Part shown: piece by piece, positions 1 through 64,000 of the stretch
Layout: each line of letters begins with the position of its first letter
Numbering within the stretch: position 1 is the stretch's first letter
Source of the DNA: an uncultured Gemmatimonadota bacterium
GTDB lineage: Bacteria > Gemmatimonadota > Gemmatimonadetes > Gemmatimonadales > Gemmatimonadaceae
Direction: 5' to 3'
NCBI GenBank assembly: GCA_902825965.1
Contig: CADEDA010000009.1
Location: forward strand, 1 to 64,000
DNA length: 64,000 nt
Translations under genes and position numbers: made by a program
The notes under the pieces: model-generated
The model's input: the letters and a program-made list of their open reading frames with translations, nothing else
Databases searched by the model: none
Told to the model about the DNA's origin: nothing

Positions 1-818
1 TCGACGCCGTCGCGGACACCAACTTCGCGTACTGGCACTCGGCGACGTTCAACAATGACGGCACCAAGATCCTCTTCTCCGACGAGTGGGGCGGCGGCGG
101 CGCGCCGAAGTGCCGGTCCACCGACAACAAGGAGTGGGGCTCGGACGCGATCTTCACGATCGAGAACCGCAAGTTGAAGTTCCAGAGCTACTACAAGATC
201 CCGACCTTCCAGACGGCGCAGGAGAACTGCGTCGCGCACAACGGCTCGCTGATCCCGATCCCGGGGCGCGACGTCATGGTACAGGCTTGGTACCAGGGCG
301 GCATCTCGGTGTTCGATTGGACCGACGCGGCCAACCCGAAGGAGATCGCGTTCTTCGACCGTGGCCCGATCGACTCGACGCGCATGGTCTCCGGCGGCTC
401 GTGGTCGGTGTACTGGTACAACGGCCAGATGATCAGCTCCGAGATCGCGCGCGGCCTCGACATCGCCGAACTGGTGCCGAGCGAGCACGTGACGCAGAAC
501 GAGATCGACGCGGCCAAGACGGTGCGCTGGAACTACCTCAACGCCCAGGGGCAGCCGAAGATGGAGTGGCCGGCCAGCTTCTCGCTCGCCAAGGCCTACG
601 TGGACCAGCTCGAGCGCAACAAGTGCCTCAGCGCCTCGCGGATCTCGCAGGTGCGTTCGGCGCTCTCCAACGCCGAGAAGGCCAGCGGCGCTGCCCGCGC
701 CTCGCAGCTGAACGCCCTGTCCACCTCGCTCGAGGCGGACGCCCGCAGCTCCTGCGACAGCAAGAAGGTCAACATGCTGAAGGACGCGGTGAAGGGGTTG
801 GCGGCGCCGGTCGCGTAA
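1..818 (+). CDS. LVIVD-type secreted beta-propeller protein, 3' end only
   Basis: The window opens inside this gene; reading starts at base 3 and ends at TAA 816-818, giving the last 271 residues. The visible part closely matches the C-terminal 40% of the complete gene at 51008-53017, including the stretches NFAYWHSATFNNDGTK, ENCVAHNGSLIPIPGRDVM and SLAKAYVDQLERNKCLS. By that similarity it belongs to the LVIVD-repeat family: secreted or periplasmic beta-propellers with no proven reaction. The tail after the propeller is helical and has a C-terminal SCDSKKV motif. The full copy follows a DUF305 gene, so one may lie outside this window. A hairpin terminator sits 43 bases past the stop. Product class is sure, function unknown. 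Confidence 0.85.
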   Translation, partial: DAVADTNFAYWHSATFNNDGTKILFSDEWGGGGAPKCRSTDNKEWGSDAIFTIENRKLKFQSYYKIPTFQTAQENCVAHNGSLIPIPGRDVMVQAWYQGGISVFDWTDAANPKEIAFFDRGPIDSTRMVSGGSWSVYWYNGQMISSEIARGLDIAELVPSEHVTQNEIDAAKTVRWNYLNAQGQPKMEWPASFSLAKAYVDQLERNKCLSASRISQVRSALSNAEKASGAARASQLNALSTSLEADARSSCDSKKVNMLKDAVKGLAAPVA

Positions 819-857
819 CGGCAGGTGGGAGGTGTGAGATGGGAGGTGTGAGGTGAA

Positions 858-897
858 GGGAGCGGCCCTCTGACGACTCGGTCAGAGGGCCGCTTCC
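858..897 (+). terminator. Strong hairpin terminator after the LVIVD-type gene
   Basis: GCGGCCCTCTGAC (862-874) and GTCAGAGGGCCGC (881-893) pair perfectly around a six-base loop. The stem can be lengthened to about 16-17 pairs through 858-861 and 894-897, with one G-T pair. The T-run afterwards is weak (TTCCGTA). Confidence 0.75.
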
Positions 898-900
898 GTA

Positions 901-990
901 TCGCCCCTCCCCCTCCCCCTCCCCCTCCCCCGCGCGCTCCCCCTCGCACCTCCGCCCTCGATCCTCGGTTTCGCTCCTCGCTCCTCGTAC
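901..990 (+). other. C/T-rich, G-poor tract, possible Rho loading site
   Basis: Directly after the hairpin the plus strand becomes almost pure pyrimidine, with repeated CCCCCT units (903-928) followed by CTCCTCG-like units to about 990. Upstream, 826-852 is purine-rich, with a 13-base unit TGGGAGGTGTGAG present twice. No coding frame with normal composition crosses the tract. A C-rich, G-poor transcript is what Rho prefers, so this could back up the hairpin; simple repeat expansion is the alternative. Confidence 0.35.
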
Positions 991-1063
991 TTCCGCCCGC
1001 CGTCCCAAACGACCGTTCACCGAAAACCCGGACGCCACACGACACTCCCCGCGCGTGCCCGTC

Positions 1064-1069
1064 GTACCC
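1064..1069 (+). promoter_or_regulatory. Possible -10 box (TACCCT) just upstream of the receptor start
   Basis: TACCCT ends six bases before the preferred ATG at 1076, which would give an almost leaderless mRNA. No clear -35 box is visible. Weak on its own; listed because several better examples of the same spacing occur in the window. Confidence 0.2.
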
Positions 1070-1075
1070 TGCGGC

Positions 1076-3400
1076 ATGCGCACCCGGACCCCAGCACCCA
1101 GCAGCCGCAGCCGCACGCCGCGCGTCGTTCCGCGCGTCGTCCCGCGCGTCGTCCCGCGCGTCGTCCCGCGCGTCGCCCTCGCACTACTCTCCGCGCTCCC
1201 GACGGCGCTCGTCGGCCAGTCCAGTGCGCCGCCGCCGACCCCTGCCGCACCCGCAAGCGCATCCGCGTCCACACCCGCCACCGACGCCGCGCCGACCCTG
1301 CTGCGCGGCAGTGTGCGCACCCGAGACGGGGCGCCCGTGCCAGCGGCCAACGTCTTCCTGCTCGAGACACTCGAAGGCGCCCTCACCGACTCGACGGGCC
1401 GGTTCGTACTCGCGACCAGCGCCGCCCGGCCCTACACCCTGCTCGTGCGGCGCGTCGGGTTCGCCCCGCTGCAGCGGCTGCTGACGGATGCGGATACCGG
1501 AGCCGTGGTGCTGGTGATCGAGCGCGGTGTGGCGACCCTGTCAGCCGTGTCGGTGCAGGCCGGGGCCTACACCGCCGACGAGGAACGCGGCGCCACGCTT
1601 ACGCCGCTGCAGGTCGTCACGACGCCCGGTGCCGCCGCCGACATCACGCGCGCCATCCAGTCGCTCCCGGGTGTTCAGCAGGCCGACGAGGGCAATGCGC
1701 TCTTCGTCCGCGGCGGCGACTACACCGAGACGCGCATCTTCCTCAACGATGCGCCGTTGCTCAACCCACAGCAGCTGCAGACGCCCACCGGCACGTTCAC
1801 CGGCACCGTCGATCCCTTCCAGCTCGACGGCATCTTCTTCTCCTCCGGCGGATTCGGAGCGCGCTACGGCAACGCGCTGTCGGGCGTCGCGGGCCTGCGT
1901 ACCCGCGGGCTCACGACGGCGCCGACCGCGACCCTCTCGGCCGGGCTGGCGGCCATCAGCGCCGACGCCGCGATCCCCGTCAACAATCGGTTCACCCTGC
2001 GCGCGGCGGCCAACCGGTTCGACCTGCGCCCGTTGTTCTCGGTGAACGGGGCCACGCGCGCCTTCACGCCGCCCCCGCGGGGTCGGGACCTCAGCGCCAG
2101 CGCGGCCTGGCGGTATCGACCCGAGGCCGAGCTCAAGCTCTTCATGATCGACCAGACCAACCTCGTCGGGGTCGACGTGGACGATCCCGCCGGGACCTCG
2201 ACCTTCGACAGCGACGACCGCACGCAGCTGGCGGTCCTCTCGTGGCGGGACCTCGTCGGCCGCTGGGCACCGAGCCTGAGCCTGTCGCACACCGTGCAGA
2301 CCTCGGCGCAACGGTTCGGCGCCTTCCGTCTCGGGGGACGCACCGCGCAGTCGATGCTCTTCACGCAGCTGGAATACGGTGCCGACGGAACGCGCACCTG
2401 GCGACTGGGGGGTGAGGTGGAGCAGCTGCGGGCCGCGCTCGACGGCTCGCTGCCCCGCGCGGTGGATTCCACCAGCGGCGCGCCCCTCCGCCTGTTCGCG
2501 TACGACCGTGCCGCACTGCGCCTCGGACCGTTCGCGGAACTCGACTGGCGCACGACGTCCACCACGCGCCTCATCGTCGGCCTGCGCGGTGACCGCTCGC
2601 AGCTCACGCACGCCTGGACGCTGGACCCGCGCCTCTCGTTCGCGTGGAAGCCCAGTGCCGTCGCAGTCACGGCGGCCTGGGGGCTCTACCATCAGGTCGC
2701 GAGTCCCCTGCAGTACGACGAGACCGTGGGCGACCCCGGGCTGCCGGCGATGCGCGCCGAGCAGCGGGTGCTGGGCATGCAGCTCGGCGAGGGGGAGTTG
2801 CAGTTCCGCGTGGAGGCCTATGACAAGCGCTACCGCGAACTGGTGCAGCTGCGCCGTGACAACACCGCGCGGGGCGGCGGCGTGGGCAGCGCGCGGGGGG
2901 TGGACCTCTTCTTCAAGGGGTCGCTGCCCGGCGGCTTCAGCACCCGCACCACACTGAGCGCCCTGCGGGCTCGGCGCACGGACCCCAACACCGGCGCACT
3001 CGCGCGCGCGCCGTTCGACATCGGTCACAGCGCGACGACAATCGTGGAGCGGATGTTCGGCGGCGTGCGCGCGGCCGTCGCCTGGCGTCAGGCCACCGGT
3101 CGCGCGTACACCGACATCGTCGGCGCCGACTACGATGCCAGCGAAGACCGCTACCTGCCGCGGTACGGCGCGCCCTTCGGCGCTCGGCTGCCGGGCTTCC
3201 GGCGGCTCGATGTATCGGCGAGCTGGTTCCGCCCGCTCACCCCGCACTGGCGCAGCGTGCTCTTCGCGTCGGTCAACAACGTGCTCGACCGGTCCAACGT
3301 GCAGTCGATGACCTGGTCGCGCGACTACTCGGAGCGCATCCCCGTGCGCTCGATCTTCAACCGCAGCGTCTACTTCGGGGCGACGCTCATTCGGCAGTAG
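1076..3400 (+). CDS. TonB-dependent outer-membrane receptor with carboxypeptidase-like N-terminal domain
   Basis: This is a 774-residue outer-membrane receptor. After a signal segment (about residues 33-50, ending VGQS) comes a carboxypeptidase-regulatory-like fold (about 75-160), a TonB plug (about 175-270, with QSLPGVQQADEGNALFVRGG) and a beta-barrel to the C-terminus. The barrel is on the short side for the class. Residues 16-31 are (RVVP)4, made by a 12-base tandem repeat placed before the hydrophobic signal core, which is odd. An ATG at 1076 is preferred over an in-frame GTG at 1055 because it follows a possible -10 box. It heads a tight cluster with a TPR protein and a LytS/LytTR pair. 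The ligand cannot be told from the sequence. Confidence 0.85.
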   Translation: MRTRTPAPSSRSRTPRVVPRVVPRVVPRVVPRVALALLSALPTALVGQSSAPPPTPAAPASASASTPATDAAPTLLRGSVRTRDGAPVPAANVFLLETLEGALTDSTGRFVLATSAARPYTLLVRRVGFAPLQRLLTDADTGAVVLVIERGVATLSAVSVQAGAYTADEERGATLTPLQVVTTPGAAADITRAIQSLPGVQQADEGNALFVRGGDYTETRIFLNDAPLLNPQQLQTPTGTFTGTVDPFQLDGIFFSSGGFGARYGNALSGVAGLRTRGLTTAPTATLSAGLAAISADAAIPVNNRFTLRAAANRFDLRPLFSVNGATRAFTPPPRGRDLSASAAWRYRPEAELKLFMIDQTNLVGVDVDDPAGTSTFDSDDRTQLAVLSWRDLVGRWAPSLSLSHTVQTSAQRFGAFRLGGRTAQSMLFTQLEYGADGTRTWRLGGEVEQLRAALDGSLPRAVDSTSGAPLRLFAYDRAALRLGPFAELDWRTTSTTRLIVGLRGDRSQLTHAWTLDPRLSFAWKPSAVAVTAAWGLYHQVASPLQYDETVGDPGLPAMRAEQRVLGMQLGEGELQFRVEAYDKRYRELVQLRRDNTARGGGVGSARGVDLFFKGSLPGGFSTRTTLSALRARRTDPNTGALARAPFDIGHSATTIVERMFGGVRAAVAWRQATGRAYTDIVGADYDASEDRYLPRYGAPFGARLPGFRRLDVSASWFRPLTPHWRSVLFASVNNVLDRSNVQSMTWSRDYSERIPVRSIFNRSVYFGATLIRQ
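1121..1168 (+). repeat. In-frame 12-base tandem repeat, four copies
   Basis: Four units of CGCGTCGTCCCG (first copy with one change) encode (RVVP)4 near the N-terminus of the TonB receptor. Because the unit is a multiple of three, copy-number change would not shift frame. Confidence 0.85.
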
Positions 3401-3404
3401 GAGG
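3399..3404 (+). promoter_or_regulatory. AGGAGG ribosome binding site setting the GTG start of the TPR gene
   Basis: A perfect AGGAGG overlaps the stop codon of the receptor gene and lies four bases before GTG 3409. It is the best Shine-Dalgarno sequence of this operon and decides a non-ATG start. Confidence 0.6.
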
Positions 3405-3408
3405 CGAC

Positions 3409-4236
3409 GTGGGACCGCAAGCAGCAGGGATCAACCCGGGGTATCGCGGCCGTCGGGCCGCATGGATCGTCCTGGCCGTCGTTGCCCTCGGCACGGCGCG
3501 GGTCGATGCCCAGGCGGCGACGGCGACGTTCACCGGCGCGGCCAAATGGGCGGACTCCGTGCGTCGCCTGGTCGAGCCCGCGCAGCTGCGCGGCGACGAG
3601 ACGGGGCTGCGGGAGGCGGTCGCCCTGGCCGAACGGGCGCTGAGCGTGACCCCCAACGACGCCGCGCTGCTGCACTACAAGGGCTACGCGCTGTACCGCC
3701 TCGGCTCGCAGCTCATGGGAGGGCGGGCCAAGGAGGCGAAGGAGGTGTTCGAGGAGGCGGACCGCGTGCTCGAAGCGTCTGCGGCCTCACTGCCGTGGCC
3801 GGAGACCTACGCGCTGCGCTCCGCTGTGCTCGGCCAGTTGATCGGTGCGAGCGGTGGCGGAGCCCTGCTCTCCATGCGGCTCGGCATGAAGTCCGGGTCG
3901 CTGATGGATCGCGCGGTGGAACTCGGGCCCGAGAACCCGCGCGTCTGGGTGCTCAAGGCCAGCGGGGAGTTGTTCAAGCCGGCCATGGTGGGCGGCGGTG
4001 AGGCCAACGCCACCGCCTCGGCACAGAAGGCGGTGCAATTCCTCGCCAAGGACAGGCCCGAGGGGCTGCGTCCTGCGTGGGGCGCCGTGGATGCCTACCT
4101 TTGGTTGGGTCAGGCGCACGCCAAGGGCGGCCGGACGTCCGAGGCACGCGCGGCCTACCAGCAGGTCCTCACACTCGCTCCCGACCACGGATGGGTGAAG
4201 TACCAGCTCCTCCCGGCGCTCGACCGGACGAAGTGA
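3409..4236 (+). CDS. Secreted TPR-repeat protein
   Basis: This 275-residue protein has a signal peptide (residues about 15-36, AAWIVLAVVALGTARVDAQA) followed by helical TPR-like pairs: about 60-95 (EAVALAERALSVTPNDAALLHYKGYAL), about 100-130, and a clear final one (AYLWLGQAHAKGGRTSEARAAYQQVLTLAPDHGWVKYQL). TPRs bind other proteins, so a periplasmic partner of the receptor or of the kinase is plausible, but this is inference. The start is GTG with a perfect AGGAGG. The gene begins 8 bases after the receptor stop and its own TGA shares a base with the ATG of the kinase gene, which strongly suggests one transcript and coupled translation. Confidence 0.75.
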   Translation: MGPQAAGINPGYRGRRAAWIVLAVVALGTARVDAQAATATFTGAAKWADSVRRLVEPAQLRGDETGLREAVALAERALSVTPNDAALLHYKGYALYRLGSQLMGGRAKEAKEVFEEADRVLEASAASLPWPETYALRSAVLGQLIGASGGGALLSMRLGMKSGSLMDRAVELGPENPRVWVLKASGELFKPAMVGGGEANATASAQKAVQFLAKDRPEGLRPAWGAVDAYLWLGQAHAKGGRTSEARAAYQQVLTLAPDHGWVKYQLLPALDRTK

Positions 4237-5354
4237 TGCCGCTCCGCGGTCGCACCCTCGCGCTGTACTTCGCGGCGTGGGCCCCGTACGCCGTGGTGAC
4301 GACGCTGGCGCTGCTGGTGCAGCGCCCCGACATCCCGCAGGCCGCGGCGGTGTGGGCCGGGGTGTTCGCCGCGACGGTCGCCTCGGTGATGGGTTTGGTC
4401 CTCCGCGCGATGGTGCAGCGGGCCTTCGCCAAGGAATGGGCGCTGCCGCTGCGGGCGAGCGCCTTCACGCTCGGCGCCCTCGTGTTCGGCGCGGGCCTCA
4501 TGCTCACGAACCTCGCGGGCATGCAGTCGGAGCGCGCGGCCCACGCGTTGCAGGCCTACCTCGCCAACGCGATCGTCTGGGACTTCCTGAGCAACAGCAC
4601 GGTCGGCGCGCTGGTGATCACGTTCTTCGCCTACGCGGAGACGATGCGGCGCCTGCGCGAACAGCGCGTGCTCGCCGAACGTGCCGAAGCGCTGCGGGTG
4701 CGTGCCGAGCTGGAGGCGCTGCGGGCGCAGCTCGATCCACATTTCCTGTTCAACACGCTGCACACCATCACGTCCCTCGTGCGCAGCGACGCGGCCGGCG
4801 CCCAGGATGCGCTCGAACGCTTCGCCGTGCTCATGCGGTACGTGCTCGACGCCGAGCGCGCCCGCGGCGACGAGGTGCCGCTGGAGGAGGAGCTGCGCTT
4901 CGTGCGCAGCTACATCGGCCTCGAGAAGCTCCGGCTCGGCACGCGCTTGGTGGTGACCGAGGAGATCGACGACGAGGCGCTCGAGTGCCTGCTGCCGCGA
5001 CTGACGCTGCAGCCGTTGGTGGAGAACGCGATCCGGCACGGCATCGCGCCACGCGAACAGGGCGCGACGCTCCGCATCGCGGCGCGGGTGGAGGGCACGC
5101 AGCTGCTCCTCGAGATCGCCGACGACGGCCAGGGCGGTGACGCCGAGGCGGTGGAGCGTGGCGGTGTCGGCTTCACGGTCGTCCGGCAGCGGCTCGCGGC
5201 GCGCCACGGCACCGCGGCGAGCATGCGGGTCACCGCCGCGGCGGGGGAAGGATGGCGGGTGTTCGTCCGCCTGCCGGCGGTGGTGGGCGCGGCGGCGCGG
5301 CCGCGCGCACCCGGCGCGTCGATCAGCACGGCACGCGGCACCGGACCGCGATGA
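4236..5354 (+). CDS. LytS/YehU-type sensor histidine kinase
   Basis: The 372-residue kinase has four predicted membrane segments in the first 140 residues, a short coiled linker (EQRVLAERAEALRVRAELEA), and a His_kinase domain with the phosphoacceptor in LDPHFLFNTLHTI (His169). The HATPase region has NAIRHGI, the ADDGQGG loop and a GVGFTVVRQRLAARHG stretch. This is the LytS class, which pairs with LytTR regulators; one follows directly with an ATGA overlap. There is no separate periplasmic sensor domain, so the signal is likely sensed in the membrane or through a partner such as the upstream TPR protein. The start ATG overlaps the TPR stop (TGATG). Reading frames that extend further upstream are an artefact of codon bias. 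Confidence 0.88.
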   Translation: MPLRGRTLALYFAAWAPYAVVTTLALLVQRPDIPQAAAVWAGVFAATVASVMGLVLRAMVQRAFAKEWALPLRASAFTLGALVFGAGLMLTNLAGMQSERAAHALQAYLANAIVWDFLSNSTVGALVITFFAYAETMRRLREQRVLAERAEALRVRAELEALRAQLDPHFLFNTLHTITSLVRSDAAGAQDALERFAVLMRYVLDAERARGDEVPLEEELRFVRSYIGLEKLRLGTRLVVTEEIDDEALECLLPRLTLQPLVENAIRHGIAPREQGATLRIAARVEGTQLLLEIADDGQGGDAEAVERGGVGFTVVRQRLAARHGTAASMRVTAAAGEGWRVFVRLPAVVGAAARPRAPGASISTARGTGPR

Positions 5355-6109
5355 CCGAGATCCATCGGGCGGTGGTGGTGGAGGACGAGCCGATCGCGCG
5401 CGAGACCCTGGTGGGGCTGCTGCGCGACGTGCCCTGGCTCGCCGTGGTCGGGACGGCGGCGAGCGGACCGGAGGCGGTCGCCCTCATCGAACGGGAACGT
5501 CCGGCCGTGGTGTTCCTCGACATCGAGCTGCCCGGCCATTCCGGCCTGGAAGTGGTGCGGCGCCTGAGCACGCCTCCGCTGGTGGTGTTCACCACCGCCT
5601 ACGACAGCCACGCCGTCGCGGCCTTCGAGCTCGCCGCGCTGGACTACCTGCTCAAGCCGTTCGGCGCAGCGCGGCTTGAGGCCGCGCTGGCGCGGGTGCG
5701 GCGCACGCTCGACGATGGCGGGACTGCGCCGGTGGCCGAGCGCGTGGAGGAGGCGCTGGAGGGCGCCCGCGGCACCCCGTCCCCCCTCACGCGGTTCTTC
5801 GTGCGCGATCGCGGCAAGCTCGTCCTGCTCTGGGCACGCGAGGTGGAGCGACTGGAAGCCGACGACGACTATGTGCGTGTGGTCGCGAAGGGCCGCGCGC
5901 ACCTCGTGTACCTGACGCTCAACGACTTCGAACAGCGCTTGGACCCGCTCAAGTTCGTGCGGATCCATCGCAAGCACATCGTCAACCTGGACTATGTGAG
6001 CCACCTGCATCCGATCGAGGGCGGGCGGATCGAGGTGCTCCTCCGCGACGGGACGCGCCTGGTGGCGAGCCGCACGCGTTCGCGGGAGTTGCGGGAGTTG
6101 ACGCTGTAG
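5351..6109 (+). CDS. LytTR-family response regulator
   Basis: A 252-residue two-domain regulator: receiver domain (about 1-120) with phosphoacceptor Asp57 in VVFLDIELPG and the conserved Lys in DYLLKPFG, then a LytTR DNA-binding domain (about 145-250) containing FVRIHRKHIVNLDYV. The start ATG overlaps the kinase stop (ATGA). The pair should control genes through imperfect direct repeats, the usual LytTR target; I could not identify such repeats with confidence upstream of the receptor. The natural guess is feedback on the receptor operon or the barrel gene downstream. Confidence 0.9.
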   Translation: MTEIHRAVVVEDEPIARETLVGLLRDVPWLAVVGTAASGPEAVALIERERPAVVFLDIELPGHSGLEVVRRLSTPPLVVFTTAYDSHAVAAFELAALDYLLKPFGAARLEAALARVRRTLDDGGTAPVAERVEEALEGARGTPSPLTRFFVRDRGKLVLLWAREVERLEADDDYVRVVAKGRAHLVYLTLNDFEQRLDPLKFVRIHRKHIVNLDYVSHLHPIEGGRIEVLLRDGTRLVASRTRSRELRELTL

Positions 6110-6161
6110 CGATTATTCGGGGTCGTGTACGCGTTCACCTTCTCCCGAGCCCACGCTCCCC

Positions 6162-6815
6162 ATGCGCTTCACCCCCGCCCTGCTCACGCTCCTCGTTCCC
6201 GTCGCCCTGCAGGCTCAGGTCCGCGAGACGCCACGCACCGTGCCGCCGCCCCCGGTCGCCTCTCCCGCGCCGGTCGCCGCGCCGGTCGCCACACCTGCCG
6301 CACCGGCCTCCACCGGCCCGACGTTCGGCTTCGCGCTCGACCTCAGCATCGAGTACGGCGGCGATGAGGTGGCCGAGACGTTCTTCACCAACGGCGAGTC
6401 GCAGAAGATGCTGGCCGGTCAGGGTGGCACCCTGGCGATCGGCGGGATCTTCCGGCCGCGTGCCGCGTCGCCGTTCTCGCTGCGCGGCACGGTGGGCATC
6501 AAGTACGTCACCACGGCGGCGGACAACGCCGACATCAAGATGACGCGGATCCCGCTGGAGTTCGTCGGCAGCTATGGGTTCCCCAATGGGGCGCGCGTCG
6601 GCGCCGGGCTGGTGCACCACGCGAGCATCCGGTTCGACGCCGACGGGCTCGGCCCCAACGTGGACTTCGATCCCGCGACCGGTGCGACGCTCGAGGTCGG
6701 GTACAAGGCCATCGCGCTGACCTATACGATCATGAACTATCGCGATGAGTTGGGGAACGACTTCAACGCGGGGAACTTCGGGCTGCAGTTGCTGTGGACG
6801 CCCGGCAGGAAGTAG
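6162..6815 (+). CDS. Outer-membrane beta-barrel protein
   Basis: This 217-residue protein has a signal peptide ending VALQAQ, a Pro/Ala-rich linker (about 20-50, PPPPVASPAPVAAPVATPAAP) and then alternating strands typical of an eight- or ten-stranded outer-membrane barrel, for example FGFALDLSIEYGGDE, ATLEVGYKAIALTYTIMNY and the final FGLQLLWTPGRK. It starts 52 bases after the response regulator on the same strand, so it may share the transcript or be its target. No enzyme motif is visible. Family is inferred from strand pattern only. Confidence 0.6.
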   Translation: MRFTPALLTLLVPVALQAQVRETPRTVPPPPVASPAPVAAPVATPAAPASTGPTFGFALDLSIEYGGDEVAETFFTNGESQKMLAGQGGTLAIGGIFRPRAASPFSLRGTVGIKYVTTAADNADIKMTRIPLEFVGSYGFPNGARVGAGLVHHASIRFDADGLGPNVDFDPATGATLEVGYKAIALTYTIMNYRDELGNDFNAGNFGLQLLWTPGRK

Positions 6816-6829
6816 GCCGGCTCACGCGG

Positions 6830-7447
6830 GTGCGTCTCAAGGCCGCGGTCGACGCGCTCTCGGCGCGCGACCGCGGCCTTGCCCGTATCGTGGCGACTCA
6901 TGGCCCGCCGCCACTCTGGGCACGGCCCGGTGGCTTCCGCACGCTGGTGCGCATGGTGCTCGAACAACAGGTGTCGCTGGCGTCGGCCGCGACATTGTTC
7001 GCGCGGGTGGACGACGCGTTGCGGGGTGGCTGGACGCCTCAGGCCGTGGCGCGGTCCGGCGAGCGCGGCATGCATCGCTTGGGGCTCACCCGGCAGAAGT
7101 CGTCCTTTGTGGTAGCGCTGGCCGAGCACACGTTGCAGGACCCGCGATGGCTGGCGCGCCTGAATCGCGCCGATGATGCCGAGGCCTTCGCCCGCCTGGT
7201 GGCGATGCACGGGATCGGCCCGTGGACCGCGTCGATCTACCTCTTGATGGTCCTGCGGCGCCCGGATGTGTGGCCGCCGGGCGACCTCGCGCTGCACAAG
7301 GCGATCGGGGCGCTTCCGGGCCAGCCACGCGTGCCGTCGACCTCCGAGGCCACCGCGATCGCGGAGCGCTGGGCGCCGCACCGCGCGACCGCTGCACGGA
7401 TCCTCTGGCACGGCTATCTCAGGGACCGGCGGAAGGTCGCGAGCTGA
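6830..7447 (+). CDS. HhH-GPD DNA glycosylase, 3-methyladenine type
   Basis: This 205-residue protein carries the helix-hairpin-helix glycosylase fold: LVRMVLEQQVSLASA near the N-terminus, the hairpin MHGIGPWTASIYLLM, and the catalytic-Asp region PPGDLALHKA. This matches the AlkA/Mag-like 'DNA-3-methyladenine glycosylase 2' group, which removes alkylated purines. It lacks the Cys cluster of iron-sulfur relatives such as EndoIII. The start is uncertain: GTG 6830 begins just after the upstream stop, while GTG 6794 would overlap the barrel gene by 22 bases. It may be transcribed with the upstream operon. The stop lies within a 12-base palindrome shared with the convergent neighbour. Confidence 0.8.
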   Translation: MRLKAAVDALSARDRGLARIVATHGPPPLWARPGGFRTLVRMVLEQQVSLASAATLFARVDDALRGGWTPQAVARSGERGMHRLGLTRQKSSFVVALAEHTLQDPRWLARLNRADDAEAFARLVAMHGIGPWTASIYLLMVLRRPDVWPPGDLALHKAIGALPGQPRVPSTSEATAIAERWAPHRATAARILWHGYLRDRRKVAS

Positions 7448-7451
7448 GCGC

Positions 7452-7455
<4 letters not shown>
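7444..7455. terminator. Palindrome covering both stops of a convergent pair
   Basis: CTGAGCGCTCAG is a perfect 12-base palindrome. It contains the stop codon of the glycosylase (7445-7447) and that of the opposite membrane-protein gene (7452-7454). With no loop it is a weak hairpin, but the position suits a small bidirectional terminator. Confidence 0.3.
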
Positions 7456-9499
<2,044 letters not shown>

Positions 9500-9540
9500 G
9501 GCGGCGCGCGACCGGCTCCCGGGAGAGGCGAACGGATCGC

Positions 9541-9569
9541 ACACCGACGGCGTATTCCTCCGTCGGTGT
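9541..9569 (+). terminator. Hairpin terminator after argG
   Basis: ACACCGACGG (9541-9550) pairs perfectly with CCGTCGGTGT (9560-9569) around a nine-base loop. It is followed by TGCGGTGTTTG, with only a weak T-run. Confidence 0.6.
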
Positions 9570-9609
9570 TGCGGTGTTTGATTATCCCCATCCCGCTCCT
9601 GGAGCCCTG

Positions 9610-10842
9610 ATGCGTGTCCGTCCGCTGGCCGGCCTGCTCGCCGCCGCCGTCATCTCGATCGCTGTCTCCGCGTCCGTCGTCGCGCAGCAGCCCCAGGGGC
9701 GCGGCCCCGTGAACTCCAACACGGGCACGCGGATCGAGGCCGGCCAGGAATGCCCCCCGGGCATGACCGAGGTCCGGCCGCGCAACTGCCAGGCGCCGAC
9801 CATGCCGGCACCGAGCATCCTGGACTATCGGCCGCGCTCGACGCTCGTGACCGCCGAGCACAAGGTGCCCAAGGCGAAGTTCCCGGCGATCGACTACCAC
9901 GGCCATCCGCAGCAGCAACTCGGGTCGGACGAAGGCCTGAACCAGCTCGCCGACGCGCTGGACGAGATCGGTGTGCGCGTGATCGTCGCGGCCAACAATG
10001 TCTCCGGCGAGAACCTGAAGCGGAGCATCGCCCTCGCGAACGCGAATCCGCGCATGAAGGATCGGATCCGCTTCCTGACCGGCATCGACTTCCGCGACGT
10101 GGGCCCGGGCTGGGCGGAGCGTGCGGTGCAGCAGTTGGAAGCCGACATCGCGGCCGGTGCGGTCGGGGTCGGTGAGGTGGGCAAGGGATTCGGACTGAAC
10201 ACCCGGCGAGCCGACGGCACGCGCCTCCCGATCGACGACCCGCAGCTGGATCCGGTGTGGCAGGCCGCGGCGCGCCTCGGCATCCCCGTGTTCATCCACA
10301 CGGCCGACCCGCAGGAGTTCTGGCAGCCGATCGACAACAAGAACGAACGGTGGCTCGAACTCGCCCTGTTCCCCGGCCGCCGCTACTCGGAGGAGACCAG
10401 CCCGAGCTTCGAGCAGCTGATGCGGGAGCGCGATAACCTCGTGCGCCGCAATCCCAAGACGACGTTCATCATCGCGCACATGGGTTGGCACGCCAACGAC
10501 CTGCCGCGGCTGGCGAAGATGATGGACGAGATGCCGAACCTGCTCACCGAGGTGGGGGCGGTGCTCTACGACATCGGCCGGCAGCCGCGCGCCGCGCACG
10601 ACTTCTTCGTGAAGTACCAGGATCGCATCCTGTTCGGGAAGGACTCGTTCCAGCCCGAGGAGTATCCGTATTACTGGCGCGTGTTCGAGACCCGCGACGA
10701 CTACTTCGACTACTACCGCGACTACCACGCCTTCTGGAAGCTCTACGGCATCGACCTGCCGGACGCCGTGTTGAAGAAGGTCTACTACCAGAACGCGCTG
10801 CGGATCACGAAGGGGATCCCGTCGGAGGGATTCCCGCGATAG
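9610..10842 (+). CDS. Secreted metal-dependent hydrolase, amidohydrolase family
   Basis: This 410-residue protein has a signal peptide (residues 1-30, ending SVVAQQ) and a TIM-barrel of the amidohydrolase-2 (COG2159) type. Visible signs are the metal-binding start PAIDYHGHPQQQ, the barrel strand GVGEVGKGFGL, PVFIHTADPQEFW, and FIIAHMGWHANDLPRLAKMM, followed by GKDSFQPEEY near the end. These supply the usual His and Asp ligands. The reaction could be hydrolysis or decarboxylation; the substrate is not predictable. A GGAG site lies about seven bases before ATG 9610. It stands alone between argG and an S41-like gene. Confidence 0.75.
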   Translation: MRVRPLAGLLAAAVISIAVSASVVAQQPQGRGPVNSNTGTRIEAGQECPPGMTEVRPRNCQAPTMPAPSILDYRPRSTLVTAEHKVPKAKFPAIDYHGHPQQQLGSDEGLNQLADALDEIGVRVIVAANNVSGENLKRSIALANANPRMKDRIRFLTGIDFRDVGPGWAERAVQQLEADIAAGAVGVGEVGKGFGLNTRRADGTRLPIDDPQLDPVWQAAARLGIPVFIHTADPQEFWQPIDNKNERWLELALFPGRRYSEETSPSFEQLMRERDNLVRRNPKTTFIIAHMGWHANDLPRLAKMMDEMPNLLTEVGAVLYDIGRQPRAAHDFFVKYQDRILFGKDSFQPEEYPYYWRVFETRDDYFDYYRDYHAFWKLYGIDLPDAVLKKVYYQNALRITKGIPSEGFPR

Positions 10843-10911
10843 GGTCGGCGGAGCGCGACCGGCCTGGTGCCGGTGTGAGAGAACGGTGAGGGAATCGTTG
10901 GCGTGAAACCG

Positions 10912-10962
10912 ATGCGGAAGCTCCCGCGTGTGGGGGGACACCCACTCCGAGGGCTTCCGCAT
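10912..10962 (+). promoter_or_regulatory. RNA hairpin enclosing the start of the S41-like gene
   Basis: ATGCGGAAGC (10912-10921) pairs perfectly with GCTTCCGCAT (10953-10962), and the second arm contains the first two bases of the ATG start (10961). A smaller stem GTGGG/CCCAC can form inside. The structure could end transcription of the gene upstream or hide the start codon. Confidence 0.4.
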
Positions 10963-12355
10963 GTCCGTTCCGGTCCGGCTGTCCTGGTTGCACACCCGCG
11001 GCGCGCGGGTCGCGCAGTGCCTGCTGCTCGCCGCATCCCTTTCCTCCGCACTGGCCGCACAGACAGCGGCGAGTGCCGACTCGGCCCGGGTCGCCGGTTG
11101 GCGCAGCGACCTGCTGCTGCTCGAGCGCGAGGCCAAGCGCGTGCACGCGGGCCCCACAAGGCCCGCGCACACCCCGGCATTCGCGGCCGCCGTCGCCGAT
11201 CTCGCGGCGCGCGTGCCCACGCTTCCCGACCGTCGCATCGTCGTGGAGATCCAGCGCCTGATGGCGCGCCTCGGCGACGGGCACTCGCTCGTCTACCCCG
11301 CGCCTGCGGCGCGTGCGTCATTCGCGATGCTGCCCATCGACGTGTACCTCTTCGCGGACGGCCTGTACATCGTCGCGGGCCGCGACAGCGCGGCAAGCCT
11401 CGTGGGCCAGCGCATCACGCGTATTGGCGGCCTGGAACCGAGTGCGGTCATCCGGCGGCTGGAGCCGTACATCAGTCGGGACAACGCCGTGGGCGTGCAG
11501 GCATTCGCCAGCCTGTACCTGCTGTTGCCACCGTTCCTCGAGGCCGTCGGCGCGGCACCGGACTCCTCGCGGGTGGTCCTTGAGCTCGCGGACGCCGCCG
11601 GTGTCCGCCGCACGGTCACCTTGCGCGCCACGGCGCCGCGGCGCAGCCTGCGGACCCTCCCACGTCCACCGGGCTCCGGCCCGGTTCCGCTTTGGCTCCA
11701 GCATCCGGACCGCAACCTCTGGATGTCTCCGCTCGCCCACGACGGGCTGTACGTCCAGTTCAATCAGGTCGCCGACGGCCCGACGACCTCGCTGGCCGCG
11801 TTCAGCACGCAGCTCCACGAGCGCCTCGCCGACGGATCCGTGAAGTATCTGGTGGTGGATGTGCGCCACAACACCGGCGGGAACAACCGGCTGCTCGACC
11901 CCCTGCTCGCGACGCTGGGGGCGTGGGCGGACGAGGTCCAGTCGCGGTCGCTCTACGTGCTCACCAGCCGCTCGACGTTCAGCGCGGCGCAGAACTTCAT
12001 CAACCGCTTGGAGCGGCGCGTGCCGCGCACGGTGTTCGCGGGCGAGCCCAGCATGTCGAGCCCGAACTTCACCGGTGAGGACTTCCCGGTGCCGCTGCCC
12101 TTCAGCGGGCTCACGGTGAGCATCTCCAACCGCTATTGGCAGGACAGCGATCCGTCGGATCGGCGGCCGTTCATCGCCCCGCAGCTGGATCTGCGCCTGC
12201 GGGGTACGGACTGGTTGGCGGGGCGGGACCCGGTGCTGGAGAGGGTGCTGGAGCGGGTGCTGGAGAGGGTGCTGGAGCGGGTGCCGCAGGCGGAGCGGGC
12301 GGCGACGCCGCGGCGGCAGCGCCCCGACGTCCGGAGCGCGAGGCCCCCGGGGTGA
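10961..12355 (+). CDS. Secreted S41-like peptidase
   Basis: This 464-residue protein has a signal peptide (about 1-35, ending SALAAQ) and a C-terminal-processing-peptidase-like catalytic fold. The strand KYLVVDVRHNTGGNNRLLDPL and the nucleophile region LTSRSTFSAAQNF (Ser341) match the S41 core, and GDGHSLVYPAP is typical of S41 relatives with a helical N-domain. No clear PDZ domain is present. Residues 425-440 are (VLER)4, produced by a 12-base tandem repeat, followed by a basic Arg/Pro tail unlike the rest of the protein. The general-base Lys could not be placed with certainty. The start lies in a hairpin; an in-frame GTG at 10928 is the alternative. Confidence 0.75.
   Translation: MSVPVRLSWLHTRGARVAQCLLLAASLSSALAAQTAASADSARVAGWRSDLLLLEREAKRVHAGPTRPAHTPAFAAAVADLAARVPTLPDRRIVVEIQRLMARLGDGHSLVYPAPAARASFAMLPIDVYLFADGLYIVAGRDSAASLVGQRITRIGGLEPSAVIRRLEPYISRDNAVGVQAFASLYLLLPPFLEAVGAAPDSSRVVLELADAAGVRRTVTLRATAPRRSLRTLPRPPGSGPVPLWLQHPDRNLWMSPLAHDGLYVQFNQVADGPTTSLAAFSTQLHERLADGSVKYLVVDVRHNTGGNNRLLDPLLATLGAWADEVQSRSLYVLTSRSTFSAAQNFINRLERRVPRTVFAGEPSMSSPNFTGEDFPVPLPFSGLTVSISNRYWQDSDPSDRRPFIAPQLDLRLRGTDWLAGRDPVLERVLERVLERVLERVPQAERAATPRRQRPDVRSARPPG
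12233..12280 (+). repeat. In-frame 12-base tandem repeat, four copies
   Basis: GTGCTGGAGAGG and GTGCTGGAGCGG alternate, giving two 24-base super-units that encode (VLER)4 close to the C-terminus of the S41-like protein. Confidence 0.9.
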
Positions 12356-12461
12356 GCGCCAAGCGGATGTCGATTCGCGCCACCCTCGTTCGACGCGTGT
12401 GTAGAGGGTGGCGAACGGCTCGTCACTCCGCCAGAATCATGGACAATACTCGGAGCCCCCC

Positions 12462-14906
12462 ATGAGCCTCGACCTCCGCTACATCCTCCGCAGCCTGCTG
12501 CGTGCCCCCGGCTTCACGTTCGCCGTCGTCCTCACCCTCGGACTCGGCATCGGCGCCAACACGGCCATCTTCTCCGCGGTGCGCGGGGTGCTCCTCCGCC
12601 CGCTGCCGCACAGCGGCGGCGACGAGCTCATGTACCTCCGGCAGTCCGCCGCCGGCATGGGGGCGGACAACATCCTCTTCTCGGTCCCGGAGATCAACGA
12701 TTTCCGCGAGCAGGCGCAGAGCTTCTCGGCCATCGCCGAGTACTCGCCGCTCACGCTCACGCTGATCGAGGACGCCGACGCCACGCAGATCGACGTCGGC
12801 CTCGTCACCGGCAACTATCTCGAGGTCATGGGGCTCCGCCCGGTGCTGGGGCGCGGCTTCTCGGCCACGGACGACGGCGCCGGCGCCGCGCCCGTCATCG
12901 TGCTCGGCCACGCGTACTGGCGCGATCACTTCGGCGCCGACAGCGGCATCGTCGGCAAGTCCATGCGCATCGGCAACCGCCAGGTGCAGGTGCTCGGCGT
13001 GCTGCAACCCGCGCCGTTCTTCCCGGCGCGGATCGACGCGCTCATGAACATGTCGATCAGTGAGCACCATGTGAGCGCGATGATGGTGCAGGGCCGCACG
13101 CATCGCATGACCGAGATGATCGGCCGCCTCAAGCCCGGGACCTCCGTGGAGCAGGCGCGCGCCGACATCGCGACGGTCACGTCGCGGGTACATGCCGCGA
13201 ACCCCGAGGTGTACGACAAGGCCTCGGGGTACGCGGTCACCGTGACCCCCTTCAAGGAAGTGCTGGGCGCGGAGGCACGCACCACGCTCCTGCTGCTGAT
13301 GGCCGCCGCGGCCTTCGTACTCGTGATCGCCTGCGCCAACGTCGCCAACCTCACGCTCATGCGCGGCGTGCGGCGCGAGCATGAGATGACGGTGCGTGCC
13401 GCGCTGGGCGCCGGCACCAGCCGCCTCCGCAAGTTGCTGCTGCTCGAGAACCTCGTGCTCGCCACGGGCGGCGCGCTCCTGGGCCTGGTGATCGCCTTCG
13501 GCGGCGTCGGCATGCTCACCGCGTTCACCGCGCGGTTCTCGCCGCGTGCCGATGAGATCCGCGTGGACGGCATGGTGCTCGCGTTCACCCTGCTGCTGGC
13601 CCTCCTCGTCGCCGTCCTGCTCTCGTTCGCTCCGCGCGTGGGGCGCGAACACGAGCTCAGCCAAGGCCTCGTCGCGGGCGGCACCCGCAGCAGCGGCGGC
13701 GTCCGCCGTCGCCGCCTGCAGCAGGCGCTGGTGGTGGCGCAGATCGCCGTGTCGGTCGTGCTGCTCACCGGAGCCGGCCTCCTCGTGCGGTCCATGCAGC
13801 GGCTCGCCGCCGTGGACCCGGGCCTCAACAGCGCGGATGTGCTCACCATGGAAGTGCCGCTGGACTTCACCACGCTCACCGATCCCAATGCCGCGGTGGT
13901 GAAGTACGAGACCATGCAGCGCGAGCTCTCCGCGCTGCCGGGCATCGAGATCGTCGGCGTCGGCAACACCATGCCGCTGCGGGCCGGGCAGATCCAACTC
14001 CCGCTCAAGGCCGAGGGGCGGCCCGTGGTCCCGGGTGAACCGGCGCTGCAGGCGGAGTATCGCACCGCCGATCCGGGGTACTTCCGGGCGTCGGGCATCC
14101 CGCTGCTCAGCGGTCGCGACTTCGCGACGACCGACATGAAGGATGCCGGCAAGGTCGTCGTGCTCAACAAGCACCTCGCCGACCAGCTCTTCCCCGGCAT
14201 CGACCCCATCGGACGCCGCGTCGGCTGGACCGGCGACGTGCTGCGGTTCATCGGCGTGTCGGACGAGTGGCGCACCATCGTGGGCGTGGTGGGCAACACC
14301 AAGGACGGCGGGCTCGACCGCAATCCGCTGCCGGTGGTGTTCATCCCGTTCGCGCAGGGCGATTTCCCCACGGGTGGCCTCGTCATCCGCTCCGGCGTGG
14401 ACGCCGCGGCGCTCGCCCCGGCGGCGCGGGCCATCGTGCGCTCGGTGGCGCCGGAGCAGCCGATCGAGAACGTGATGACCATCGACGACATCCGCGACGA
14501 GAGCGTCGGTCCGCGTCGGCTCAATGCGCTGCTCGTCGGCTCGTTCGGCCTGCTGGCCCTCGTGATCGCCGCCATCGGCATCGCCGCGGTGCTCGCGTTC
14601 TCGGTGAGTGCGCGCACCAACGAGATCGGCATCCGCATGAGCCTGGGTGCCGCGCCCACGCAGGTGCTGGGCATGATCCTCCGCGAGGGCGGCGTGCTCG
14701 TCGGCCTCGGCCTCGCCCTCGGCGTGCTGGGTGCACTCGCCCTCTCCAAGCTCATGCAAGGGTTGCTGTTCGAGGTCGCTCCCAATGACCCCGTGACGTT
14801 GCTTGTGGTGGCCGTCGTGATGGCGGCGATCGGCACCGCGGCCTGTTATGTGCCGGCCGCCCGCGCGGCGCGGATCGACCCGTCGGAGGCGCTGCGCGCC
14901 AGCTAG
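12462..14906 (+). CDS. Orphan MacB/FtsX-type permease (ADOP family)
   Basis: This 814-residue membrane protein has two repeats of the MacB layout: an N-terminal membrane helix in [20 protein letters not shown], a periplasmic MacB_PCD domain (about 45-265), then FtsX membrane segments (about 275-405); a second helix and periplasmic domain follow (about 425-665), then final FtsX segments (about 690-805). This is the duplicated 'ADOP' permease type common in Acidobacteria and Gemmatimonadota. No ABC ATPase is encoded beside it, so either it uses a distant ATPase or works without one; its cargo is unknown. The start ATG is 12462 after CGGAG. The stop shares a base with the GTG of the VanZ gene downstream. 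Two more paralogs lie at 40525-46025. Confidence 0.85.
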
Positions 14907-16087
14907 TGCTCCACCCGGCAGACCGCGCGGCGCGACGGCTCGGCCTGGTCATCACGGCGCAGTTCGCCCTGATGGCCGCGATCATCACGCTCTCGCCGCT
15001 GCGGTTCAGCCCGACGCCGGTGAACGGGTGGAGCCGGTTCTGGACGCTCGAGGACGTCGCCCTCAACGCGATCCTCTTCCTGCCGTTCGGCTTCATCCCG
15101 ACGCTCACGCGGCCCCGCGGGGCAGCGGTGCCGGTGTGGCGCGTGGCGGCGCTGGGCTTCGGCTTGAGCCTGGCGATCGAGCTGCTCCAGTTCTACACGC
15201 CGCAGCGTTATCCCTCGGTCTACGACCTCGGATCCAACACCCTCGGCGCGCTGCTCGGCGCGGCCCTCGCCGAGCGGCTCGCGCCGCGCATGGATGGCGT
15301 GACCGCCCTGCGCGGCCTCGCGCTCGAGTACCCGCTCATGGGCATCGTGCACCTGCTGGTCCCGGTGTTCTGGCTCATCGGACTCGGCAGCGCCGGACCG
15401 GCGCGGGCCTGGCTCGTGTTGCCGCTCGTGGTGATCGCTGGCCTGCTGGGTGGCACCGTGTTCGCCGCCGAACGCGCCACGCCCACCGGACCCAAACGCC
15501 GCGCCCTCGTGGTGGCGGGTGCGGCGTGGCTGCTCATCGCGTTGCTGCCCGGCGCGGTGCGCGAGTGGCGCCTGATCGGCGGGGCGACGCTCGTCTTCAT
15601 CGCCGCCGCATGGCTCGGACGGGTCTGGCAGCGGCGACACGCGCGCCGCGAGCGGAGATTCGAGGCCGCCGCACTGCGGCGCGTCGCACCGATCGCCCTC
15701 GCGTACCTCATCGTCAGCGCGTTGCATCCGCTCGACGTCACGCCGGTGGGGTTCCACGGCACCTGGGCGCTGCTGCCGCGCGGCGACCTGCTCACGACGC
15801 TGTCGATCTACCGCGCCATGGAACGCGTGGCGGCGTTCGCGGTGATCGGCTACGCGATCGCCGAGTACCGGGCGCGCCGCAGCGAGCATCCGGCGGCCGC
15901 GCGCCCGGCGCTCATCGGCATCTCGGCCGCGCTCGCCCTGCTGCTCGAACTGGCCCGCGGCTTCCATCCGGTCCACGTGGCGAGTGCGTCGCTGGTGCTG
16001 CTGTCGGTCATCGCGGCGCTGGCGGGCGGTCGCGTGTACCGACTGCAGTTGGAGCACGTGCGCGCCCTGCTCAGCACCACGCGCTGA
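14906..16087 (+). CDS. VanZ-like membrane protein
   Basis: The 393-residue protein has about ten membrane helices. Its first half carries the VanZ pattern: LEDVALNAILFLPFGF, then LAIELLQFYTPQRYPSVYDL and LGSNTLGALLGA. VanZ in enterococci gives low-level teicoplanin resistance by an unknown route; most bacterial homologs have no known role. The second half is a run of helices that looks like a loose repeat of the first. Start GTG 14906 shares one base with the permease stop (TAGTG), so translation is probably coupled. It ends 18 bases before the convergent protease gene. Confidence 0.75.
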   Translation: MLHPADRAARRLGLVITAQFALMAAIITLSPLRFSPTPVNGWSRFWTLEDVALNAILFLPFGFIPTLTRPRGAAVPVWRVAALGFGLSLAIELLQFYTPQRYPSVYDLGSNTLGALLGAALAERLAPRMDGVTALRGLALEYPLMGIVHLLVPVFWLIGLGSAGPARAWLVLPLVVIAGLLGGTVFAAERATPTGPKRRALVVAGAAWLLIALLPGAVREWRLIGGATLVFIAAAWLGRVWQRRHARRERRFEAAALRRVAPIALAYLIVSALHPLDVTPVGFHGTWALLPRGDLLTTLSIYRAMERVAAFAVIGYAIAEYRARRSEHPAAARPALIGISAALALLLELARGFHPVHVASASLVLLSVIAALAGGRVYRLQLEHVRALLSTTR

Positions 16088-16105
16088 GGCGGGGGCGGCC
16101 GGCGA

Positions 16106-19048
16106 TCAGGGCGAGATGATCACCGACAGGTGGCCACCCACCTGCTTCGCCCAGGGCCCGTCGAACGAGTAGAGCGCGCCCAGGCTCACGTGGATGGCCG
16201 GTACGCGCAGGGCCGCGAGTGGCGGCACGGCGAAATCGCTCGCGACTCCCGCCACGCGCCGCAGCGGCACCGACGGCTCGGTGCCCGCCCCCAACCACTC
16301 GTGGTAGACCCGCACCGGTCCCGTGGTGCCCGTCCGGATGCTCGCCATCGAGCGGCCCGTGGCGAGTGCGAACGGCAGCCCGGGTCGTGCGAGCCGGTGC
16401 GACATCACCAGCGGCTCGATCAGCGCCGCGGGCGCACCGCCCACGACGAAGCGCTCATCGAGCGGCGCGTCCTCGTCGATGACGCCGTACGTGCCTTCGA
16501 CCTGCACACCGCGACCACTGGGTCCCGCGATGGAATACGCCACGCGTCCCACCACCCGCTGCCATCCGTACCCCGCGGTGAGCCCGGTCGCGTAGTCGAG
16601 ATCGACCTCGTGCCCCAGGCGGAGCGCCGCGAGTGGTGTCCACAGGTAGCGCGCCGCGAAGCCCGTCGCGACCAACTGCCGCGACGCACCGGTCGCGCTG
16701 CCCTGCCCCTCCACCGGCTCGAGCCGCCCGATGCTGGCGCCCAGCGTGGTGCGCGTGGAGCCATGCAGGGTGCGACGCGGCAATTCCATCAGCAACGCAC
16801 TCCCGACGTAGCGCCGGTCGAACTCACGGCTGCCGAGCGGCGCGTCACCCCATTGCTCACTCGGCGACTGCGTCGTGTAGAACCCACTGAGCCGCAGCTC
16901 AGGGCGTGTCCCGCGCCACGCGATGCCGAGCGCGCCGCCGTGCATCAAGCCGCCCCGGCCCGCGGTGTACTGCCCGAGCGCACTCACGCGGCCGAGCGGA
17001 TCGTTGACCTGCAGGGCGAACCCGGAGACACTGCCCTCGGTGGAGGATTGCGTCGGGTAGAACGGACGCACCGCGAGCCGACCGACACCGTAGCCACGGG
17101 CCGCCGGCACCTCGCGCGGGACGAGGGGCACGGCCTTGCTGGTGTCGCGACGCGGGGCCACCGGGGCCAGTGTCGCGACGAGGGCACGCGCCGCGGCCGG
17201 CGCCGCGATCGAGTCCGGTGCGATCGCGCGCAGGTCATGGCCGCGCGCGTGCAGGTCGAGGAACCACACCCGGCCGTCGGGCGCACGGTCGGGTGCCGAC
17301 GCCGCCCCGGTCACGCGGGTGACCTGCTGCGTCTCGCCGCTGCCGAGCCGCAGGCGTTCGATGTTCGGTGCGCCACTCGCATCACTCACGGCGAGCAACG
17401 CCGAATCCCCGTCCCAGGTCGGTGCCCAGCGTGACTGCTCGTCACGCGGCCCCACCTCGGTGAGGGCCCCGCTCGCGACATCGACCACGGCGAGCCGCCA
17501 CAGCCCGGCGCGCGCGATCGCCGTGGCCACCCGGCGACCGTCGGGCGACACGCGGGCGCCGGCGAGCGGCTGCGTGACGCTGCCGCGATACAGGTCGCGC
17601 AGCGCGCCAGCGCGCAGGTCGATCAGCACGAGCCCGCAGGTCCCCGCCCCGCAGCGCACGCCCACGGCGCGGGTGCCGTCGGGCAGCGGATCCACCTCGC
17701 GGACACCAGCGCCGGTCGTCACGCGCTTGAGCGCACCGGTCGCCGAGTTCCAGCGGTACACGTCCGAGCGCGCGCGTCCGTCGCTCAGCGGCGTGGACCG
17801 GAGCACGAGCAGGTCGTCGCTGCCGCGGATCCAGCGCGGCGCATCGAAGCCGACGCCGGCCAGTGGTCCCAGCGTGGCCACCTGCTTCAACGGCCAGGGA
17901 TACGCGTCGACCGGCATGACGTCGAGCGGGTCGCGCTTCAGCAGGCGTTCGCGGAGGCGCAGCAGCGCGGAATCCGGTGTCGCGACCTTGGTCTCGAGCA
18001 CCAGCACGCGGGTGGGCTGGCCGGGCGACGCGAGCCGGATCGCCACCTTCGTGCCGTCGGACGAGAGCGCGGGCGCACCCACGCTCCAGCGCAGGTGCTG
18101 GCGAAGGCCGCCCTGCGCGAGTCCCTGTGCCGCCAAGGCGTTCCTCGCCTGAGCCGCCTGCGCCGTCACCTCCGCGACGAACCGGCCGTAGAGCACCCGT
18201 GGTGTCTCGCCGAACACACCGGCGAAGGCGACGTCGAAGGTCCGGTCCTGCTTGGCGGTCATGCGGCGCCACAGGTGCACCAGCGACGAATCCCCACGCT
18301 GCGCCTGCAGCCACTCGAGGTACGCGGAGCCCACGAGGTAGCGCATGGTGCCGCCCATGAACGGCGCCGGCGAGTCGAGCATCTCGTAGCTCGGCAGCGC
18401 CCCTTCGAGTGCCAGTTGCCGGATGACCGCCGGACGCGCGGCGCCGTTGGGCCGTCCACTGCCCGTGAGTTCGCCTTCGATGAGGGTCGCATAGCCCTCC
18501 GTCACCCAGGCGGGAGACTTCACCGCCACCGGTCCCAGCGGCACGGGCGAAAGCTGCCAGAGCAGGCGCGCGCCCACGGCCCGCGAGGGTCGCGTGAGAT
18601 GGGCGATATGCGCGAACTCATGGATGCCGAGCAAGCCACCCCAGTCCGTGAGGTGACCGATCACGCTGTTGGGATCCGGTGGTGTCGCCCAGAAGCGCAT
18701 GGACGGCATGGGCAGCGACGGCCATGCCGAGCCGTTGGGTTGGTTGATCGGGTCCTCGACGATGATGTCCACGACCGCCGAGGGTGCATGGCCCACGCGC
18801 GCCGCGACGATCTCGCGCATCTGCTCGATCCGCGCCGCCAGCGACTGCGACCAGACCTCGAGGCCGGGCTCGTAGTGGATGCGGAAGTGCTCGGTCCGGA
18901 TGGTCTTCCATCCGAGGGAGGCGTTCACCGGCTGCTGGGCGGCCAGCGTCGGGGCGGCGCCGACGGCAACGCCGACGGCGACGCCGACGGCTGCGACGAG
19001 GGCGAGACGGCGGACCAGCGCCGCTCGCGAGATGGGTCGAATGCGCAT
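16106..19048 (-). CDS. Secreted gluzincin metalloprotease with beta-propeller and C-terminal outer-membrane barrel
   Basis: This 980-residue protein has a signal peptide (about 1-35, ending TLAAQQ), then a peptidase domain with the zinc motif HEFAH (His143, Glu144, His147) and the third ligand in VTEGYATLIEGE (Glu184), as in the peptidase MA-like gluzincins. Next comes a TolB/PD40-type beta-propeller (about 330-650; for example LSSDGTKVAIRLASP and VSPDGRRVATAIA), then a strand-rich C-terminal third that resembles an outer-membrane barrel (VRPFYPTQSSTEGSVSGFAL to the final GGHLSVIISP). It would place a protease at the cell surface or periplasmic face of the outer membrane. ATG 19048 is chosen because it begins the signal peptide; it is divergent from the M50 gene, 69 bases away. 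Confidence 0.75.
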   Translation of the reverse strand: MRIRPISRAALVRRLALVAAVGVAVGVAVGAAPTLAAQQPVNASLGWKTIRTEHFRIHYEPGLEVWSQSLAARIEQMREIVAARVGHAPSAVVDIIVEDPINQPNGSAWPSLPMPSMRFWATPPDPNSVIGHLTDWGGLLGIHEFAHIAHLTRPSRAVGARLLWQLSPVPLGPVAVKSPAWVTEGYATLIEGELTGSGRPNGAARPAVIRQLALEGALPSYEMLDSPAPFMGGTMRYLVGSAYLEWLQAQRGDSSLVHLWRRMTAKQDRTFDVAFAGVFGETPRVLYGRFVAEVTAQAAQARNALAAQGLAQGGLRQHLRWSVGAPALSSDGTKVAIRLASPGQPTRVLVLETKVATPDSALLRLRERLLKRDPLDVMPVDAYPWPLKQVATLGPLAGVGFDAPRWIRGSDDLLVLRSTPLSDGRARSDVYRWNSATGALKRVTTGAGVREVDPLPDGTRAVGVRCGAGTCGLVLIDLRAGALRDLYRGSVTQPLAGARVSPDGRRVATAIARAGLWRLAVVDVASGALTEVGPRDEQSRWAPTWDGDSALLAVSDASGAPNIERLRLGSGETQQVTRVTGAASAPDRAPDGRVWFLDLHARGHDLRAIAPDSIAAPAAARALVATLAPVAPRRDTSKAVPLVPREVPAARGYGVGRLAVRPFYPTQSSTEGSVSGFALQVNDPLGRVSALGQYTAGRGGLMHGGALGIAWRGTRPELRLSGFYTTQSPSEQWGDAPLGSREFDRRYVGSALLMELPRRTLHGSTRTTLGASIGRLEPVEGQGSATGASRQLVATGFAARYLWTPLAALRLGHEVDLDYATGLTAGYGWQRVVGRVAYSIAGPSGRGVQVEGTYGVIDEDAPLDERFVVGGAPAALIEPLVMSHRLARPGLPFALATGRSMASIRTGTTGPVRVYHEWLGAGTEPSVPLRRVAGVASDFAVPPLAALRVPAIHVSLGALYSFDGPWAKQVGGHLSVIISP

Positions 19049-19117
19049 GGAGTGGAGCTTAACCGCTCGTCTGGTTATCGTCAGTGGGCCCGCCACCCCA
19101 CCTCCCGCCGCCAGCCG

Positions 19118-19819
19118 ATGGAACAGCTCTCCGAGGGGCTCGGATTCTTCGTGGTCTTCCTCTTCTCGACCACGCTGCACGAGGCGGCGCACGCGTGGGC
19201 GGCGCTCAAGGGCGGCGACCGCACCGCCTACGAGGGAGGCCAGGTCTCGCTCGACCCGCGCCCGCACATCAAGCGCGAACCCGTCGGCATGCTCGTGCTC
19301 CCGCTCATCACGGCGGTCACCACCGGATTCCCGATGGGCTTCGCGAGTGCCCCGTACAACGTCGCCTGGGCGCGTGCCTATCCGCGCCGGGCGGCGTGGA
19401 TGGCGCTGGCCGGGCCGGGGGCCAATCTCCTGATCGCCATCGTCGCGGCGCTGCTGCTCCGCGGGGGAGAGGCTGCGGGCGTGTTCTTCGCGCCGGAGTC
19501 CATCCAGTTCGGTGACATGGTCGGCAGCGACGCGGGCGAACCCTGGGGGGCCATCGGGAAGTTGCTGGGCATCTTCTTCTCGATGAACATCCTGCTGCTC
19601 GCGTTCAACCTCTTGCCCTTCCCGCCGCTCGACGGCAGCGCAGCCATCACGCTGCTCATGGACAAGCGGACCACGAGCAAGTACCAGGACTTCATCTGGT
19701 CCACGCCCATCCTCGGCTTCGTCGGGATCTTCATCGCGTGGCAGATGTTCGACAGCGTGTTCCGGCCCATCTTCATCTTCGCCGTGAACCTCGTGTATCC
19801 CGGCGCCAACTACGGCTGA
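19118..19819 (+). CDS. Site-2-type membrane metalloprotease (M50)
   Basis: This 233-residue membrane protein begins with HEAAH in a membrane helix (His21, Glu22, His25) and has the second metal site NLLPFPPLDG, the M50 family signature. MALAGPGANLLIAIVA gives the conserved NPG/GPG-like loop. M50 proteases cut substrates inside the membrane, often releasing regulators; which one here is unknown. It is shorter than RseP-type enzymes and lacks a PDZ domain, matching the small group-III type. It is divergent from the gluzincin gene and converges on the AlkD-like gene. Confidence 0.85.
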   Translation: MEQLSEGLGFFVVFLFSTTLHEAAHAWAALKGGDRTAYEGGQVSLDPRPHIKREPVGMLVLPLITAVTTGFPMGFASAPYNVAWARAYPRRAAWMALAGPGANLLIAIVAALLLRGGEAAGVFFAPESIQFGDMVGSDAGEPWGAIGKLLGIFFSMNILLLAFNLLPFPPLDGSAAITLLMDKRTTSKYQDFIWSTPILGFVGIFIAWQMFDSVFRPIFIFAVNLVYPGANYG

Positions 19820-19893
19820 GCGCCGCCCCGCCCGGACCGGCTCCCAAGCGCCGAGTCCATCGGCTCACCCGCGACTCACCCACGGTCGCGCGC

Positions 19894-20997
19894 TCAGCGC
19901 AGCGTGAAGCGCCCCAGCGGTTGTGCCACGCCGTTCAACTGCAGCGCCACACGATGGACGCCGGGATAATGCTTGCGGGTGCTCAGGTCGGCCAGCGATA
20001 CCGTCTTGCGCAGGTCGGCCGACGCTCCGGAACCGAGTGAGAGATTGGACAGCTTGAAGACCTTGGCGCTGGTGCCGCCGTTGGATTTGACGAAGTGCAC
20101 CACGAGGTCGGCAACGACGTCCTGCACCCGGGCGGTCGGGTTCTCCAGCGTGACCGTCACGACGACCTTGCCGCCGCGGCGTGGCGCCGCCGGCGTGATC
20201 GCCTTGGACCGCAGGCGCAGTGCGGCCGTTCGCCCGAAGCCCAGCACCTTGAGCGCCGCGGGATCGCCGCGCTTCACCGCGACGCGCAGCGCGTGCCGTA
20301 CGATCCACGCACGCTCCGCACTCGCGGCCCGCATCCACTCGGCGCCCACGGCGACGGCTCGACGCGGATGGTCCTTCCAGATGTCGTTGAGGTTGTTCGC
20401 CACCGACCGACGCACGTAGAGCGCCGGGTCGTCCTTCAGTCGCTCGAGCAGGGCCAGCACCGGCGTCGGGTCGCGCTGGAACGCCTTGAGCCGCGGCGCC
20501 CAGGGGAGCCGGGACCGTGTGCCCTCGGAGACCAGGCGACGCACGTGCTCGCTCGGGTCCCCCGTCCAGGCGTGCAGCCGTTCGAGCGTGCGCGACTCGT
20601 GGTGCTCGAGGAAGGGGCGGATGGCGAACTCCGCCGTGAACACCTGCGTCAGCGCGTGCATCGCGCGCATGGACTCCTCGAAATGCGCGACCCCGCACTG
20701 CCGCACGAACTCCATGTGCGGCAGGTAGTAGAACGCGGCCATGCCTCCGGCCGGCGCCTTCTCCGCCGGCAACGTGGCCAGCAGCACCTCCACCGCGTCC
20801 GCGTACGAGGACGGCAGGAACTCGGCCAGCACCCGACCGAGGTGGCGGCCGCGATCGAGCAGCTCCAGTGCGTCGAAACCCTCGAGCGCGCGGCGTTCGA
20901 ACGCCCGGCGGTCGAAGCTGCGGTGCACCGCCGCGAGCTCCGTCGCGAGGCGCCGGACCACCGGCGCCCCGAACTGGTTCTTGAGCGGCTCCGCCAT
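19894..20997 (-). CDS. AlkD-like HEAT-repeat DNA alkylation repair protein
   Basis: This 367-residue protein resembles the COG4335 branch of AlkD-type proteins, which are built from HEAT-like helical repeats that wrap DNA; AlkD itself removes 3- and 7-alkyl purines. The repeats include ESRTLERLHAWTGDPSEHV, ALLERLKDDPALYVRRSVANNLNDIWKDHP and AWIVRHALRVAVKRGDP. A beta-sandwich domain of about 100 residues follows (VVVTVTLENPTARVQDVV to the end), as in this branch. Cytoplasmic, with no signal peptide. Its ATG overlaps the stop of the upstream tricorn-like gene (TGATG), so the two are translated together. Whether it acts on DNA was not tested here. Confidence 0.75.
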   Translation of the reverse strand: MAEPLKNQFGAPVVRRLATELAAVHRSFDRRAFERRALEGFDALELLDRGRHLGRVLAEFLPSSYADAVEVLLATLPAEKAPAGGMAAFYYLPHMEFVRQCGVAHFEESMRAMHALTQVFTAEFAIRPFLEHHESRTLERLHAWTGDPSEHVRRLVSEGTRSRLPWAPRLKAFQRDPTPVLALLERLKDDPALYVRRSVANNLNDIWKDHPRRAVAVGAEWMRAASAERAWIVRHALRVAVKRGDPAALKVLGFGRTAALRLRSKAITPAAPRRGGKVVVTVTLENPTARVQDVVADLVVHFVKSNGGTSAKVFKLSNLSLGSGASADLRKTVSLADLSTRKHYPGVHRVALQLNGVAQPLGRFTLR

Positions 20998-23900
20998 CAG
21001 CGACGGATACTGCGCATCAACGCGTCGATGGCCGCCGCGAGCTGCTGATCCTGGCCCTTGTTCACCTTGTCGTACTCGTTCATGACGAGGATGTCGGGCT
21101 CGGTCTGCAGGTTCTCGAGGTACTTGCCCGTCGCGGCGTCCTTCACGCCCAGTCCGGGCACGCCCCAGCGGATGCCCCCCTGCAGCCCTTCCCAGCCCGC
21201 GAACGTGCAGGTGCCGGGCACCGGCATGCCGACCAACTGGCCGATCTTGAGGTCCTTGTACGCGTAGGCGTAGCAGTGACCGTCGGAGTAGTTGGCCTCG
21301 TTGGCCAGCGAGATGCTCGGCTTGGTCCAGCGGAAGTTGGGCTCGAAACCCGTGCTGCGGTCGTCCACCGTGTAGTCGAAGAAACGCTTGCCGCTGAGGA
21401 ACATCGCGAGGTCGGCGACCAGGTCGCCGCCCCCGTTGAACCGCGTGTCCACCACCAGCCCGTCCTTCAGCGTGAACTTGCCCAGCACCTCCTCGAACGT
21501 CGTGCGCATCGCCCCGTCGTTCATGCCGGGGATGTGCACGTAGCCCAGTCGGCCGCCGCTCACGCGTTCCACCTCGTCGCGGTTGCGCTTCACCCAACGG
21601 GCGTACAGCAGCCGCCCTTCCTCCGCCTGCGTGATCGGCTTCACCACCAGCTCGCGGCGCGTGCCCCCGAGCGACAGTTCGAGCAAGACGTTCTTGCCGG
21701 CCTTGCGATTGAGCAGTTGGGCCAGGTCGGTGGCCGGGGTGACCGCCTCGCCGTCCACCGTCTCGATGACGCTGCCGGCGGCGACGTTCATGCCGGCGAG
21801 GGCGAGCGGCCCGTTGGCGAGCACCTCGTCGATCCTCGCGCCTGCGGTCGCCCAGGTGGGATCGAGCAGCACGCCGAGCGCCGCCGTCGCGTCGTTGTCC
21901 GCGCCGCTGGGCGTCCAGCGCGCGCCGCTGTGGCTCACGTTCAGCTCGCCAAGCATCTCGGCGAGCATCTCCGCGAACTCGAAGTCGTTGCCGATGTGCG
22001 GGAGGTACTTCGCATACACCGGGCGAATCGCCTGCCAATCGATGCCGTGGAAGCCCGCCGTGTAGTACGTGTCGCGGGTCTTGCGCCACACGTGGTCGAA
22101 GGCCTCGGCGCGTTCGGCCGCCGCGTCCACGATCATCTCGCCGCGGATCGGGATCATGTCGCGCTTGCCGCTCGCCGGGTCGATCTTGGAGATGCCGCCG
22201 TTGGCCAGCAGGAAGATCGTCTTCTGCTCCTTGTCCCAGGTCATGGCGCCACCGCCGGCATCGAGCGCGACGAGTTGCCGCGTCTCCCGCGTGCGGAGGT
22301 TCGTCGTCCACAGATTGAGCCCGCGCTCGAAGCGCGCGAGGTAGTACAGCGACTCGCCGTCCTTGCTCACCAGGGCGTCGCCGAGGGACGCGGAGTGGAT
22401 GGTCAGCCGTGCCTTGCGCTCCTCGATGCCGGCGAGGTCGAGCTCGACGGTCTTGGGGGTGGCGGCGGCAGCACTGTCGGCCTTGGGCTTCGGCGCCTTG
22501 GCCTCGGCCTCCTTCACGAGGGCGAGTTCCTCCTTCGTGAGGCGATAGCGGTCCCAGGCCGCGGCCGTGAAGAACATCCCGTACACGTCGTTCTGCGCGC
22601 CACCCGACTGCGCCACGGCCTTGAGCCCATCGCGGTTGGAGAACCAGAGCATCGCCTGCCCGTCGAGGATCCAGCGCGCGCGGCCATCATTGAACCCGCT
22701 CTGCGTGAGGTTGATCACCGCACCGCGTCCATCCGTCGCGACGAGCCCGACCTCACCCGGCGCGTTACCCGGCACCGAGTAATCGAACAGCATCCACTTG
22801 CCGTCCGGGCTCCACTGGAAGTCCACGCTCGGCGTGGTCGCGAAGATGTGGCGGCGGTCCGCCAGCGTCCGCGTGGCACCGCCATCCAGTGTGCGCACGC
22901 GCAGCGTGGTCCGGTCCTCGATGTAGGCCAGTGACTTGCCGTCGGGGGAGAACAGCGGCTGGTAGTTCTGCTTCTCGTTCACCACGAGCGGCGTCTCGCG
23001 CACGACGGTGGAAGCATAGAAGTAGGGCTCCGACTCGCGGCTGCGGCGGACCTCGTAGATGCCCCAGCGGCCATCGCGCTCGGAGGCGTACGCGATCGAC
23101 TTCCCGTCAGGCGCGAACGACAGCCCGGTCTCCACGGCCGGTGTCCGCGTGAGCTGCTTGGTGACGCCCCCCTCGACCGACGTCACGAACACGTCGCCTC
23201 GGAAGATGAACGCGACTTCCTTGCCGCTCGGTGCGACCTCGATGCTGCTCGCCCCGCCGGTCACGGCGACCACACGTGCATCGTTGGCCTTCGCGTCCAC
23301 GCGCAGCGTGACCTCGACGCGCTGCGGCTGGCCACCGGCGCGCATCGTGTAGAGCTGCCCGTCGTGGCCGAACGCGAGCGTGCCGGTGCTGCTGGCGGAG
23401 AGGAAGCGCACCGGAATGCCGCTGAAGCGCGTGAGCTGCTGCGAGGTCCCGCCCCCGAGGGCGCGCTTGTGCACGTTGAACGTGCCGCTCTCCTCGGAGA
23501 GGTAGTAGATGGCGCGGTCGCCGTCGGTGAGGATGGGCGTGCGGTCCTCCCCCGCGAAGCCGGTGACCTTGCGATGCGTACCGGCCCGTGTGTCCATCAC
23601 CCAGATGTCGCGGGCGATGGCGGAGGTGTGATGCTTGCGCCACTGGTTCTCGCCGCCCTTGCGGTCGTGATAGACCAGCCAACGTCCGTCCGCGCTGTAC
23701 CGCGCGTCCTCGGCCGGCGTCGTGAGGATCTGCAGCGGACGGCCGCCGGCCACGGGCACCTGGTACAGCTCCGGCTGCGACCCGGTGGGATACTGCCGGT
23801 TGGCCGCCGCGTCCATGCGCGCCGCGCCGAAGACGACGCTGCGTCCGCCGGGCGCGAAGCTGTAGGGCACCTCGTCGGCCGAGTGGAACGTGAGCCGCTT

Positions 23901-24215
23901 CGCCTCACCCCCCGCAGCCGGCATCACGAACAGGTCGAAGTTGCCGTGCCGGTCGCTGGCGAACACGAGCTGCGTGCCGTCGGGGCTCCACACCGGCGTC
24001 ATGTCCTGCGCCGCGTGCTGCGTGAGCTGGGTGGCGACGCCACCGGCCACCGGCACGCGGTAGAGGTCCCCCTGATAGGTAAACGCCAACGATTGCCCGT
24101 CGGGCGAGATCGCCGGATAGCGCATCCACGAGGGAGCCGCCTGTGCCGCCAGCGACGTGGCCGGCAACGCGGCGAGGGAAAGGACGAGCGCGAGGCGTTC
24201 GACGGAGCGGAGCAT
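20997..24215 (-). CDS. Tricorn-like S41 protease with beta-propeller
   Basis: A 1072-residue secreted protease. Signal peptide about 1-25, then a PD40/TolB-type propeller (about 30-330; PDGQSLAFTYQGDLYRVPVAGG, SPDGTQLVFASDRHGNFDLFV), a second propeller region (about 330-640), the tricorn C1 region, a PDZ domain (about 780-850), and the S41 catalytic end. The nucleophile is Ser977 in NYSDGHCYAYAY, with Asp978 beside it as in tricorn. The family cuts peptides into small pieces using the propellers as substrate gates. The gene is coupled to the AlkD-like gene downstream and divergent from an AraC regulator, which could control it. A TAGATT box lies 39 bases upstream of the start. Confidence 0.9.
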   Translation of the reverse strand: MLRSVERLALVLSLAALPATSLAAQAAPSWMRYPAISPDGQSLAFTYQGDLYRVPVAGGVATQLTQHAAQDMTPVWSPDGTQLVFASDRHGNFDLFVMPAAGGEAKRLTFHSADEVPYSFAPGGRSVVFGAARMDAAANRQYPTGSQPELYQVPVAGGRPLQILTTPAEDARYSADGRWLVYHDRKGGENQWRKHHTSAIARDIWVMDTRAGTHRKVTGFAGEDRTPILTDGDRAIYYLSEESGTFNVHKRALGGGTSQQLTRFSGIPVRFLSASSTGTLAFGHDGQLYTMRAGGQPQRVEVTLRVDAKANDARVVAVTGGASSIEVAPSGKEVAFIFRGDVFVTSVEGGVTKQLTRTPAVETGLSFAPDGKSIAYASERDGRWGIYEVRRSRESEPYFYASTVVRETPLVVNEKQNYQPLFSPDGKSLAYIEDRTTLRVRTLDGGATRTLADRRHIFATTPSVDFQWSPDGKWMLFDYSVPGNAPGEVGLVATDGRGAVINLTQSGFNDGRARWILDGQAMLWFSNRDGLKAVAQSGGAQNDVYGMFFTAAAWDRYRLTKEELALVKEAEAKAPKPKADSAAAATPKTVELDLAGIEERKARLTIHSASLGDALVSKDGESLYYLARFERGLNLWTTNLRTRETRQLVALDAGGGAMTWDKEQKTIFLLANGGISKIDPASGKRDMIPIRGEMIVDAAAERAEAFDHVWRKTRDTYYTAGFHGIDWQAIRPVYAKYLPHIGNDFEFAEMLAEMLGELNVSHSGARWTPSGADNDATAALGVLLDPTWATAGARIDEVLANGPLALAGMNVAAGSVIETVDGEAVTPATDLAQLLNRKAGKNVLLELSLGGTRRELVVKPITQAEEGRLLYARWVKRNRDEVERVSGGRLGYVHIPGMNDGAMRTTFEEVLGKFTLKDGLVVDTRFNGGGDLVADLAMFLSGKRFFDYTVDDRSTGFEPNFRWTKPSISLANEANYSDGHCYAYAYKDLKIGQLVGMPVPGTCTFAGWEGLQGGIRWGVPGLGVKDAATGKYLENLQTEPDILVMNEYDKVNKGQDQQLAAAIDALMRSIRR

Positions 24216-24254
24216 ACACCGTACGGTTGGAGGGAAGGTTCCCGCGACCGGACA

Positions 24255-24260
24255 AATCTA
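24255..24260 (-). promoter_or_regulatory. -10-like TAGATT box for the tricorn-like gene
   Basis: On the minus strand this reads TAGATTTGTCCGG, an exact fit to TAnnTTTG, 39 bases before the ATG. It lies in the 119-base gap shared with the divergent AraC gene. Confidence 0.4.
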
Positions 24261-24334
24261 CGCGCGGCGCGAGAGGTTGGGACGCCTCCGGGACGACTCG
24301 GAAACCCAGCCTCCCGTGCCGCAGTAGGGCGGCC

Positions 24335-25159
24335 ATGGACCGGCGATTGCGATTCCGCGCGACTGCCTACCGGGGCGGCCTGAGCCAGCCCGCCCACGAG
24401 CACGATCACGTGCAGATCAGCCTCGTGCTGCGCGGCCGTCTCCGCGAACGCGTCGGGGCGCACGACGTCGAGGCCGGTCCGCTGTCGCTGGTGGTGAAGG
24501 ACGCCGGCGTGAGACATGCGGACGTGTTCGGGCCGGAGCGGGTCATGATCGCACAGCTCGCACTGCCCCACGGCACGCTCGCGGCGATCGCGGATCCAGG
24601 CCAGCCACTGCAGCCTTGGCTCTGGCAACATCGCAGCGACGCCGTGCGGCCGTTCCTGCGGTTGGTCGCGCGCGCGGCCCGCGGACCGGAGGAGTTCACC
24701 ACAGACGACTTCGACGTCGCCGACCTGATCGCCAGCCTGCAATCCGCTCGCAATGCCGCGCCGCGTGGCACTGCACCGCGTTGGCTGGCGGAGGCCGTCG
24801 ACCAGCTGCGGTCCGAGTGGCGCGCCGGCTTGCGGGTCGGTAGCATCGCCGAGCGCCTCGGGGTGCACCCGGTGTATCTCGCGCGCTGCTTCCGGCGCTG
24901 GTACGGCCGGTCCGTCGGTGAGGAACTCCGTCGCCTGCGCCAGCACGAGGCACGCGCTGCGGTGGTGCGCGGCGACGAGACGCTCAGCACCATCGCTCAT
25001 CGGCTGGGCTATGCGGACGAGGCGCACCTGAATCGCGAGTTCCGCCGCCTGCATGGTGTGGCGCCCGGCCATTTCCGCCGCGATCTGCGTCGGCTTCCGT
25101 ACCGCGAACCCACGGCGTCGATGGCGGAGGCCGCCGCAGCCGCCCACCGCACCGCGTAG
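24335..25159 (+). CDS. AraC-family transcription regulator
   Basis: A 274-residue cytoplasmic regulator. The N-terminal half is cupin-like (AYRGGLSQPAHEHDHVQIS, a typical AraC ligand-binding start); the C-terminal half has two helix-turn-helix motifs, SIAERLGVHPVYLARCFRRWYG and STIAHRLGYADEAHLNREFRR. Such proteins usually bind a small ligand and activate a nearby promoter. The divergent tricorn-like gene and the serine hydrolase downstream are the closest candidates. ATG 24335 is preferred since the preceding in-frame sequence is low-complexity and lacks the fold. Confidence 0.88.
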   Translation: MDRRLRFRATAYRGGLSQPAHEHDHVQISLVLRGRLRERVGAHDVEAGPLSLVVKDAGVRHADVFGPERVMIAQLALPHGTLAAIADPGQPLQPWLWQHRSDAVRPFLRLVARAARGPEEFTTDDFDVADLIASLQSARNAAPRGTAPRWLAEAVDQLRSEWRAGLRVGSIAERLGVHPVYLARCFRRWYGRSVGEELRRLRQHEARAAVVRGDETLSTIAHRLGYADEAHLNREFRRLHGVAPGHFRRDLRRLPYREPTASMAEAAAAAHRTA

Positions 25160-25265
25160 CGGGGTTGCGCGGATTCAAGTCGTGGCGGCAACCGCGGCGG
25201 TAGCTTGGCTCTCGTCGTGCGGCTGGTTCGCACGCCTTCCCAACCTCGCCCCCTGCCCCGCCCTC

Positions 25266-26795
25266 ATGTCGCCCCGCCTCTCCTGCCGTGCCGCCGCGGC
25301 GTTCGTCCTGCTCTCCGCGTTCGCCATGCTGGATCTCCCCGCACAAGGGCCGCGGCCGAGCGCCGCGTCGCTGGCCGCGGCCGTGGACTCGCTCGCGCGT
25401 CGCGTGGTGACTGCGGGTCTGGCGCCCGCGTTCGGCGTCGCCGTCGTCATGGACGGACGCACCATCCTCTCGGCGGGCTACGGACAGGCCGATCGCAGTC
25501 GCGACATCCCGGTGCGACCCAACACGCTCTGGTACATCGCCTCGACCAGCAAGTCGTTCACCGGCTTCGCGACCGTGCTGCTGGCGACGGAAGGCGCGCT
25601 GGACCTCGACGCCCCCATCACCCGCGTCCTGCCGCAGGCGGCGTGGCATCGCGACGTGCAGGCCGACGCACTGACGCTGCAGCGCTTCCTCGCGCACACT
25701 CATCATTTGAATGACGGCGTGATCGTGACGTCGGCCGCGTTCACGGGTGCGATGCCGGAGTCACAGTGGCCGACGCTGCTGCGCCACTCCGCCCCCGCCG
25801 GCCACACCGACCTCATCTACTCGAACCTCGGCTACAACGTCGCCGCCATGGCGATCGATGCCGTGCGGCCCGAGGGCTGGCGCCGGTTCATGGAGACACG
25901 GATCTACGCGCCCCTCGGGATGCACGACACCCATGCCCGCGTGAGCGGGCTGGATCGCGATCGCATCGCTATGCCCCACGACCTGCGGCCCGACGGCAGC
26001 CAGCCGACGTTGCCGTTCGTGAAGACCGACGCCACGATGAACAGCGCCGGCGGCCACCTGGCGACGCTCGACGATCTCGCGCGCTGGGTCCGCGTGCAGT
26101 TGGACAGCGGCCTGCTGGACGGTCGTCGCGTGTTCGCCAAGGAGGTGATCGCGCGGTCACACCGCCAGATCGCGGCGCAGACGCGTGAGCAGTCGCGGCG
26201 GTTCGCGTTCTTCGACCGCAGTGGCTGGGCGGCCGGCTGGGACATCGGCAGCTACGAGGGCGAGCGGATGGTCAGCCGGTTCGGCAGCTACTCGAGCACG
26301 CGCTCGCACCTGTCGATGCTGCCCGGGCGCCGCATCGGTGTGGTGGCGATGACGACGGGTCGTGCCGCGTCCACTGCCACCGACGTCGTCGCCGCGTACG
26401 CGTACGACCTCGAGGCGGGCCGGCCCGATGCGCGCGCACGCGCCGAGTCGCGGTTCGCGGCCCTGCTCGACCAGCTGCCGCGCGCTGCGCGCCAGGCCGC
26501 CGCGTCCGACTCGGTGCGCGCTGCGCGGCAGCAGCCGCTGCTGCGGCCGGTGGACGAGTTCGCCGGGGTGTACACCAGCGACGCACTCGGGACGCTCGCA
26601 CTGCAGGTCGTGGACGGTCGCCTGCAGTGGCGCTGGGGCGTGCTCGCGGGCGTCGCCGAGGTGTTCGATGCGGCACGCCACGCGTTGCGCATCGAGTTGT
26701 CGTCGTCGGGGTACGTGCTGACCTTCGTGTTCCCCGAGCGCGGGCCGGCGCAAGCGATCCTGCTCGACGGCATGCGATTCGATCGCGTCCCCTGA
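25266..26795 (+). CDS. Secreted serine hydrolase, beta-lactamase (class C/esterase-like) family
   Basis: The 509-residue protein has a signal peptide (about 1-24) and the penicillin-binding fold: SxxK in ASTSKSFT (Ser93, Lys96), the Tyr-x-Asn motif in YSNLGYN, and FLAHTHHLNDG where family members usually have HTSGL. A C-terminal domain of about 100 residues (VDEFAGVYTSDALGTLALQV) matches the extra lipocalin-like domain often attached to these enzymes. Most relatives are peptidases, esterases or amidases, not true antibiotic-degrading enzymes, so resistance is not implied. A TAGCTT box lies 59 bases upstream. It is followed by an apparent RtcB-like remnant. Confidence 0.85.
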   Translation: MSPRLSCRAAAAFVLLSAFAMLDLPAQGPRPSAASLAAAVDSLARRVVTAGLAPAFGVAVVMDGRTILSAGYGQADRSRDIPVRPNTLWYIASTSKSFTGFATVLLATEGALDLDAPITRVLPQAAWHRDVQADALTLQRFLAHTHHLNDGVIVTSAAFTGAMPESQWPTLLRHSAPAGHTDLIYSNLGYNVAAMAIDAVRPEGWRRFMETRIYAPLGMHDTHARVSGLDRDRIAMPHDLRPDGSQPTLPFVKTDATMNSAGGHLATLDDLARWVRVQLDSGLLDGRRVFAKEVIARSHRQIAAQTREQSRRFAFFDRSGWAAGWDIGSYEGERMVSRFGSYSSTRSHLSMLPGRRIGVVAMTTGRAASTATDVVAAYAYDLEAGRPDARARAESRFAALLDQLPRAARQAAASDSVRAARQQPLLRPVDEFAGVYTSDALGTLALQVVDGRLQWRWGVLAGVAEVFDAARHALRIELSSSGYVLTFVFPERGPAQAILLDGMRFDRVP

Positions 26796-26821
26796 GTGGT
26801 GGGAACGCGACCGCATCCGCG

Positions 26822-26960
26822 TCAGTCCTTGTACGGATCGAACTCCCGTGCCCCTGCCATCACCACGATGAGCGGACGCAGCGTGTGCAGCACATCGATC
26901 GTGCCGTCCTGCGCGCGGAGCACGTCCGGCAGCCGACGGTAGACGTGCGGAGACGCACGC
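26822..26960 (-). pseudogene. C-terminal remnant of an RtcB-like RNA ligase
   Basis: On the minus strand a short open stretch ends in TGA 26822-26824 and reads HVYRRLPDVLRAQDGTIDV, LHTLRPLIVVMAGAREFDP, YKD. This resembles the C-terminal end of RtcB-family proteins (pattern L-P-x-V-x-MAG...DPYKD), which seal RNA ends. Nothing upstream resembles the catalytic body: the frame runs straight back to TAG 26996-26998, the stop of the next gene. The likeliest reading is the 3' end of a lost gene. The family call is from memory of the motif and could be wrong. Confidence 0.4.
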
Positions 26961-26995
26961 GATGCGCCACCACAGTGGTTGCCGCCCTGCGCCGC

Positions 26996-28066
26996 CTACC
27001 GATCACGCAGCAGCGGCGCGCCGCCCTGCCATCCGCGCTCGATGACCTCGAAGTCATCGGCGGTCAGTTCGTTGAACGCCGCCGCGATCGCCGTGCGGTT
27101 CCAGCGCGGGTCCATCGTGCCCGTCACCGCGAGGTCGGTCCCGACGTCCGCCACGATCAGTCCGTAGGTCTTCATCGCCTGCAGGATGCGCCGGATATCG
27201 GCCGGGAAGCCAGAGAGATCGACGCTGGCGCGCAGCCGCAGCCGGGCGCCGAGCGGCGGCGCGTTCAGGATGCTGTTGATGCCGCGCGCGGCCGGGAACA
27301 CATGACCGTTGCTGCCGCGGACGGTCACGCGGAACGCGTGCGTGATCGGCGCGTCGCGCGTGGCCTCGTCGTAGCGCACGAGCCCGGGGAAGATCGCGAG
27401 GCCCGCATTGTCGGCCGAGACGTAACCCTCGGTGCGACGCGCGTTGGAGTTGAGCGGGAACACGGCGCCGGCGCCCGCCTCCCAGCGCTCGGTGATCGTG
27501 TTGTAGCGCGTGGACCAGGTCTCGAACAACAGGTTGCGGTCGCGGTCGACGATGATCAGCCGTCGTCCGCCCACGCTGCCGCCACCCGGCACGTTGCCTT
27601 CGATGAAGCCCGGCCGCACCCGCACGGCCCGCGGCACCGGATACCCACGCGGCGCGTTCGGCGCCCCGCTGTCCGACTCGGCGCCGTACGACGTGAACGT
27701 GATCGCACTCAACGGTTCGTTGGCACTCACGCCGACGTACGGAATGCCGTAGGGCGGCGGCCCGAAATCCGCCGACAGGGGCCGCACCACGTTGGGCTGG
27801 TTGCTGGTGCGCCCGCTGATGAACCCGATCATCGCGTTCGACTCGGCGTCCACCGGGGCCGACGTGATGTCGAGCTTCCACCAGTTGTCGGCCGGGAGGA
27901 AGTCACGCGTCGAGAAGTCCTGGAGGAGCACGGCACTGTCCGCTCCGAGCGGATCGGGACCGAGGTCGAGTTCCTCGATCGCAGCGCAGGCGCTGGCCGA
28001 CGTCACAGCGCAAGCGATCGCGCCACTCACCAGGAGTACGCGGAGTCGGCGTGAGGGGGTAGTCAC
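26996..28066 (-). CDS. Conserved secreted protein of unknown function, paralog 1
   Basis: This 356-residue protein has a short signal region ending SASACAA (possible lipoprotein Cys) and a body with the ordered motifs FGPPPYGIPYVGVSANEPL, GYPVPRAVRVRPGFIEG, LLFETWSTRYN, AGLAIFPGLVRYDEA, ITHAFRVTV and QAMKTYGLIVADVGTDL, TMDPRWN. I know this motif set from many bacterial secreted proteins, but no function is established. The next gene is a full-length paralog in the same direction. Start is GTG 28066 (TTG 28078 also possible). The protein may act in the periplasm or on the surface. The copy lost some of the conserved loop compared with paralog 2 (QPNVVRPLSADFG for TARRRMHPDFG). Confidence 0.7.
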   Translation of the reverse strand: MTTPSRRLRVLLVSGAIACAVTSASACAAIEELDLGPDPLGADSAVLLQDFSTRDFLPADNWWKLDITSAPVDAESNAMIGFISGRTSNQPNVVRPLSADFGPPPYGIPYVGVSANEPLSAITFTSYGAESDSGAPNAPRGYPVPRAVRVRPGFIEGNVPGGGSVGGRRLIIVDRDRNLLFETWSTRYNTITERWEAGAGAVFPLNSNARRTEGYVSADNAGLAIFPGLVRYDEATRDAPITHAFRVTVRGSNGHVFPAARGINSILNAPPLGARLRLRASVDLSGFPADIRRILQAMKTYGLIVADVGTDLAVTGTMDPRWNRTAIAAAFNELTADDFEVIERGWQGGAPLLRDR

Positions 28067-28209
28067 GGGGCTTCTCAACTGTTGGACGGGACGGCTGCGG
28101 ATGAACCTCTCTGACTGGAGGTTCGGCCGGTCACCGCCGGAGTTGAGGAGCCCCTAGAATCGTGGGACGTGCAGAAGTTGGACGGTGTGCCGTTTGTTGC
28201 CAGTGCCCG

Positions 28210-29250
28210 CTACGGCATCCCCCAACCCAACTGGATCACCTCGAAATCGTCGGCATCCAGCGCATGGAACGCCGGATTGAGCACGTCGTTGTCCCAGCGC
28301 GGATCCATGGTGCCGGAGACGTACATGTCGCTGCCGTTGTCCGCGACGATCAGGCCGTAGGTCTTCATCGCCTGGAAGATGCGGCGCACGTCGGGCGGGT
28401 AACCGCTGATGTCCACCGAAGCCTTGAGGCGCAGGCGCGTGCCCATCGGCGGCGCGCCACTGGTGTTCCCGGCGGCGTGCGACGCGGGCCACACGTAGCC
28501 GTTCGTCGCCCGGGTGGTGACGCGGAATGCGTGCGTGATGGGCGCGTTGCGCACGGCCTCGTCGTAGCGCACCAGGCCGGGGAAGATCGCGAGGCCCGCC
28601 GCATCGGCCGAGGTCCACCCGTCGGGCCGTCGGCCGTTCGCGCTCAGGTCGAAGATCGCGCCGGAGCCCGCCTCCCAGCGCGACGCGCCTCCGTTCCATC
28701 GCGTGGCGTAGAGTTCGAACAGCAGGTCGCGATCGCGGTCGATCATCAGCAGGTGTCGGTCACCCGAGCTGCCACCGCCCGCCACCCCGCCCTCTATATA
28801 GTTGGGTCGCGAACGCGCCACGCGCGGCACCGGATAGCCCGGCGGCGCACCCGGAGCTCCGTCGTCGGACTGGTCGCCATACAGCGTCCAATGCACCACC
28901 TCGAGTGGTTCGTTGGCGGAGACACCCACGTAGGGGATGCCGTAGGGCGGTGGCCCGAAGTCCGGATGCATGCGCCGTCGAGCCGTGGTATTCGACGGCG
29001 TACGGCCGGAGATGAAGTCGATGATTGCCGCCGAGTTCGCCGCGACCGGCGCGGCAGAGATGTCGACGTTCCACCAGTTCGTCGCGGGGAAGAAGCTGCG
29101 CGCCGAGAAGTCCTCGAGCAGCACCGCGGAGTCCGGCCCCAGCGGACTGGGCCCGAGGGCGTCACCACCTTCACCGCCGCCGCAGGCGAGTGCGGCTGTG
29201 GTGACGCCGAGCAGGGCGAGCGTCATGGAACGAGAGCCGAACAGGCGCAT
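28210..29250 (-). CDS. Conserved secreted lipoprotein of unknown function, paralog 2
   Basis: This 346-residue protein has a lipobox (TAALACGGG) soon after ATG 29250; ATG 29226 is a second choice. Its body repeats the motif order of paralog 1: FGPPPYGIPYVGVSANEPL, YPVPRVARSRPNYIEGG, DLLFELYATRW, GWTSADAAGLAIFPGLVRY, THAFRVTTRA, YVWPASHAAG, APPMGTRLRLKASVDISGY and QAMKTYGLIVADNGSDMY. The tandem pair must come from duplication. The spacing between genes is about 140 bases. An Asp/Ser-rich GGEGGDALGPSP linker follows the lipid Cys. No catalytic residues can be named. Confidence 0.75.
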   Translation of the reverse strand: MRLFGSRSMTLALLGVTTAALACGGGEGGDALGPSPLGPDSAVLLEDFSARSFFPATNWWNVDISAAPVAANSAAIIDFISGRTPSNTTARRRMHPDFGPPPYGIPYVGVSANEPLEVVHWTLYGDQSDDGAPGAPPGYPVPRVARSRPNYIEGGVAGGGSSGDRHLLMIDRDRDLLFELYATRWNGGASRWEAGSGAIFDLSANGRRPDGWTSADAAGLAIFPGLVRYDEAVRNAPITHAFRVTTRATNGYVWPASHAAGNTSGAPPMGTRLRLKASVDISGYPPDVRRIFQAMKTYGLIVADNGSDMYVSGTMDPRWDNDVLNPAFHALDADDFEVIQLGWGMP

Positions 29251-29440
29251 GCGAATGCGGGGCTGGGGTCGCGTGGCGGGCACGTCCGTACGACGACGCA
29301 GCCCACGCGAAGGGCGCACGAGCCGCGGCGGGGGCGTCACTTGGTGAGAACGGCGTTAGGTTGCCTCACTGGTGCTGCCCGGCCCCGTCGCGCCGACGCG
29401 GCCTCCGTGACGCCCACTCTCCCACGCAGGTAGTGCAAGC

Positions 29441-29938
29441 ATGACACGATTCGCCTTCCCGCGCCGCGGCGTCGCCGCCGCCGTCCTGCTCGCATTGCTC
29501 ACCCTGACGGTGGCAGCCTGCGCGGACTCCACCGGGCCCAAGCGCGACCGCATGACGGCGCGCCTCAACGGTGAACGACGCTCCATGAACGGCACCGCGA
29601 CCGTCATCCGACGCGATGGCGCACCGGACTCCGTCGTGTTCGCCGGTCGCGATGTCGACCTCGCCATCGAGGTCAAGGTGCAGTACACCGGCAGCGGCAG
29701 TTACGTGCTCGGCCCCGACAACATCTGGCTCGCCTACCTCGTCGGGGGTGACGTCGTCGGCGGCGTCTATCGCGGGGTTGCCGGCAACTCGGGCAATCTG
29801 CAGATCACGGTCGGCGACGGACCGAGTCCGTTGATCCAGGCCGAGTTCTCGTTCGACGGTGTCTTCGTCTCGGGGTATCAGGCCTTCGGACCCACGGTCG
29901 CGCTGCGCAACGGCTTCCTCTACGGCCCATTGCAGTAG
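29441..29938 (+). CDS. Small lipoprotein of unknown function
   Basis: The 165-residue protein has a hydrophobic signal and lipobox (TVAACADSTGP, Cys at about 28) and a strand-rich body that suggests a small beta-sandwich or lectin-like fold (SYVLGPDNIWLAYLVGGDVVGG, QAEFSFDGVF). It looks like the short secreted lipoproteins with a GNSGNLQIT-type core common in this phylum, but I cannot assign a role. Convergent with the M42 gene; a 24-base palindrome between them probably ends both transcripts. Confidence 0.6.
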   Translation: MTRFAFPRRGVAAAVLLALLTLTVAACADSTGPKRDRMTARLNGERRSMNGTATVIRRDGAPDSVVFAGRDVDLAIEVKVQYTGSGSYVLGPDNIWLAYLVGGDVVGGVYRGVAGNSGNLQITVGDGPSPLIQAEFSFDGVFVSGYQAFGPTVALRNGFLYGPLQ

Positions 29939-29962
29939 CGCGCCCCGCGGGAGCCTCGGCGT

Positions 29963-29986
29963 CGATGGCGTCGATCGACGCCATCG
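29963..29986. terminator. 24-base perfect palindrome between convergent genes
   Basis: CGATGGCGTC and GACGCCATCG are exact complements around GATC. It forms a ten-base-pair stem with a four-base loop and sits directly beside the M42 stop codon, so a bidirectional terminator is likely. Confidence 0.6.
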
Positions 29987-32068
29987 CTACCGCCGCACCA
30001 GCACCGCGATCAGCTGCCCCAGCCGCTCCAGGTCCCTGAGGTCCAGCACCTCCACCGGCGAGTGACTGTATCGACCGGGCCAGGACAGCGGCACGTTGGC
30101 GGCACCCCAATAGGTGAACGCAGTGCCGTCCGTCCCGCCCTGCGTGAGGCCGATCTGCAGCGGGATGCCCGCGGTGCGCGCGACGGCCTCGAGCTCCGCG
30201 CGTACCGTCGGCGGCACCATACTCGTCGATTCGATCGCGCGTAGCACCGGCCCGGCACCCAAGGGCAGGTGCGCGAAGTGCGGCGATTCCAGCGGCGTGG
30301 CGGAGCTCACGAAGGTGTCGATGCTGTGCACCCGCGCGACGTTCCGCCCGATTCGCTCGGCCAGCGCCGCCGCGCCCAGCAGTCCGACCTCCTCGGCCGT
30401 GGACCACACGAAGAGCACGCGCCGCGTGAGTTGTGCGGGCGTGAGCGCGTGCAGCGCCTGGATCAGGGCCGTGGAGCCGGCGCGATCGTCGAGGGCACGC
30501 GCCGCGAAGCGTGCGCCCGCGAGGCGCGTCGCGTCCTTGTAGGCGCTGACGGTGCTGCCCACCCGCACACCGGCCGCGATCAACGCCGCGGAATCGAGGC
30601 CGAAGGTAGCCAGCATGCGCGCAGGGCGGCGCACACGGGCCGAGTCACGCGGGACGAATACGCCGCGCAACGTCCGGCCCGTGCCGTCGCCGCCGCGCGG
30701 CAGGTGCAGCAACGCCGCCTGCCCTTCCCACGCCGACGGCGACATGCCGCCGCGGATCCGCAACGACACTGTGCCGTCTCGGTCGATGGACGCCACGTCG
30801 AACCCGACCTCGTCGAGGTGCGCGATCACCACGAGCGTGTCACGCTCGGGCCCCGCGGCCACGATGAGGTTGCCGGCGTCGTCGACGGTCGCCGCCGCCT
30901 GCGCCCAGGGCGGCAACGCCGCGCGCACGGCCTCGCGCACCTGCCACTCATCACCGGAGACACCGGGCAGGTCGCTGAGCCGCTTGAGCAGTGCTGCGGT
31001 CGCGGCATGCGGGTCCGCGGTGCGGGCGCTGGGAGATGACGGTGCCGCGCCGAGCGCGATCCACGGCGAGGCTCCGGGCGACCCGGCCGATGCACCGGCC
31101 GCACGCATCACGGACTCGAGCAGCCACCCCGCTTCCGGCTCGCTGATGGTCTCGACCAAGCTGCCCGCATGGCGCACCGCCGGCGCGAGCAGACGCAACG
31201 AATCGAGTCCCGCGACGCGGTAGATGCTGCCGTCGATGCCGGCGGAAGGCCCACCACGCCGCAACCAGCGCGTGCCGCGGGCCGAAGCCCCACGGCCGAC
31301 CACCGTGAGTTCGTCCACCCGTCCGAGGCGGGCCAACGCCGCGCCCAGGCCGTTCCAGTTGAAGACACTCTCCGTGGTGATGAGGAACGTGGTCTCGCCG
31401 TCGCTCACGGTGCCGCGCGCGGCCGCCGCGACCGCGGCGCAGCCGGCCCGCTGCCCGGCAGCGTTGCCCGCGACGCCGTCCGCGTACGGCCACGCCGGCA
31501 CGCGACGCGCCACCGGATCCATGAGCGCGATGCCGAGTGCCCGCACCTCGGCGGCCGACGACGCGCCGACGTCCAACCAGAGATCGTCAGCCGTGACCAC
31601 CGCCGTGTCGCCGCGATGCTGGAAGGCGAAATGGTTGTTGGCGATCGCGAACACCCCCGGCACCGGCCCGCGGCCCGTGAGGATGTGGACGTGCTGGCCC
31701 TCGTGCATCTGGTCGAAGAGGGGATGCCCGCCGCCGCCCACCCGATGCACGCGCAAGAAGCCGTCGGCCGTGATCTGCGTGACCGCGAAGCCCGGCCGAT
31801 CGATCGCGCAGGCGACCACGCGGCGCGGCGCGCCGCTGCCCTTGGTGAGCGCGAGATTGCCGCGCGCATCGCGCGTCCACCCGTCCGTCGCACGCAGGAC
31901 CACATCCGTCGCCGACCGCTCGTGCCCGGTCGGTGCGTCGAGGGAGATCCACGACACCAATGCGCGCGTCGCGTCATCCGACTGCGCCGCGAGTGCAGGA
32001 GCGAACGAGACCGTCACCCCCAACGCGAGCAGGGGGAGCATGGGCGCGGCGCGATTCACGGCAATCAT
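29987..32068 (-). CDS. Double M42-type metallopeptidase with degenerate N-terminal half
   Basis: This 693-residue secreted protein (signal peptide about 1-30, ending APALAAQ) holds two M42-like halves. The C-terminal half (about 350-693) keeps the two-metal site: His417 and Asp419 in IAHLDEVGF, Asp527 in ALDDRAG, Glu559/Glu560 in TAEEVGLLG, and His669 in YSHSPVE. M42 enzymes are aminopeptidases that chew peptides from the N-terminus. The N-terminal half (about 35-330) shows the same pattern but with ligands lost: ACAIDRPGFAV for AHLDEVGF, ADGVAGNAAGQ for ALDDRAG, TTESVFNWNG for TAEEVGLLG. So it is probably a structural pseudo-domain. It is divergent from the secreted amidohydrolase. Confidence 0.8.
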   Translation of the reverse strand: MIAVNRAAPMLPLLALGVTVSFAPALAAQSDDATRALVSWISLDAPTGHERSATDVVLRATDGWTRDARGNLALTKGSGAPRRVVACAIDRPGFAVTQITADGFLRVHRVGGGGHPLFDQMHEGQHVHILTGRGPVPGVFAIANNHFAFQHRGDTAVVTADDLWLDVGASSAAEVRALGIALMDPVARRVPAWPYADGVAGNAAGQRAGCAAVAAAARGTVSDGETTFLITTESVFNWNGLGAALARLGRVDELTVVGRGASARGTRWLRRGGPSAGIDGSIYRVAGLDSLRLLAPAVRHAGSLVETISEPEAGWLLESVMRAAGASAGSPGASPWIALGAAPSSPSARTADPHAATAALLKRLSDLPGVSGDEWQVREAVRAALPPWAQAAATVDDAGNLIVAAGPERDTLVVIAHLDEVGFDVASIDRDGTVSLRIRGGMSPSAWEGQAALLHLPRGGDGTGRTLRGVFVPRDSARVRRPARMLATFGLDSAALIAAGVRVGSTVSAYKDATRLAGARFAARALDDRAGSTALIQALHALTPAQLTRRVLFVWSTAEEVGLLGAAALAERIGRNVARVHSIDTFVSSATPLESPHFAHLPLGAGPVLRAIESTSMVPPTVRAELEAVARTAGIPLQIGLTQGGTDGTAFTYWGAANVPLSWPGRYSHSPVEVLDLRDLERLGQLIAVLVRR

Positions 32069-32195
32069 GGGCGGGTGCGCAGAAGGGAGTCCGGAGTGAG
32101 CGAGTGTCGCAGAATATGCCTCGCGTGCCCTGTCTCCGCCCTCCTCCGTCCGACGCACGCGTAAACACCGCCCATCGGAGCGGCATCCCACCGGC

Positions 32196-33557
32196 ATGAC
32201 CCACTCCACACTCCTCGCCGCCGCCGTCACGCTGCTGGCCGCATGCGCCTCTGGCAGTCCCACCGCCGCACAGGCGCGTCTCGCCCTCGTGGACGTGACC
32301 GTCATCGACGGCCGCGCGACACCCGCGCGACCGCACCAGACGATCCTCATCGAGAGGGGTCGCATCGCGGCGATCTTCCCCGTCGGGACGCGCGCGCTCC
32401 CGCCCGGCACCGTGCAACCGGCGGTGTCGGGCAGCTTCGTGATGCCGGGACTCATCGACTCGCACGTCCACCTCGCGACGTTCGACCGTCCGGAGAACAT
32501 CCCACGCGCGATCCTGCGATTCGCCCTGCTGGGCGGCGTCACCACGGTACGCGACATGGGTGGCAACGCCGAGCGGGTCCTGGCGTTCGCCCGCGCCGCC
32601 GAACCCGACACCGCGCTCTCCCCGCGGGTGTACGCGTCCGCCGTGTTCGCGGGGCCGTCGTGGTTCGCGGCCTACGACTCCACGCGCATCCGCTTCTGGT
32701 CGGGCGCGGCCCCGCGCGGGGCCGCGCCCGGCGTCCGCCGCATCGACGACAGCACCGACATCCCGGCCGCCGTGCGCACGGCAAAGGCACTCGGGGTGCG
32801 CGGCATCAAGCTCTACGCCGGCCTCCGTCCCGAACAGATCGATGCGATCGGCCGCGCAGCCCGCGCGCAGGGGCTGGCCGTGTGGAGTCACGCCGTGTCG
32901 GAGCCCTCGCGGCCACAGGAGGTCGTCGCCGCGCGACCGACCACCATCAGCCACTCCGACCAGCTCATCTGGGCGTCGATGCCCGCCGGCGCCGCCGACA
33001 TCGGGTCACGCGAGCGGCGCAGCCGGCTCTTCGGACACGTGGCACCGGATGCGCCGGAGCTGCAGCCGCTGTTCGCGCAGATGGTGCGCGAGCGCGTCCT
33101 GCTCGAACCGACGCTGCTCGTCATGCAGCTGGGCGACGTGAAGGACGGCCGCATCGGGCCGCTCGGCGCCGTGCAGGCCTGGGCCGTCGGCGCGGCGCGC
33201 GCCGCCCATCGCGCCGGCGTGGGCATCGTCGCCGGCACCGATGCCATCGGCCAGCAGGTGCCGAACATCCACACCGAGCTGCAACTGCTCGTGCAGCAGG
33301 TCGGCCTGTCGCCGCTGCAAGCCATCCAGGCCGCCACGGAGCACGGCGCCCGTGCACTCGGCATAGAGGATTCCACCGGCACCATCGTCGCCGGCAAGTG
33401 GGCCGACCTCGTGGTCCTGCGTGCCGATCCCGCGGTCGACATCCGCAACACGCAGACGGTGCGCGCGGTGCTGCGTCGCGGGGTGCTCCACGAACGGCCG
33501 GCGGCGTGGCCTCAAGCGCCGGGCGCGGAGCCACCACCGGCCGCTCCGGAGCGGTAG
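32196..33557 (+). CDS. Secreted amidohydrolase (imidazolonepropionase-like)
   Basis: The 453-residue lipoprotein-like enzyme has a lipobox (TLLAACASGS), then an amidohydrolase-1 barrel. Metal-binding residues: HxH in LIDSHVHLATF, the likely carbamylated Lys in IKLYAGLRP, His in VWSHAV and ISHSDQL, and Asp in IVAGTDAIG. The C-terminal end AGKWADLVVLRADPA...VRAVLRRGVL is the usual second beta-sandwich part. Relatives hydrolyse amide or peptide-like bonds and include prolidase-type enzymes; the actual substrate is unknown. The stop codon lies at the edge of a perfect 14-base palindrome (33541-33554, CCGCTCCGGAGCGG) that may weaken read-through into the B3 gene. Confidence 0.8.
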   Translation: MTHSTLLAAAVTLLAACASGSPTAAQARLALVDVTVIDGRATPARPHQTILIERGRIAAIFPVGTRALPPGTVQPAVSGSFVMPGLIDSHVHLATFDRPENIPRAILRFALLGGVTTVRDMGGNAERVLAFARAAEPDTALSPRVYASAVFAGPSWFAAYDSTRIRFWSGAAPRGAAPGVRRIDDSTDIPAAVRTAKALGVRGIKLYAGLRPEQIDAIGRAARAQGLAVWSHAVSEPSRPQEVVAARPTTISHSDQLIWASMPAGAADIGSRERRSRLFGHVAPDAPELQPLFAQMVRERVLLEPTLLVMQLGDVKDGRIGPLGAVQAWAVGAARAAHRAGVGIVAGTDAIGQQVPNIHTELQLLVQQVGLSPLQAIQAATEHGARALGIEDSTGTIVAGKWADLVVLRADPAVDIRNTQTVRAVLRRGVLHERPAAWPQAPGAEPPPAAPER

Positions 33558-33571
33558 CAACGCGCTAGCAT

Positions 33572-33583
33572 CGCGGTACCGCG
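33572..33583. repeat. Perfect palindrome CGCGGTACCGCG near the B3 start
   Basis: This 12-base palindrome lies directly before the TATCTT box of the B3 gene, and CGCGGTA recurs at the ATG itself. It could be an operator, but nothing binds here that I can name. Confidence 0.25.
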
Positions 33584-33585
33584 TT

Positions 33586-33591
33586 TATCTT
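33586..33591 (+). promoter_or_regulatory. -10-like TATCTT box, near-leaderless start of the B3 gene
   Basis: TTTATCTTTCGCGGTATG: the box ends seven bases before ATG 33599, leaving no room for a Shine-Dalgarno sequence. Confidence 0.45.
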
Positions 33592-33598
33592 TCGCGGT

Positions 33599-34510
33599 AT
33601 GCCTCGGTCCTTCCTCCCTTCGATCGGCTCGCTGTGCACGCTGGTGGCCGCCGTCGCGGTCGCGGCCCCCGCCAACGCCCAGCGCAGCGCCCTCACACCG
33701 ACCTACGATTCCGCCGCCTGCCCGAGTTGCGCGGAATGGAACGCGCCGCAGGCGCCGATGCGGCTCTTCGGCAACACGTACTACGTCGGGACCCGTGGCC
33801 TGTCCGCGCTGCTCATCACGTCGGACAGCGGCCACATCCTCATCGACGCGGGACTGCCCAACTCCGCGCCACAGATCCTGCGCAACATCAGCGGCCTTGG
33901 CTTCAAGCCCACGGACGTGCGCATCATCCTGAACTCGCACGCACACTACGACCACTCGGGCGGCATCGCGGCAGTCCAGGATGTCACGGGTGCGCGGGTG
34001 CTGGCGAGCGCCGCGAGTGCGGAGGTCATGCGGCGTGGCCTCCCGGACCACGACGATCCGCAGCATGGGCTGGCCTTGCCCATGCCACCGGTTCCGCGGG
34101 TCGAGACGCTCGCACCGGGCGCGGTGGTGCGGCTCGGACCGCTCGCCCTCACCTTGCATGCCACTGGCGGGCACACCCCGGGGGGCAGCACCTGGAGCTG
34201 GCGCTCCTGCGAGGCCGCGCGCTGCCTGGACATCGTGTTCGCGGACAGCCAGTCGCCCATCTCCGACGACGACTTCCATTTCTCGAAGAACTCGCGCTAC
34301 CCCGGCGTGCTCGCGGACTTCGAGCGCGGCCACGCACTCCTCGAGCGCCTCGCCTGCGACATCCTCGTCACGCCGCATCCGGGCGCGTCGGCGCTGTGGG
34401 ATCGCGCGCGCACGGCACCCGACGGGCTGATCGATCCGATGGCCTGCAAGAACTACGCAGCGGCGTCGCGGCGCGCGCTCACGGCGCGATTGCAGCGAGA
34501 ACCCCGCTGA
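33599..34510 (+). CDS. Subclass B3 metallo-beta-lactamase-like enzyme
   Basis: The 303-residue secreted enzyme has a signal peptide (about 1-27, ending ANAQ) and all B3 zinc ligands: His114, His116, Asp118, His119 in LNSHAHYDHSGG, His192 in TGGHTPGGSTWSW, and His260 in VTPHPGAS. GLSALLITSDSGHILIDAGLP at the front and length (about 300) also fit B3 enzymes such as those found in soil bacteria. B3 enzymes hydrolyse most beta-lactams, including carbapenems, in the periplasm, although some relatives act on other lactones or amides. The residue pattern supports a true B3 lactamase but activity is untested. Its 3' end overlaps the opposite serine hydrolase gene by 32 bases. Confidence 0.85.
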   Translation: MPRSFLPSIGSLCTLVAAVAVAAPANAQRSALTPTYDSAACPSCAEWNAPQAPMRLFGNTYYVGTRGLSALLITSDSGHILIDAGLPNSAPQILRNISGLGFKPTDVRIILNSHAHYDHSGGIAAVQDVTGARVLASAASAEVMRRGLPDHDDPQHGLALPMPPVPRVETLAPGAVVRLGPLALTLHATGGHTPGGSTWSWRSCEAARCLDIVFADSQSPISDDDFHFSKNSRYPGVLADFERGHALLERLACDILVTPHPGASALWDRARTAPDGLIDPMACKNYAAASRRALTARLQREPR

Positions 34511-35879
34511 GCAGTTCGCCGAGGTCGTAGGCGTCGTCGGGCCGGGAGAGCCCGAGCCGGACCACCACCAAGGCGCGCGACGGCAGCACGGCCACGGTCT
34601 GCCCCTCGAAGCCCGACGCATAGAACAACTCGGCCGGCACCTGCGGGAACGGACGGCGCGTGCTGTCCCCCGGGGGGCCGGCGTTCAGCCACCACTGCCC
34701 ACCGTACTCGCCGAGCGGCGCGGCGGGCGCCGGCGCACGACTGAACGCCACCCAGCCCTCGGGGAGGAGGCGTTCGCCGTTCCACACGCCGTCCTGCAGG
34801 TAGAACTGGCCGAACCGTGCCCAGTCGCGCGCCGTCGCGTACATGAATGACGAGCCGACGAAGAGTCCCGTCGCATCCGGTTCCATCACGGCGCTTCGCA
34901 TGCCGATCCGGTCGAACAGGACGCGCCGCGGGAACGTGAGGTAGTCCTGGAGCGAGCCGCCCACGCGGTCGCGCACCAGCTGCGACAGCAGGTTGGAGGT
35001 CGCACTCGAGTAGTACCAGCGTTCGCCCGGTGCCACTGCCGAGGGGTTCGCCATCGCGGTGGCCGCGATGTCGCGCGAGCCGAACAGCAGTCGGGTGGCG
35101 CCACCGTTCGGGGCGTAGGACTCCTCCGCGTCGAGTCCGTCGCTCATCCACAGCAGGTGGCGCAGCGTGATGTCGGCCCGTCGGTCGCCCGGGGCGCGCC
35201 ACGCGGCGAAGAGCGCGCGCTGGTCGAGCGCGAGGGCGCCGTCCCGCACCAGGGTCCCCACCAACGCACTGCCCACGCTCTTGGTCATCGACCAGCCGGG
35301 GAATCGGGTCTCCGGACCGAATCCTGTCGCGTAGCGTTCGGCGACGATCCGCCCCTGATGCACCACGACGATCGCCCTCGTGTTGCGCTCGCCGCTCGAG
35401 GGTTCGCTGAACGCGCGGTCGAGCGCGGCGGCGAGCTTGGCCATGTCGATGCTCGCCGGCACCGTCGCGAGCGGTTGGTCGCCCTCCGGCCACGGGCGGG
35501 CGGCGAGCGAGTCGCTGAGTGCGGCAGCCTCGGAGAGCTCCGGGAACGTGACGAGGTCCGCGCCGAGCGGGACCAGCGTGCAGCCGAGTCCGGCGTGGTA
35601 GCGCGCCTCGCGGGTGAGGATCAACGGGAGCGTGGCCCGCGCGCGCCGCGCCGGCACGTCCACCGTGGTGCGGATCGCCTTGGTGACCGCGAGCTTGGGC
35701 AGCTCCGCGATCGCCGCATCGGCGGACAATCCACCGACGAAGACCTGTGAACAGGTGACCTTCGCGATGTAACCGAGTGCCGGGCTCGCGAAGGGGCGTC
35801 CGACGATCCGAAGGATCAGCAGCAGCGCGACGAGGAGTGCGGCAAGCCGCAGGAGCGTACGAAGTCTCATGGGCATCAA
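34479..35879 (-). CDS. NylB-like serine hydrolase, beta-lactamase fold
   Basis: The 466-residue protein has an N-terminal membrane helix (about 8-25) that may serve as signal anchor. The catalytic Ser lies in the SxxK motif SMTKSVGSAL (Ser197, Lys200), followed by HLLWMSDGLD and WYYSSATSNLLSQL, the Tyr-Ser-Ser-x-x-x-Asn type of motif seen in the 6-aminohexanoate-dimer hydrolase group. A glycine-rich end EGQTVAVLPSRALVVVRLGL is also shared. This group splits amide or ester bonds; the natural substrate is unknown. ATG 35879 and ATG 35870 are both possible. The gene converges on and overlaps the B3 gene. Confidence 0.8.
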   Translation of the reverse strand: MMPMRLRTLLRLAALLVALLLILRIVGRPFASPALGYIAKVTCSQVFVGGLSADAAIAELPKLAVTKAIRTTVDVPARRARATLPLILTREARYHAGLGCTLVPLGADLVTFPELSEAAALSDSLAARPWPEGDQPLATVPASIDMAKLAAALDRAFSEPSSGERNTRAIVVVHQGRIVAERYATGFGPETRFPGWSMTKSVGSALVGTLVRDGALALDQRALFAAWRAPGDRRADITLRHLLWMSDGLDAEESYAPNGGATRLLFGSRDIAATAMANPSAVAPGERWYYSSATSNLLSQLVRDRVGGSLQDYLTFPRRVLFDRIGMRSAVMEPDATGLFVGSSFMYATARDWARFGQFYLQDGVWNGERLLPEGWVAFSRAPAPAAPLGEYGGQWWLNAGPPGDSTRRPFPQVPAELFYASGFEGQTVAVLPSRALVVVRLGLSRPDDAYDLGELLSGVLAAIAP

Positions 35880-35986
35880 GTTCCCTCCTCACGGCCGTGT
35901 GCGCCACTGGACCGCCCGCGGCGCACCGCATGCCGGCGGCGTCACTGCGGCTTGCTGCCGCCGGTGGGGGCCGGCATGCTATCGGC

Positions 35987-36664
35987 ATGACTGACAGCCC
36001 CGCAGCCCACACGCGTCATGGCGACGCCCCCGACGTCCAGGTCGAGCAGGTCCATCCCTCGGTGCGGACCCGCGACGTCGTGGCCACCGCCGAGTACTAC
36101 GTCGAGCGACTCGGTTTCCGCCACTCGTTCCTTTGGGGAGAGCCCCCGACCATGGCCGGCGTGATGCTCGGGTCGGTGCAAGTGTTCATCCAACAGGGGG
36201 ACCCGGTCCCGGACAGCGGCGAGATCTATTTCGTCATCGGCGACGCGGATGAGCTGTACGACTTCCATGTCGCCCGCGGCGTGCCCATCGCCACGCCGAT
36301 CGGCAACCGCAACTACGAGTTGCGAGACTACACGGTCCGGGATCCCAACGGCTACCACCTCTCGTTCGGTCATCACCGCCCCGCCGGCGAGCCCAAAGTG
36401 CCGATCACGCGCGTGGACGTGCCCGTGCGGCTCGAACGTCGTCTGGCGGCGGTGCTGGCGGACCTCGCGCGGCTTAAGGGCATGACCGTCAGCGAATGCC
36501 TCGAGGAGACGCTGCTGCACACCTTCGAGCCCCTCGGCGACGGGGTCGCGAGTCCGCACACCAAGGCGCAGCTGGCCCGCATCCAGCGATTCAAGGCCAC
36601 CCACGGCCTCGACTACGACTGCCACGCGAGCTATCGGTTCCGCGAGGTGGACGCCACAGGCTGA
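35987..36664 (+). CDS. Glyoxalase/VOC-family protein with C-terminal ribbon-helix-helix-like segment
   Basis: This 225-residue protein starts with one VOC module (about 20-135): VRTRDVVATAEYYVERLGF, IYFVIGDADELYDFH, YTVRDPNGYHLSFGHH. VOC proteins bind metals or small molecules (glyoxalase I, bleomycin-resistance proteins, dioxygenases). The tail (about 140-180, VPVRLERRLAAVLADLARLK, then GMTVSECLEETLLHTFE) looks like an RHH-type DNA-binding segment or a similar helical add-on, which is unusual for a VOC protein. No metal-ligand set could be confirmed. The gene overlaps the convergent SARP-like gene by 34 bases at their 3' ends. ATG 35987 is the only good start. Confidence 0.7.
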   Translation: MTDSPAAHTRHGDAPDVQVEQVHPSVRTRDVVATAEYYVERLGFRHSFLWGEPPTMAGVMLGSVQVFIQQGDPVPDSGEIYFVIGDADELYDFHVARGVPIATPIGNRNYELRDYTVRDPNGYHLSFGHHRPAGEPKVPITRVDVPVRLERRLAAVLADLARLKGMTVSECLEETLLHTFEPLGDGVASPHTKAQLARIQRFKATHGLDYDCHASYRFREVDATG

Positions 36665-38187
36665 GGCTGCTCGCCGCGGCGGGCCGCCGCGCACCAATGC
36701 TTGAGGGCCGGCCGCGCGGCACTGCCCTGGAGTTCCCATCGCCGCGCACGCGCCTCGTCGCCGATCCGCACGCAGAGGGCGACCAGCCGGACGACTGGCG
36801 GTGAGAAGATGTCTGCCACGCCGAGTGGATGCTGTTCGACCATGCGTGCCTCGAGCAGCGCGATCTCGTCGCGGATCAACTGCACGCGGGTCTGCGTGTA
36901 CGCCGCCCGTCCGCCGCGGTCCCAGGCCGCGCGCAGGTCTGCCGCGCCGCGAAGCGCCGGCGCACGCTCGCGTTCCGCGAGCGCCTCCTCGGTGCGTTCC
37001 TCCTCATCGAGCAGGCGCACCAGCCGGTCGCGTGCCGCCGCGTGGGTCGGTTCGATCGCGAGGGTGCGTCGCAGCGCATCCTCGCCTCCCCGGCGATCGC
37101 CGACGGCCAACCGCGCCGCCGCAAGCGAGCTGAGCAGCATGGGAATGTCCGGCTCGAGACGCGCGGCCTCCTCCATCTCGCGCAGCGCCTCCGCAGTCCG
37201 GCCCACGAGTCCCAGCCAGACTCCATAGAAGCGGTGCGCCTCCGCGTACTCGGGGTCCTTGGCGACCGCGGTCTCGAACTCCAGCCCGGCGCGTTCCCAG
37301 TCATCGTCGAGGTACAGCGCCTGGACCGCGAAGTGGACGTGCGGCACGGCGAGCGTCGCGTCCATGGCCAGTGCCTGCTCGCTCAGCGAGATCGCCCGCG
37401 CGAAGGTCGTCGCGAATGGCGTGAGCACGCTGCGGCGGGCCGCCACCGCGTAGAAGTTGGCCAGTCCGGCGACCGCCGGTGCGAACTGGGGATCGAGCGT
37501 GTGCGCGCGCTCGAAGTAGTCGCGGGCGCGGAGCAGCTCGCTCGCCGGGCCACCGTGCGCACTGCGCAGGAAGAGGAAATGCCCTCGGGTGTACATCGCG
37601 GCCGCGTCCTGGGCATGCGGCCGCGAGGGCTTGGCACCGCGCAGCACCGGAGCGGTCGCGGGGCGGCGGCGCCCGCCCTGCTCCGCCAGTAGTCGTGCCA
37701 GGCGTGCGCGTTCGATCGACATCCACTGATCGAACGCGCCGCTGCCATCCACGTGCAGTCCCTGCAGCGGCTCCGGCGCGTCGCTCGGTGGCGCGCCGCT
37801 CGGTGGCGCGTCGCCCGGTGGCGCGTCGCCCGGTGTCACGTCGTGCCACTGTCCGCGTTCGAGGCGCACCGCATCACAGGCGACACGCGCCGGGTCCAGA
37901 CCGATGAGGTGGTCACCGGCCGACACGATGGCCGCCGAACCGAGCGCGCGCCGCACCGAGTACAGCGCGTTGCGCAGCGCCCGACGGCCGCTCGCCGCGT
38001 CGTGCTCGGGCCACAGGAGCGCCATGAGGGTGTCGCGCGCATGCAGCCCGCGCGGTCGGGCGAGGGCGAGGTAGCAGAGCACGGCGAGATGCCGCGGCTG
38101 CGTGAGCCGCGAGTGCTCCGCCGGATCGCTCGCGGCACGCACGGTCACGGGTCCGAGGACCCGCAGCTCGAAGGGGACGGAGGTCAT
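36631..38187 (-). CDS. SARP/BTAD-like transcription regulator with TPR repeats
   Basis: The 518-residue protein begins with a winged-helix region like the OmpR/SARP type (about 5-100: FELRVLGPVTVRAASD, HLAVLCYLALARPRGLHARDTLMALLWPEHD, ALRNALYSVRRALG). A Pro-rich linker follows (about 117-140, four GDAPP-like units from a 15-base tandem repeat), then helical TPR-like repeats (about 205-470; AMYTRGHFLFLRSAHGG, AHTLDPQFAPAVAGLANFYA, LEFETAVAKDPEYAEAHRF). Such proteins act as DNA-binding activators, often of nearby gene clusters. Target unknown; it follows the lipoprotein gene at 38261-39175 on the same strand with a 73-base gap, so the two may form a unit. Confidence 0.75.
   Translation of the reverse strand: MTSVPFELRVLGPVTVRAASDPAEHSRLTQPRHLAVLCYLALARPRGLHARDTLMALLWPEHDAASGRRALRNALYSVRRALGSAAIVSAGDHLIGLDPARVACDAVRLERGQWHDVTPGDAPPGDAPPSGAPPSDAPEPLQGLHVDGSGAFDQWMSIERARLARLLAEQGGRRRPATAPVLRGAKPSRPHAQDAAAMYTRGHFLFLRSAHGGPASELLRARDYFERAHTLDPQFAPAVAGLANFYAVAARRSVLTPFATTFARAISLSEQALAMDATLAVPHVHFAVQALYLDDDWERAGLEFETAVAKDPEYAEAHRFYGVWLGLVGRTAEALREMEEAARLEPDIPMLLSSLAAARLAVGDRRGGEDALRRTLAIEPTHAAARDRLVRLLDEEERTEEALAERERAPALRGAADLRAAWDRGGRAAYTQTRVQLIRDEIALLEARMVEQHPLGVADIFSPPVVRLVALCVRIGDEARARRWELQGSAARPALKHWCAAARRGEQPQPVASTSRNR
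37776..37835 (-). repeat. In-frame 15-base tandem repeat, four copies
   Basis: Units of GCGCGTCGCCCGGTG (plus strand, with one or two changes per copy) code for the Gly/Ser-Asp/Gly-Ala-Pro-Pro linker of the SARP-like regulator. Confidence 0.85.
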
Positions 38188-38260
38188 GGCAGCTGGTCCG
38201 GCCCAATCGTGCGCCCCGTGACCGGCAGCGTCAAGCGCGTGGCCGCCGCCGGCTCGGCGA

Positions 38261-39175
38261 TCAGCAGGCCCAGCCGAGCTCCGGCCACTCCGGCGGCGCG
38301 AACACCGGATTCACCAACATGCGCCGCAGCGGCCCCACGACCTGCAGCAGGCCGATGCGCCCGTAGTGATCCCGGACGAGCACCTCCGCGTGCGCATCGC
38401 CGTCGGGGACCGGCGTCCCGTCGAGCGACACGAACAGCAGGTCGTTGCTCCAGAGGTATTCGAACTGGCCGTTGAGGTGGTGCACCGCCCCGGGCCCGAA
38501 CGGGCGGTCGCCGCGACACATGCCGCTCGTGTGCGTGGGAATGCTGAACTCGACGCCCAGCACCTCCGCCGTGAGGACTCCGGTCGGTTCGCGGAGCTTG
38601 AGCACGGGCACGTAGACGAGGTACGGACAATCGAAGGCGCAGGCCGGCCGATACTCCGCCACGTAGAACGAGTCCACCACCAGCGCCGTGCTCGGTGGGG
38701 GCAACGGCGCGATGTCCACGGTGAGCTCGGCCCGCATCGACCGCAGGGTCACACGGAGCTGCGCCCGCCCGGTGGAGTCGAACCGCAGCAGCAGGGTCTG
38801 CTGCCGGGTCCGGCGGCCGCTCGCCTCCTCGAGGTCGTACAGTTGCACCGACTCGAGCACGACACCCCCGGCACCGGAGACCTCCAGGAAGGCGTCGTCC
38901 GTCGGCATCGGCTGCCCGTTCGTGGCGCGCGCGTTGAGGTAGAGGCGCCGCCGCATGCCGGGGAACAACGCCACACCGTCCAGCTCGATCGACAGGCGCT
39001 CGGTGGCGGGGGCGACCGGCGTCGGTGCGACGGTGCCAGGGGAGATCGCGCCCGCACCGTCGGTGTCCTGCGGCACGCCGGTGGTGCCGAAGACGTCGCA
39101 GGCCATCAGGAGCAGCACGGGGCCGCAGCGGAGCACACGACGCCGCCACGCGAGGGAGGATCGGATGGTCGACAT
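38261..39175 (-). CDS. Lipoprotein of unknown function
   Basis: The 304-residue protein has a signal and lipobox (VLLLMACDVFG, Cys at about 26), a Pro/Thr linker, and a strand-rich body with two Ig-like sections (ERLSIELDGVALFPGMRRR, LRMSMRAEL-type strands and STALVVDSFYVAEYRPACAF). Several Cys residues (ACAFDC, GMC, and the terminal WAC) might form disulfides. No known domain. The SARP-like gene follows it on the same strand. Confidence 0.6.
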   Translation of the reverse strand: MSTIRSSLAWRRRVLRCGPVLLLMACDVFGTTGVPQDTDGAGAISPGTVAPTPVAPATERLSIELDGVALFPGMRRRLYLNARATNGQPMPTDDAFLEVSGAGGVVLESVQLYDLEEASGRRTRQQTLLLRFDSTGRAQLRVTLRSMRAELTVDIAPLPPPSTALVVDSFYVAEYRPACAFDCPYLVYVPVLKLREPTGVLTAEVLGVEFSIPTHTSGMCRGDRPFGPGAVHHLNGQFEYLWSNDLLFVSLDGTPVPDGDAHAEVLVRDHYGRIGLLQVVGPLRRMLVNPVFAPPEWPELGWAC

Positions 39176-39352
39176 GCCGCGAGGCTACGACGCAGCCGTC
39201 TACAAATCGTCTTGGCGCGTCGGACCCGTGCCGGCGGACGTCGGCCGGTCCCCGGGGAGTCGCGTCCGGTCCCCGGCCGCGGTCACGTCGGTGATGCCTC
39301 GGCTTGTGCGGAGGTTCGGTGAAGGACGCCCCTCCACCCGAGCCCTCCCGCC

Positions 39353-40480
39353 ATGCGACGCCTGGTTCCGTCCTGTTTTGCCCTGGTCCTGATCGCGGCG
39401 ACGCAGTCGCCGTGGGCGCCCGGCACCTACACCTACGTCACCACCCTCGGGCGCGATACCATCGCGTTCGAGCAGGGGGTGGCGCGCGGTGATTCGGTGA
39501 TCGGCACCGTGCTCCGCCTCGATCCGCAGCTCTCGCGTATCGACTACCGCGTGGCCCGCCGCGCGGATGGCAGCATCGCGGCTGCGGAACTCACCTACCG
39601 CGCGCGCGCGGTCGACGGCTGGGGCCCCATGCGCCATGTGCGCCTGCACACGGAGGGTGACAGCGCCGTGCTCGCCGCCGAGGGACAGCCCGAGCGGCGC
39701 CTGCTCGCACCCACGCCGGCGCTGTCGGTGCTCGGATCCGGCGCGCTGATCGCACTCGCGCTGGACGCCGCGCGGCGCGGGAGCATCGACAGCCTCAACG
39801 TCGCCTTCGTCGCCCCGTTCGGTGGACCCGGCGGCCGGCTCATCGCGCGTCGGCGCGGTGACGAGTTCGAGTACCGCCTCTCGGGCGGCTTCGCCCGCGT
39901 CACGTTCGACCGCGTCGGCGGCGTCGCGAGCATCGACGGCAGTGCGACGACGCTCAAGGAGCGCATCGCGAAGGCGCGTCCGGCCTCGCTCGAGGCGATC
40001 GAGGCGCGATGGTTGCGCGCCGGCGCCGGCGGGACACTCTCGTCGCGCGACACCCTCACCGCGCGCGTCGCGGCTGCCACCATCACCGTCGACTACGGTC
40101 GCCCCGCCGTCCGCGGGCGCGACGTCTTCGCCCACGGGGTGCTCGGCGACACACTCTGGCGCACGGGCGCGAACGCGGCCACGCAGTTCACCACCTCGCA
40201 CCCGCTCGTGTTCGGCGGCACCGTGCTGCCCGCCGGCTCGTATTCGCTGTTCACGCGCGTCAGTCCGACGGCCACCGAACTGATCGTCAGCGGGCGCACC
40301 GGCATCTGGGGCACCCAGTACCGCGCGGCCGACGACGTGCTGCGCGTGCCCATGGAGGTGGTCAGCGGTGCGTTCACGGAGCGCTTCACCATCTCGGTGG
40401 AAGCCACCGACACCGGCGGACTGCTGCGCCTGCGATGGGAGCGTCGGGAGTTCCGTGTGCCGTTCACGCTGGCACCCTAG
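39353..40480 (+). CDS. Secreted DUF2911-domain protein
   Basis: A 375-residue protein with a signal peptide (about 1-20). The C-terminal half is the DUF2911 domain: ITVDYGRPAVRGRDVFAHG, VLGDTLWRTGANAATQFTTS, VLPAGSYSLFTRVSP and TERFTISVE. DUF2911 proteins are common, short secreted proteins in soil bacteria with no proven role. The N-terminal half (about 25-205) is a separate strand-rich domain (WAPGTYTYVTTLGRDTIAF) fused to it. It converges on an orphan permease gene; an imperfect inverted repeat (40480-40522) lies between them. Confidence 0.75.
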   Translation: MRRLVPSCFALVLIAATQSPWAPGTYTYVTTLGRDTIAFEQGVARGDSVIGTVLRLDPQLSRIDYRVARRADGSIAAAELTYRARAVDGWGPMRHVRLHTEGDSAVLAAEGQPERRLLAPTPALSVLGSGALIALALDAARRGSIDSLNVAFVAPFGGPGGRLIARRRGDEFEYRLSGGFARVTFDRVGGVASIDGSATTLKERIAKARPASLEAIEARWLRAGAGGTLSSRDTLTARVAAATITVDYGRPAVRGRDVFAHGVLGDTLWRTGANAATQFTTSHPLVFGGTVLPAGSYSLFTRVSPTATELIVSGRTGIWGTQYRAADDVLRVPMEVVSGAFTERFTISVEATDTGGLLRLRWERREFRVPFTLAP

Positions 40481-40522
40481 GCGCGGACGCGGGAGCAGAC
40501 GCAGACGCGGCGGTCCCGCGCC
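40480..40522. terminator. Imperfect hairpin between convergent genes
   Basis: GGCGCGGAC (40480-40488) pairs with GTCCCGCGCC (40513-40522) with one bulged base. No T-run. Plausible, not strong. Confidence 0.3.
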
Positions 40523-40524
40523 GA

Positions 40525-43020
40525 TCAGTCGTAGCGCAGCGCGACCACCGGCTCGGTGAGACTCGCCCGGCGTGCCGGCACCCAGCCGGCCGCCAACGCG
40601 ACCACCGCGAGCAAGAGCATCGCCGCCGCGAAGACGAGGGGATCGTTGCCCTCGATCCCGAACAGCAGCGACTGCGCGGCGCGGCCCAGACCGTAGGCGC
40701 CGAGCGCACCGAGCGAGGCCCCGACCCCGATCATGATCGCTACCTGGCGGAGCACCATGCGGCGCACGGCGCCGGCGTCGGCACCCAGCGCCATGCGCAC
40801 GCCGATCTCCCGGGTACGCTGCGCGACGGAATAGGCGAGCACGCCGTACAGCCCGATCGCCGCCAGCAACGTCGCCAGCAACGCGAACGCGCCGGCCATG
40901 GTGGAGATCATCCGGTCGAGGAAGATGTTGTCGCGCACCTGCTGGGGCATGGTCCGCAGGTCCTCCACCGGCAGTGTGGCATCGATCCGCTTCACCACCG
41001 GGCCGATGCTCCCAAGGAACTGCTCGCCGGGCAGCGAGGTGCGGACGTAGAAGCTCATCTGCCCAAGGATGCGCTCCTGGCGCCACGGGTAGTAGAACAC
41101 CGGCTGGGGGCCACGTTTGACGTCGTTGTACTTGATGTCCGGCACCACGCCGACGATCTGCGCATCGGGTGTCGGGCCGTCACCCTGGCGCCCCATGAAC
41201 TTGCCGACGGCATCCTTGCCGAGCTTGAACTTCTCGACGAACGCCTGGTTGACCACCGCCACGCGGCTGCCGCCGCGGATGTCGCTCTCCGTGAACTCGC
41301 GGCCGCTCACGAGCGCCACGCCCAGCGTGCCGAAGTACCCGGCGCCCACGGCGTTGTAGCGCGAGTTGCAGTCGGTGTCGGGCAGGCACTCGAACCCCTG
41401 CGCGCGCACGTTGCTGCCCCAGCTGTTGTCCGCGATCAGCGGCACCATCGAACTCGTCACGCCCGTGACCCCGGGCTGCGCGCGCAGCTCTTCCTCGATG
41501 CGCGCGTAGAGCACCTTGGAGCTGAGCGTGTCGTAGCCGACCCGCAGCGGCGAGACCGCGAAGGTCACCACGTCGTCGATCCGGACGCCGAGGTCCACGC
41601 GGCTCACGTTCACCAGGCTCTTGAGGAACAGGCCAGCCGAGACGAGCAGCGCCGTGGACAGGGCGATCTGTGCGGTGACCAGCACGGCGCGGAAGCGGGC
41701 CGCGGCGCGCCCGCCCGCGATCTGCCCCGCGCCGGCGCGGATGGCGGTGATGAGGTCGCCACGCGTCGCGTGCAGCGCCGGGTACAGGCCGAACAGCAAT
41801 CCGGTGAGCACGGACGCTGCTGCCGCGAAACCGATCACCCGCGGGTCCACCGTGAACGCCAGTGACGCCGCCGCCTCCGGCGGAAGCATCGAGCCCAGGC
41901 CTCGCAGCGTCCAGGAGGCCACGAACAGGCTCGCGATGCCCCCGAGCACGGCGAGCACCACGGCCTCGGTCACCAGCTGCGTCACCAAGCGCCGTCGGCT
42001 GGCCCCGAGCGCGAGGCGCACGCCCATCTCCATGGCGCGTCCGGCACCACGCGACATCAGCAGGTTGGCGATGTTCGCACAGGCGATCAGCAGCACGAAA
42101 CCCGTGATCGCACTCAGCATCGTCAGCGGGGTGCGTGCCTCGCCATGGATCGAGCTCTGGCCGCGCCGGCCGGGCTCCACCACGAACCGCTTGGCCTTGA
42201 ACGCCGCGAGTCGCTGCTCGCTCATGCCGGTCTGCAGGGGCCCCTCGACATCCGCGAGGATCGGCGCCACGACCTGGTCGAGCCCCGCCTTCACGCCCTC
42301 GAGCGTCAACTCCGGCTTGCGCCGCCCGAACAGGTACACCCAGTAGTCCTGCCGCGCCGCGAGACCATTGTACGCCCCCACCCAGCGTCGTGACGCCATG
42401 GGGACATACACGATCGGTCGCGCGCCGAGCGTGGTGCCCTCGAAATGCTCCGGCGCCACACCGACGACCGTGTAGGAGAGTCCGTTCACCCGCAGCACGG
42501 TGCCCAAGGCCGACTCCGCGCCACCGAATCGCTCGCGCCAGAAGCGGTGGCCGATCACCGCCACCATGTTGTCGCCGCCGGTGCGGTTGTCCTCGGGCTG
42601 CAGCAGCCGCCCCAGCGCGGGCCGCAGGCCGAGCGTGGTGAAGTACTGGCCGGTGACCCACAGCCCTTGCCCCACCAAGGGATCATCGCCCGACGCGATG
42701 CTCACGCCGAACAGCCGATGCCCCGCGATGCCCGTGAGCACGGTCTGCTGCCGCTCGAGGTCCTCGAACATCGGATAGCTGAAGATGATGTCGCAGGGAC
42801 CGGCCTGGTTGCAGGAGTCATTGCCCTGGATCGGCCCCGGCAGGCTCAGGTTCACCAACTCGTCCGGCGCGGCGACGGGCAGCGGTCGCAACAGGATCTG
42901 ATCGAACAGCGAGAAGATCGCCGCGTTGGCGCCGATCCCGAGCGCGATCGACAGCACGGCCACCGTCGTGACGAACGGTGTCTTGAGCAGCATGCGGAGG
43001 GCGAAGCGGATGTCGCGCAT
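40525..43020 (-). CDS. Orphan MacB/FtsX-type permease (ADOP family)
   Basis: The 831-residue membrane protein has the same double MacB layout as its paralogs: VLSIALGIGANAAIFSLFDQ at the N-terminus, MacB_PCD domains with SYPMFEDLERQQTVLTG, central FtsX helices (AITGFVLLIACANIANLLMSRGAG) and the final pair (LATLLAAIGLYGVLAYSVAQ, LVFAAAMLLLAVVALAAGW). No ATPase lies beside it. Substrates of this family are unknown. ATG 43020 begins the conserved MRDIRFALRMLL start. It is divergent from another paralog. Confidence 0.88.
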   Translation of the reverse strand: MRDIRFALRMLLKTPFVTTVAVLSIALGIGANAAIFSLFDQILLRPLPVAAPDELVNLSLPGPIQGNDSCNQAGPCDIIFSYPMFEDLERQQTVLTGIAGHRLFGVSIASGDDPLVGQGLWVTGQYFTTLGLRPALGRLLQPEDNRTGGDNMVAVIGHRFWRERFGGAESALGTVLRVNGLSYTVVGVAPEHFEGTTLGARPIVYVPMASRRWVGAYNGLAARQDYWVYLFGRRKPELTLEGVKAGLDQVVAPILADVEGPLQTGMSEQRLAAFKAKRFVVEPGRRGQSSIHGEARTPLTMLSAITGFVLLIACANIANLLMSRGAGRAMEMGVRLALGASRRRLVTQLVTEAVVLAVLGGIASLFVASWTLRGLGSMLPPEAAASLAFTVDPRVIGFAAAASVLTGLLFGLYPALHATRGDLITAIRAGAGQIAGGRAAARFRAVLVTAQIALSTALLVSAGLFLKSLVNVSRVDLGVRIDDVVTFAVSPLRVGYDTLSSKVLYARIEEELRAQPGVTGVTSSMVPLIADNSWGSNVRAQGFECLPDTDCNSRYNAVGAGYFGTLGVALVSGREFTESDIRGGSRVAVVNQAFVEKFKLGKDAVGKFMGRQGDGPTPDAQIVGVVPDIKYNDVKRGPQPVFYYPWRQERILGQMSFYVRTSLPGEQFLGSIGPVVKRIDATLPVEDLRTMPQQVRDNIFLDRMISTMAGAFALLATLLAAIGLYGVLAYSVAQRTREIGVRMALGADAGAVRRMVLRQVAIMIGVGASLGALGAYGLGRAAQSLLFGIEGNDPLVFAAAMLLLAVVALAAGWVPARRASLTEPVVALRYD

Positions 43021-43107
43021 CGGGACCGGGGCGTCTGGGGAGCAAGGCGGGAGACTGTGTTGCGACAGCCCGCGAGGCAGCAAGGTTTGGACGCGCGCGC
43101 CTGCGCG

Positions 43108-43312
<205 letters not shown>

Positions 43313-43559
43313 CCTGCCTCCTTTCGTGACGGCCCCCGTCCGCATCGTGGGCCTGAAAGAAGGATGTAGGCCGGCGCACCGCGACGACTCGGATGGGACC
43401 CTCCCTTCCCGCGGACCGGCGGCGCTCCGACACGCCTGCCGCGAGTATCGGGGGCGACACGCACCGCGTCGAGCGCGAACGGTCCGTCCCACCGCCCGCC
43501 AACGGTTCTGCGGCGCCCGCTGTCTAGCAGTCAGCCCACCTTCCAGCACCCTGACGCCG

Positions 43560-46025
43560 ATGATCGCCCTGCGCCGCGCCTTCCGCTCACTCGCCGCCAC
43601 GCCACTCGTGACCGGCGTCGCCGTCCTCTCCCTCGCCCTCGGGATCGGCGCCAACACCGCGATCTTCTCGATCGTCGACGCCCTCATCCTTAAGTCGCTC
43701 CCCGTCGCACACGCGGAGCGTCTCACGGTGCTCACCATGGGAGAGGCACGACGGTCCTGGACCAATCCGCTCTGGGAGTCACTGCGGTCGCGCGCGCAGA
43801 TGTTCGACGGCGCCTTCGCCGCCGGGAGCGTGCGCTTCAATGCCTCCGAGTCCGGCGAGATCGACCCGGTGGACGGCGCCTTCGTGAGCGGCGCCTACTT
43901 CGACGTCCTCGGCGTGCAGCCGCAGCGCGGGCGCTTCTTCGCGCCGGAGGACGACCGCCGCGGTGGCGGGCCCGACGGACCGGTGGTGGTCATCAGCCAT
44001 CGCCTCTGGCAGCAGCGATTCGGGGCCGCCGAGGACATCATCGGTCGCACCTTCCCGCTCTCGCGCACCAACTACACCATCATCGGCGTCGCCCCGCGCG
44101 GATTCACCGGCCACGAGGTGGGCCGGGCCATGGACACCTTCGTGCCGATCGGCACGGAGCCCCTCATGCGTGGCAGCGAGAGCACCCTCGACCGCCGCTC
44201 CACGTGGTGGATGGTGGTCTTCGTCCGGCTCAAGCCCGACCAGACCGCGGAGGCGGCGACCAACATCCTGCGCGGGATCCAACCGCAGCTGCGGGAGGAG
44301 ACCGTCCCCACGGACTGGCGCCCGGAGGATCAAAAGGAGTACCTCGCCGATCCGCTACGCCTGGTCCCGGCGTCAGCCGGCGTGTCCTCGCTGCGGAATC
44401 GCTACGAGCGTCCGCTGCTCGCGCTCACGGCCGTGGTCGGCCTCACGCTGCTGATCGCCTGCGGCAACATCGCCAACCTCATGCTGGCCCGGGCCTCCGC
44501 CCGACGGCACGAGTTCGCCGTCCGCACCGCCCTGGGCGCGTCGCGCTGGCGCATCGCCAGCGGGCTGCTCGCCGAGAACCTGCTGCTCTCGTTCGCGGGC
44601 GCAGCCCTCGGGTTGTTGTTCGCGCTCTGGGGCAGCCGTTTCATCGTCGCGCAGATCGGGGCCACCTCGTCCACCGTCGCGCTGGATCTCGGGCTCGACT
44701 ACCGCATGCTGCTGTTCACTGCGGCCGTCGCCTCGCTCACCACCCTGCTCTTCGGGATCGGGCCGTCGGTGCTCGCCGCCCATACCCCGCCGATGGACGC
44801 CCTCAAGGACTCCTCCCGGCACTCGACTTCCAAGCGGCAGCGCGTGGTCGCCAACACGCTGGTGCTGGCGCAGGTCTCCTTGTCGCTGCTGCTGGTGGTC
44901 GGCGCGGGGCTGTTCGTGCGCACCTTCGTCGCGCTGGCGGACGTACACCTCGGCTTCGCCCCGCGTGGGGCCCTGGTCGTGAGCCTCGGCGCGCAGCGCA
45001 CCGGGATCGCGCCCACGGGTTACGGCGCGCTGTACGAGCAGGCCCGCCGTGCCGCGCTCACGGTGCCCGGCGTCACGGACGCCGCGTTGTCCGTGGTCAC
45101 ACCCGTCAGCGGCGCGACCTGGAACAACAGCTTCATCTTCCCCAAGAAGCCCGACCTCGCCGAGCGTGAGCGGATCGTGGACCTGAACTTCATCACCCCG
45201 GGTTGGTTCACGACGATGGGCACGCGCCTCCTCGCGGGCCGCGACCTCGACGCGCGGGACCGGGTGGGCACCCCTCGCGTCGCGCTCGTCAACCAGGCCT
45301 TCGTGCGGAAGTTCTTCGAGGGTGCGGACCCGATCGGCGAGATCGTGCGCACGACGCCGTTCCCCGACCGGCCGTCCGAGGATATCGAGATCATCGGTGT
45401 CGTGGAGGACGCGGTGTACCGCTCACCGCGCGAGCCCTTCGGCCCCACGATGTACCGCGCGATGCTGCAGGACTCCACGGTGTCCAGCGGCGTCGCGATG
45501 ACCCTGCGCACGAACGCCGAGGATCCCGCGCCGCTGCAGCCGCAACTCACCAAGGCACTGGCGGCCGTCCATCCCAACCTCACCGTGAGCTATCGCCCGT
45601 TGCAGGCGTTCATCGACGCGGCGCTGGCGCAGGAACGCCTGATCGCGCTGCTCTCGGGGTTCTTCGGCGTGCTCTCGCTGCTGCTCGCGGCGCTCGGGCT
45701 GTATGGCATCACGGCCTACTCGGTGGTGCGCCGCCGCGGCGAGATCGGCATCCGCCTCGCGCTGGGCTCCACGCCCGCGGCGGTGGTGCGCAGCGTGATG
45801 ACGCGCACCGGGCTCATCGTGGCGAGCGGCATCGTCGTCGGCGGGCTCGCGAGCTACTGGGTCTCGCGATACGTGTCGTCGCTGCTCTTCGGACTCGCCC
45901 CGACGGACCCGGCGACCATCGCCGGGGCCATGCTGGTGCTCGCCGCGGTGAGTGCGGTGGCCGGCTGGATCCCGGCGCGGCGTGCCGCCCTGGTGGACCC
46001 GGCCGAAGCGCTGCGCGAGGGATAG
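43560..46025 (+). CDS. Orphan MacB/FtsX-type permease (ADOP family)
   Basis: An 821-residue membrane protein with [20 protein letters not shown] at the N-terminus, a MacB_PCD domain (about 50-260), FtsX helices with LTLLIACGNIANLMLARASA, a second unit, and the final helices (LSLLLAALGLYGITAYSVVRRRGEIG, LASYWVSRYVSSLLFGLAP). No ATPase is adjacent. It ends with DPAEALREG, the usual ADOP finish. The next gene, an M48 lipoprotein, begins 65 bases on and has its own TAGATT box. Confidence 0.88.
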   Translation: MIALRRAFRSLAATPLVTGVAVLSLALGIGANTAIFSIVDALILKSLPVAHAERLTVLTMGEARRSWTNPLWESLRSRAQMFDGAFAAGSVRFNASESGEIDPVDGAFVSGAYFDVLGVQPQRGRFFAPEDDRRGGGPDGPVVVISHRLWQQRFGAAEDIIGRTFPLSRTNYTIIGVAPRGFTGHEVGRAMDTFVPIGTEPLMRGSESTLDRRSTWWMVVFVRLKPDQTAEAATNILRGIQPQLREETVPTDWRPEDQKEYLADPLRLVPASAGVSSLRNRYERPLLALTAVVGLTLLIACGNIANLMLARASARRHEFAVRTALGASRWRIASGLLAENLLLSFAGAALGLLFALWGSRFIVAQIGATSSTVALDLGLDYRMLLFTAAVASLTTLLFGIGPSVLAAHTPPMDALKDSSRHSTSKRQRVVANTLVLAQVSLSLLLVVGAGLFVRTFVALADVHLGFAPRGALVVSLGAQRTGIAPTGYGALYEQARRAALTVPGVTDAALSVVTPVSGATWNNSFIFPKKPDLAERERIVDLNFITPGWFTTMGTRLLAGRDLDARDRVGTPRVALVNQAFVRKFFEGADPIGEIVRTTPFPDRPSEDIEIIGVVEDAVYRSPREPFGPTMYRAMLQDSTVSSGVAMTLRTNAEDPAPLQPQLTKALAAVHPNLTVSYRPLQAFIDAALAQERLIALLSGFFGVLSLLLAALGLYGITAYSVVRRRGEIGIRLALGSTPAAVVRSVMTRTGLIVASGIVVGGLASYWVSRYVSSLLFGLAPTDPATIAGAMLVLAAVSAVAGWIPARRAALVDPAEALREG

Positions 46026-46047
46026 CGGACGCGCCGCCGGTCGCCGT

Positions 46048-46053
46048 TAGATT
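46048..46053 (+). promoter_or_regulatory. -10-like TAGATT box for the M48 gene
   Basis: TAGATTGC lies 37 bases upstream of the M48 ATG 46091, inside the short gap after the permease stop. Confidence 0.35.
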
Positions 46054-46090
46054 GCACTCCGGACCGCGTTTCCCAACCCGGAGTGCCTCG

Positions 46091-47548
46091 ATGACCGGCT
46101 CACGCCTCTTCCCGCGCCTGCGCGCCGCGAGTGCGCTCGCCGCCGCCGCGACCCTGCTCAGCTGCGCGACCAATCCGGCCACCGGCCGCCGCGAGTTCAT
46201 GCTCGTGAGCGAGGCCCAGGAGAACGAGATGGGGCGAGCCTACGATCCGCAGATCGTGGCCTCCATCGGCCTGTACCCGGACACGGCCCTGCAGCGCTAT
46301 GTGCAGGAGCTGGGTATGCGGATGGCCGCGATCAGTGAACGGCCACGCCTCAACTGGACCTTCCGCGTGCTCGACGACCCCACCGTGAACGCGTTCGCGG
46401 TGCCGGGCGGCTACATCTACATCACGCGCGGCATCCTCGCGCACCTCGACAACGAAGCCCAGCTCGCCGCCGTGCTCGGGCACGAGATCGGCCATGTCAC
46501 GGCGCGGCACAGTGCCAGCCAGATGAGCAAGCAGCAACTCGCACAGCTCGGTATGGTGGTGGGCAGCGTCGCCAGCGAGACCTTCGCGCAGTACGCCGAC
46601 CTCGCCGGACAGGGTCTCGGTGCGCTCTTCCTCAAGTACTCCCGCGACGACGAGACCCAGGCCGACGGCCTCGGGCTGCGCTACATGCGCCGCACGCGGC
46701 ATGACATCCGCGAGATGCCGGGAGTCTTCACCATGCTCGGCGCCGTCACGGCGTCCGCCGGCGGCGAGGCGGGCAAAGTCCCGGCCTGGATGATGACGCA
46801 CCCGCTGCCCGAGGACCGCTTCACCCGCATCTCCGCGGCCATCACGCGCGAACCGCAGGACACCGTGGGGGCGGTCGTCGCGCGCGCCGAGTACCAGCGT
46901 CGGCTCGACGATGTGGTGTTCGGGAACGATCCGCGTCAGGGGTACTTCGTCGGCCCGCGCTTCCTGCATCCGCAGATGCGCTTCGAACTCACCTTCCCCG
47001 CCGACTGGGCGACCAAGAACGAGGCCTCGGCCGTGATGGCGGCGAGCCCGCAGAAGGACGGCGCCATCCAGCTCACGATCGCCCAGGCCCCGACGGCGGA
47101 TTCGGCCATGCGCGCGTTCGTCGCGCAGCAGGGCCTGCAGCCCGGCACGCCGCAGCGCGCCACCGTGAACGGGCTCAGCACCAACTCGGCCGTCTTCGGC
47201 GCGGTCTCCGGCAGCGACTCGCTCCGCGGCGCGGTGACGTTCGTCGAACACAACAACACCGTGTTCCAGATCGTCGGCTTCGCACCGCAGGCGCGCTGGG
47301 CGGCCCACCAGGTGACCATCGACCGCGCACTCCGGAGCTTCGCGGTGCTCACCGACCGCACGGCGCTCGCGGTGCAGCCGCAGCGCCTCGACATCATCAC
47401 GCTCGACCGCGCGAGCAGTCTGGCCGAGCTCAAGGCGCGCCGTCCGTCACCGCTCAGCGTGGAACAGCTGGCGCTGATCAATCAGGTGCGGACGGGCGAG
47501 GTGCTCGCGCGGGGGCGGACGGTGAAGTGGGTGAACGCCGGGCGGTAG
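46091..47548 (+). CDS. Periplasmic M48 metalloprotease lipoprotein (BepA/YfgC-like)
   Basis: The 485-residue lipoprotein (lipobox LLSCATNPATG, Cys about 25) has the M48 zinc site HEIGH (His131, Glu132, His135) and the third ligand in DDETQADGLGL (Glu188). BepA-type proteases check and clear outer-membrane proteins. A C-terminal part of about 190 residues (FVGPRFLHPQMRFELTFPA...) lies past the catalytic domain and resembles a PepSY- or PsbP-like fold rather than the TPR tail of BepA. It probably acts in the periplasm, anchored by lipid. Confidence 0.9.
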   Translation: MTGSRLFPRLRAASALAAAATLLSCATNPATGRREFMLVSEAQENEMGRAYDPQIVASIGLYPDTALQRYVQELGMRMAAISERPRLNWTFRVLDDPTVNAFAVPGGYIYITRGILAHLDNEAQLAAVLGHEIGHVTARHSASQMSKQQLAQLGMVVGSVASETFAQYADLAGQGLGALFLKYSRDDETQADGLGLRYMRRTRHDIREMPGVFTMLGAVTASAGGEAGKVPAWMMTHPLPEDRFTRISAAITREPQDTVGAVVARAEYQRRLDDVVFGNDPRQGYFVGPRFLHPQMRFELTFPADWATKNEASAVMAASPQKDGAIQLTIAQAPTADSAMRAFVAQQGLQPGTPQRATVNGLSTNSAVFGAVSGSDSLRGAVTFVEHNNTVFQIVGFAPQARWAAHQVTIDRALRSFAVLTDRTALAVQPQRLDIITLDRASSLAELKARRPSPLSVEQLALINQVRTGEVLARGRTVKWVNAGR

Positions 47549-47555
47549 CCGCTGC

Positions 47556-48788
47556 CTATGGCGTGGCGGCCGCAGCCGTCACGCGCCAGATCTCGCCGGC
47601 GTCGGTCGCGATGTAGAGGGCGCCGTCCGGGCCCATCGTGAGCGCGCGATAGCGCGTGGCCGGGAGCGTGGAGGCCGTGACCTCGCTGGTCGCCACGCCG
47701 CTGTTGTTGATGTTGAGGATGGCCAGACGATTGCCGCCCATCACCCCCACGGCCAATCGGCCGTTCCACGCGCGCCACTGCGTCCCGGTGAGGAACACCG
47801 CCGGGCCGACACCCTGTGAGGCGCTGCTGTTGTTCCAGGCCGGGGGCAGCGCCGACGGGAACCGGTTGACGTCCGTCATCGGCATGCTGGTGGGGTTGCC
47901 CGCGTAGCCGCAGTAGCCGTCGGGGCAGGTCAGCGCCGGCCGGTTCTGGGGGTCCCAGCCGGCGTTGCCGCCGGCGACCAGCGGCGTGACCTCGTCGCTG
48001 TGATTGGGTCCATGCTCCGCCGTGAACGGCTGTCCGCTCGAGGGGTGGAACGTGATCCCCTGCACGTTGCGGTGACCGTAGGTGTAGATGCGGGGGTCGA
48101 AGAGGGCCGGCGCATTGTTCCCCGGCGCGGGGGCGCCGCTGGTCGTCACGCGCAGCACCTTGCCGCCGAGTTCCGTCGGGTGCTGCGGGATGGCGCCGTT
48201 GTGATTGTCGCCCGTGGTCACGTACAGCAGGTCATCCGGCCCGAAGCGGATGCGGCCACCGCTGTGCGCACCCGCCCCGCCGACGCCGTTGGCGACATGT
48301 TTGTACGCGATGTCCGTGATGATGTCGGTGCGCCCGCTGGCACCCGTGTACGTCGGGTTGAGCTGCAGACGCACCACTCGGCTGTGGTACGGCGTGCCGC
48401 CGAGCGTCGAGAGCATGAAGACGTAGATGAGCCGGTTGGACGCGAAGTTGGGGTCGAGGGCGACGCCGTGCATGCCGCTCTGGCCCTGACAGGTGAAGTC
48501 CGAGGCGACCAGTGCGGAGCCCGTCACGCCGAAGAGTCGGGTGATGCTGCCGGAGGTGAACCGCACGGAGAGTCCGGCACAGCGCTCCGTGAAGAACAGC
48601 GTGCCGTCGGTGTGCACCGCGATGTCCCAAGGATTGGAGAGTCCCGGGATGAGTGTCGTCCGCGTGAGCACCGGCGTATCGGTGGCCGGTGGCACCGGGT
48701 CGGGCGGCGCGGCAGTGTCCGAACAGCTCACTGCGACGAACGAAAGTGCCGCGATGGCCGCGACCGAGGCGAACGGGTGTCTGCGCAT
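47556..48788 (-). CDS. PQQ-dependent sugar dehydrogenase-like lipoprotein
   Basis: The 410-residue protein has a lipobox (VAVSCSDTA) and a six-bladed propeller of the soluble quinoprotein glucose dehydrogenase type. Typical pieces are PGLSNPWDIAVHTDGTLFFTER, GMHGVALDPNFASNRLIYVF, GAHSGGRIRFGPDDLLYVTTGD, YGHRNVQGITFHP, EHGPNHSDEV and GPDGALYIATDAGEIWRV. The His in GAHSGGR is where the active-site His of sGDH is found. It oxidises sugars or similar aldoses in the periplasm if PQQ is present; no PQQ synthesis genes are here. Divergent from a propeller protein, with a Crp/Fnr-like palindrome between them. Confidence 0.85.
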   Translation of the reverse strand: MRRHPFASVAAIAALSFVAVSCSDTAAPPDPVPPATDTPVLTRTTLIPGLSNPWDIAVHTDGTLFFTERCAGLSVRFTSGSITRLFGVTGSALVASDFTCQGQSGMHGVALDPNFASNRLIYVFMLSTLGGTPYHSRVVRLQLNPTYTGASGRTDIITDIAYKHVANGVGGAGAHSGGRIRFGPDDLLYVTTGDNHNGAIPQHPTELGGKVLRVTTSGAPAPGNNAPALFDPRIYTYGHRNVQGITFHPSSGQPFTAEHGPNHSDEVTPLVAGGNAGWDPQNRPALTCPDGYCGYAGNPTSMPMTDVNRFPSALPPAWNNSSASQGVGPAVFLTGTQWRAWNGRLAVGVMGGNRLAILNINNSGVATSEVTASTLPATRYRALTMGPDGALYIATDAGEIWRVTAAAATP

Positions 48789-48871
48789 ATCGGGTATACC
48801 CTCACAAACGCGGGAGTGCGGAGCGTTCCTCGGATGGGACGACGCTGCGCCACCCGCGGTCAATCCGGAGC

Positions 48872-48885
48872 GTGACATTTGTCAC
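48872..48885. promoter_or_regulatory. Crp/Fnr-like palindrome between divergent genes
   Basis: GTGACATTTGTCAC consists of arms GTGACA and TGTCAC separated by TT, equal to TGAC-N4-GTCA. It lies about 80 bases from both start codons, a good place for a regulator site. The factor is not known. Confidence 0.35.
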
Positions 48886-48953
48886 ACTTTGTGCGCGGTC
48901 CGAATGTTGTGCGGGCGACCACCGCGGCTGAACCCAACGGCCGCGACCCCTCG

Positions 48954-48959
48954 TATCTT
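48954..48959 (+). promoter_or_regulatory. -10-like TATCTT box, near-leaderless start
   Basis: TATCTTTCGGCATG: the box ends five bases before ATG 48965 and matches the B3 promoter box almost exactly. Confidence 0.45.
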
Positions 48960-48964
48960 TCGGC

Positions 48965-50197
48965 ATGATTCCCTTCCTGCCATCGGCCCGGCGCCTCGCG
49001 CTGGGTGTGCTGCTCGTCACTGCCATTGTGCCCCTGCGCGCGCAAGCGCCGCGGGCCATCACGCTCAATGCCCCCGCGCTCGAGTTCGCGGAACCCTTGT
49101 CCAATGTCGTGGCCGCGATCGAGCTCAAGGACGGCCGGCTGCTCATCCTCGATGACAAGGACAAGGCGCTGCGCCTGATCGACCTGGCCAAGGGCAGCAT
49201 GTCCGACGCCGCGCGTCAGGGCGGCGGTCCGCTCGAGTTCCAGCCCGCGGGCGGGTTCCTGGCCTACCTCGGTGACACCACGCTCTTCTATGATGTGCAG
49301 CAGCGTCGGTACCTGGTGTTCGATCCCAAGGGCAAGCCGCTGCGCACCACGGGCGGCAGCGCCGACCAGTCGCCGGCGGCCATGCTCGCCACGTTCCTGC
49401 CCCGATTCACCGACGCCAGCGGCAGGATCTACGGGACGGGCATCGGCATGCGGGCCAATGCGCAGGGCATGCCAGACCCCAACCGCATGTTCGCCGACAC
49501 CGTGGCCGTCGAGCGCTACGACCTCAAGACGGGCAAGCGCGACACGCTGGTCCGAATGCAGAACCCGGCGAGCACGGTGGCGCCCAAGATGCAGATGGGC
49601 GAGGGGAAGCTGAAGATGCAGTTCACGCCGCCCAACTACGCACCGTTCGACCTGTGGGCCGCGCTGCCCGACGGGCGCCTGGTCGCCCTCCGTCCGGGGC
49701 CGTACCAGCTCCAGATCCGCGCGCTCGACGGCAAGTGGAGCAAGGGCCCCGTGCTCTCGTACGCGCCGGTGGCCGTGAACAACGACGAGAAGAAGGCGAT
49801 CCGCGACTCGATGCGCGTCCAGCTCGACCGGCAGAAGAAGGCCTCCGAGGACGCGATGCGGCAGGCCATTGCCCGGTCGGGGAGCACGCAGACCCCCCCG
49901 ACGCTGGAGTTCGAGCTCGTCGAACCCGAGAGCTGGCCCTCCCAGAAGCCCGCGTACACCAACCTCGTGGTGTCACCTGATGGCTTCGTGTGGGTATCAC
50001 TGTCACGCTCCACGGCGAACAAGCGCGAGACCTTCGACGTCCTCGACGGCACGGGGGCACGCCGCACGCAGGTGACGCTCCCGGCCGGCGAGCGCGTGGT
50101 CGCGTTCGGCCGTGGGGCGCTGTACACGGTCCGCACCGATGACGATGAGCTGCAGTACCTCCGCAAGTACACGGTCAGCATCCCCGCCCGTCCGTAA
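48965..50197 (+). CDS. Secreted beta-propeller protein of unknown function
   Basis: A 410-residue protein with a signal peptide (about 1-27, ending PLRAQ). It reads like a six-bladed propeller: VVAAIELKDGRLLILDDKDKALRLID, GGPLEFQPAGGFLAYL, TTLFYDVQQRRYLVFDPKGKPLR, YTNLVVSPDGFVWVSL. A charged helical stretch (about 275-310, NNDEKKAIRDSMRVQLDRQKK) interrupts the blades. No catalytic signature. Probably a periplasmic binding or structural protein. The DUF305 gene follows after 28 bases, but with its own TAGATT box. Confidence 0.65.
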   Translation: MIPFLPSARRLALGVLLVTAIVPLRAQAPRAITLNAPALEFAEPLSNVVAAIELKDGRLLILDDKDKALRLIDLAKGSMSDAARQGGGPLEFQPAGGFLAYLGDTTLFYDVQQRRYLVFDPKGKPLRTTGGSADQSPAAMLATFLPRFTDASGRIYGTGIGMRANAQGMPDPNRMFADTVAVERYDLKTGKRDTLVRMQNPASTVAPKMQMGEGKLKMQFTPPNYAPFDLWAALPDGRLVALRPGPYQLQIRALDGKWSKGPVLSYAPVAVNNDEKKAIRDSMRVQLDRQKKASEDAMRQAIARSGSTQTPPTLEFELVEPESWPSQKPAYTNLVVSPDGFVWVSLSRSTANKRETFDVLDGTGARRTQVTLPAGERVVAFGRGALYTVRTDDDELQYLRKYTVSIPARP

Positions 50198-50211
50198 GTC
50201 CCGTCGCACGG

Positions 50212-50217
50212 TAGATT
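50212..50217 (+). promoter_or_regulatory. -10-like TAGATT box, near-leaderless start of the DUF305 gene
   Basis: TAGATTCCTCCTCCATG: the box ends eight bases before ATG 50226. Confidence 0.45.
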
Positions 50218-50225
50218 CCTCCTCC

Positions 50226-50954
50226 ATGCCTACACATTCCCGCACCCTGCTGGTCGGCCTGCTCGGCGCCCTCGCGCTGGGCAGCAGCGCCTGCGGCGGC
50301 GCCCGCCGTGTCGAGACGGCGCCCGTGGCCGCGGTCGGACCACTCGCCACCAAGCCCTCCGAGCTCGGGGCCGCCGGGGCCAAGGCCCGTGCCCGCGCCG
50401 ACTCGCTGCGCAACCCGTACACCCAGGCCGACATCGACTTCATGTCGGGCATGATCCACCACCACGCGCAGGCGATCCTCATCTCCAAGTGGGCGCCCGC
50501 GAACGGGGCCAGCCCGGCGGTGCTCCGCCTCACGGGGCGCATCATCAATGCGCAGACCGATGAGATCGCGCTCATGCAGACCTGGCTGGAGGACCGCAAC
50601 CAGGTGCCGCCCAAGGTGGATTCGCTCGGCACCGTGGTGATGGACCATGGCGCGGGTGGCCACGGCGCGCACGGTGGACACGGCGGCATGATGCCCGGCA
50701 TGCTGGACCAGGCGCAGCTCGACTCGCTGCAGGCCGCGCGCGGCAAGGACTTCGACATCCTGTTCCTGCGCTACATGATCCAGCACCACCGTGGCGCCAT
50801 CACCATGGTCAACACCCTGCTCGGCAGCCAGGGTGCGGCGCAGAACCAGCTGGTGTTCAAGTTCGCGGCCGATGTGTCGGTCGATCAGACCACCGAGGTG
50901 CGCCGCATGATGACGATGTTGCTCGAACTCGGCGTGATGCCCGACGGCGACTGA
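50226..50954 (+). CDS. DUF305 lipoprotein
   Basis: The 242-residue lipoprotein (lipobox GSSACGG) has two DUF305 halves, each with a His-rich helix: FMSGMIHHHAQAILIS and FLRYMIQHHRGAITMV. A His/Gly/Met-rich loop (DHGAGGHGAHGGHGGMMPGM) joins them. The fold is a ferritin-like four-helix bundle, and the His/Met pattern suggests binding of copper or another metal; this is inference from the family. It lies 53 bases ahead of the LVIVD-type gene with a good GAGGAG site between, so the two probably form an operon. Confidence 0.85.
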   Translation: MPTHSRTLLVGLLGALALGSSACGGARRVETAPVAAVGPLATKPSELGAAGAKARARADSLRNPYTQADIDFMSGMIHHHAQAILISKWAPANGASPAVLRLTGRIINAQTDEIALMQTWLEDRNQVPPKVDSLGTVVMDHGAGGHGAHGGHGGMMPGMLDQAQLDSLQAARGKDFDILFLRYMIQHHRGAITMVNTLLGSQGAAQNQLVFKFAADVSVDQTTEVRRMMTMLLELGVMPDGD

Positions 50955-50995
50955 GGGCCGCGCCCGCTTCCGTTCCACCGTACGTCCACACCACA

Positions 50996-51001
50996 GAGGA
51001 G
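50996..51001 (+). promoter_or_regulatory. GAGGAG ribosome binding site
   Basis: GAGGAG ends six bases before ATG 51008 and decides that start over the adjacent TTG at 51005. Confidence 0.55.
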
Positions 51002-51007
51002 TCGTTG

Positions 51008-53017
51008 ATGTCCTTCGTCCCTGCGCGCCATCCGGGCGCCTCCACCGTCCTGCGCCCGCTGGCGCTCGCTGCGCTGGTGGTCAGCGCCGCCTGTGCGCGT
51101 CCTGCCGCGCCCGTCTCCACCATGCCCACGCTCGAGCAGCGCAAGGCGGACAGCCGCGTCGGGCTCAAGCCCGGCCTCATGGACGCCGGCGAAGCGGTCT
51201 CCAACCTCAAGGTCGTCGGCAAGGCGGTCTCCCCGCCGGGGTTCCTCGGCCAGTTCAACTCGGACCTGACCTTCACGGGCAACTACGTCATCCAGGGCAA
51301 CTACAACGGCCCGGTGATCTGGGACATCTCCAATCCGGCCCGGCCGCAGCTCGTCGTCGCGTTCACCTGCCCCGCATCGCAGAACGACGTCTCGGTGTAC
51401 CGCAACCTCATGTTCGTCTCCGCCGAGGCCAATGACGGCCACGTGGACTGCCTCCCCGGCGGCATCAAGGACACGGTGAGCGCCAACCGGGTGCGTGGCG
51501 TGCGCATCTTCGACATCAGCGACATCAAGGCGCCCAAGCTCCTCAAGAACGTGCAGACCTGCCGTGGCTCGCACACGCACACGGTGCTCGAGGACCCCAA
51601 GGACCAGGCGAACATCTACATCTACGTCTCCGGCTCCGCGCCGGTGCGTTCGCCGAACGAACTCGCCGGTTGCGTGAGCGACACGCCGGACAAGAACCCG
51701 AACTCGTCGCTCATGCGGATCGAGATCATCAGCGTCCCGCTTGCGAACCCGGCCAGCGCCGCGATCGTCAACCGGGCCAACATCTTCTCGGGCCTCACGC
51801 AGCCGGCCGAGCACGGGGAGTCGGAGGTGGACATCAAGAGCGCCGCCGACGAAGCCGCCAAGGCGCGCGCGCAGGGGCTGTTCACCGCCAAGCTGCCCAA
51901 CAGCGGCCAGGAGATCGTCGTCCCGCCGCAGTTCGCGAAGCCGAAGCTCGACAGCATCATGGCCGCCCGTGGCGGATCCGGCACGCCGAGCGCCGCCGAC
52001 TCGGCCGCGTTCCGCGTGTACGTGCAGGACTTCATCAACAAGAACTTCGGCCAGGCGGCGACGCCGGGCGGTCCGGTGAGCCCGGGCAACCAGTGCCACG
52101 ACATCACCGTGTTCCCCGCGCGCGGCCTCGCCGGCGGCGCCTGCGAGGGCCACGGCATCCTGCTCGACATCTCGGACCCGCTCAACCCGACGCGCATCGA
52201 CGCGGTCGCCGACAGCAACTTCGCCTACTGGCACTCGGCGACGTTCAACAACGACGGCACCAAGCTGCTCTTCTCCGACGAGTGGGGCGGCGGCGGCGGC
52301 CCGAAGTGCCGTGAAGGCGACAAGATGGAGTGGGGCTCCAACGCCATCTTCACCATCGAGAACCGCAAGCTGAAGTTCCAGAGCTACTACAAGATCCCCA
52401 CGGTGCAGACGGCGCTGGAGAACTGCGTGGCGCACAACGGCTCGCTGATCCCCATCCCGGGCCGCGACGTCATGGTGCAGTCGTGGTACCAGGGCGGCAT
52501 CTCGGTGTTCGATTGGACCGACGCCGCGAACCCCAAGGAGATCGCGTTCTTCGACCGCGGACCGGTGGACGGCACGCGCATGGAGATGGGCGGCTCCTGG
52601 TCGGTGTACTGGTACAACGGCTCCATTGTCAGCTCCGAGATCGCCCGCGGCCTCGACGTCGCGGAGCTGGTGCCGAGCGAACACCTCACGCAGAACGAGA
52701 TCGACGCGGCGAAGACCGTGCGCTGGAACTACCTCAACGCGCAGGGCCAGCCGCTGATCGAGTGGCCGGCGTCGTTCTCGCTCGCCAAGGCCTATCTCGA
52801 CCAGCTCGAGCGCAACAAGTGCCTCTCGGCCGCGCGGGTGACGGCGGTGCGCGGCGCGCTCGAAGGCGCCGAGCGGGCCACCGGGGCCGCGCGCTCCAGC
52901 GCCCTGCGCACGCTCTCCACGCAGCTCGAGAACGATGCCAAGGGCTCCTGCGACAGCAAGAAGGTCGACATGCTGCGCAAGGCCGTGACCGACCTGGCCG
53001 GACCGGTCGTGTCCTGA
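51008..53017 (+). CDS. LVIVD-type secreted beta-propeller lipoprotein
   Basis: The 669-residue protein has a signal with lipobox-like VVSAACARPA (Cys about 31) and the repeated propeller pieces of the LVIVD family: VIWDISNPARPQLVVAFTCP, VRIFDISDIKAPKLLKNVQT and GILLDISDPLNPTRIDAVAD. About 180 residues (about 200-370) are inserted in the propeller and have few family features. A helical tail ends in SCDSKKVDML. The part from about residue 400 onward closely matches the truncated copy at the start of the window. It is likely co-transcribed with DUF305; a strong terminator follows. Function unknown; possible metal or quinone link is speculation. Confidence 0.85.
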   Translation: MSFVPARHPGASTVLRPLALAALVVSAACARPAAPVSTMPTLEQRKADSRVGLKPGLMDAGEAVSNLKVVGKAVSPPGFLGQFNSDLTFTGNYVIQGNYNGPVIWDISNPARPQLVVAFTCPASQNDVSVYRNLMFVSAEANDGHVDCLPGGIKDTVSANRVRGVRIFDISDIKAPKLLKNVQTCRGSHTHTVLEDPKDQANIYIYVSGSAPVRSPNELAGCVSDTPDKNPNSSLMRIEIISVPLANPASAAIVNRANIFSGLTQPAEHGESEVDIKSAADEAAKARAQGLFTAKLPNSGQEIVVPPQFAKPKLDSIMAARGGSGTPSAADSAAFRVYVQDFINKNFGQAATPGGPVSPGNQCHDITVFPARGLAGGACEGHGILLDISDPLNPTRIDAVADSNFAYWHSATFNNDGTKLLFSDEWGGGGGPKCREGDKMEWGSNAIFTIENRKLKFQSYYKIPTVQTALENCVAHNGSLIPIPGRDVMVQSWYQGGISVFDWTDAANPKEIAFFDRGPVDGTRMEMGGSWSVYWYNGSIVSSEIARGLDVAELVPSEHLTQNEIDAAKTVRWNYLNAQGQPLIEWPASFSLAKAYLDQLERNKCLSAARVTAVRGALEGAERATGAARSSALRTLSTQLENDAKGSCDSKKVDMLRKAVTDLAGPVVS

Positions 53018-53047
53018 TCGCCGAGCGGCGGTCGGCAGTGTATGATT

Positions 53048-53080
53048 GCGCCGGGGCGAGTGATCGCCCCGGCGCTTTCG
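53048..53080 (+). terminator. Intrinsic terminator after the LVIVD-type gene
   Basis: GCGCCGGGGCGA (53048-53059) and TCGCCCCGGCGC (53064-53075) form a perfect 12-base-pair stem with loop GTGA, followed by TTTCGTT. Confidence 0.75.
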
Positions 53081-53119
53081 TTCCTCCCTCCTGACCTTCA
53101 CGCACGCGCGAGGCGCTCC

Positions 53120-55180
53120 ATGGAGATGTCGCACCGGGCACGATTCGGCACGGCCGCTGCCACCACCGTCGCCGTCTTCCTGCTCTACCTCGCCACGTTG
53201 TCGCCCTCCGTGGCGATGTGGGACGCCGGCGAGTACATCGCCGCGGCCAGCGACATGGGCATCCCGCACCAGCCGGGCAACCCCTTCTTCCTCATCGTGG
53301 CACATGTCGCGGGGTTGCTGCCGCTCTCCCCGAGTTACGCCGTACGCATCAACCTGCTCGCCGCCGTGTCCAGCGCCGTCGCGGCGGGCCTCTGGTTCCT
53401 CTGCGCCGAACGCCTGCTGCGGGCGCTGCTCCCCGCGCCACTGCACCGTGGTGCGGCGGCGGTCACCTGCGCGGTGCTCGGCGCGGCCGCGTTCACGGTG
53501 TGGAACCAGAGTGTGGTGATGGAGAAGGTGTACCCGCTGGCCTTGGTCGGGCTGGCGCTGATCTCCTGGCTGATGCTCGTGTGGCTCGACACCACCCCCG
53601 CCTCCGCGGCACGCGGGGACCGGTTGCTGGTGCTGGTGGCCTACCTCACGGGCCTCACCTACGCCGTGCACCCTGCCGGCCTGCTCACGGCGCCGGCGAG
53701 CGCGCTGGCGGTGCTGCGGCAGGCCCCCGGCACCATCCGGCGCTGGAAGCTCATCGCCCTCACGGCCGTCGCCTTCGCGCTCGGCACGACACCGTTCGCC
53801 GTGCTGCCCATCCGCGCCGCACACCAGCCGTACGTGAACGAAAGTGCCGTGAGTGCCTGCGAGGACGGGACCATCGCCGCCGGCTGCACGTTCAGCGCCG
53901 AGACCTTGCGCCGGCTCAAGGCCACCATCCAGCGCGAGCAGTACGGCGGCAACGCCGTGCTCGAGCGTCGCGGACCACTCGCCGCGCAGGTCGGGATGTA
54001 CTGGCTCTACTTCAAGTGGCAGTGGCTGCGCGACTCGGCGGGACGGATGCCCGCCGCCCAGAACCTGGCCGCGCTGGTCATGCTCGTGCTCGGACTCCTC
54101 GGACTCGCCGCCCTGCGACCACGGGCGGTGGCCGGTCCGGCATCGGGCGCGTCGCGCGACGGCCATCTGTGGTACTTCGGCGCGCTCACCTGCACGTTCA
54201 CGCTGCTGCTGATCTACTATCTCAACTTCCGTTACGGGTTCTCGCAGCGCCCGGATCTTGGCTTCACCGTGGACCGCGAACCGCGGGACCGCGACTACTT
54301 CTACATGTGGACGTTCTCCCTGTGGGGCCTGCTGGCCGGGCTCGGGGCGGCCACCTTGAGCCGTCGGCTCAAGCCCGGGCTCGCGGTGCTGGCGCTGGCC
54401 GCCGTGGCACTGCTGCCGGTCGCGGGCAACTGGCGCGCCGCAGAGCGCACCGGCCAGCACTTCACCACCGCCTGGGCCCGCGACATGCTGCTGTCGCTCG
54501 AGCCCAACGCGATCCTGGTGACCAACGGCGACAACGACAGCTTCCCGCTCTGGTACGCACAGGCGGTCGAGAAACTGCGGCCGGACGTCACGGTGGCGTT
54601 GTCGCCGTACCTGGGCATGGACTGGTACGCACGGCAGCTCAACCGGCGCAGTCCGCTGTGGACACTCAGCGACGAGGCCCTGGACTCGGTCCCGTCGCAC
54701 CGGATCTTCGAGCAGCCTCAGCGCTTCGTGCACGGCGCGATCGACGCGACCATCCCGGCCGGCGTGATGACGCGCGACCAGGAACTGGTGCTGCGGGCCA
54801 TCCGCGATTCGTTCCCGTCACGGCCCGTGTACTTCTCGGCCGGCCAGTACCACGCCGCGATCGGGCTCGCACCCTACGTCAAGCGTGTGGGACTCGTGAG
54901 CCAGCTCATGCCGCACGCGTTGAAGGAGTCGCCGGACACCATGCGGATCGGCGGCGAGTGGATCGACGTGGATCGCACATTGGCGCTCTGGCACCGGTAC
55001 GCCGGGGCGAAACAGGTGGTGGCCGAGGGTCGCTGGCTCGACAACGGTTCCGCGGTGATCCCGATGTTCTACGCCGGCGTGGGGCAGCAGCTCGCCGGCG
55101 CGCTGCGGGCGCAGGGGCGTGAGGCCGAGGCGCTGGAGGTGCTCGGCCTCGTGCAGCAAGTGGCGACCGTGCTGCAGTGA
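53120..55180 (+). CDS. DUF2723 multi-pass membrane protein
   Basis: A 686-residue protein with about eleven membrane helices and the DUF2723 start: TLSPSVAMWDAGEYIAAASDMGIPHQPGNPFFL. The Asp-Ala-Gly-Glu in this loop is the catalytic-looking Asp-Glu region of GT-C-type glycosyltransferases, to which DUF2723 is related. The C-terminal soluble part (about 475-686; AILVTNGDNDSFPLWYAQ, PVYFSAGQYHAAIGLAP) is typical for the family. It may glycosylate proteins or lipids at the outer face of the membrane; the substrate is unknown. ATG 53120 is taken; 53126 is a close second. Confidence 0.8.
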   Translation: MEMSHRARFGTAAATTVAVFLLYLATLSPSVAMWDAGEYIAAASDMGIPHQPGNPFFLIVAHVAGLLPLSPSYAVRINLLAAVSSAVAAGLWFLCAERLLRALLPAPLHRGAAAVTCAVLGAAAFTVWNQSVVMEKVYPLALVGLALISWLMLVWLDTTPASAARGDRLLVLVAYLTGLTYAVHPAGLLTAPASALAVLRQAPGTIRRWKLIALTAVAFALGTTPFAVLPIRAAHQPYVNESAVSACEDGTIAAGCTFSAETLRRLKATIQREQYGGNAVLERRGPLAAQVGMYWLYFKWQWLRDSAGRMPAAQNLAALVMLVLGLLGLAALRPRAVAGPASGASRDGHLWYFGALTCTFTLLLIYYLNFRYGFSQRPDLGFTVDREPRDRDYFYMWTFSLWGLLAGLGAATLSRRLKPGLAVLALAAVALLPVAGNWRAAERTGQHFTTAWARDMLLSLEPNAILVTNGDNDSFPLWYAQAVEKLRPDVTVALSPYLGMDWYARQLNRRSPLWTLSDEALDSVPSHRIFEQPQRFVHGAIDATIPAGVMTRDQELVLRAIRDSFPSRPVYFSAGQYHAAIGLAPYVKRVGLVSQLMPHALKESPDTMRIGGEWIDVDRTLALWHRYAGAKQVVAEGRWLDNGSAVIPMFYAGVGQQLAGALRAQGREAEALEVLGLVQQVATVLQ

Positions 55181-55196
55181 GCCGGTGCGCGGCGGC

Positions 55197-55469
55197 CTAC
55201 TTGAGGAACCGTCGCGCCACCTGCTCCAGGCGATCGTCGCCCACGCGCTCGGCCTCGGCGAGCATCTGCTCGACGAAGGGCTTGAGCTTGGGTTCACCCC
55301 AGTAGTATCCCGTGGCGCGTTCGGCGAGCTGCGTCTCGCTCACGCGCGCGGCCTCCAGCAGCGCCTGCGCGGCTGCCCGGTCGAAATCGGGATCGTCGCG
55401 TGGCGGCAGGCCGTAGTTGCGCCGCGGCATCTCGCCTTCGGCGTCGTCGCGGAGGAAGGCGCGTGACAT
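55197..55469 (-). CDS. Small conserved protein of unknown function
   Basis: The 90-residue protein starts MSRAFLRDDAEGEMPRRNYG and contains FDRAAAQALLEAARVSETQL, YYWGEPKLKPFVEQML and an end DDRLEQVARRFLK. Charged, no signal peptide, likely cytoplasmic. I have seen similar short proteins near GreA-like or housekeeping genes in this phylum but cannot give a role. Divergent from the TfoX-like gene. Confidence 0.55.
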   Translation of the reverse strand: MSRAFLRDDAEGEMPRRNYGLPPRDDPDFDRAAAQALLEAARVSETQLAERATGYYWGEPKLKPFVEQMLAEAERVGDDRLEQVARRFLK

Positions 55470-55515
55470 GGGGGCAGGCTATCAGGTCCGGCGCGCCGCG
55501 CGCAAGGGTGCGGAG

Positions 55516-55521
55516 TAGATT
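55516..55521 (+). promoter_or_regulatory. -10-like TAGATT box for the TfoX-like gene
   Basis: TAGATTCCGGGCACG lies 25 bases before ATG 55547, with GGAG between. Confidence 0.35.
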
Positions 55522-55546
55522 CCGGGCACGACCCCACGGAGCGCCC

Positions 55547-55930
55547 ATGGCCACCGACCTCGCCTACATCGAATTCATCCGCGACCTCCTCGGCCGCGGT
55601 CACCGCGCCGAGTTCCGCAAGATGTTCGGCGAGTACGCCATGTACCTCGACGAGAAGGTCGTCGCGCTCGTCTGCGACAACCAGGTGTTCCTCAAGCCCA
55701 CGGACACCGGCCGTGCGCTCCTGGGAAGTGTGGAGGAGGCGCCGCCCTACCCCGGCGCCAAGCCGTACTTCAGCGTGAGCGACCGCATGGAGGAACGTGA
55801 ACTGTTCCTGGAGCTGCTCGAGGTGACGGCGGCCGCGATGCCCCGTCCCAAGCCCAAGGCGGCCAAGGGCACGAAGGCCGCGGCGAAGTCGTCCGCCGCG
55901 GCCCGGAAGGTCCCCGCCAAGAAGAAGTAG
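55547..55930 (+). CDS. TfoX N-terminal-domain protein with Lys-rich tail
   Basis: The 127-residue protein matches the TfoX/Sxy N-terminal domain (YIEFIRDLLGRGHRAEFRK, MFGEYAMYLDEKVVALVCDN, GAKPYFSVSDR). In gamma-proteobacteria TfoX promotes competence genes with CRP; stand-alone N-domain proteins elsewhere have no fixed role. The last 30 residues (PRPKPKAAKGTKAAAKSSAA, ARKVPAKKK) are histone-H1-like and could bind DNA. No C-terminal TfoX domain is present. Confidence 0.8.
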   Translation: MATDLAYIEFIRDLLGRGHRAEFRKMFGEYAMYLDEKVVALVCDNQVFLKPTDTGRALLGSVEEAPPYPGAKPYFSVSDRMEERELFLELLEVTAAAMPRPKPKAAKGTKAAAKSSAAARKVPAKKK

Positions 55931-55933
55931 CCA

Positions 55934-56389
55934 TCACTTCGGTGGCGGTGACTGCCACAGGACGTGCGTGATCATCCAGCGCCCGTCGATCTTGGCCATG
56001 AGCAGGTAGTCGATGCCCCAGTAGGCCGTGACCTTGGCCGATGCCGTTTGGTCGAGCACCTCGTAGATGAGCACTTCCTTCACCGTGCCGGCGGGCTGCG
56101 GACGGCCACGCGTGCGCACGTTGCGCGTGAACTGATGGAATCCCTCGTAGGTCATGCGCGACGCTTGGTACGCGCCGCCGGCACCCTCGCGATAGAAGCC
56201 GTACTTGTAGACCGACGGGTGGATGCTCCGGATGTGCTTGCTGCTGTCCCCCTCGTAGAATCCCTCGAGGTAGTCGAGCGCCGCGCGCTGCACGGCGTCG
56301 CGGTCCGCGGTGGCCTGCGCGGGCGACGAGGAGGGCAGGACCGACAGGGTGAGTGCCGTGAGCCCGGCGAACAGCGTACGACGGAACAT
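55934..56389 (-). CDS. Secreted NTF2-like (lumazine-binding-type) protein
   Basis: The 151-residue protein has a signal peptide (about 1-25) and a single cone-shaped NTF2/SnoaL-like fold: AALDYLEGFYEGDSSKHIRS, IHPSVYKYGF, then the C-terminal strands AKVTAYWGIDYLLMAKIDGR, WMITHVLWQ. This matches the 'putative lumazine-binding' group of small secreted proteins. Catalytic role is unproven. It is followed (convergent) by the TfoX-like gene, four bases away. Confidence 0.75.
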   Translation of the reverse strand: MFRRTLFAGLTALTLSVLPSSSPAQATADRDAVQRAALDYLEGFYEGDSSKHIRSIHPSVYKYGFYREGAGGAYQASRMTYEGFHQFTRNVRTRGRPQPAGTVKEVLIYEVLDQTASAKVTAYWGIDYLLMAKIDGRWMITHVLWQSPPPK

Positions 56390-56520
56390 GGAGACTCCGG
56401 TTGGAGGATGGTGCTGCACCGCGCGTTGGACCTGCGCTGCCCTGCTCCAGTATGACACGTGGTGCGCGGTGCAGTGTTTCCTGCGGGCGCCTCCGGGCAC
56501 GGCCGCGCCGGCCCGACAGG

Positions 56521-57342
56521 TCAGGTGTCGAGCCAGGCCAGCTCCACCCGCCGGAACTGGATGGGATGGCTCTCCGACTGCAGCGAGATGCTGCCCTCGC
56601 GCAGCAGCTTGGGCTGCCCCGCCGCCAACAGACGCTGCGCGTGCGGATCGCGCTCGTCGAGCTGCGGCTGTGCATACCGCAGTACCTCGACGCCGTTGAC
56701 GAAATGCCGGATGTCCTCGTGCCCGTTCACCTCGAACTCGGCCAGCACCCACTGGTCGCCGTGGAAGGTCGCGGAGCGCGAGTTGGTGCAGTGCGGGAGG
56801 AAGAGGGCGCCGTCCTTGACCACGTTCGTGCCCGGGGTGCACAGATTGAGCGTGCTGCGGGGATTCCGGCCGTCGCCGCCGAGGAACTGCGCCTCGATCG
56901 ACACCGGGAAGTCCTGGTCGATGGTCATCGTCTCCGGCGCCTGGCCATGCAGCATCACACCGCTGTTGCGGAGCGCCCAGCCGGGGCCGCCGGCCGCCTG
57001 TTCACCCACGAACCGGTACTCCACGCGCAGCCGATACCGCGAGTACGACCCCCGATAGAACAGGTGACCGAATCGCTCGTCGAAGCTCGGGTACGCCTCG
57101 TAGCCCACGGTGAGCAGGCCGTCCTCGACGCGAAAGGTGTTGCCGAAGTTCACGCCAAGGGCATGGTGGCGGATCTTGGGGGTCCAGCCGCTGAGATCCC
57201 TGCCGTTGAACAGCGGACGCCACTCGTCGCGCATGGCCCGTGCGCCACCCGGGGCGGGCGCGAAGACGTGGGCGAGTCCGGCGGCACCGAGCGCAGTGAG
57301 GAACTGCCGACGGGATGGTGATGCTCCGGCGGGGTTGGTCAT
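56521..57342 (-). CDS. DUF1080 (3-keto-disaccharide hydrolase-like) secreted protein
   Basis: A 273-residue protein with a Tat-type signal (SRRQFLTALGAAGLAH) and a DUF1080 concanavalin-like jelly roll: WRPLFNGRDLSGWTPKI, FRVEDGLLTVGYEA, PGWALRNSGVMLHG, NGHEDIRHFVNGVEVLRY, and the end GSISLQSESHPIQFRRVEL. This family includes 3-keto-disaccharide hydrolases and many glycan-binding proteins. The conserved core is intact, so a sugar-related role is likely. It is divergent from the S9 peptidase gene. Confidence 0.85.
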   Translation of the reverse strand: MTNPAGASPSRRQFLTALGAAGLAHVFAPAPGGARAMRDEWRPLFNGRDLSGWTPKIRHHALGVNFGNTFRVEDGLLTVGYEAYPSFDERFGHLFYRGSYSRYRLRVEYRFVGEQAAGGPGWALRNSGVMLHGQAPETMTIDQDFPVSIEAQFLGGDGRNPRSTLNLCTPGTNVVKDGALFLPHCTNSRSATFHGDQWVLAEFEVNGHEDIRHFVNGVEVLRYAQPQLDERDPHAQRLLAAGQPKLLREGSISLQSESHPIQFRRVELAWLDT

Positions 57343-57386
57343 GCGCAGAACTTCGCGCCTCCACGCCGCGACGCCAAGTCCTGTCG

Positions 57387-57403
57387 TAGATTCGCGGTAG
57401 ATT
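57387..57403 (+). promoter_or_regulatory. Two TAGATT boxes upstream of the S9 peptidase
   Basis: TAGATT at 57387-57392 and again at 57398-57403, in the sequence TAGATTCGCGGTAGATTCAC. Either could be a -10 box; ATG 57430 follows with AGGAG. Confidence 0.4.
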
Positions 57404-57419
57404 CACGGCCAGACCACCC

Positions 57420-57424
57420 AGGAG
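57420..57424 (+). promoter_or_regulatory. AGGAG ribosome binding site of the S9 gene
   Basis: AGGAG ends five bases before ATG 57430. Confidence 0.5.
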
Positions 57425-57429
57425 CCCCC

Positions 57430-59421
57430 ATGCGCCCCGCACGTGTCGCACTGTTCTCCCTCGCCATGCTCGCCAGCCTGCGCCTCGGCGCGCAGACGCC
57501 CACCTTCGAGCAGGTGCTCAGCCTGCGCCAGGTCGGCGCCGCGGCGCTGTCGCCCGATGGCCGCCATGTCGCGTACACCGTGCGCAGCACCGAGTGGAGC
57601 GAGAACCGATACGACACGGAGATCTGGCTCGCGCGCGACGGGGCGGCCGCCACGCAATGGACGCGCACGCCGCGCGGGAACTCCGGCTCGCTGCGCTGGT
57701 CGCCCGACGGTGCCTGGCTCGCCTTCCTTGCCGACCGCGGCGAGAAGTCCCAGGTCTACGTCATCGCCCTCGCGGGCGGCGAGGCCTTCAAGGCCACCGC
57801 CGCCAAGGAGGGCGTGAACGACTTCCGCTGGTCACCCGACGGTCGTTGGATCGCGTACACCGCGGCCGAGTCCGAGAGTGCGGCGATGAAGGCACGCAAG
57901 GAGAAGTTCGGCGAGTTCGCCATCGAGGACGCCGACTTCAGCATGACGCATCTCTGGCTCGCGCCCGTGTCGGCGACGGAATGGGCCGCCGGCCGGATTC
58001 CCGATGCCACCCGGCTCACCGGCGGCACCGCCTACACGGTGGGCAACTTCGCCTGGAGCCCGGACGCCACGCAGATCGCGTTCGACCACACGGCCGACCC
58101 CCTCATCAACTCCTGGATCACGCAGGACATCTCGATCCTCACGGTGAGCACCCAGGCGCTGCGCCCGCTCGTCCGGCAGCGCGGCAGCGACGGCAACCCG
58201 GTGTGGTCGCCCGACGGACAGCACATCCTCTTCAGCTCCAGCGGCGGCGACACCACCAGCAACTACTACAGGAACGGGCAGTTGCTGCGCATCGCCGCCG
58301 GCGGAGGCACACCGACGCGCCTCGCGGCGGACTTCGACGAACAGATCGGCGGCCTCACATGGAACGCCCGGGGCATCTTCTTCACCGGGCGGGCCAAGAC
58401 CGTCTCGCGGCTCTACCGGATCGATCCCGAGCGCGGCAGCACGGCCGTCGCGATCGACACCCCGATGAACGTCACGGGCGCGTCGTTCTCCGCGGATGGC
58501 GCGCGACTGGTGTTCTTCTCGCAGAGCGCCAGCACCCTCAGCGAGGTGTTCGTCTCCGCGCTCGCGCCGTTCGCCGCCACCCGCGTGAGCACCATGGGGG
58601 AGCAGATCGCCGGCTGGCCCATCGGCTCGGCGGAGGTCGTCACGTGGAAATCGCGTGACGGCGCCGTGATCGACGGGGTGCTGCACAAACCGCGCGACTT
58701 CGACCCGGGCCGCAAGTACCCGCTGCTCGTCGTGATCCACGGTGGCCCCACCGGCATCGACGTGCCGCAGCCCCTGCCGGGGAACGTGTACCCCATCGCC
58801 CAATGGGTGGCGCGCGGTGCGCTCGTGCTCCGCCCCAACTACCGCGGGTCGGCCGGGTACGGCGAGGCGTTCCGCGCGCTCAACGTCAAGAACCTGGGCG
58901 TCGGCGACATGTGGGACGTGATGAGCGGCGTGGATCACGTCATCGCGCAGGGCATCGTCGACACCACCCGCATGGGCTCGATGGGCTGGAGCCAAGGCGG
59001 CTACATCTCGGCGTTCCTCACCACCAACACCACGCGCTTCAAGGCGATCTCCGTCGGCGCCGGCATCAGCAACTGGGTGACGTACTACGTGGCGACCGAC
59101 ATCCACCCGTTCACCAAGCAGTACCTGAAGAACGACCCTTGGCGCGACGCCGCGATCTACGCGAAGACCTCGCCGATGACCAATATCCTCAAGGCGCGCA
59201 CGCCGACGCTCATCCAGCACGGCGAGTTCGACCGTCGCGTGCCGATCCAGAACGCCTATGAGCTGTTCCAGGGACTGCAGGACGTGGGCGTCCCCACGCA
59301 GTTGGTGGTCTATAAGGGCTTCGGCCACGGCATCACCAAGCCCAAGGAGACGATGGCCGCACTGCAGCACAACTGGGACTGGTTCGAAAAGTACCTGTTT
59401 GGTGGTGGCGGACGGCCGTGA
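57430..59421 (+). CDS. Secreted S9 prolyl-oligopeptidase family peptidase
   Basis: The 663-residue enzyme has a signal peptide (about 1-20, ending LGAQ), a seven-bladed propeller (about 30-400; SLRWSPDGAWLAFLADRGE, DFRWSPDGRWIAYTAAES, VWSPDGQHILFSS) and an alpha/beta-hydrolase domain. The triad is Ser521 in MGWSQGGY, Asp601 in EFDRRVP and His633 in GFGHGI. This is the acylaminoacyl-peptidase/DPP branch, which trims short peptides. It probably works in the periplasm on products of the larger proteases encoded nearby. Confidence 0.92.
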   Translation: MRPARVALFSLAMLASLRLGAQTPTFEQVLSLRQVGAAALSPDGRHVAYTVRSTEWSENRYDTEIWLARDGAAATQWTRTPRGNSGSLRWSPDGAWLAFLADRGEKSQVYVIALAGGEAFKATAAKEGVNDFRWSPDGRWIAYTAAESESAAMKARKEKFGEFAIEDADFSMTHLWLAPVSATEWAAGRIPDATRLTGGTAYTVGNFAWSPDATQIAFDHTADPLINSWITQDISILTVSTQALRPLVRQRGSDGNPVWSPDGQHILFSSSGGDTTSNYYRNGQLLRIAAGGGTPTRLAADFDEQIGGLTWNARGIFFTGRAKTVSRLYRIDPERGSTAVAIDTPMNVTGASFSADGARLVFFSQSASTLSEVFVSALAPFAATRVSTMGEQIAGWPIGSAEVVTWKSRDGAVIDGVLHKPRDFDPGRKYPLLVVIHGGPTGIDVPQPLPGNVYPIAQWVARGALVLRPNYRGSAGYGEAFRALNVKNLGVGDMWDVMSGVDHVIAQGIVDTTRMGSMGWSQGGYISAFLTTNTTRFKAISVGAGISNWVTYYVATDIHPFTKQYLKNDPWRDAAIYAKTSPMTNILKARTPTLIQHGEFDRRVPIQNAYELFQGLQDVGVPTQLVVYKGFGHGITKPKETMAALQHNWDWFEKYLFGGGGRP

Positions 59422-59498
59422 CGCACAATCCGCGCAATGGGTAGGGGTCGTATCGATTACGAGCGCAGTCCTTCCCCACATCCATGCAGAGGTAGTGT

Positions 59499-60182
59499 AT
59501 GTCGCTGAACGCCGTCCTCGTCTCCGCAGTCGTCGCACCGTTCGTTGCCTGGTCCGCGGCGCGGACGCCGCTCGTGGACCGCACGTCCGCGCCGGCCAAG
59601 CTTCAGATCACCCTGACGACGGTGCATGCCGCGGCGCTCACCACGCCGCGCGCCGCAGGCGACGCCCTCGACGAGCCCTACCTGCTGCTGTCGGAGATGT
59701 GGAGCGCCGACGCCGTCCGCACCATGACGTTCCCGGCGACCGAGCGGATGCCGATTCAGCTCGACCAGGCCCTGCCGGCGCGTCCGCTGCACGCCCTCAC
59801 GCTCGAGGACGGCCAGCGGGTGCGGGTGCTGCTCACGGCGCTCGAGGGGCCGCGCCTGATGGCGTCCGAGGAGTCGGCCGTGGCGGCCGCGGCGGCGCAG
59901 GTGATCCCGATGGCGCAGGACGCCCGCGCGTCGGCGCTCAAGTCGGCGCTCGCGCCGGCCGTGACCAAGGGGTCGCAGTTGATCGGTGCCGCGATCCTCG
60001 AGATGCACAACGAGGGCGGCATGCTCTACTGGCGCACCCTCGAGTGCGTGGCGGACTGCAGCGTGCTCACGGCGCCCGCCGCCGCGGCGCTGGACGCCAC
60101 CAAGCCGACGCAGGGCCTCCTCGAGCTGACCGGTGCCGGCGGCACGTATCACTTCAACATGCACAGCCGCCGCGTGCAGTAG
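59499..60182 (+). CDS. Secreted protein of unknown function
   Basis: The 227-residue protein has a likely signal (about 1-20), two strand-rich parts (about 33-125, KLQITLTTVHAAALTTP and MTFPATERMPIQLDQ; about 150-227, SQLIGAAILEMHNEGGMLYW) with a Cys pair (LECVADCSVLT). No family known to me. ATG 59499 follows AGAGGTAG, a moderate ribosome site. A strong hairpin lies between its stop and the DUF3465 gene on the opposite strand. Confidence 0.55.
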   Translation: MSLNAVLVSAVVAPFVAWSAARTPLVDRTSAPAKLQITLTTVHAAALTTPRAAGDALDEPYLLLSEMWSADAVRTMTFPATERMPIQLDQALPARPLHALTLEDGQRVRVLLTALEGPRLMASEESAVAAAAAQVIPMAQDARASALKSALAPAVTKGSQLIGAAILEMHNEGGMLYWRTLECVADCSVLTAPAAAALDATKPTQGLLELTGAGGTYHFNMHSRRVQ

Positions 60183-60204
60183 TCGCGCCGCGCGGAGGCG
60201 ATCA

Positions 60205-60240
60205 CGGGCGGCGCGAGGAGCTCACTCCACGCGCCGCCCG
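60205..60240. terminator. Long GC hairpin between convergent genes
   Basis: CGGGCGGCGCG (60205-60215) pairs perfectly with CGCGCCGCCCG (60230-60240); inside, GGAG (60217-60220) pairs with CTCC (60225-60228). It covers the DUF3465 stop, so it likely ends both transcripts. Confidence 0.65.
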
Positions 60241-60701
60241 CGATGTTCCAGCCACCCGCCCACGTGACGCCGGTCGGGATCGTGATGGGTCCAGTGGATC
60301 ACGCCGCCGTTGGCGTTCCACTCGTACTCGCCGAAGAAGCGAACCGTGTCCCCGCGCTGGAGGCCCGCGAGTCGCGGGGCCAGGTCGATGTTGTGCGCCA
60401 CGAGGATCGTCTGCCGCGAGGCCAGTCGCAGGATGAATCGCTGGTGGCGGCTCCCGTCATTGTCGTCCGCGAGCACACGGTCCACCACGCCGAGGCCCTG
60501 CACCTGGAGGTCGCTGCGTTGGGTGCGGAACGCGTCGGCGATCGCCGCGCTCGCATCGGGTACCGGTACCTGCGACGCGGGTTCGGGGGCCTGCGTAGCC
60601 GACGGAGCCACCGGCTCCGTGGAGACCGCCCTGCGTTGCTGCGCGTAGGCCCAGAGGGCGAGGACCAGGAGCGCGGCGGCGATCCGCAGTGGTCGTTTCA
60701 T
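60222..60701 (-). CDS. DUF3465 protein with N-terminal signal or anchor
   Basis: The 159-residue protein has an N-terminal hydrophobic helix (about 5-20), a Pro-rich linker and a DUF3465 domain: FILRLASRQTILVAHNIDLA, GDTVRFFGEYEWN, GGVIHWTHHDPDRRHVGGWL. The HNIDLAPR and HWTHHDP strings are the family mark. The fold is OB-like; the role is unknown, and the His-rich strip may bind metal. Third in a coupled operon: its ATG overlaps the stop of the 82-residue protein (ATGA). Confidence 0.85.
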   Translation of the reverse strand: MKRPLRIAAALLVLALWAYAQQRRAVSTEPVAPSATQAPEPASQVPVPDASAAIADAFRTQRSDLQVQGLGVVDRVLADDNDGSRHQRFILRLASRQTILVAHNIDLAPRLAGLQRGDTVRFFGEYEWNANGGVIHWTHHDPDRRHVGGWLEHRGRRVE

Positions 60702-60946
60702 CGCGGTACGATGCGCTCCTGAGCCCTCCGCGTCCAGCCGACCGGCGCTCCGCTGACGGCTGCGTCGGCAGTCTCCAAACGTTGGTGCCGTGGCTCGCGC
60801 CGCGACCCCAGCGCGCCAAACGCCGCGGCGTGGCTCCACCCGGCCCCGTCACCGTGCTCGTCGGCGAAACGCAGGTGTGCGTCGGCACCGGTGCCGGCGG
60901 GATCGAGCAGCCCCGGCTCCTCGTCGAACGGATTCCAGTCGCGCAT
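60698..60946 (-). CDS. Small 82-residue protein in a coupled operon
   Basis: The ORF from ATG 60946 (MRDWNPFDEEPGLLDPAGTG) to TGA 60698-60700 is flanked by overlaps on both sides: its ATG overlaps the stop of the membrane protein and its stop overlaps the ATG of DUF3465. Such packing would be unlikely by chance. The sequence is acidic at the start and basic at the end (GWTRRAQERIVPR); no family recognised and no signal peptide. Probably cytoplasmic, perhaps a partner of the upstream membrane protein. Confidence 0.6.
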   Translation of the reverse strand: MRDWNPFDEEPGLLDPAGTGADAHLRFADEHGDGAGWSHAAAFGALGSRREPRHQRLETADAAVSGAPVGWTRRAQERIVPR

Positions 60947-61494
60947 CAGCCCCCGCACGCCCAGCGGGCGTCGATCGCCGCATACCCGATGCGCGGCAGC
61001 ACCTGCTCGGCGGCGAGCACGATCCCCCAGAAGAACACCACCAGGCCGAGCACGTGCGCCGGCGCGATCCGCGACCGCCACGCGGTCATGCTCGCCCAGC
61101 TGCTCGAGATGAGCACCGATCCCACCACGCCCAGATAGAGGTAAAGCTGCAGCCCGCAGGCGTTGGCGTAGGGCCAGGCGACCACCGCGGCCCCCAGCGC
61201 GACCGCGGCGATGGTCCGCGACCAGACGCCGGCCAGCTCCCAGCGCCGATCGAGCTCCAGCTGCCGACTCTTGCGGATCGGCGGGGCTGAAGCATTCGGC
61301 GAGACTGTTGCGTAAGCCTGCACGGAGGGGCGGCGCGCCGGTCCCGAGGCCGGCTCGGCCGTGGGCCCGAACGCGCCGATCGGCTGCATATCACCCTTCA
61401 GGTGCGGATCGGCGCCCGGGAGCTGCCGGATGAGCTTCTCGATCTCCAGACCGAGTCCGTTCGTCAGCGAACGGATGCGCGAAGAGGTGGACAT
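60946..61494 (-). CDS. Membrane protein of unknown function
   Basis: This 182-residue protein has a soluble N-terminus with Pro/Ser-rich sequence (about 1-90) and four predicted membrane helices (about 92-180; TIAAVALGAAVVAWPYANAC, LYLYLGVVGSVLISSSWASM, VLGLVVFFWGIVLAAEQVL). It opens a three-gene overlapping operon with a small protein and a DUF3465 protein. No family known to me. ATG 61494 was chosen over ATG 61536. It is divergent from the Ser/Thr kinase gene. Confidence 0.65.
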   Translation of the reverse strand: MSTSSRIRSLTNGLGLEIEKLIRQLPGADPHLKGDMQPIGAFGPTAEPASGPARRPSVQAYATVSPNASAPPIRKSRQLELDRRWELAGVWSRTIAAVALGAAVVAWPYANACGLQLYLYLGVVGSVLISSSWASMTAWRSRIAPAHVLGLVVFFWGIVLAAEQVLPRIGYAAIDARWACGG

Positions 61495-61655
61495 GGGAAC
61501 GCCCGAGGAAGGAAGGTGGGTCGTGTGCGACGCCACACGTTCGGTCGTTCCCGTCCCGCCGCCCAGAGGGGGATGTCACAGAGTGCGATGTCACGGGGGG
61601 GCACTGTTCAACAGCAACTCCCGTACCGCGCGGTGGCCGAACCCGTTTCCACATC

Positions 61656-61666
61656 TATCTTATAGA
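61656..61666 (+). promoter_or_regulatory. -10-like region (TATCTTATAGA) upstream of the kinase
   Basis: Overlapping TATCTT and TATAGA lie about 20-29 bases before GTG 61685, within a locally AT-rich stretch that stands out in this GC-rich window. Confidence 0.4.
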
Positions 61667-61684
61667 ACGTCCTGATCCCCCGAG

Positions 61685-63370
61685 GTGCACGTGACCACCG
61701 TCGAAATCCCCACGCCAGATCCCCGCGCGCTCGACGACGCGACCCGCCCCTTCGCAGAAGCGATCGCCGGTCGCTACGCCATCAAGCGGATGATCGGGCG
61801 CGGCGGCATGGGCATCGTCTATCTGGCCCGCGACAAGCGCCTCGACCGCCTCGTGGCGATCAAGACGCTGCCGCCGCATCTCGCCACGGACGCCGCATTG
61901 CAGGAGCGCTTCCTCCGCGAGACCCGCACGGCCGGCGCCATGACGCATCCGAACATCGTGCCCATTCACGGGGCGGACGAGTCGGACGGCCACGTGTACT
62001 TCGTGATGACGTACATCGACGGCGAGTCCCTCGCCGCGCGCATCCGGGCGCGAGGGCGGCTGGATGCGACGTCCACGGCCCGGCACCTCCGCGATGTCGC
62101 CGCCGCCCTCGCGCACGCGCACCAGCGCGGCATCATCCACCGCGACATCAAGGCCGAGAACATCCTCGTCGAACGCAGCAGCGACCGCGCGCTGGTGACC
62201 GACTTCGGCATCGCCCGCCTCGCCGAGGCCTCACCGCTCACCGTCACCGGTCAGGTGCTCGGCACCGTACACTACGTGAGCCCCGAGCAGGTGGCCGGCC
62301 ACGCGGTCGACGCGCGCGCCGACCTCTACTCGCTGGGCGTGGTCGGTTACCTCGCCCTCACCGGACAGTTCCCGTTCGATGCCGACGTCGCGTCGGCCGT
62401 GCTCGTGCAGCACGTGACGCGTGCGCCCGCCCCCGTGAGCTCGGTGCGGCGCGACGTGCCGGTGGCGCTCGCCAGCATCATCGACCGCTGCCTCGCCAAG
62501 GACCCCGCGCACCGCTACGCCAGCGCCGACGACCTCGTCGCGGCCTTCGACGCCGCGATGCCCGCCCTCGGCGAACGTCCGCTGCTGGTGTCGGACACCG
62601 AGGCCCACCAGGTCTGGCAGCGCGCGGCAGAGCTGCAGGCGTACACGGGGATCGAGCCGCGGCCGGAGATCACACCCCGCGAACGCGATGCGGAGCAGGA
62701 CAAGGCCCGCAAGTCCGGCTACGCGCTCGACCACCTCCGCGAGGCGGCGGCCGAGGCGGGCATCGACGACAAGTACCTGCAGCGCGCCTTCGTGGAGCAT
62801 GGGTTGGCGCGGAACACACCCACGCCGAAGGTCCGCGTCGCCCCGGCGCCGGCCAGCCCACCGCTGGACCGGCCAGCGTGGTGGTCGGGTGTGCCTCCCA
62901 CCCTGTCGCGCGAAGTGGTGGTCGAGGGCGAACTCCCCACCCGCGACCTCGATCGCCTGATCAACGTGCTGCGTGACGCCACGGGGACCATGGGGCACAC
63001 GATGGCCCACACCCGCGAACTCGCGTGGTGGTCGGGCCGCTTCGGCACCCGGGTGGACGTGTCCGTGGTGCCGGAGTCCGACCGGACGACGGTGCGCGTG
63101 GTGCAGGACGCGCGGCGCTCGGCGTGGCTGCGTGGCGGCGTGGCGGCAGCGAGTGCCGTGTTCGCCGGCGGCATGTCCGGTGTGATCGCGCTGGAGGGGT
63201 TCCGCGCGCCCGACGAGGTCGGCGTGCTGGCGGTGTTCGCCGTAGGACTCACCTGGCTCATCAAGGGCGGTCGCTGGTTCATCCGGCGCGGGAACAGCCG
63301 CAAGGTGCTCGAGACCGACCAGCTGGTCGCACGCCTCGCCGCGAAGGTGAAGGACAGCATCACGCCGTGA
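61685..63370 (+). CDS. Ser/Thr protein kinase with C-terminal sensor-like module
   Basis: The 561-residue protein has a Hanks-type kinase domain (about 25-295): glycine loop GRGGMGIVYLARD, ATP Lys60 in VAIKTLPPH, catalytic Asp154 in HRDIKAENIL, DFGIAR and GTVHYVSPEQ. It phosphorylates proteins on Ser/Thr at the membrane. After a linker come a helical part (about 315-375, YALDHLREAAAEAGIDDKYL), an alpha/beta part (about 405-480, VVVEGELPTRDLDRLINVLR) and two membrane helices near the end (about 485-540). The tail shares its layout with the small membrane protein at 7452-8114. The start is GTG 61685 or GTG 61691. Its stop overlaps the next gene's GTG. Confidence 0.9.
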   Translation: MHVTTVEIPTPDPRALDDATRPFAEAIAGRYAIKRMIGRGGMGIVYLARDKRLDRLVAIKTLPPHLATDAALQERFLRETRTAGAMTHPNIVPIHGADESDGHVYFVMTYIDGESLAARIRARGRLDATSTARHLRDVAAALAHAHQRGIIHRDIKAENILVERSSDRALVTDFGIARLAEASPLTVTGQVLGTVHYVSPEQVAGHAVDARADLYSLGVVGYLALTGQFPFDADVASAVLVQHVTRAPAPVSSVRRDVPVALASIIDRCLAKDPAHRYASADDLVAAFDAAMPALGERPLLVSDTEAHQVWQRAAELQAYTGIEPRPEITPRERDAEQDKARKSGYALDHLREAAAEAGIDDKYLQRAFVEHGLARNTPTPKVRVAPAPASPPLDRPAWWSGVPPTLSREVVVEGELPTRDLDRLINVLRDATGTMGHTMAHTRELAWWSGRFGTRVDVSVVPESDRTTVRVVQDARRSAWLRGGVAAASAVFAGGMSGVIALEGFRAPDEVGVLAVFAVGLTWLIKGGRWFIRRGNSRKVLETDQLVARLAAKVKDSITP

Positions 63371-64000
63371 CCACACCGCGACTGTGGGAACGCCCCGATC
63401 CCGCGCTGGCGGCAGCCGGCATCGAGGGCGAGACGGTCGTGGCACGCGTACGCGTGCTGGTGATGGCACTGTTGCTCATCGCGCCGATCTACAACCTGGT
63501 GCAGGACCCGACGCTGCCGATGTACCGCACCGGTTTCGCGGTCACCGCGGCGGCGAACCTCATCGCCCTGGTGATCTGGTGGTACGTGGAGCGGCGCACC
63601 TGGCAGCCGTGGATCGGGTTCGCGTCGAGCAGCTTCGACGTCACCGTGGTCTCGCTCGGGCTCCTGAGCTTCTTCCTCGTGGCCTCGCCGCTGGTGGCGC
63701 TCAACTCCAAGGTCACGTTCGAGATGTATTTCCTCGCGATCCTCGCGACCAGCCTCCGCTACGACGCGCGCATCTGCATCGTCGCGGGTGCGCTGGCCGT
63801 GGCGCAGTACGGTGGCATGTGGGCCGCGGGGGTGCAGGGCTTCGACCTGCACGATCCCGCGTACGTCGCCGAGGCCGGCCCGTATCTGCCGGTGGACCTC
63901 GCGACACGGCTGCTCCTGCTCGGCATCGCGACGTTGGTGGCGGTGACCATCGTGCGGCGGGCGCAGCGCCTGCTCTACCTCGCGGCCCGCGACCGCCTGA
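63367..64000 (+). CDS. Multi-TM sensor protein, 5' part (possible diguanylate cyclase or similar)
   Basis: The window ends inside this gene. 211 residues are visible from GTG 63367, overlapping the kinase stop (GTGA). They show about six membrane helices (RVLVMALLLIAPIYNLV, FAVTAAANLIALVIWW, VVSLGLLSFFLVASPLVA, MYFLAILATSL, IVAGALAVAQYGGM, LLLLGIATLVAVTIVR), then LLYLAARDRL. That final string is how membrane-bound GGDEF (diguanylate cyclase) proteins often begin their output domain; adenylate cyclases or kinases with the same sensor are alternatives. Output class is therefore not settled. Confidence 0.65.
   Translation, partial: MTTPRLWERPDPALAAAGIEGETVVARVRVLVMALLLIAPIYNLVQDPTLPMYRTGFAVTAAANLIALVIWWYVERRTWQPWIGFASSSFDVTVVSLGLLSFFLVASPLVALNSKVTFEMYFLAILATSLRYDARICIVAGALAVAQYGGMWAAGVQGFDLHDPAYVAEAGPYLPVDLATRLLLLGIATLVAVTIVRRAQRLLYLAARDRL

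Follow-up and report, generated by a model that had tools for sequence, protein, structure and literature searches.

The window, a 64,000-nucleotide stretch of contig CADEDA010000009.1 from an uncultured member of the Gemmatimonadaceae, carries on its minus strand a gene for a protein with two successive M42 peptidase domains, which we call the N-half and the C-half. The gene and its parts are as follows:

29987..32068, minus strand: coding sequence of a 693-aa double M42 protein with a signal peptide (ORF and Pfam; ATG at 32068)
31985..32068, minus strand: Sec-type signal peptide, residues 1-28, with ALAA before Q29 (read from the sequence)
31034..31981, minus strand: N-half, a putative pseudo-M42 domain, residues 30-345 (Pfam and fold match)
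31013..31093, minus strand: inter-domain linker, about residues 326-352, lying between the final helix modelled for the N-half and the first C-half helix (low confidence)
29990..31033, minus strand: C-half, a predicted metal-competent M42 domain, residues 346-693 (Pfam, 170.6 bits; PDB sequence match to PhTET1, E 9.5e-38)

Against Pfam PF05343 (cut-off 23.2), the N-half scored 83.7 bits over model positions 1-159, and the 170.6 bits of the C-half covered the entire model (positions 1-292 of 292). These scores are far beyond chance and on sequence grounds place both halves in the M42 family. Membership of M28 or M20 was rejected, as the whole protein scored 35.1 and 29.6 bits there vs. 250.4 bits for M42, and no NCBIfam model exceeded its cut-off. 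The source genome also encodes a canonical M42 gene (L001, 273.9 bits). A full-length AlphaFold2 model built from three sequences had a pLDDT of 37.5 and was used for one helix position only.

Other genes near the double M42 gene were noted as well. Two related neighbouring genes at 26996-28078 and 28210-29340 (both minus strand) are without a significant Pfam match, and a 95-base tRNA-Ile called by ARAGORN at 26944-27038 (minus strand) overlaps the end of ORF 26996-28078 and is possibly a false call. A Tricorn-like protease with PD40 repeats, Tricorn_C1, PDZ_Tricorn and S41 domains is encoded ~6 kb away from the double M42 gene, at 20997-24215 (minus strand); TET and tricorn were formerly thought mutually exclusive, according to PMC3511314. 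When neighbours of the window copy were sought in ten loci, common ones appeared in L037 only, a locus from a Gemmatimonadaceae MAG whose double M42 protein is 71% identical in its best segment. There, the two related genes again lie side by side, at 15.4-17.6 kb; their best segments are 81% and 87% identical.

By sequence, the N-half matched PDB M42 chains across its first half (PhTET1, E 4.1e-11). An AlphaFold2 model of the N-half only (pLDDT 77.9, pTM 0.81) was fitted by VIA-align to PhTET1 (2wyr_B) with Z 26.3 over 276 aligned residues at 3.0 A, spanning model residues 2-297 of 316, and to the M18 peptidase DNPEP (7u5h_A) with Z 21.0; its best Foldseek match was 9qr6_A (E 1.9e-19). Of the 28 sequences aligned to build this model, 25 were canonical M42-like proteins from viral contigs, which biased it toward the M42 fold. 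With that bias, the modelled N-half superposes on M42 structures, with their catalytic and PDZ-like domains, across nearly its whole length, one of the checks that a preliminary description of this DNA had proposed.

The metal site of the N-half appears to be gone. At the points matching known ligands, the alignments placed the following residues:

31805..31807, minus strand: A88, lost metal ligand (TET2 H68), in ACAIDRPG (alignments)
31454..31456, minus strand: G205, lost bridging ligand (TET2 D182), in GNAAGQRAG (alignments)
31364..31369, minus strand: S234-V235, lost general base and ligand (TET2 E212/E213), in TTESVFNW (alignments)
31163..31165, minus strand: G302, lost ligand (TET2 H323) (alignment)

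The C-half was found to keep its ligands:

30818..30820, minus strand: H417, metal ligand (alignments)
30488..30490, minus strand: D527, bridging metal ligand (alignments)
30389..30394, minus strand: E559-E560, general base and metal ligand (alignments)
30317..30319, minus strand: D584, metal ligand (TET2 D235) (alignments)
30062..30064, minus strand: H669, metal ligand (TET2 H323) (alignments)

An M42 peptidase is recognized by five ligands of a dinuclear metal centre and a general-base Glu. The C-half carries all of them (H417, D527, E559, E560, D584 and H669), and its assignment to M42 comes from sequence over the whole Pfam model. The preliminary description had correctly listed H417, D419, D527, E559, E560 and H669 for this half, a list from which D584 was absent. 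It had also claimed that the N-half lost its metal sites, and this was borne out by A88, G205, S234/V235 and G302 at the matching points; as aligned, the N-half is a pseudo-enzyme of the M42 family. The place of TET2 D235 in the N-halves depends on the alignment: Asp stood there once, in 45/67 rows including the window's, and two other alignments had a gap.

We then counted these positions across relatives in which the halves are either fused in one chain or split into two genes. PfTET3 and TET2 positions were assigned by aligning a canonical sequence to PDB chains, among them 4x8i and 1xfo. The counts cover 66 rows per half (40 fused and 26 split, with two Algoriphagus rows excluded), which are related to one another, some at ~98% identity, such that the pattern may reflect a single ancestral event. 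The duplicates L002, L003 and L033 had been dropped before counting, as had the N-piece L063 (190 aa) and the C-pieces L060 and L065, which were all too short. Not one of the 66 N-halves retained TET2 H68, D182 or H323, whereas the C-halves retained them in 64/66 (one Ser, one gap), 66/66 and 65/66 (one gap) rows, respectively. Glu was found at TET2 E212 in 6/66 N-halves and at E213 in 3/66, compared to 66/66 C-halves at both.

The loop of the dimerisation domain followed the opposite pattern. Two features describe it in the window protein:

31631..31633, minus strand: H146, the loop histidine of the N-half (TET2 H123, PfTET3 H117 position), proposed to act in trans (alignments)
30599..30664, minus strand: shortened C-half loop, G469-G490, lacking the loop histidine (22 residues vs. 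31 in the N-half; loop comparison)

The loop histidine was present in 66/66 N-halves and 63/64 canonical M42 sequences but in 0/66 C-halves. An independent alignment, to an HMM derived from canonical sequences, gave the same result for the two halves (66/66 and 0/66), with 14 C rows gapped at this position. The C-half is therefore unlike a TET, in which the loop histidine (TET2 H123) lies within the metal-site domain. Median loop lengths were 22-23 residues in C-halves (range 21-38), 31-32 in N-halves and 30 in canonical sequences. A histidine did occur within the C-half loop span of 3/40 fused and 13/27 other C-halves, at no conserved place. The Algoriphagus copy, outside these counts, also has the loop histidine in its N-half and no histidine in its C-half loop.

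We also surveyed 50 columns conserved in canonical M42 sequences, the loop histidine having been noticed before this survey was run. Fourteen columns were kept only in the C-halves (five of these because the N-halves are gapped), and a single one, the loop histidine, was kept only in the N-halves; 11 were kept in both halves, five were lost in both, and 19 were mixed. Judging from these alignments, metals and loop histidine are divided reciprocally between the C- and N-halves. If each dimer had a single composite site, just this would be expected: the C-half metals and N-half loop kept, and the mirror pair lost.

Three further N-half residues bear on the dimer interface and on the old metal site:

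31571..31573, minus strand: D166, kept in the N-half at the position of PfTET3 D137, the dimer-interface partner of the neighbour's R311/Y312 (alignments; PMC4745047)
31808..31810, minus strand: C87, invariant cysteine adjoining the lost TET2 H68 position (cysteine count)
31439..31441, minus strand: C210, invariant cysteine five residues past the lost TET2 D182 position (cysteine count)

PfTET3 D137 is reported to bond to R311 and Y312 of the neighbouring subunit in the dimer (PMC4745047). Its position was Asp in 66/66 N-halves and 64/64 canonical sequences, in 18/26 split C-halves, and in 0/40 fused C-halves, 38 of which had Trp. PfTET3 R311 was retained in the C-halves (40/40 fused, 24/26 split), and the R299 position was Arg in 34/40 fused and 18/26 split N-halves. 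Both C87 and C210 were found in 66/66 N-halves, and the N-half cysteine total was exactly two in 64/66 and three in the other two. None of the 67 C rows and 64 canonical rows had C87. We dropped C210 as an N-half-specific residue, since Cys stood there in 14/27 non-fused C rows, and the Algoriphagus N-half is without Cys at the C87 position. Because C87 and C210 sit in an exported protein, they suggest that a disulfide holds the former metal site together, and by their positions in the sequence such a C87-C210 bond may flank the dead metal centre.

The same arrangement was then found in other genomes, as the preliminary description had asked. Of 298 genomes from the phylum Gemmatimonadota, 51 matched the double protein over its full length within one frame, and another four (G164, G135, G229 and G258) matched it in two pieces inside one frame. 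In one of the 51 (G190), the fused gene is present in two copies, L026 and L074, on different contigs. The families coded f1 and f5 had fused forms, as did one genome of f2 (G041). In f2 and f3, 27 genomes carried the C-half as its own gene with a strong match (at least 234 bits), and an N gene was present in all 27, mostly adjacent but in a few cases on a different contig or at the end of one. Outside this resolved split set were a C-like fragment in G214 and a masked pair in G270.

Other phyla were covered only by a strict-pattern scan, which gave two relatives, L037 (from the Gemmatimonadaceae MAG) and L038. In Bacteroidota, the double form was seen, among the matches listed, only in one Algoriphagus genome (1/296 and 1/60, the same genome), with at most three candidates per genome scored in the list of 296. 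This Algoriphagus marinus gene has an in-frame stop within its N-half (L038:8394-8396), which could be an error, decay or recoding. No relative was found when viral contigs were scanned with the fused alignment, and none of 17 matching plasmid records covered 80% of the query. A canonical-M42 scan of IMG/VR viral contigs did return 30 M42-like loci (L147-L176), and the 25 aligned proteins from viral contigs mostly had intact ligands and the loop histidine.

In all 21 split pairs measured, the C gene could begin at an ATG or GTG that makes it overlap the end of the N gene by 4 bases, although alternative nearby C-gene starts were possible in most of them. This overlap was measured in 21 of 26 two-gene split loci; L050, L060, L062, L065 and L177 were excluded for a late C start, contig ends, masked bases or, in the case of L177, later retrieval. 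By a crude hydrophobicity test, signal-peptide-like starts were found in 26/27 split N, 25/28 split C and 40/40 fused proteins, compared to 0/22 canonical M42 frames of the same phylum. We predict that the C-half is an active peptidase working outside the cytoplasm.

A shared gene order was also found around the two forms: SelA, a HAD phosphatase, a PurN-like formyltransferase, M42 N, M42 C and a TMEM260-like protein. Split loci such as L039, L041, L042, L045, L046 and L049 had the whole order, and fused loci L073, L075, L076, L077 and L078 had all or part of it. None of it was seen in split loci L051, L053, L056, L057, L065 and L066 or in the other fused loci examined, many of which had only 1.5 kb of flank. 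Its presence around both kinds indicates that one locus exists in split and fused form. A split ancestor followed by fusion would be the simpler reading.

In a phylogenetic tree, N-halves, C-halves and canonical M42 sequences were each separated from the rest by a branch (SH-aLRT 97, 99 and 96), and the fused N-halves (SH-aLRT 99) and fused C-halves (99) formed parallel groups. This tree, from a quick search of 95 of the 198 available rows with a midpoint root, does not give the sister status of N and C. The distance matrices of the two halves were correlated (r 0.93 over 63 pairs, with species history uncontrolled), as would be expected if the halves were inherited together, and the N-half diverged ~1.4 times faster than the C-half. 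Across 13 pairs, dN/dS was 0.085-0.313 for the N-half and 0.027-0.216 for the C-half. By these ratios, the N-half is constrained by purifying selection and is not decaying. The double M42 pair is not a stray duplicate. The preliminary description had called the N-half a "ligand-less duplicate half"; ligand-less it is, but the phrase was incomplete because this half is under purifying selection, is a separate gene elsewhere and keeps interface-acting residues.

We consider it probable that the two M42 aminopeptidase halves of the double protein form an asymmetric pseudo-dimer and share a single composite active site, in which C-half metals are joined by an N-half loop acting in trans, the mirror site having decayed. 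A symmetric homodimer of M42 subunits would contain a pair of identical composite sites, each joining the metals of one subunit to the loop histidine of the other. After duplication, only one of these would have been kept, with both metals held by the C-half. The dimerisation-domain loop of the N-half would reach across and supply H146 to the C-half site in trans, with D166 lying at the interface, and the mirror site of N-half metals and C-half loop would have decayed. The halves would come from two neighbouring genes in some families and form one fused chain in others. Both the physical dimer of the halves and the trans contact of the N-half loop are what we infer from this pattern. We lean somewhat less firmly, at a little better than even, toward the fuller reading that a symmetric M42 dimer has been dismantled to one composite site per pair, with the metal centre of the pseudo-half replaced by the C87-C210 disulfide.

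Prior work on related peptidases gives this trans role some precedent. In the human M18 peptidase DNPEP, His170 on a loop of the opposing subunit is reported to complete the active site, and the His170Phe mutant was inactive (PMC3472314). The same authors state that M42 enzymes conserve His170 and consider loop swapping a likely feature of both M18 and M42 (PMC3472314). In M42 itself, TET2 H123 mutants had a higher KM and lost substrate affinity, and H123 was described as possibly close to the active site of the adjacent subunit (PMC8993905). Yet, M42 structures differ in the distance of the loop histidine from an active site, which ranges from ~4 A to more than 20 A and exceeds 20 A in the cryo-EM structure of TET2 (PMC8993905), and given this spread, the trans role in M42 itself is only a proposal. 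The loop is also described as often disordered in M42 structures.

Other roles for the N-half deserve weighing. It could be a structural or folding partner only, capping the dimerisation face of the C-half and stabilizing it, with the loop histidine kept for packing or some other reason. The interface positions kept in the N-half (D166, and Arg at the R299 position in the counts above) would suit such a partner, as would the two invariant cysteines, which suggest a rigid domain. Still, we regard this as unlikely because it leaves unexplained the exact loss of the loop histidine and the shortening of the loop in the C-half, when both are kept in the N-half. Less probable again is the suggestion in the preliminary description that the N-half binds substrate or forms a cage, perhaps a TET-like one with six active and six dead sites. 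The N-half does keep the M42 fold, and Q206, a PfTET3 dodecamer-interface residue, is Gln in 50/66 N-halves. However, Gln stands there in only 5/66 C-halves, no reciprocal loop loss is predicted, and metal removal is reported to dissociate TETs (PMC4745047), making a metal-less half less likely to hold a dodecamer together. Substrate-binding and cage roles are less likely than completion of the partner's site in trans because the N-half is under selection, is a separate neighbouring gene elsewhere, and keeps residues that act at M42 and M18 interfaces.

The remaining alternatives seem far weaker. We see very little chance that the N-half binds a metal or cofactor through other residues; by sequence, C87, C210 and D90 do lie around the old metal site, but two cysteines in an exported protein would better fit a disulfide, and the Algoriphagus copy is without Cys at the C87 position. 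A decaying, functionless duplicate is scarcely credible. Its lost metal ligands, its faster divergence and the in-frame stop in the Algoriphagus N-half might suggest decay, yet the dN/dS range stated above, the retention of H146, D166, C87 and C210 in 66/66 N-halves, and the presence of an N gene wherever a strong split-type C gene was found (27 genomes) argue against it. The asymmetric pseudo-dimer with its shared site remains our preferred reading.

Active and inactive halves, on separate genes or fused, are found in M16 peptidases (mitochondrial processing peptidase and insulin-degrading enzyme), which differ in that their fold and metal site are unrelated to M42. The M42 TETs (PhTET1, PhTET2, PfTET3 and TmPep1050) are like the window protein in fold, C-half ligands, loop-histidine position and dimer-interface residues. 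However, they are built of identical single-domain subunits with metals and loop in one chain, whereas the window protein divides these between its domains and has a signal peptide. PhTET2-PhTET3 hetero-dodecamers likewise hold two different M42 subunits per particle, but their building blocks are reported to be homodimers (PMC4220976); here, the dimer is predicted to be a heterodimer with one partner lacking a metal site. YtoP-YsdC of Bacillus subtilis is likewise a heterodimer of M42 paralogues (PMC10090944; PDB 9a5r), which the available text of that report does not call a pseudo-enzyme pair. M18 DNPEP, whose fold the N-half model matches (7u5h_A), is similar in that the loop histidine of one subunit completes the site of the other but, unlike the window pair, is described as a symmetric homo-oligomer (PMC3472314).

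The titles and abstract openings listed by searches of open-access literature gave no account of an M42 pseudo-partner or a double M42 protein, in line with the earlier view that this arrangement is poorly described. The window gene and its relatives present a putative pseudo-enzyme partner within M42, at a locus that occurs in both two-gene and fused form. Because the cis and trans contributions sit on different domains, and in some genomes on different genes, the question of whether the loop acts in trans becomes testable in M42. If the fuller reading of a dismantled M42 dimer is true, this division would be natural genetic evidence for the M42 loop histidine working in trans.
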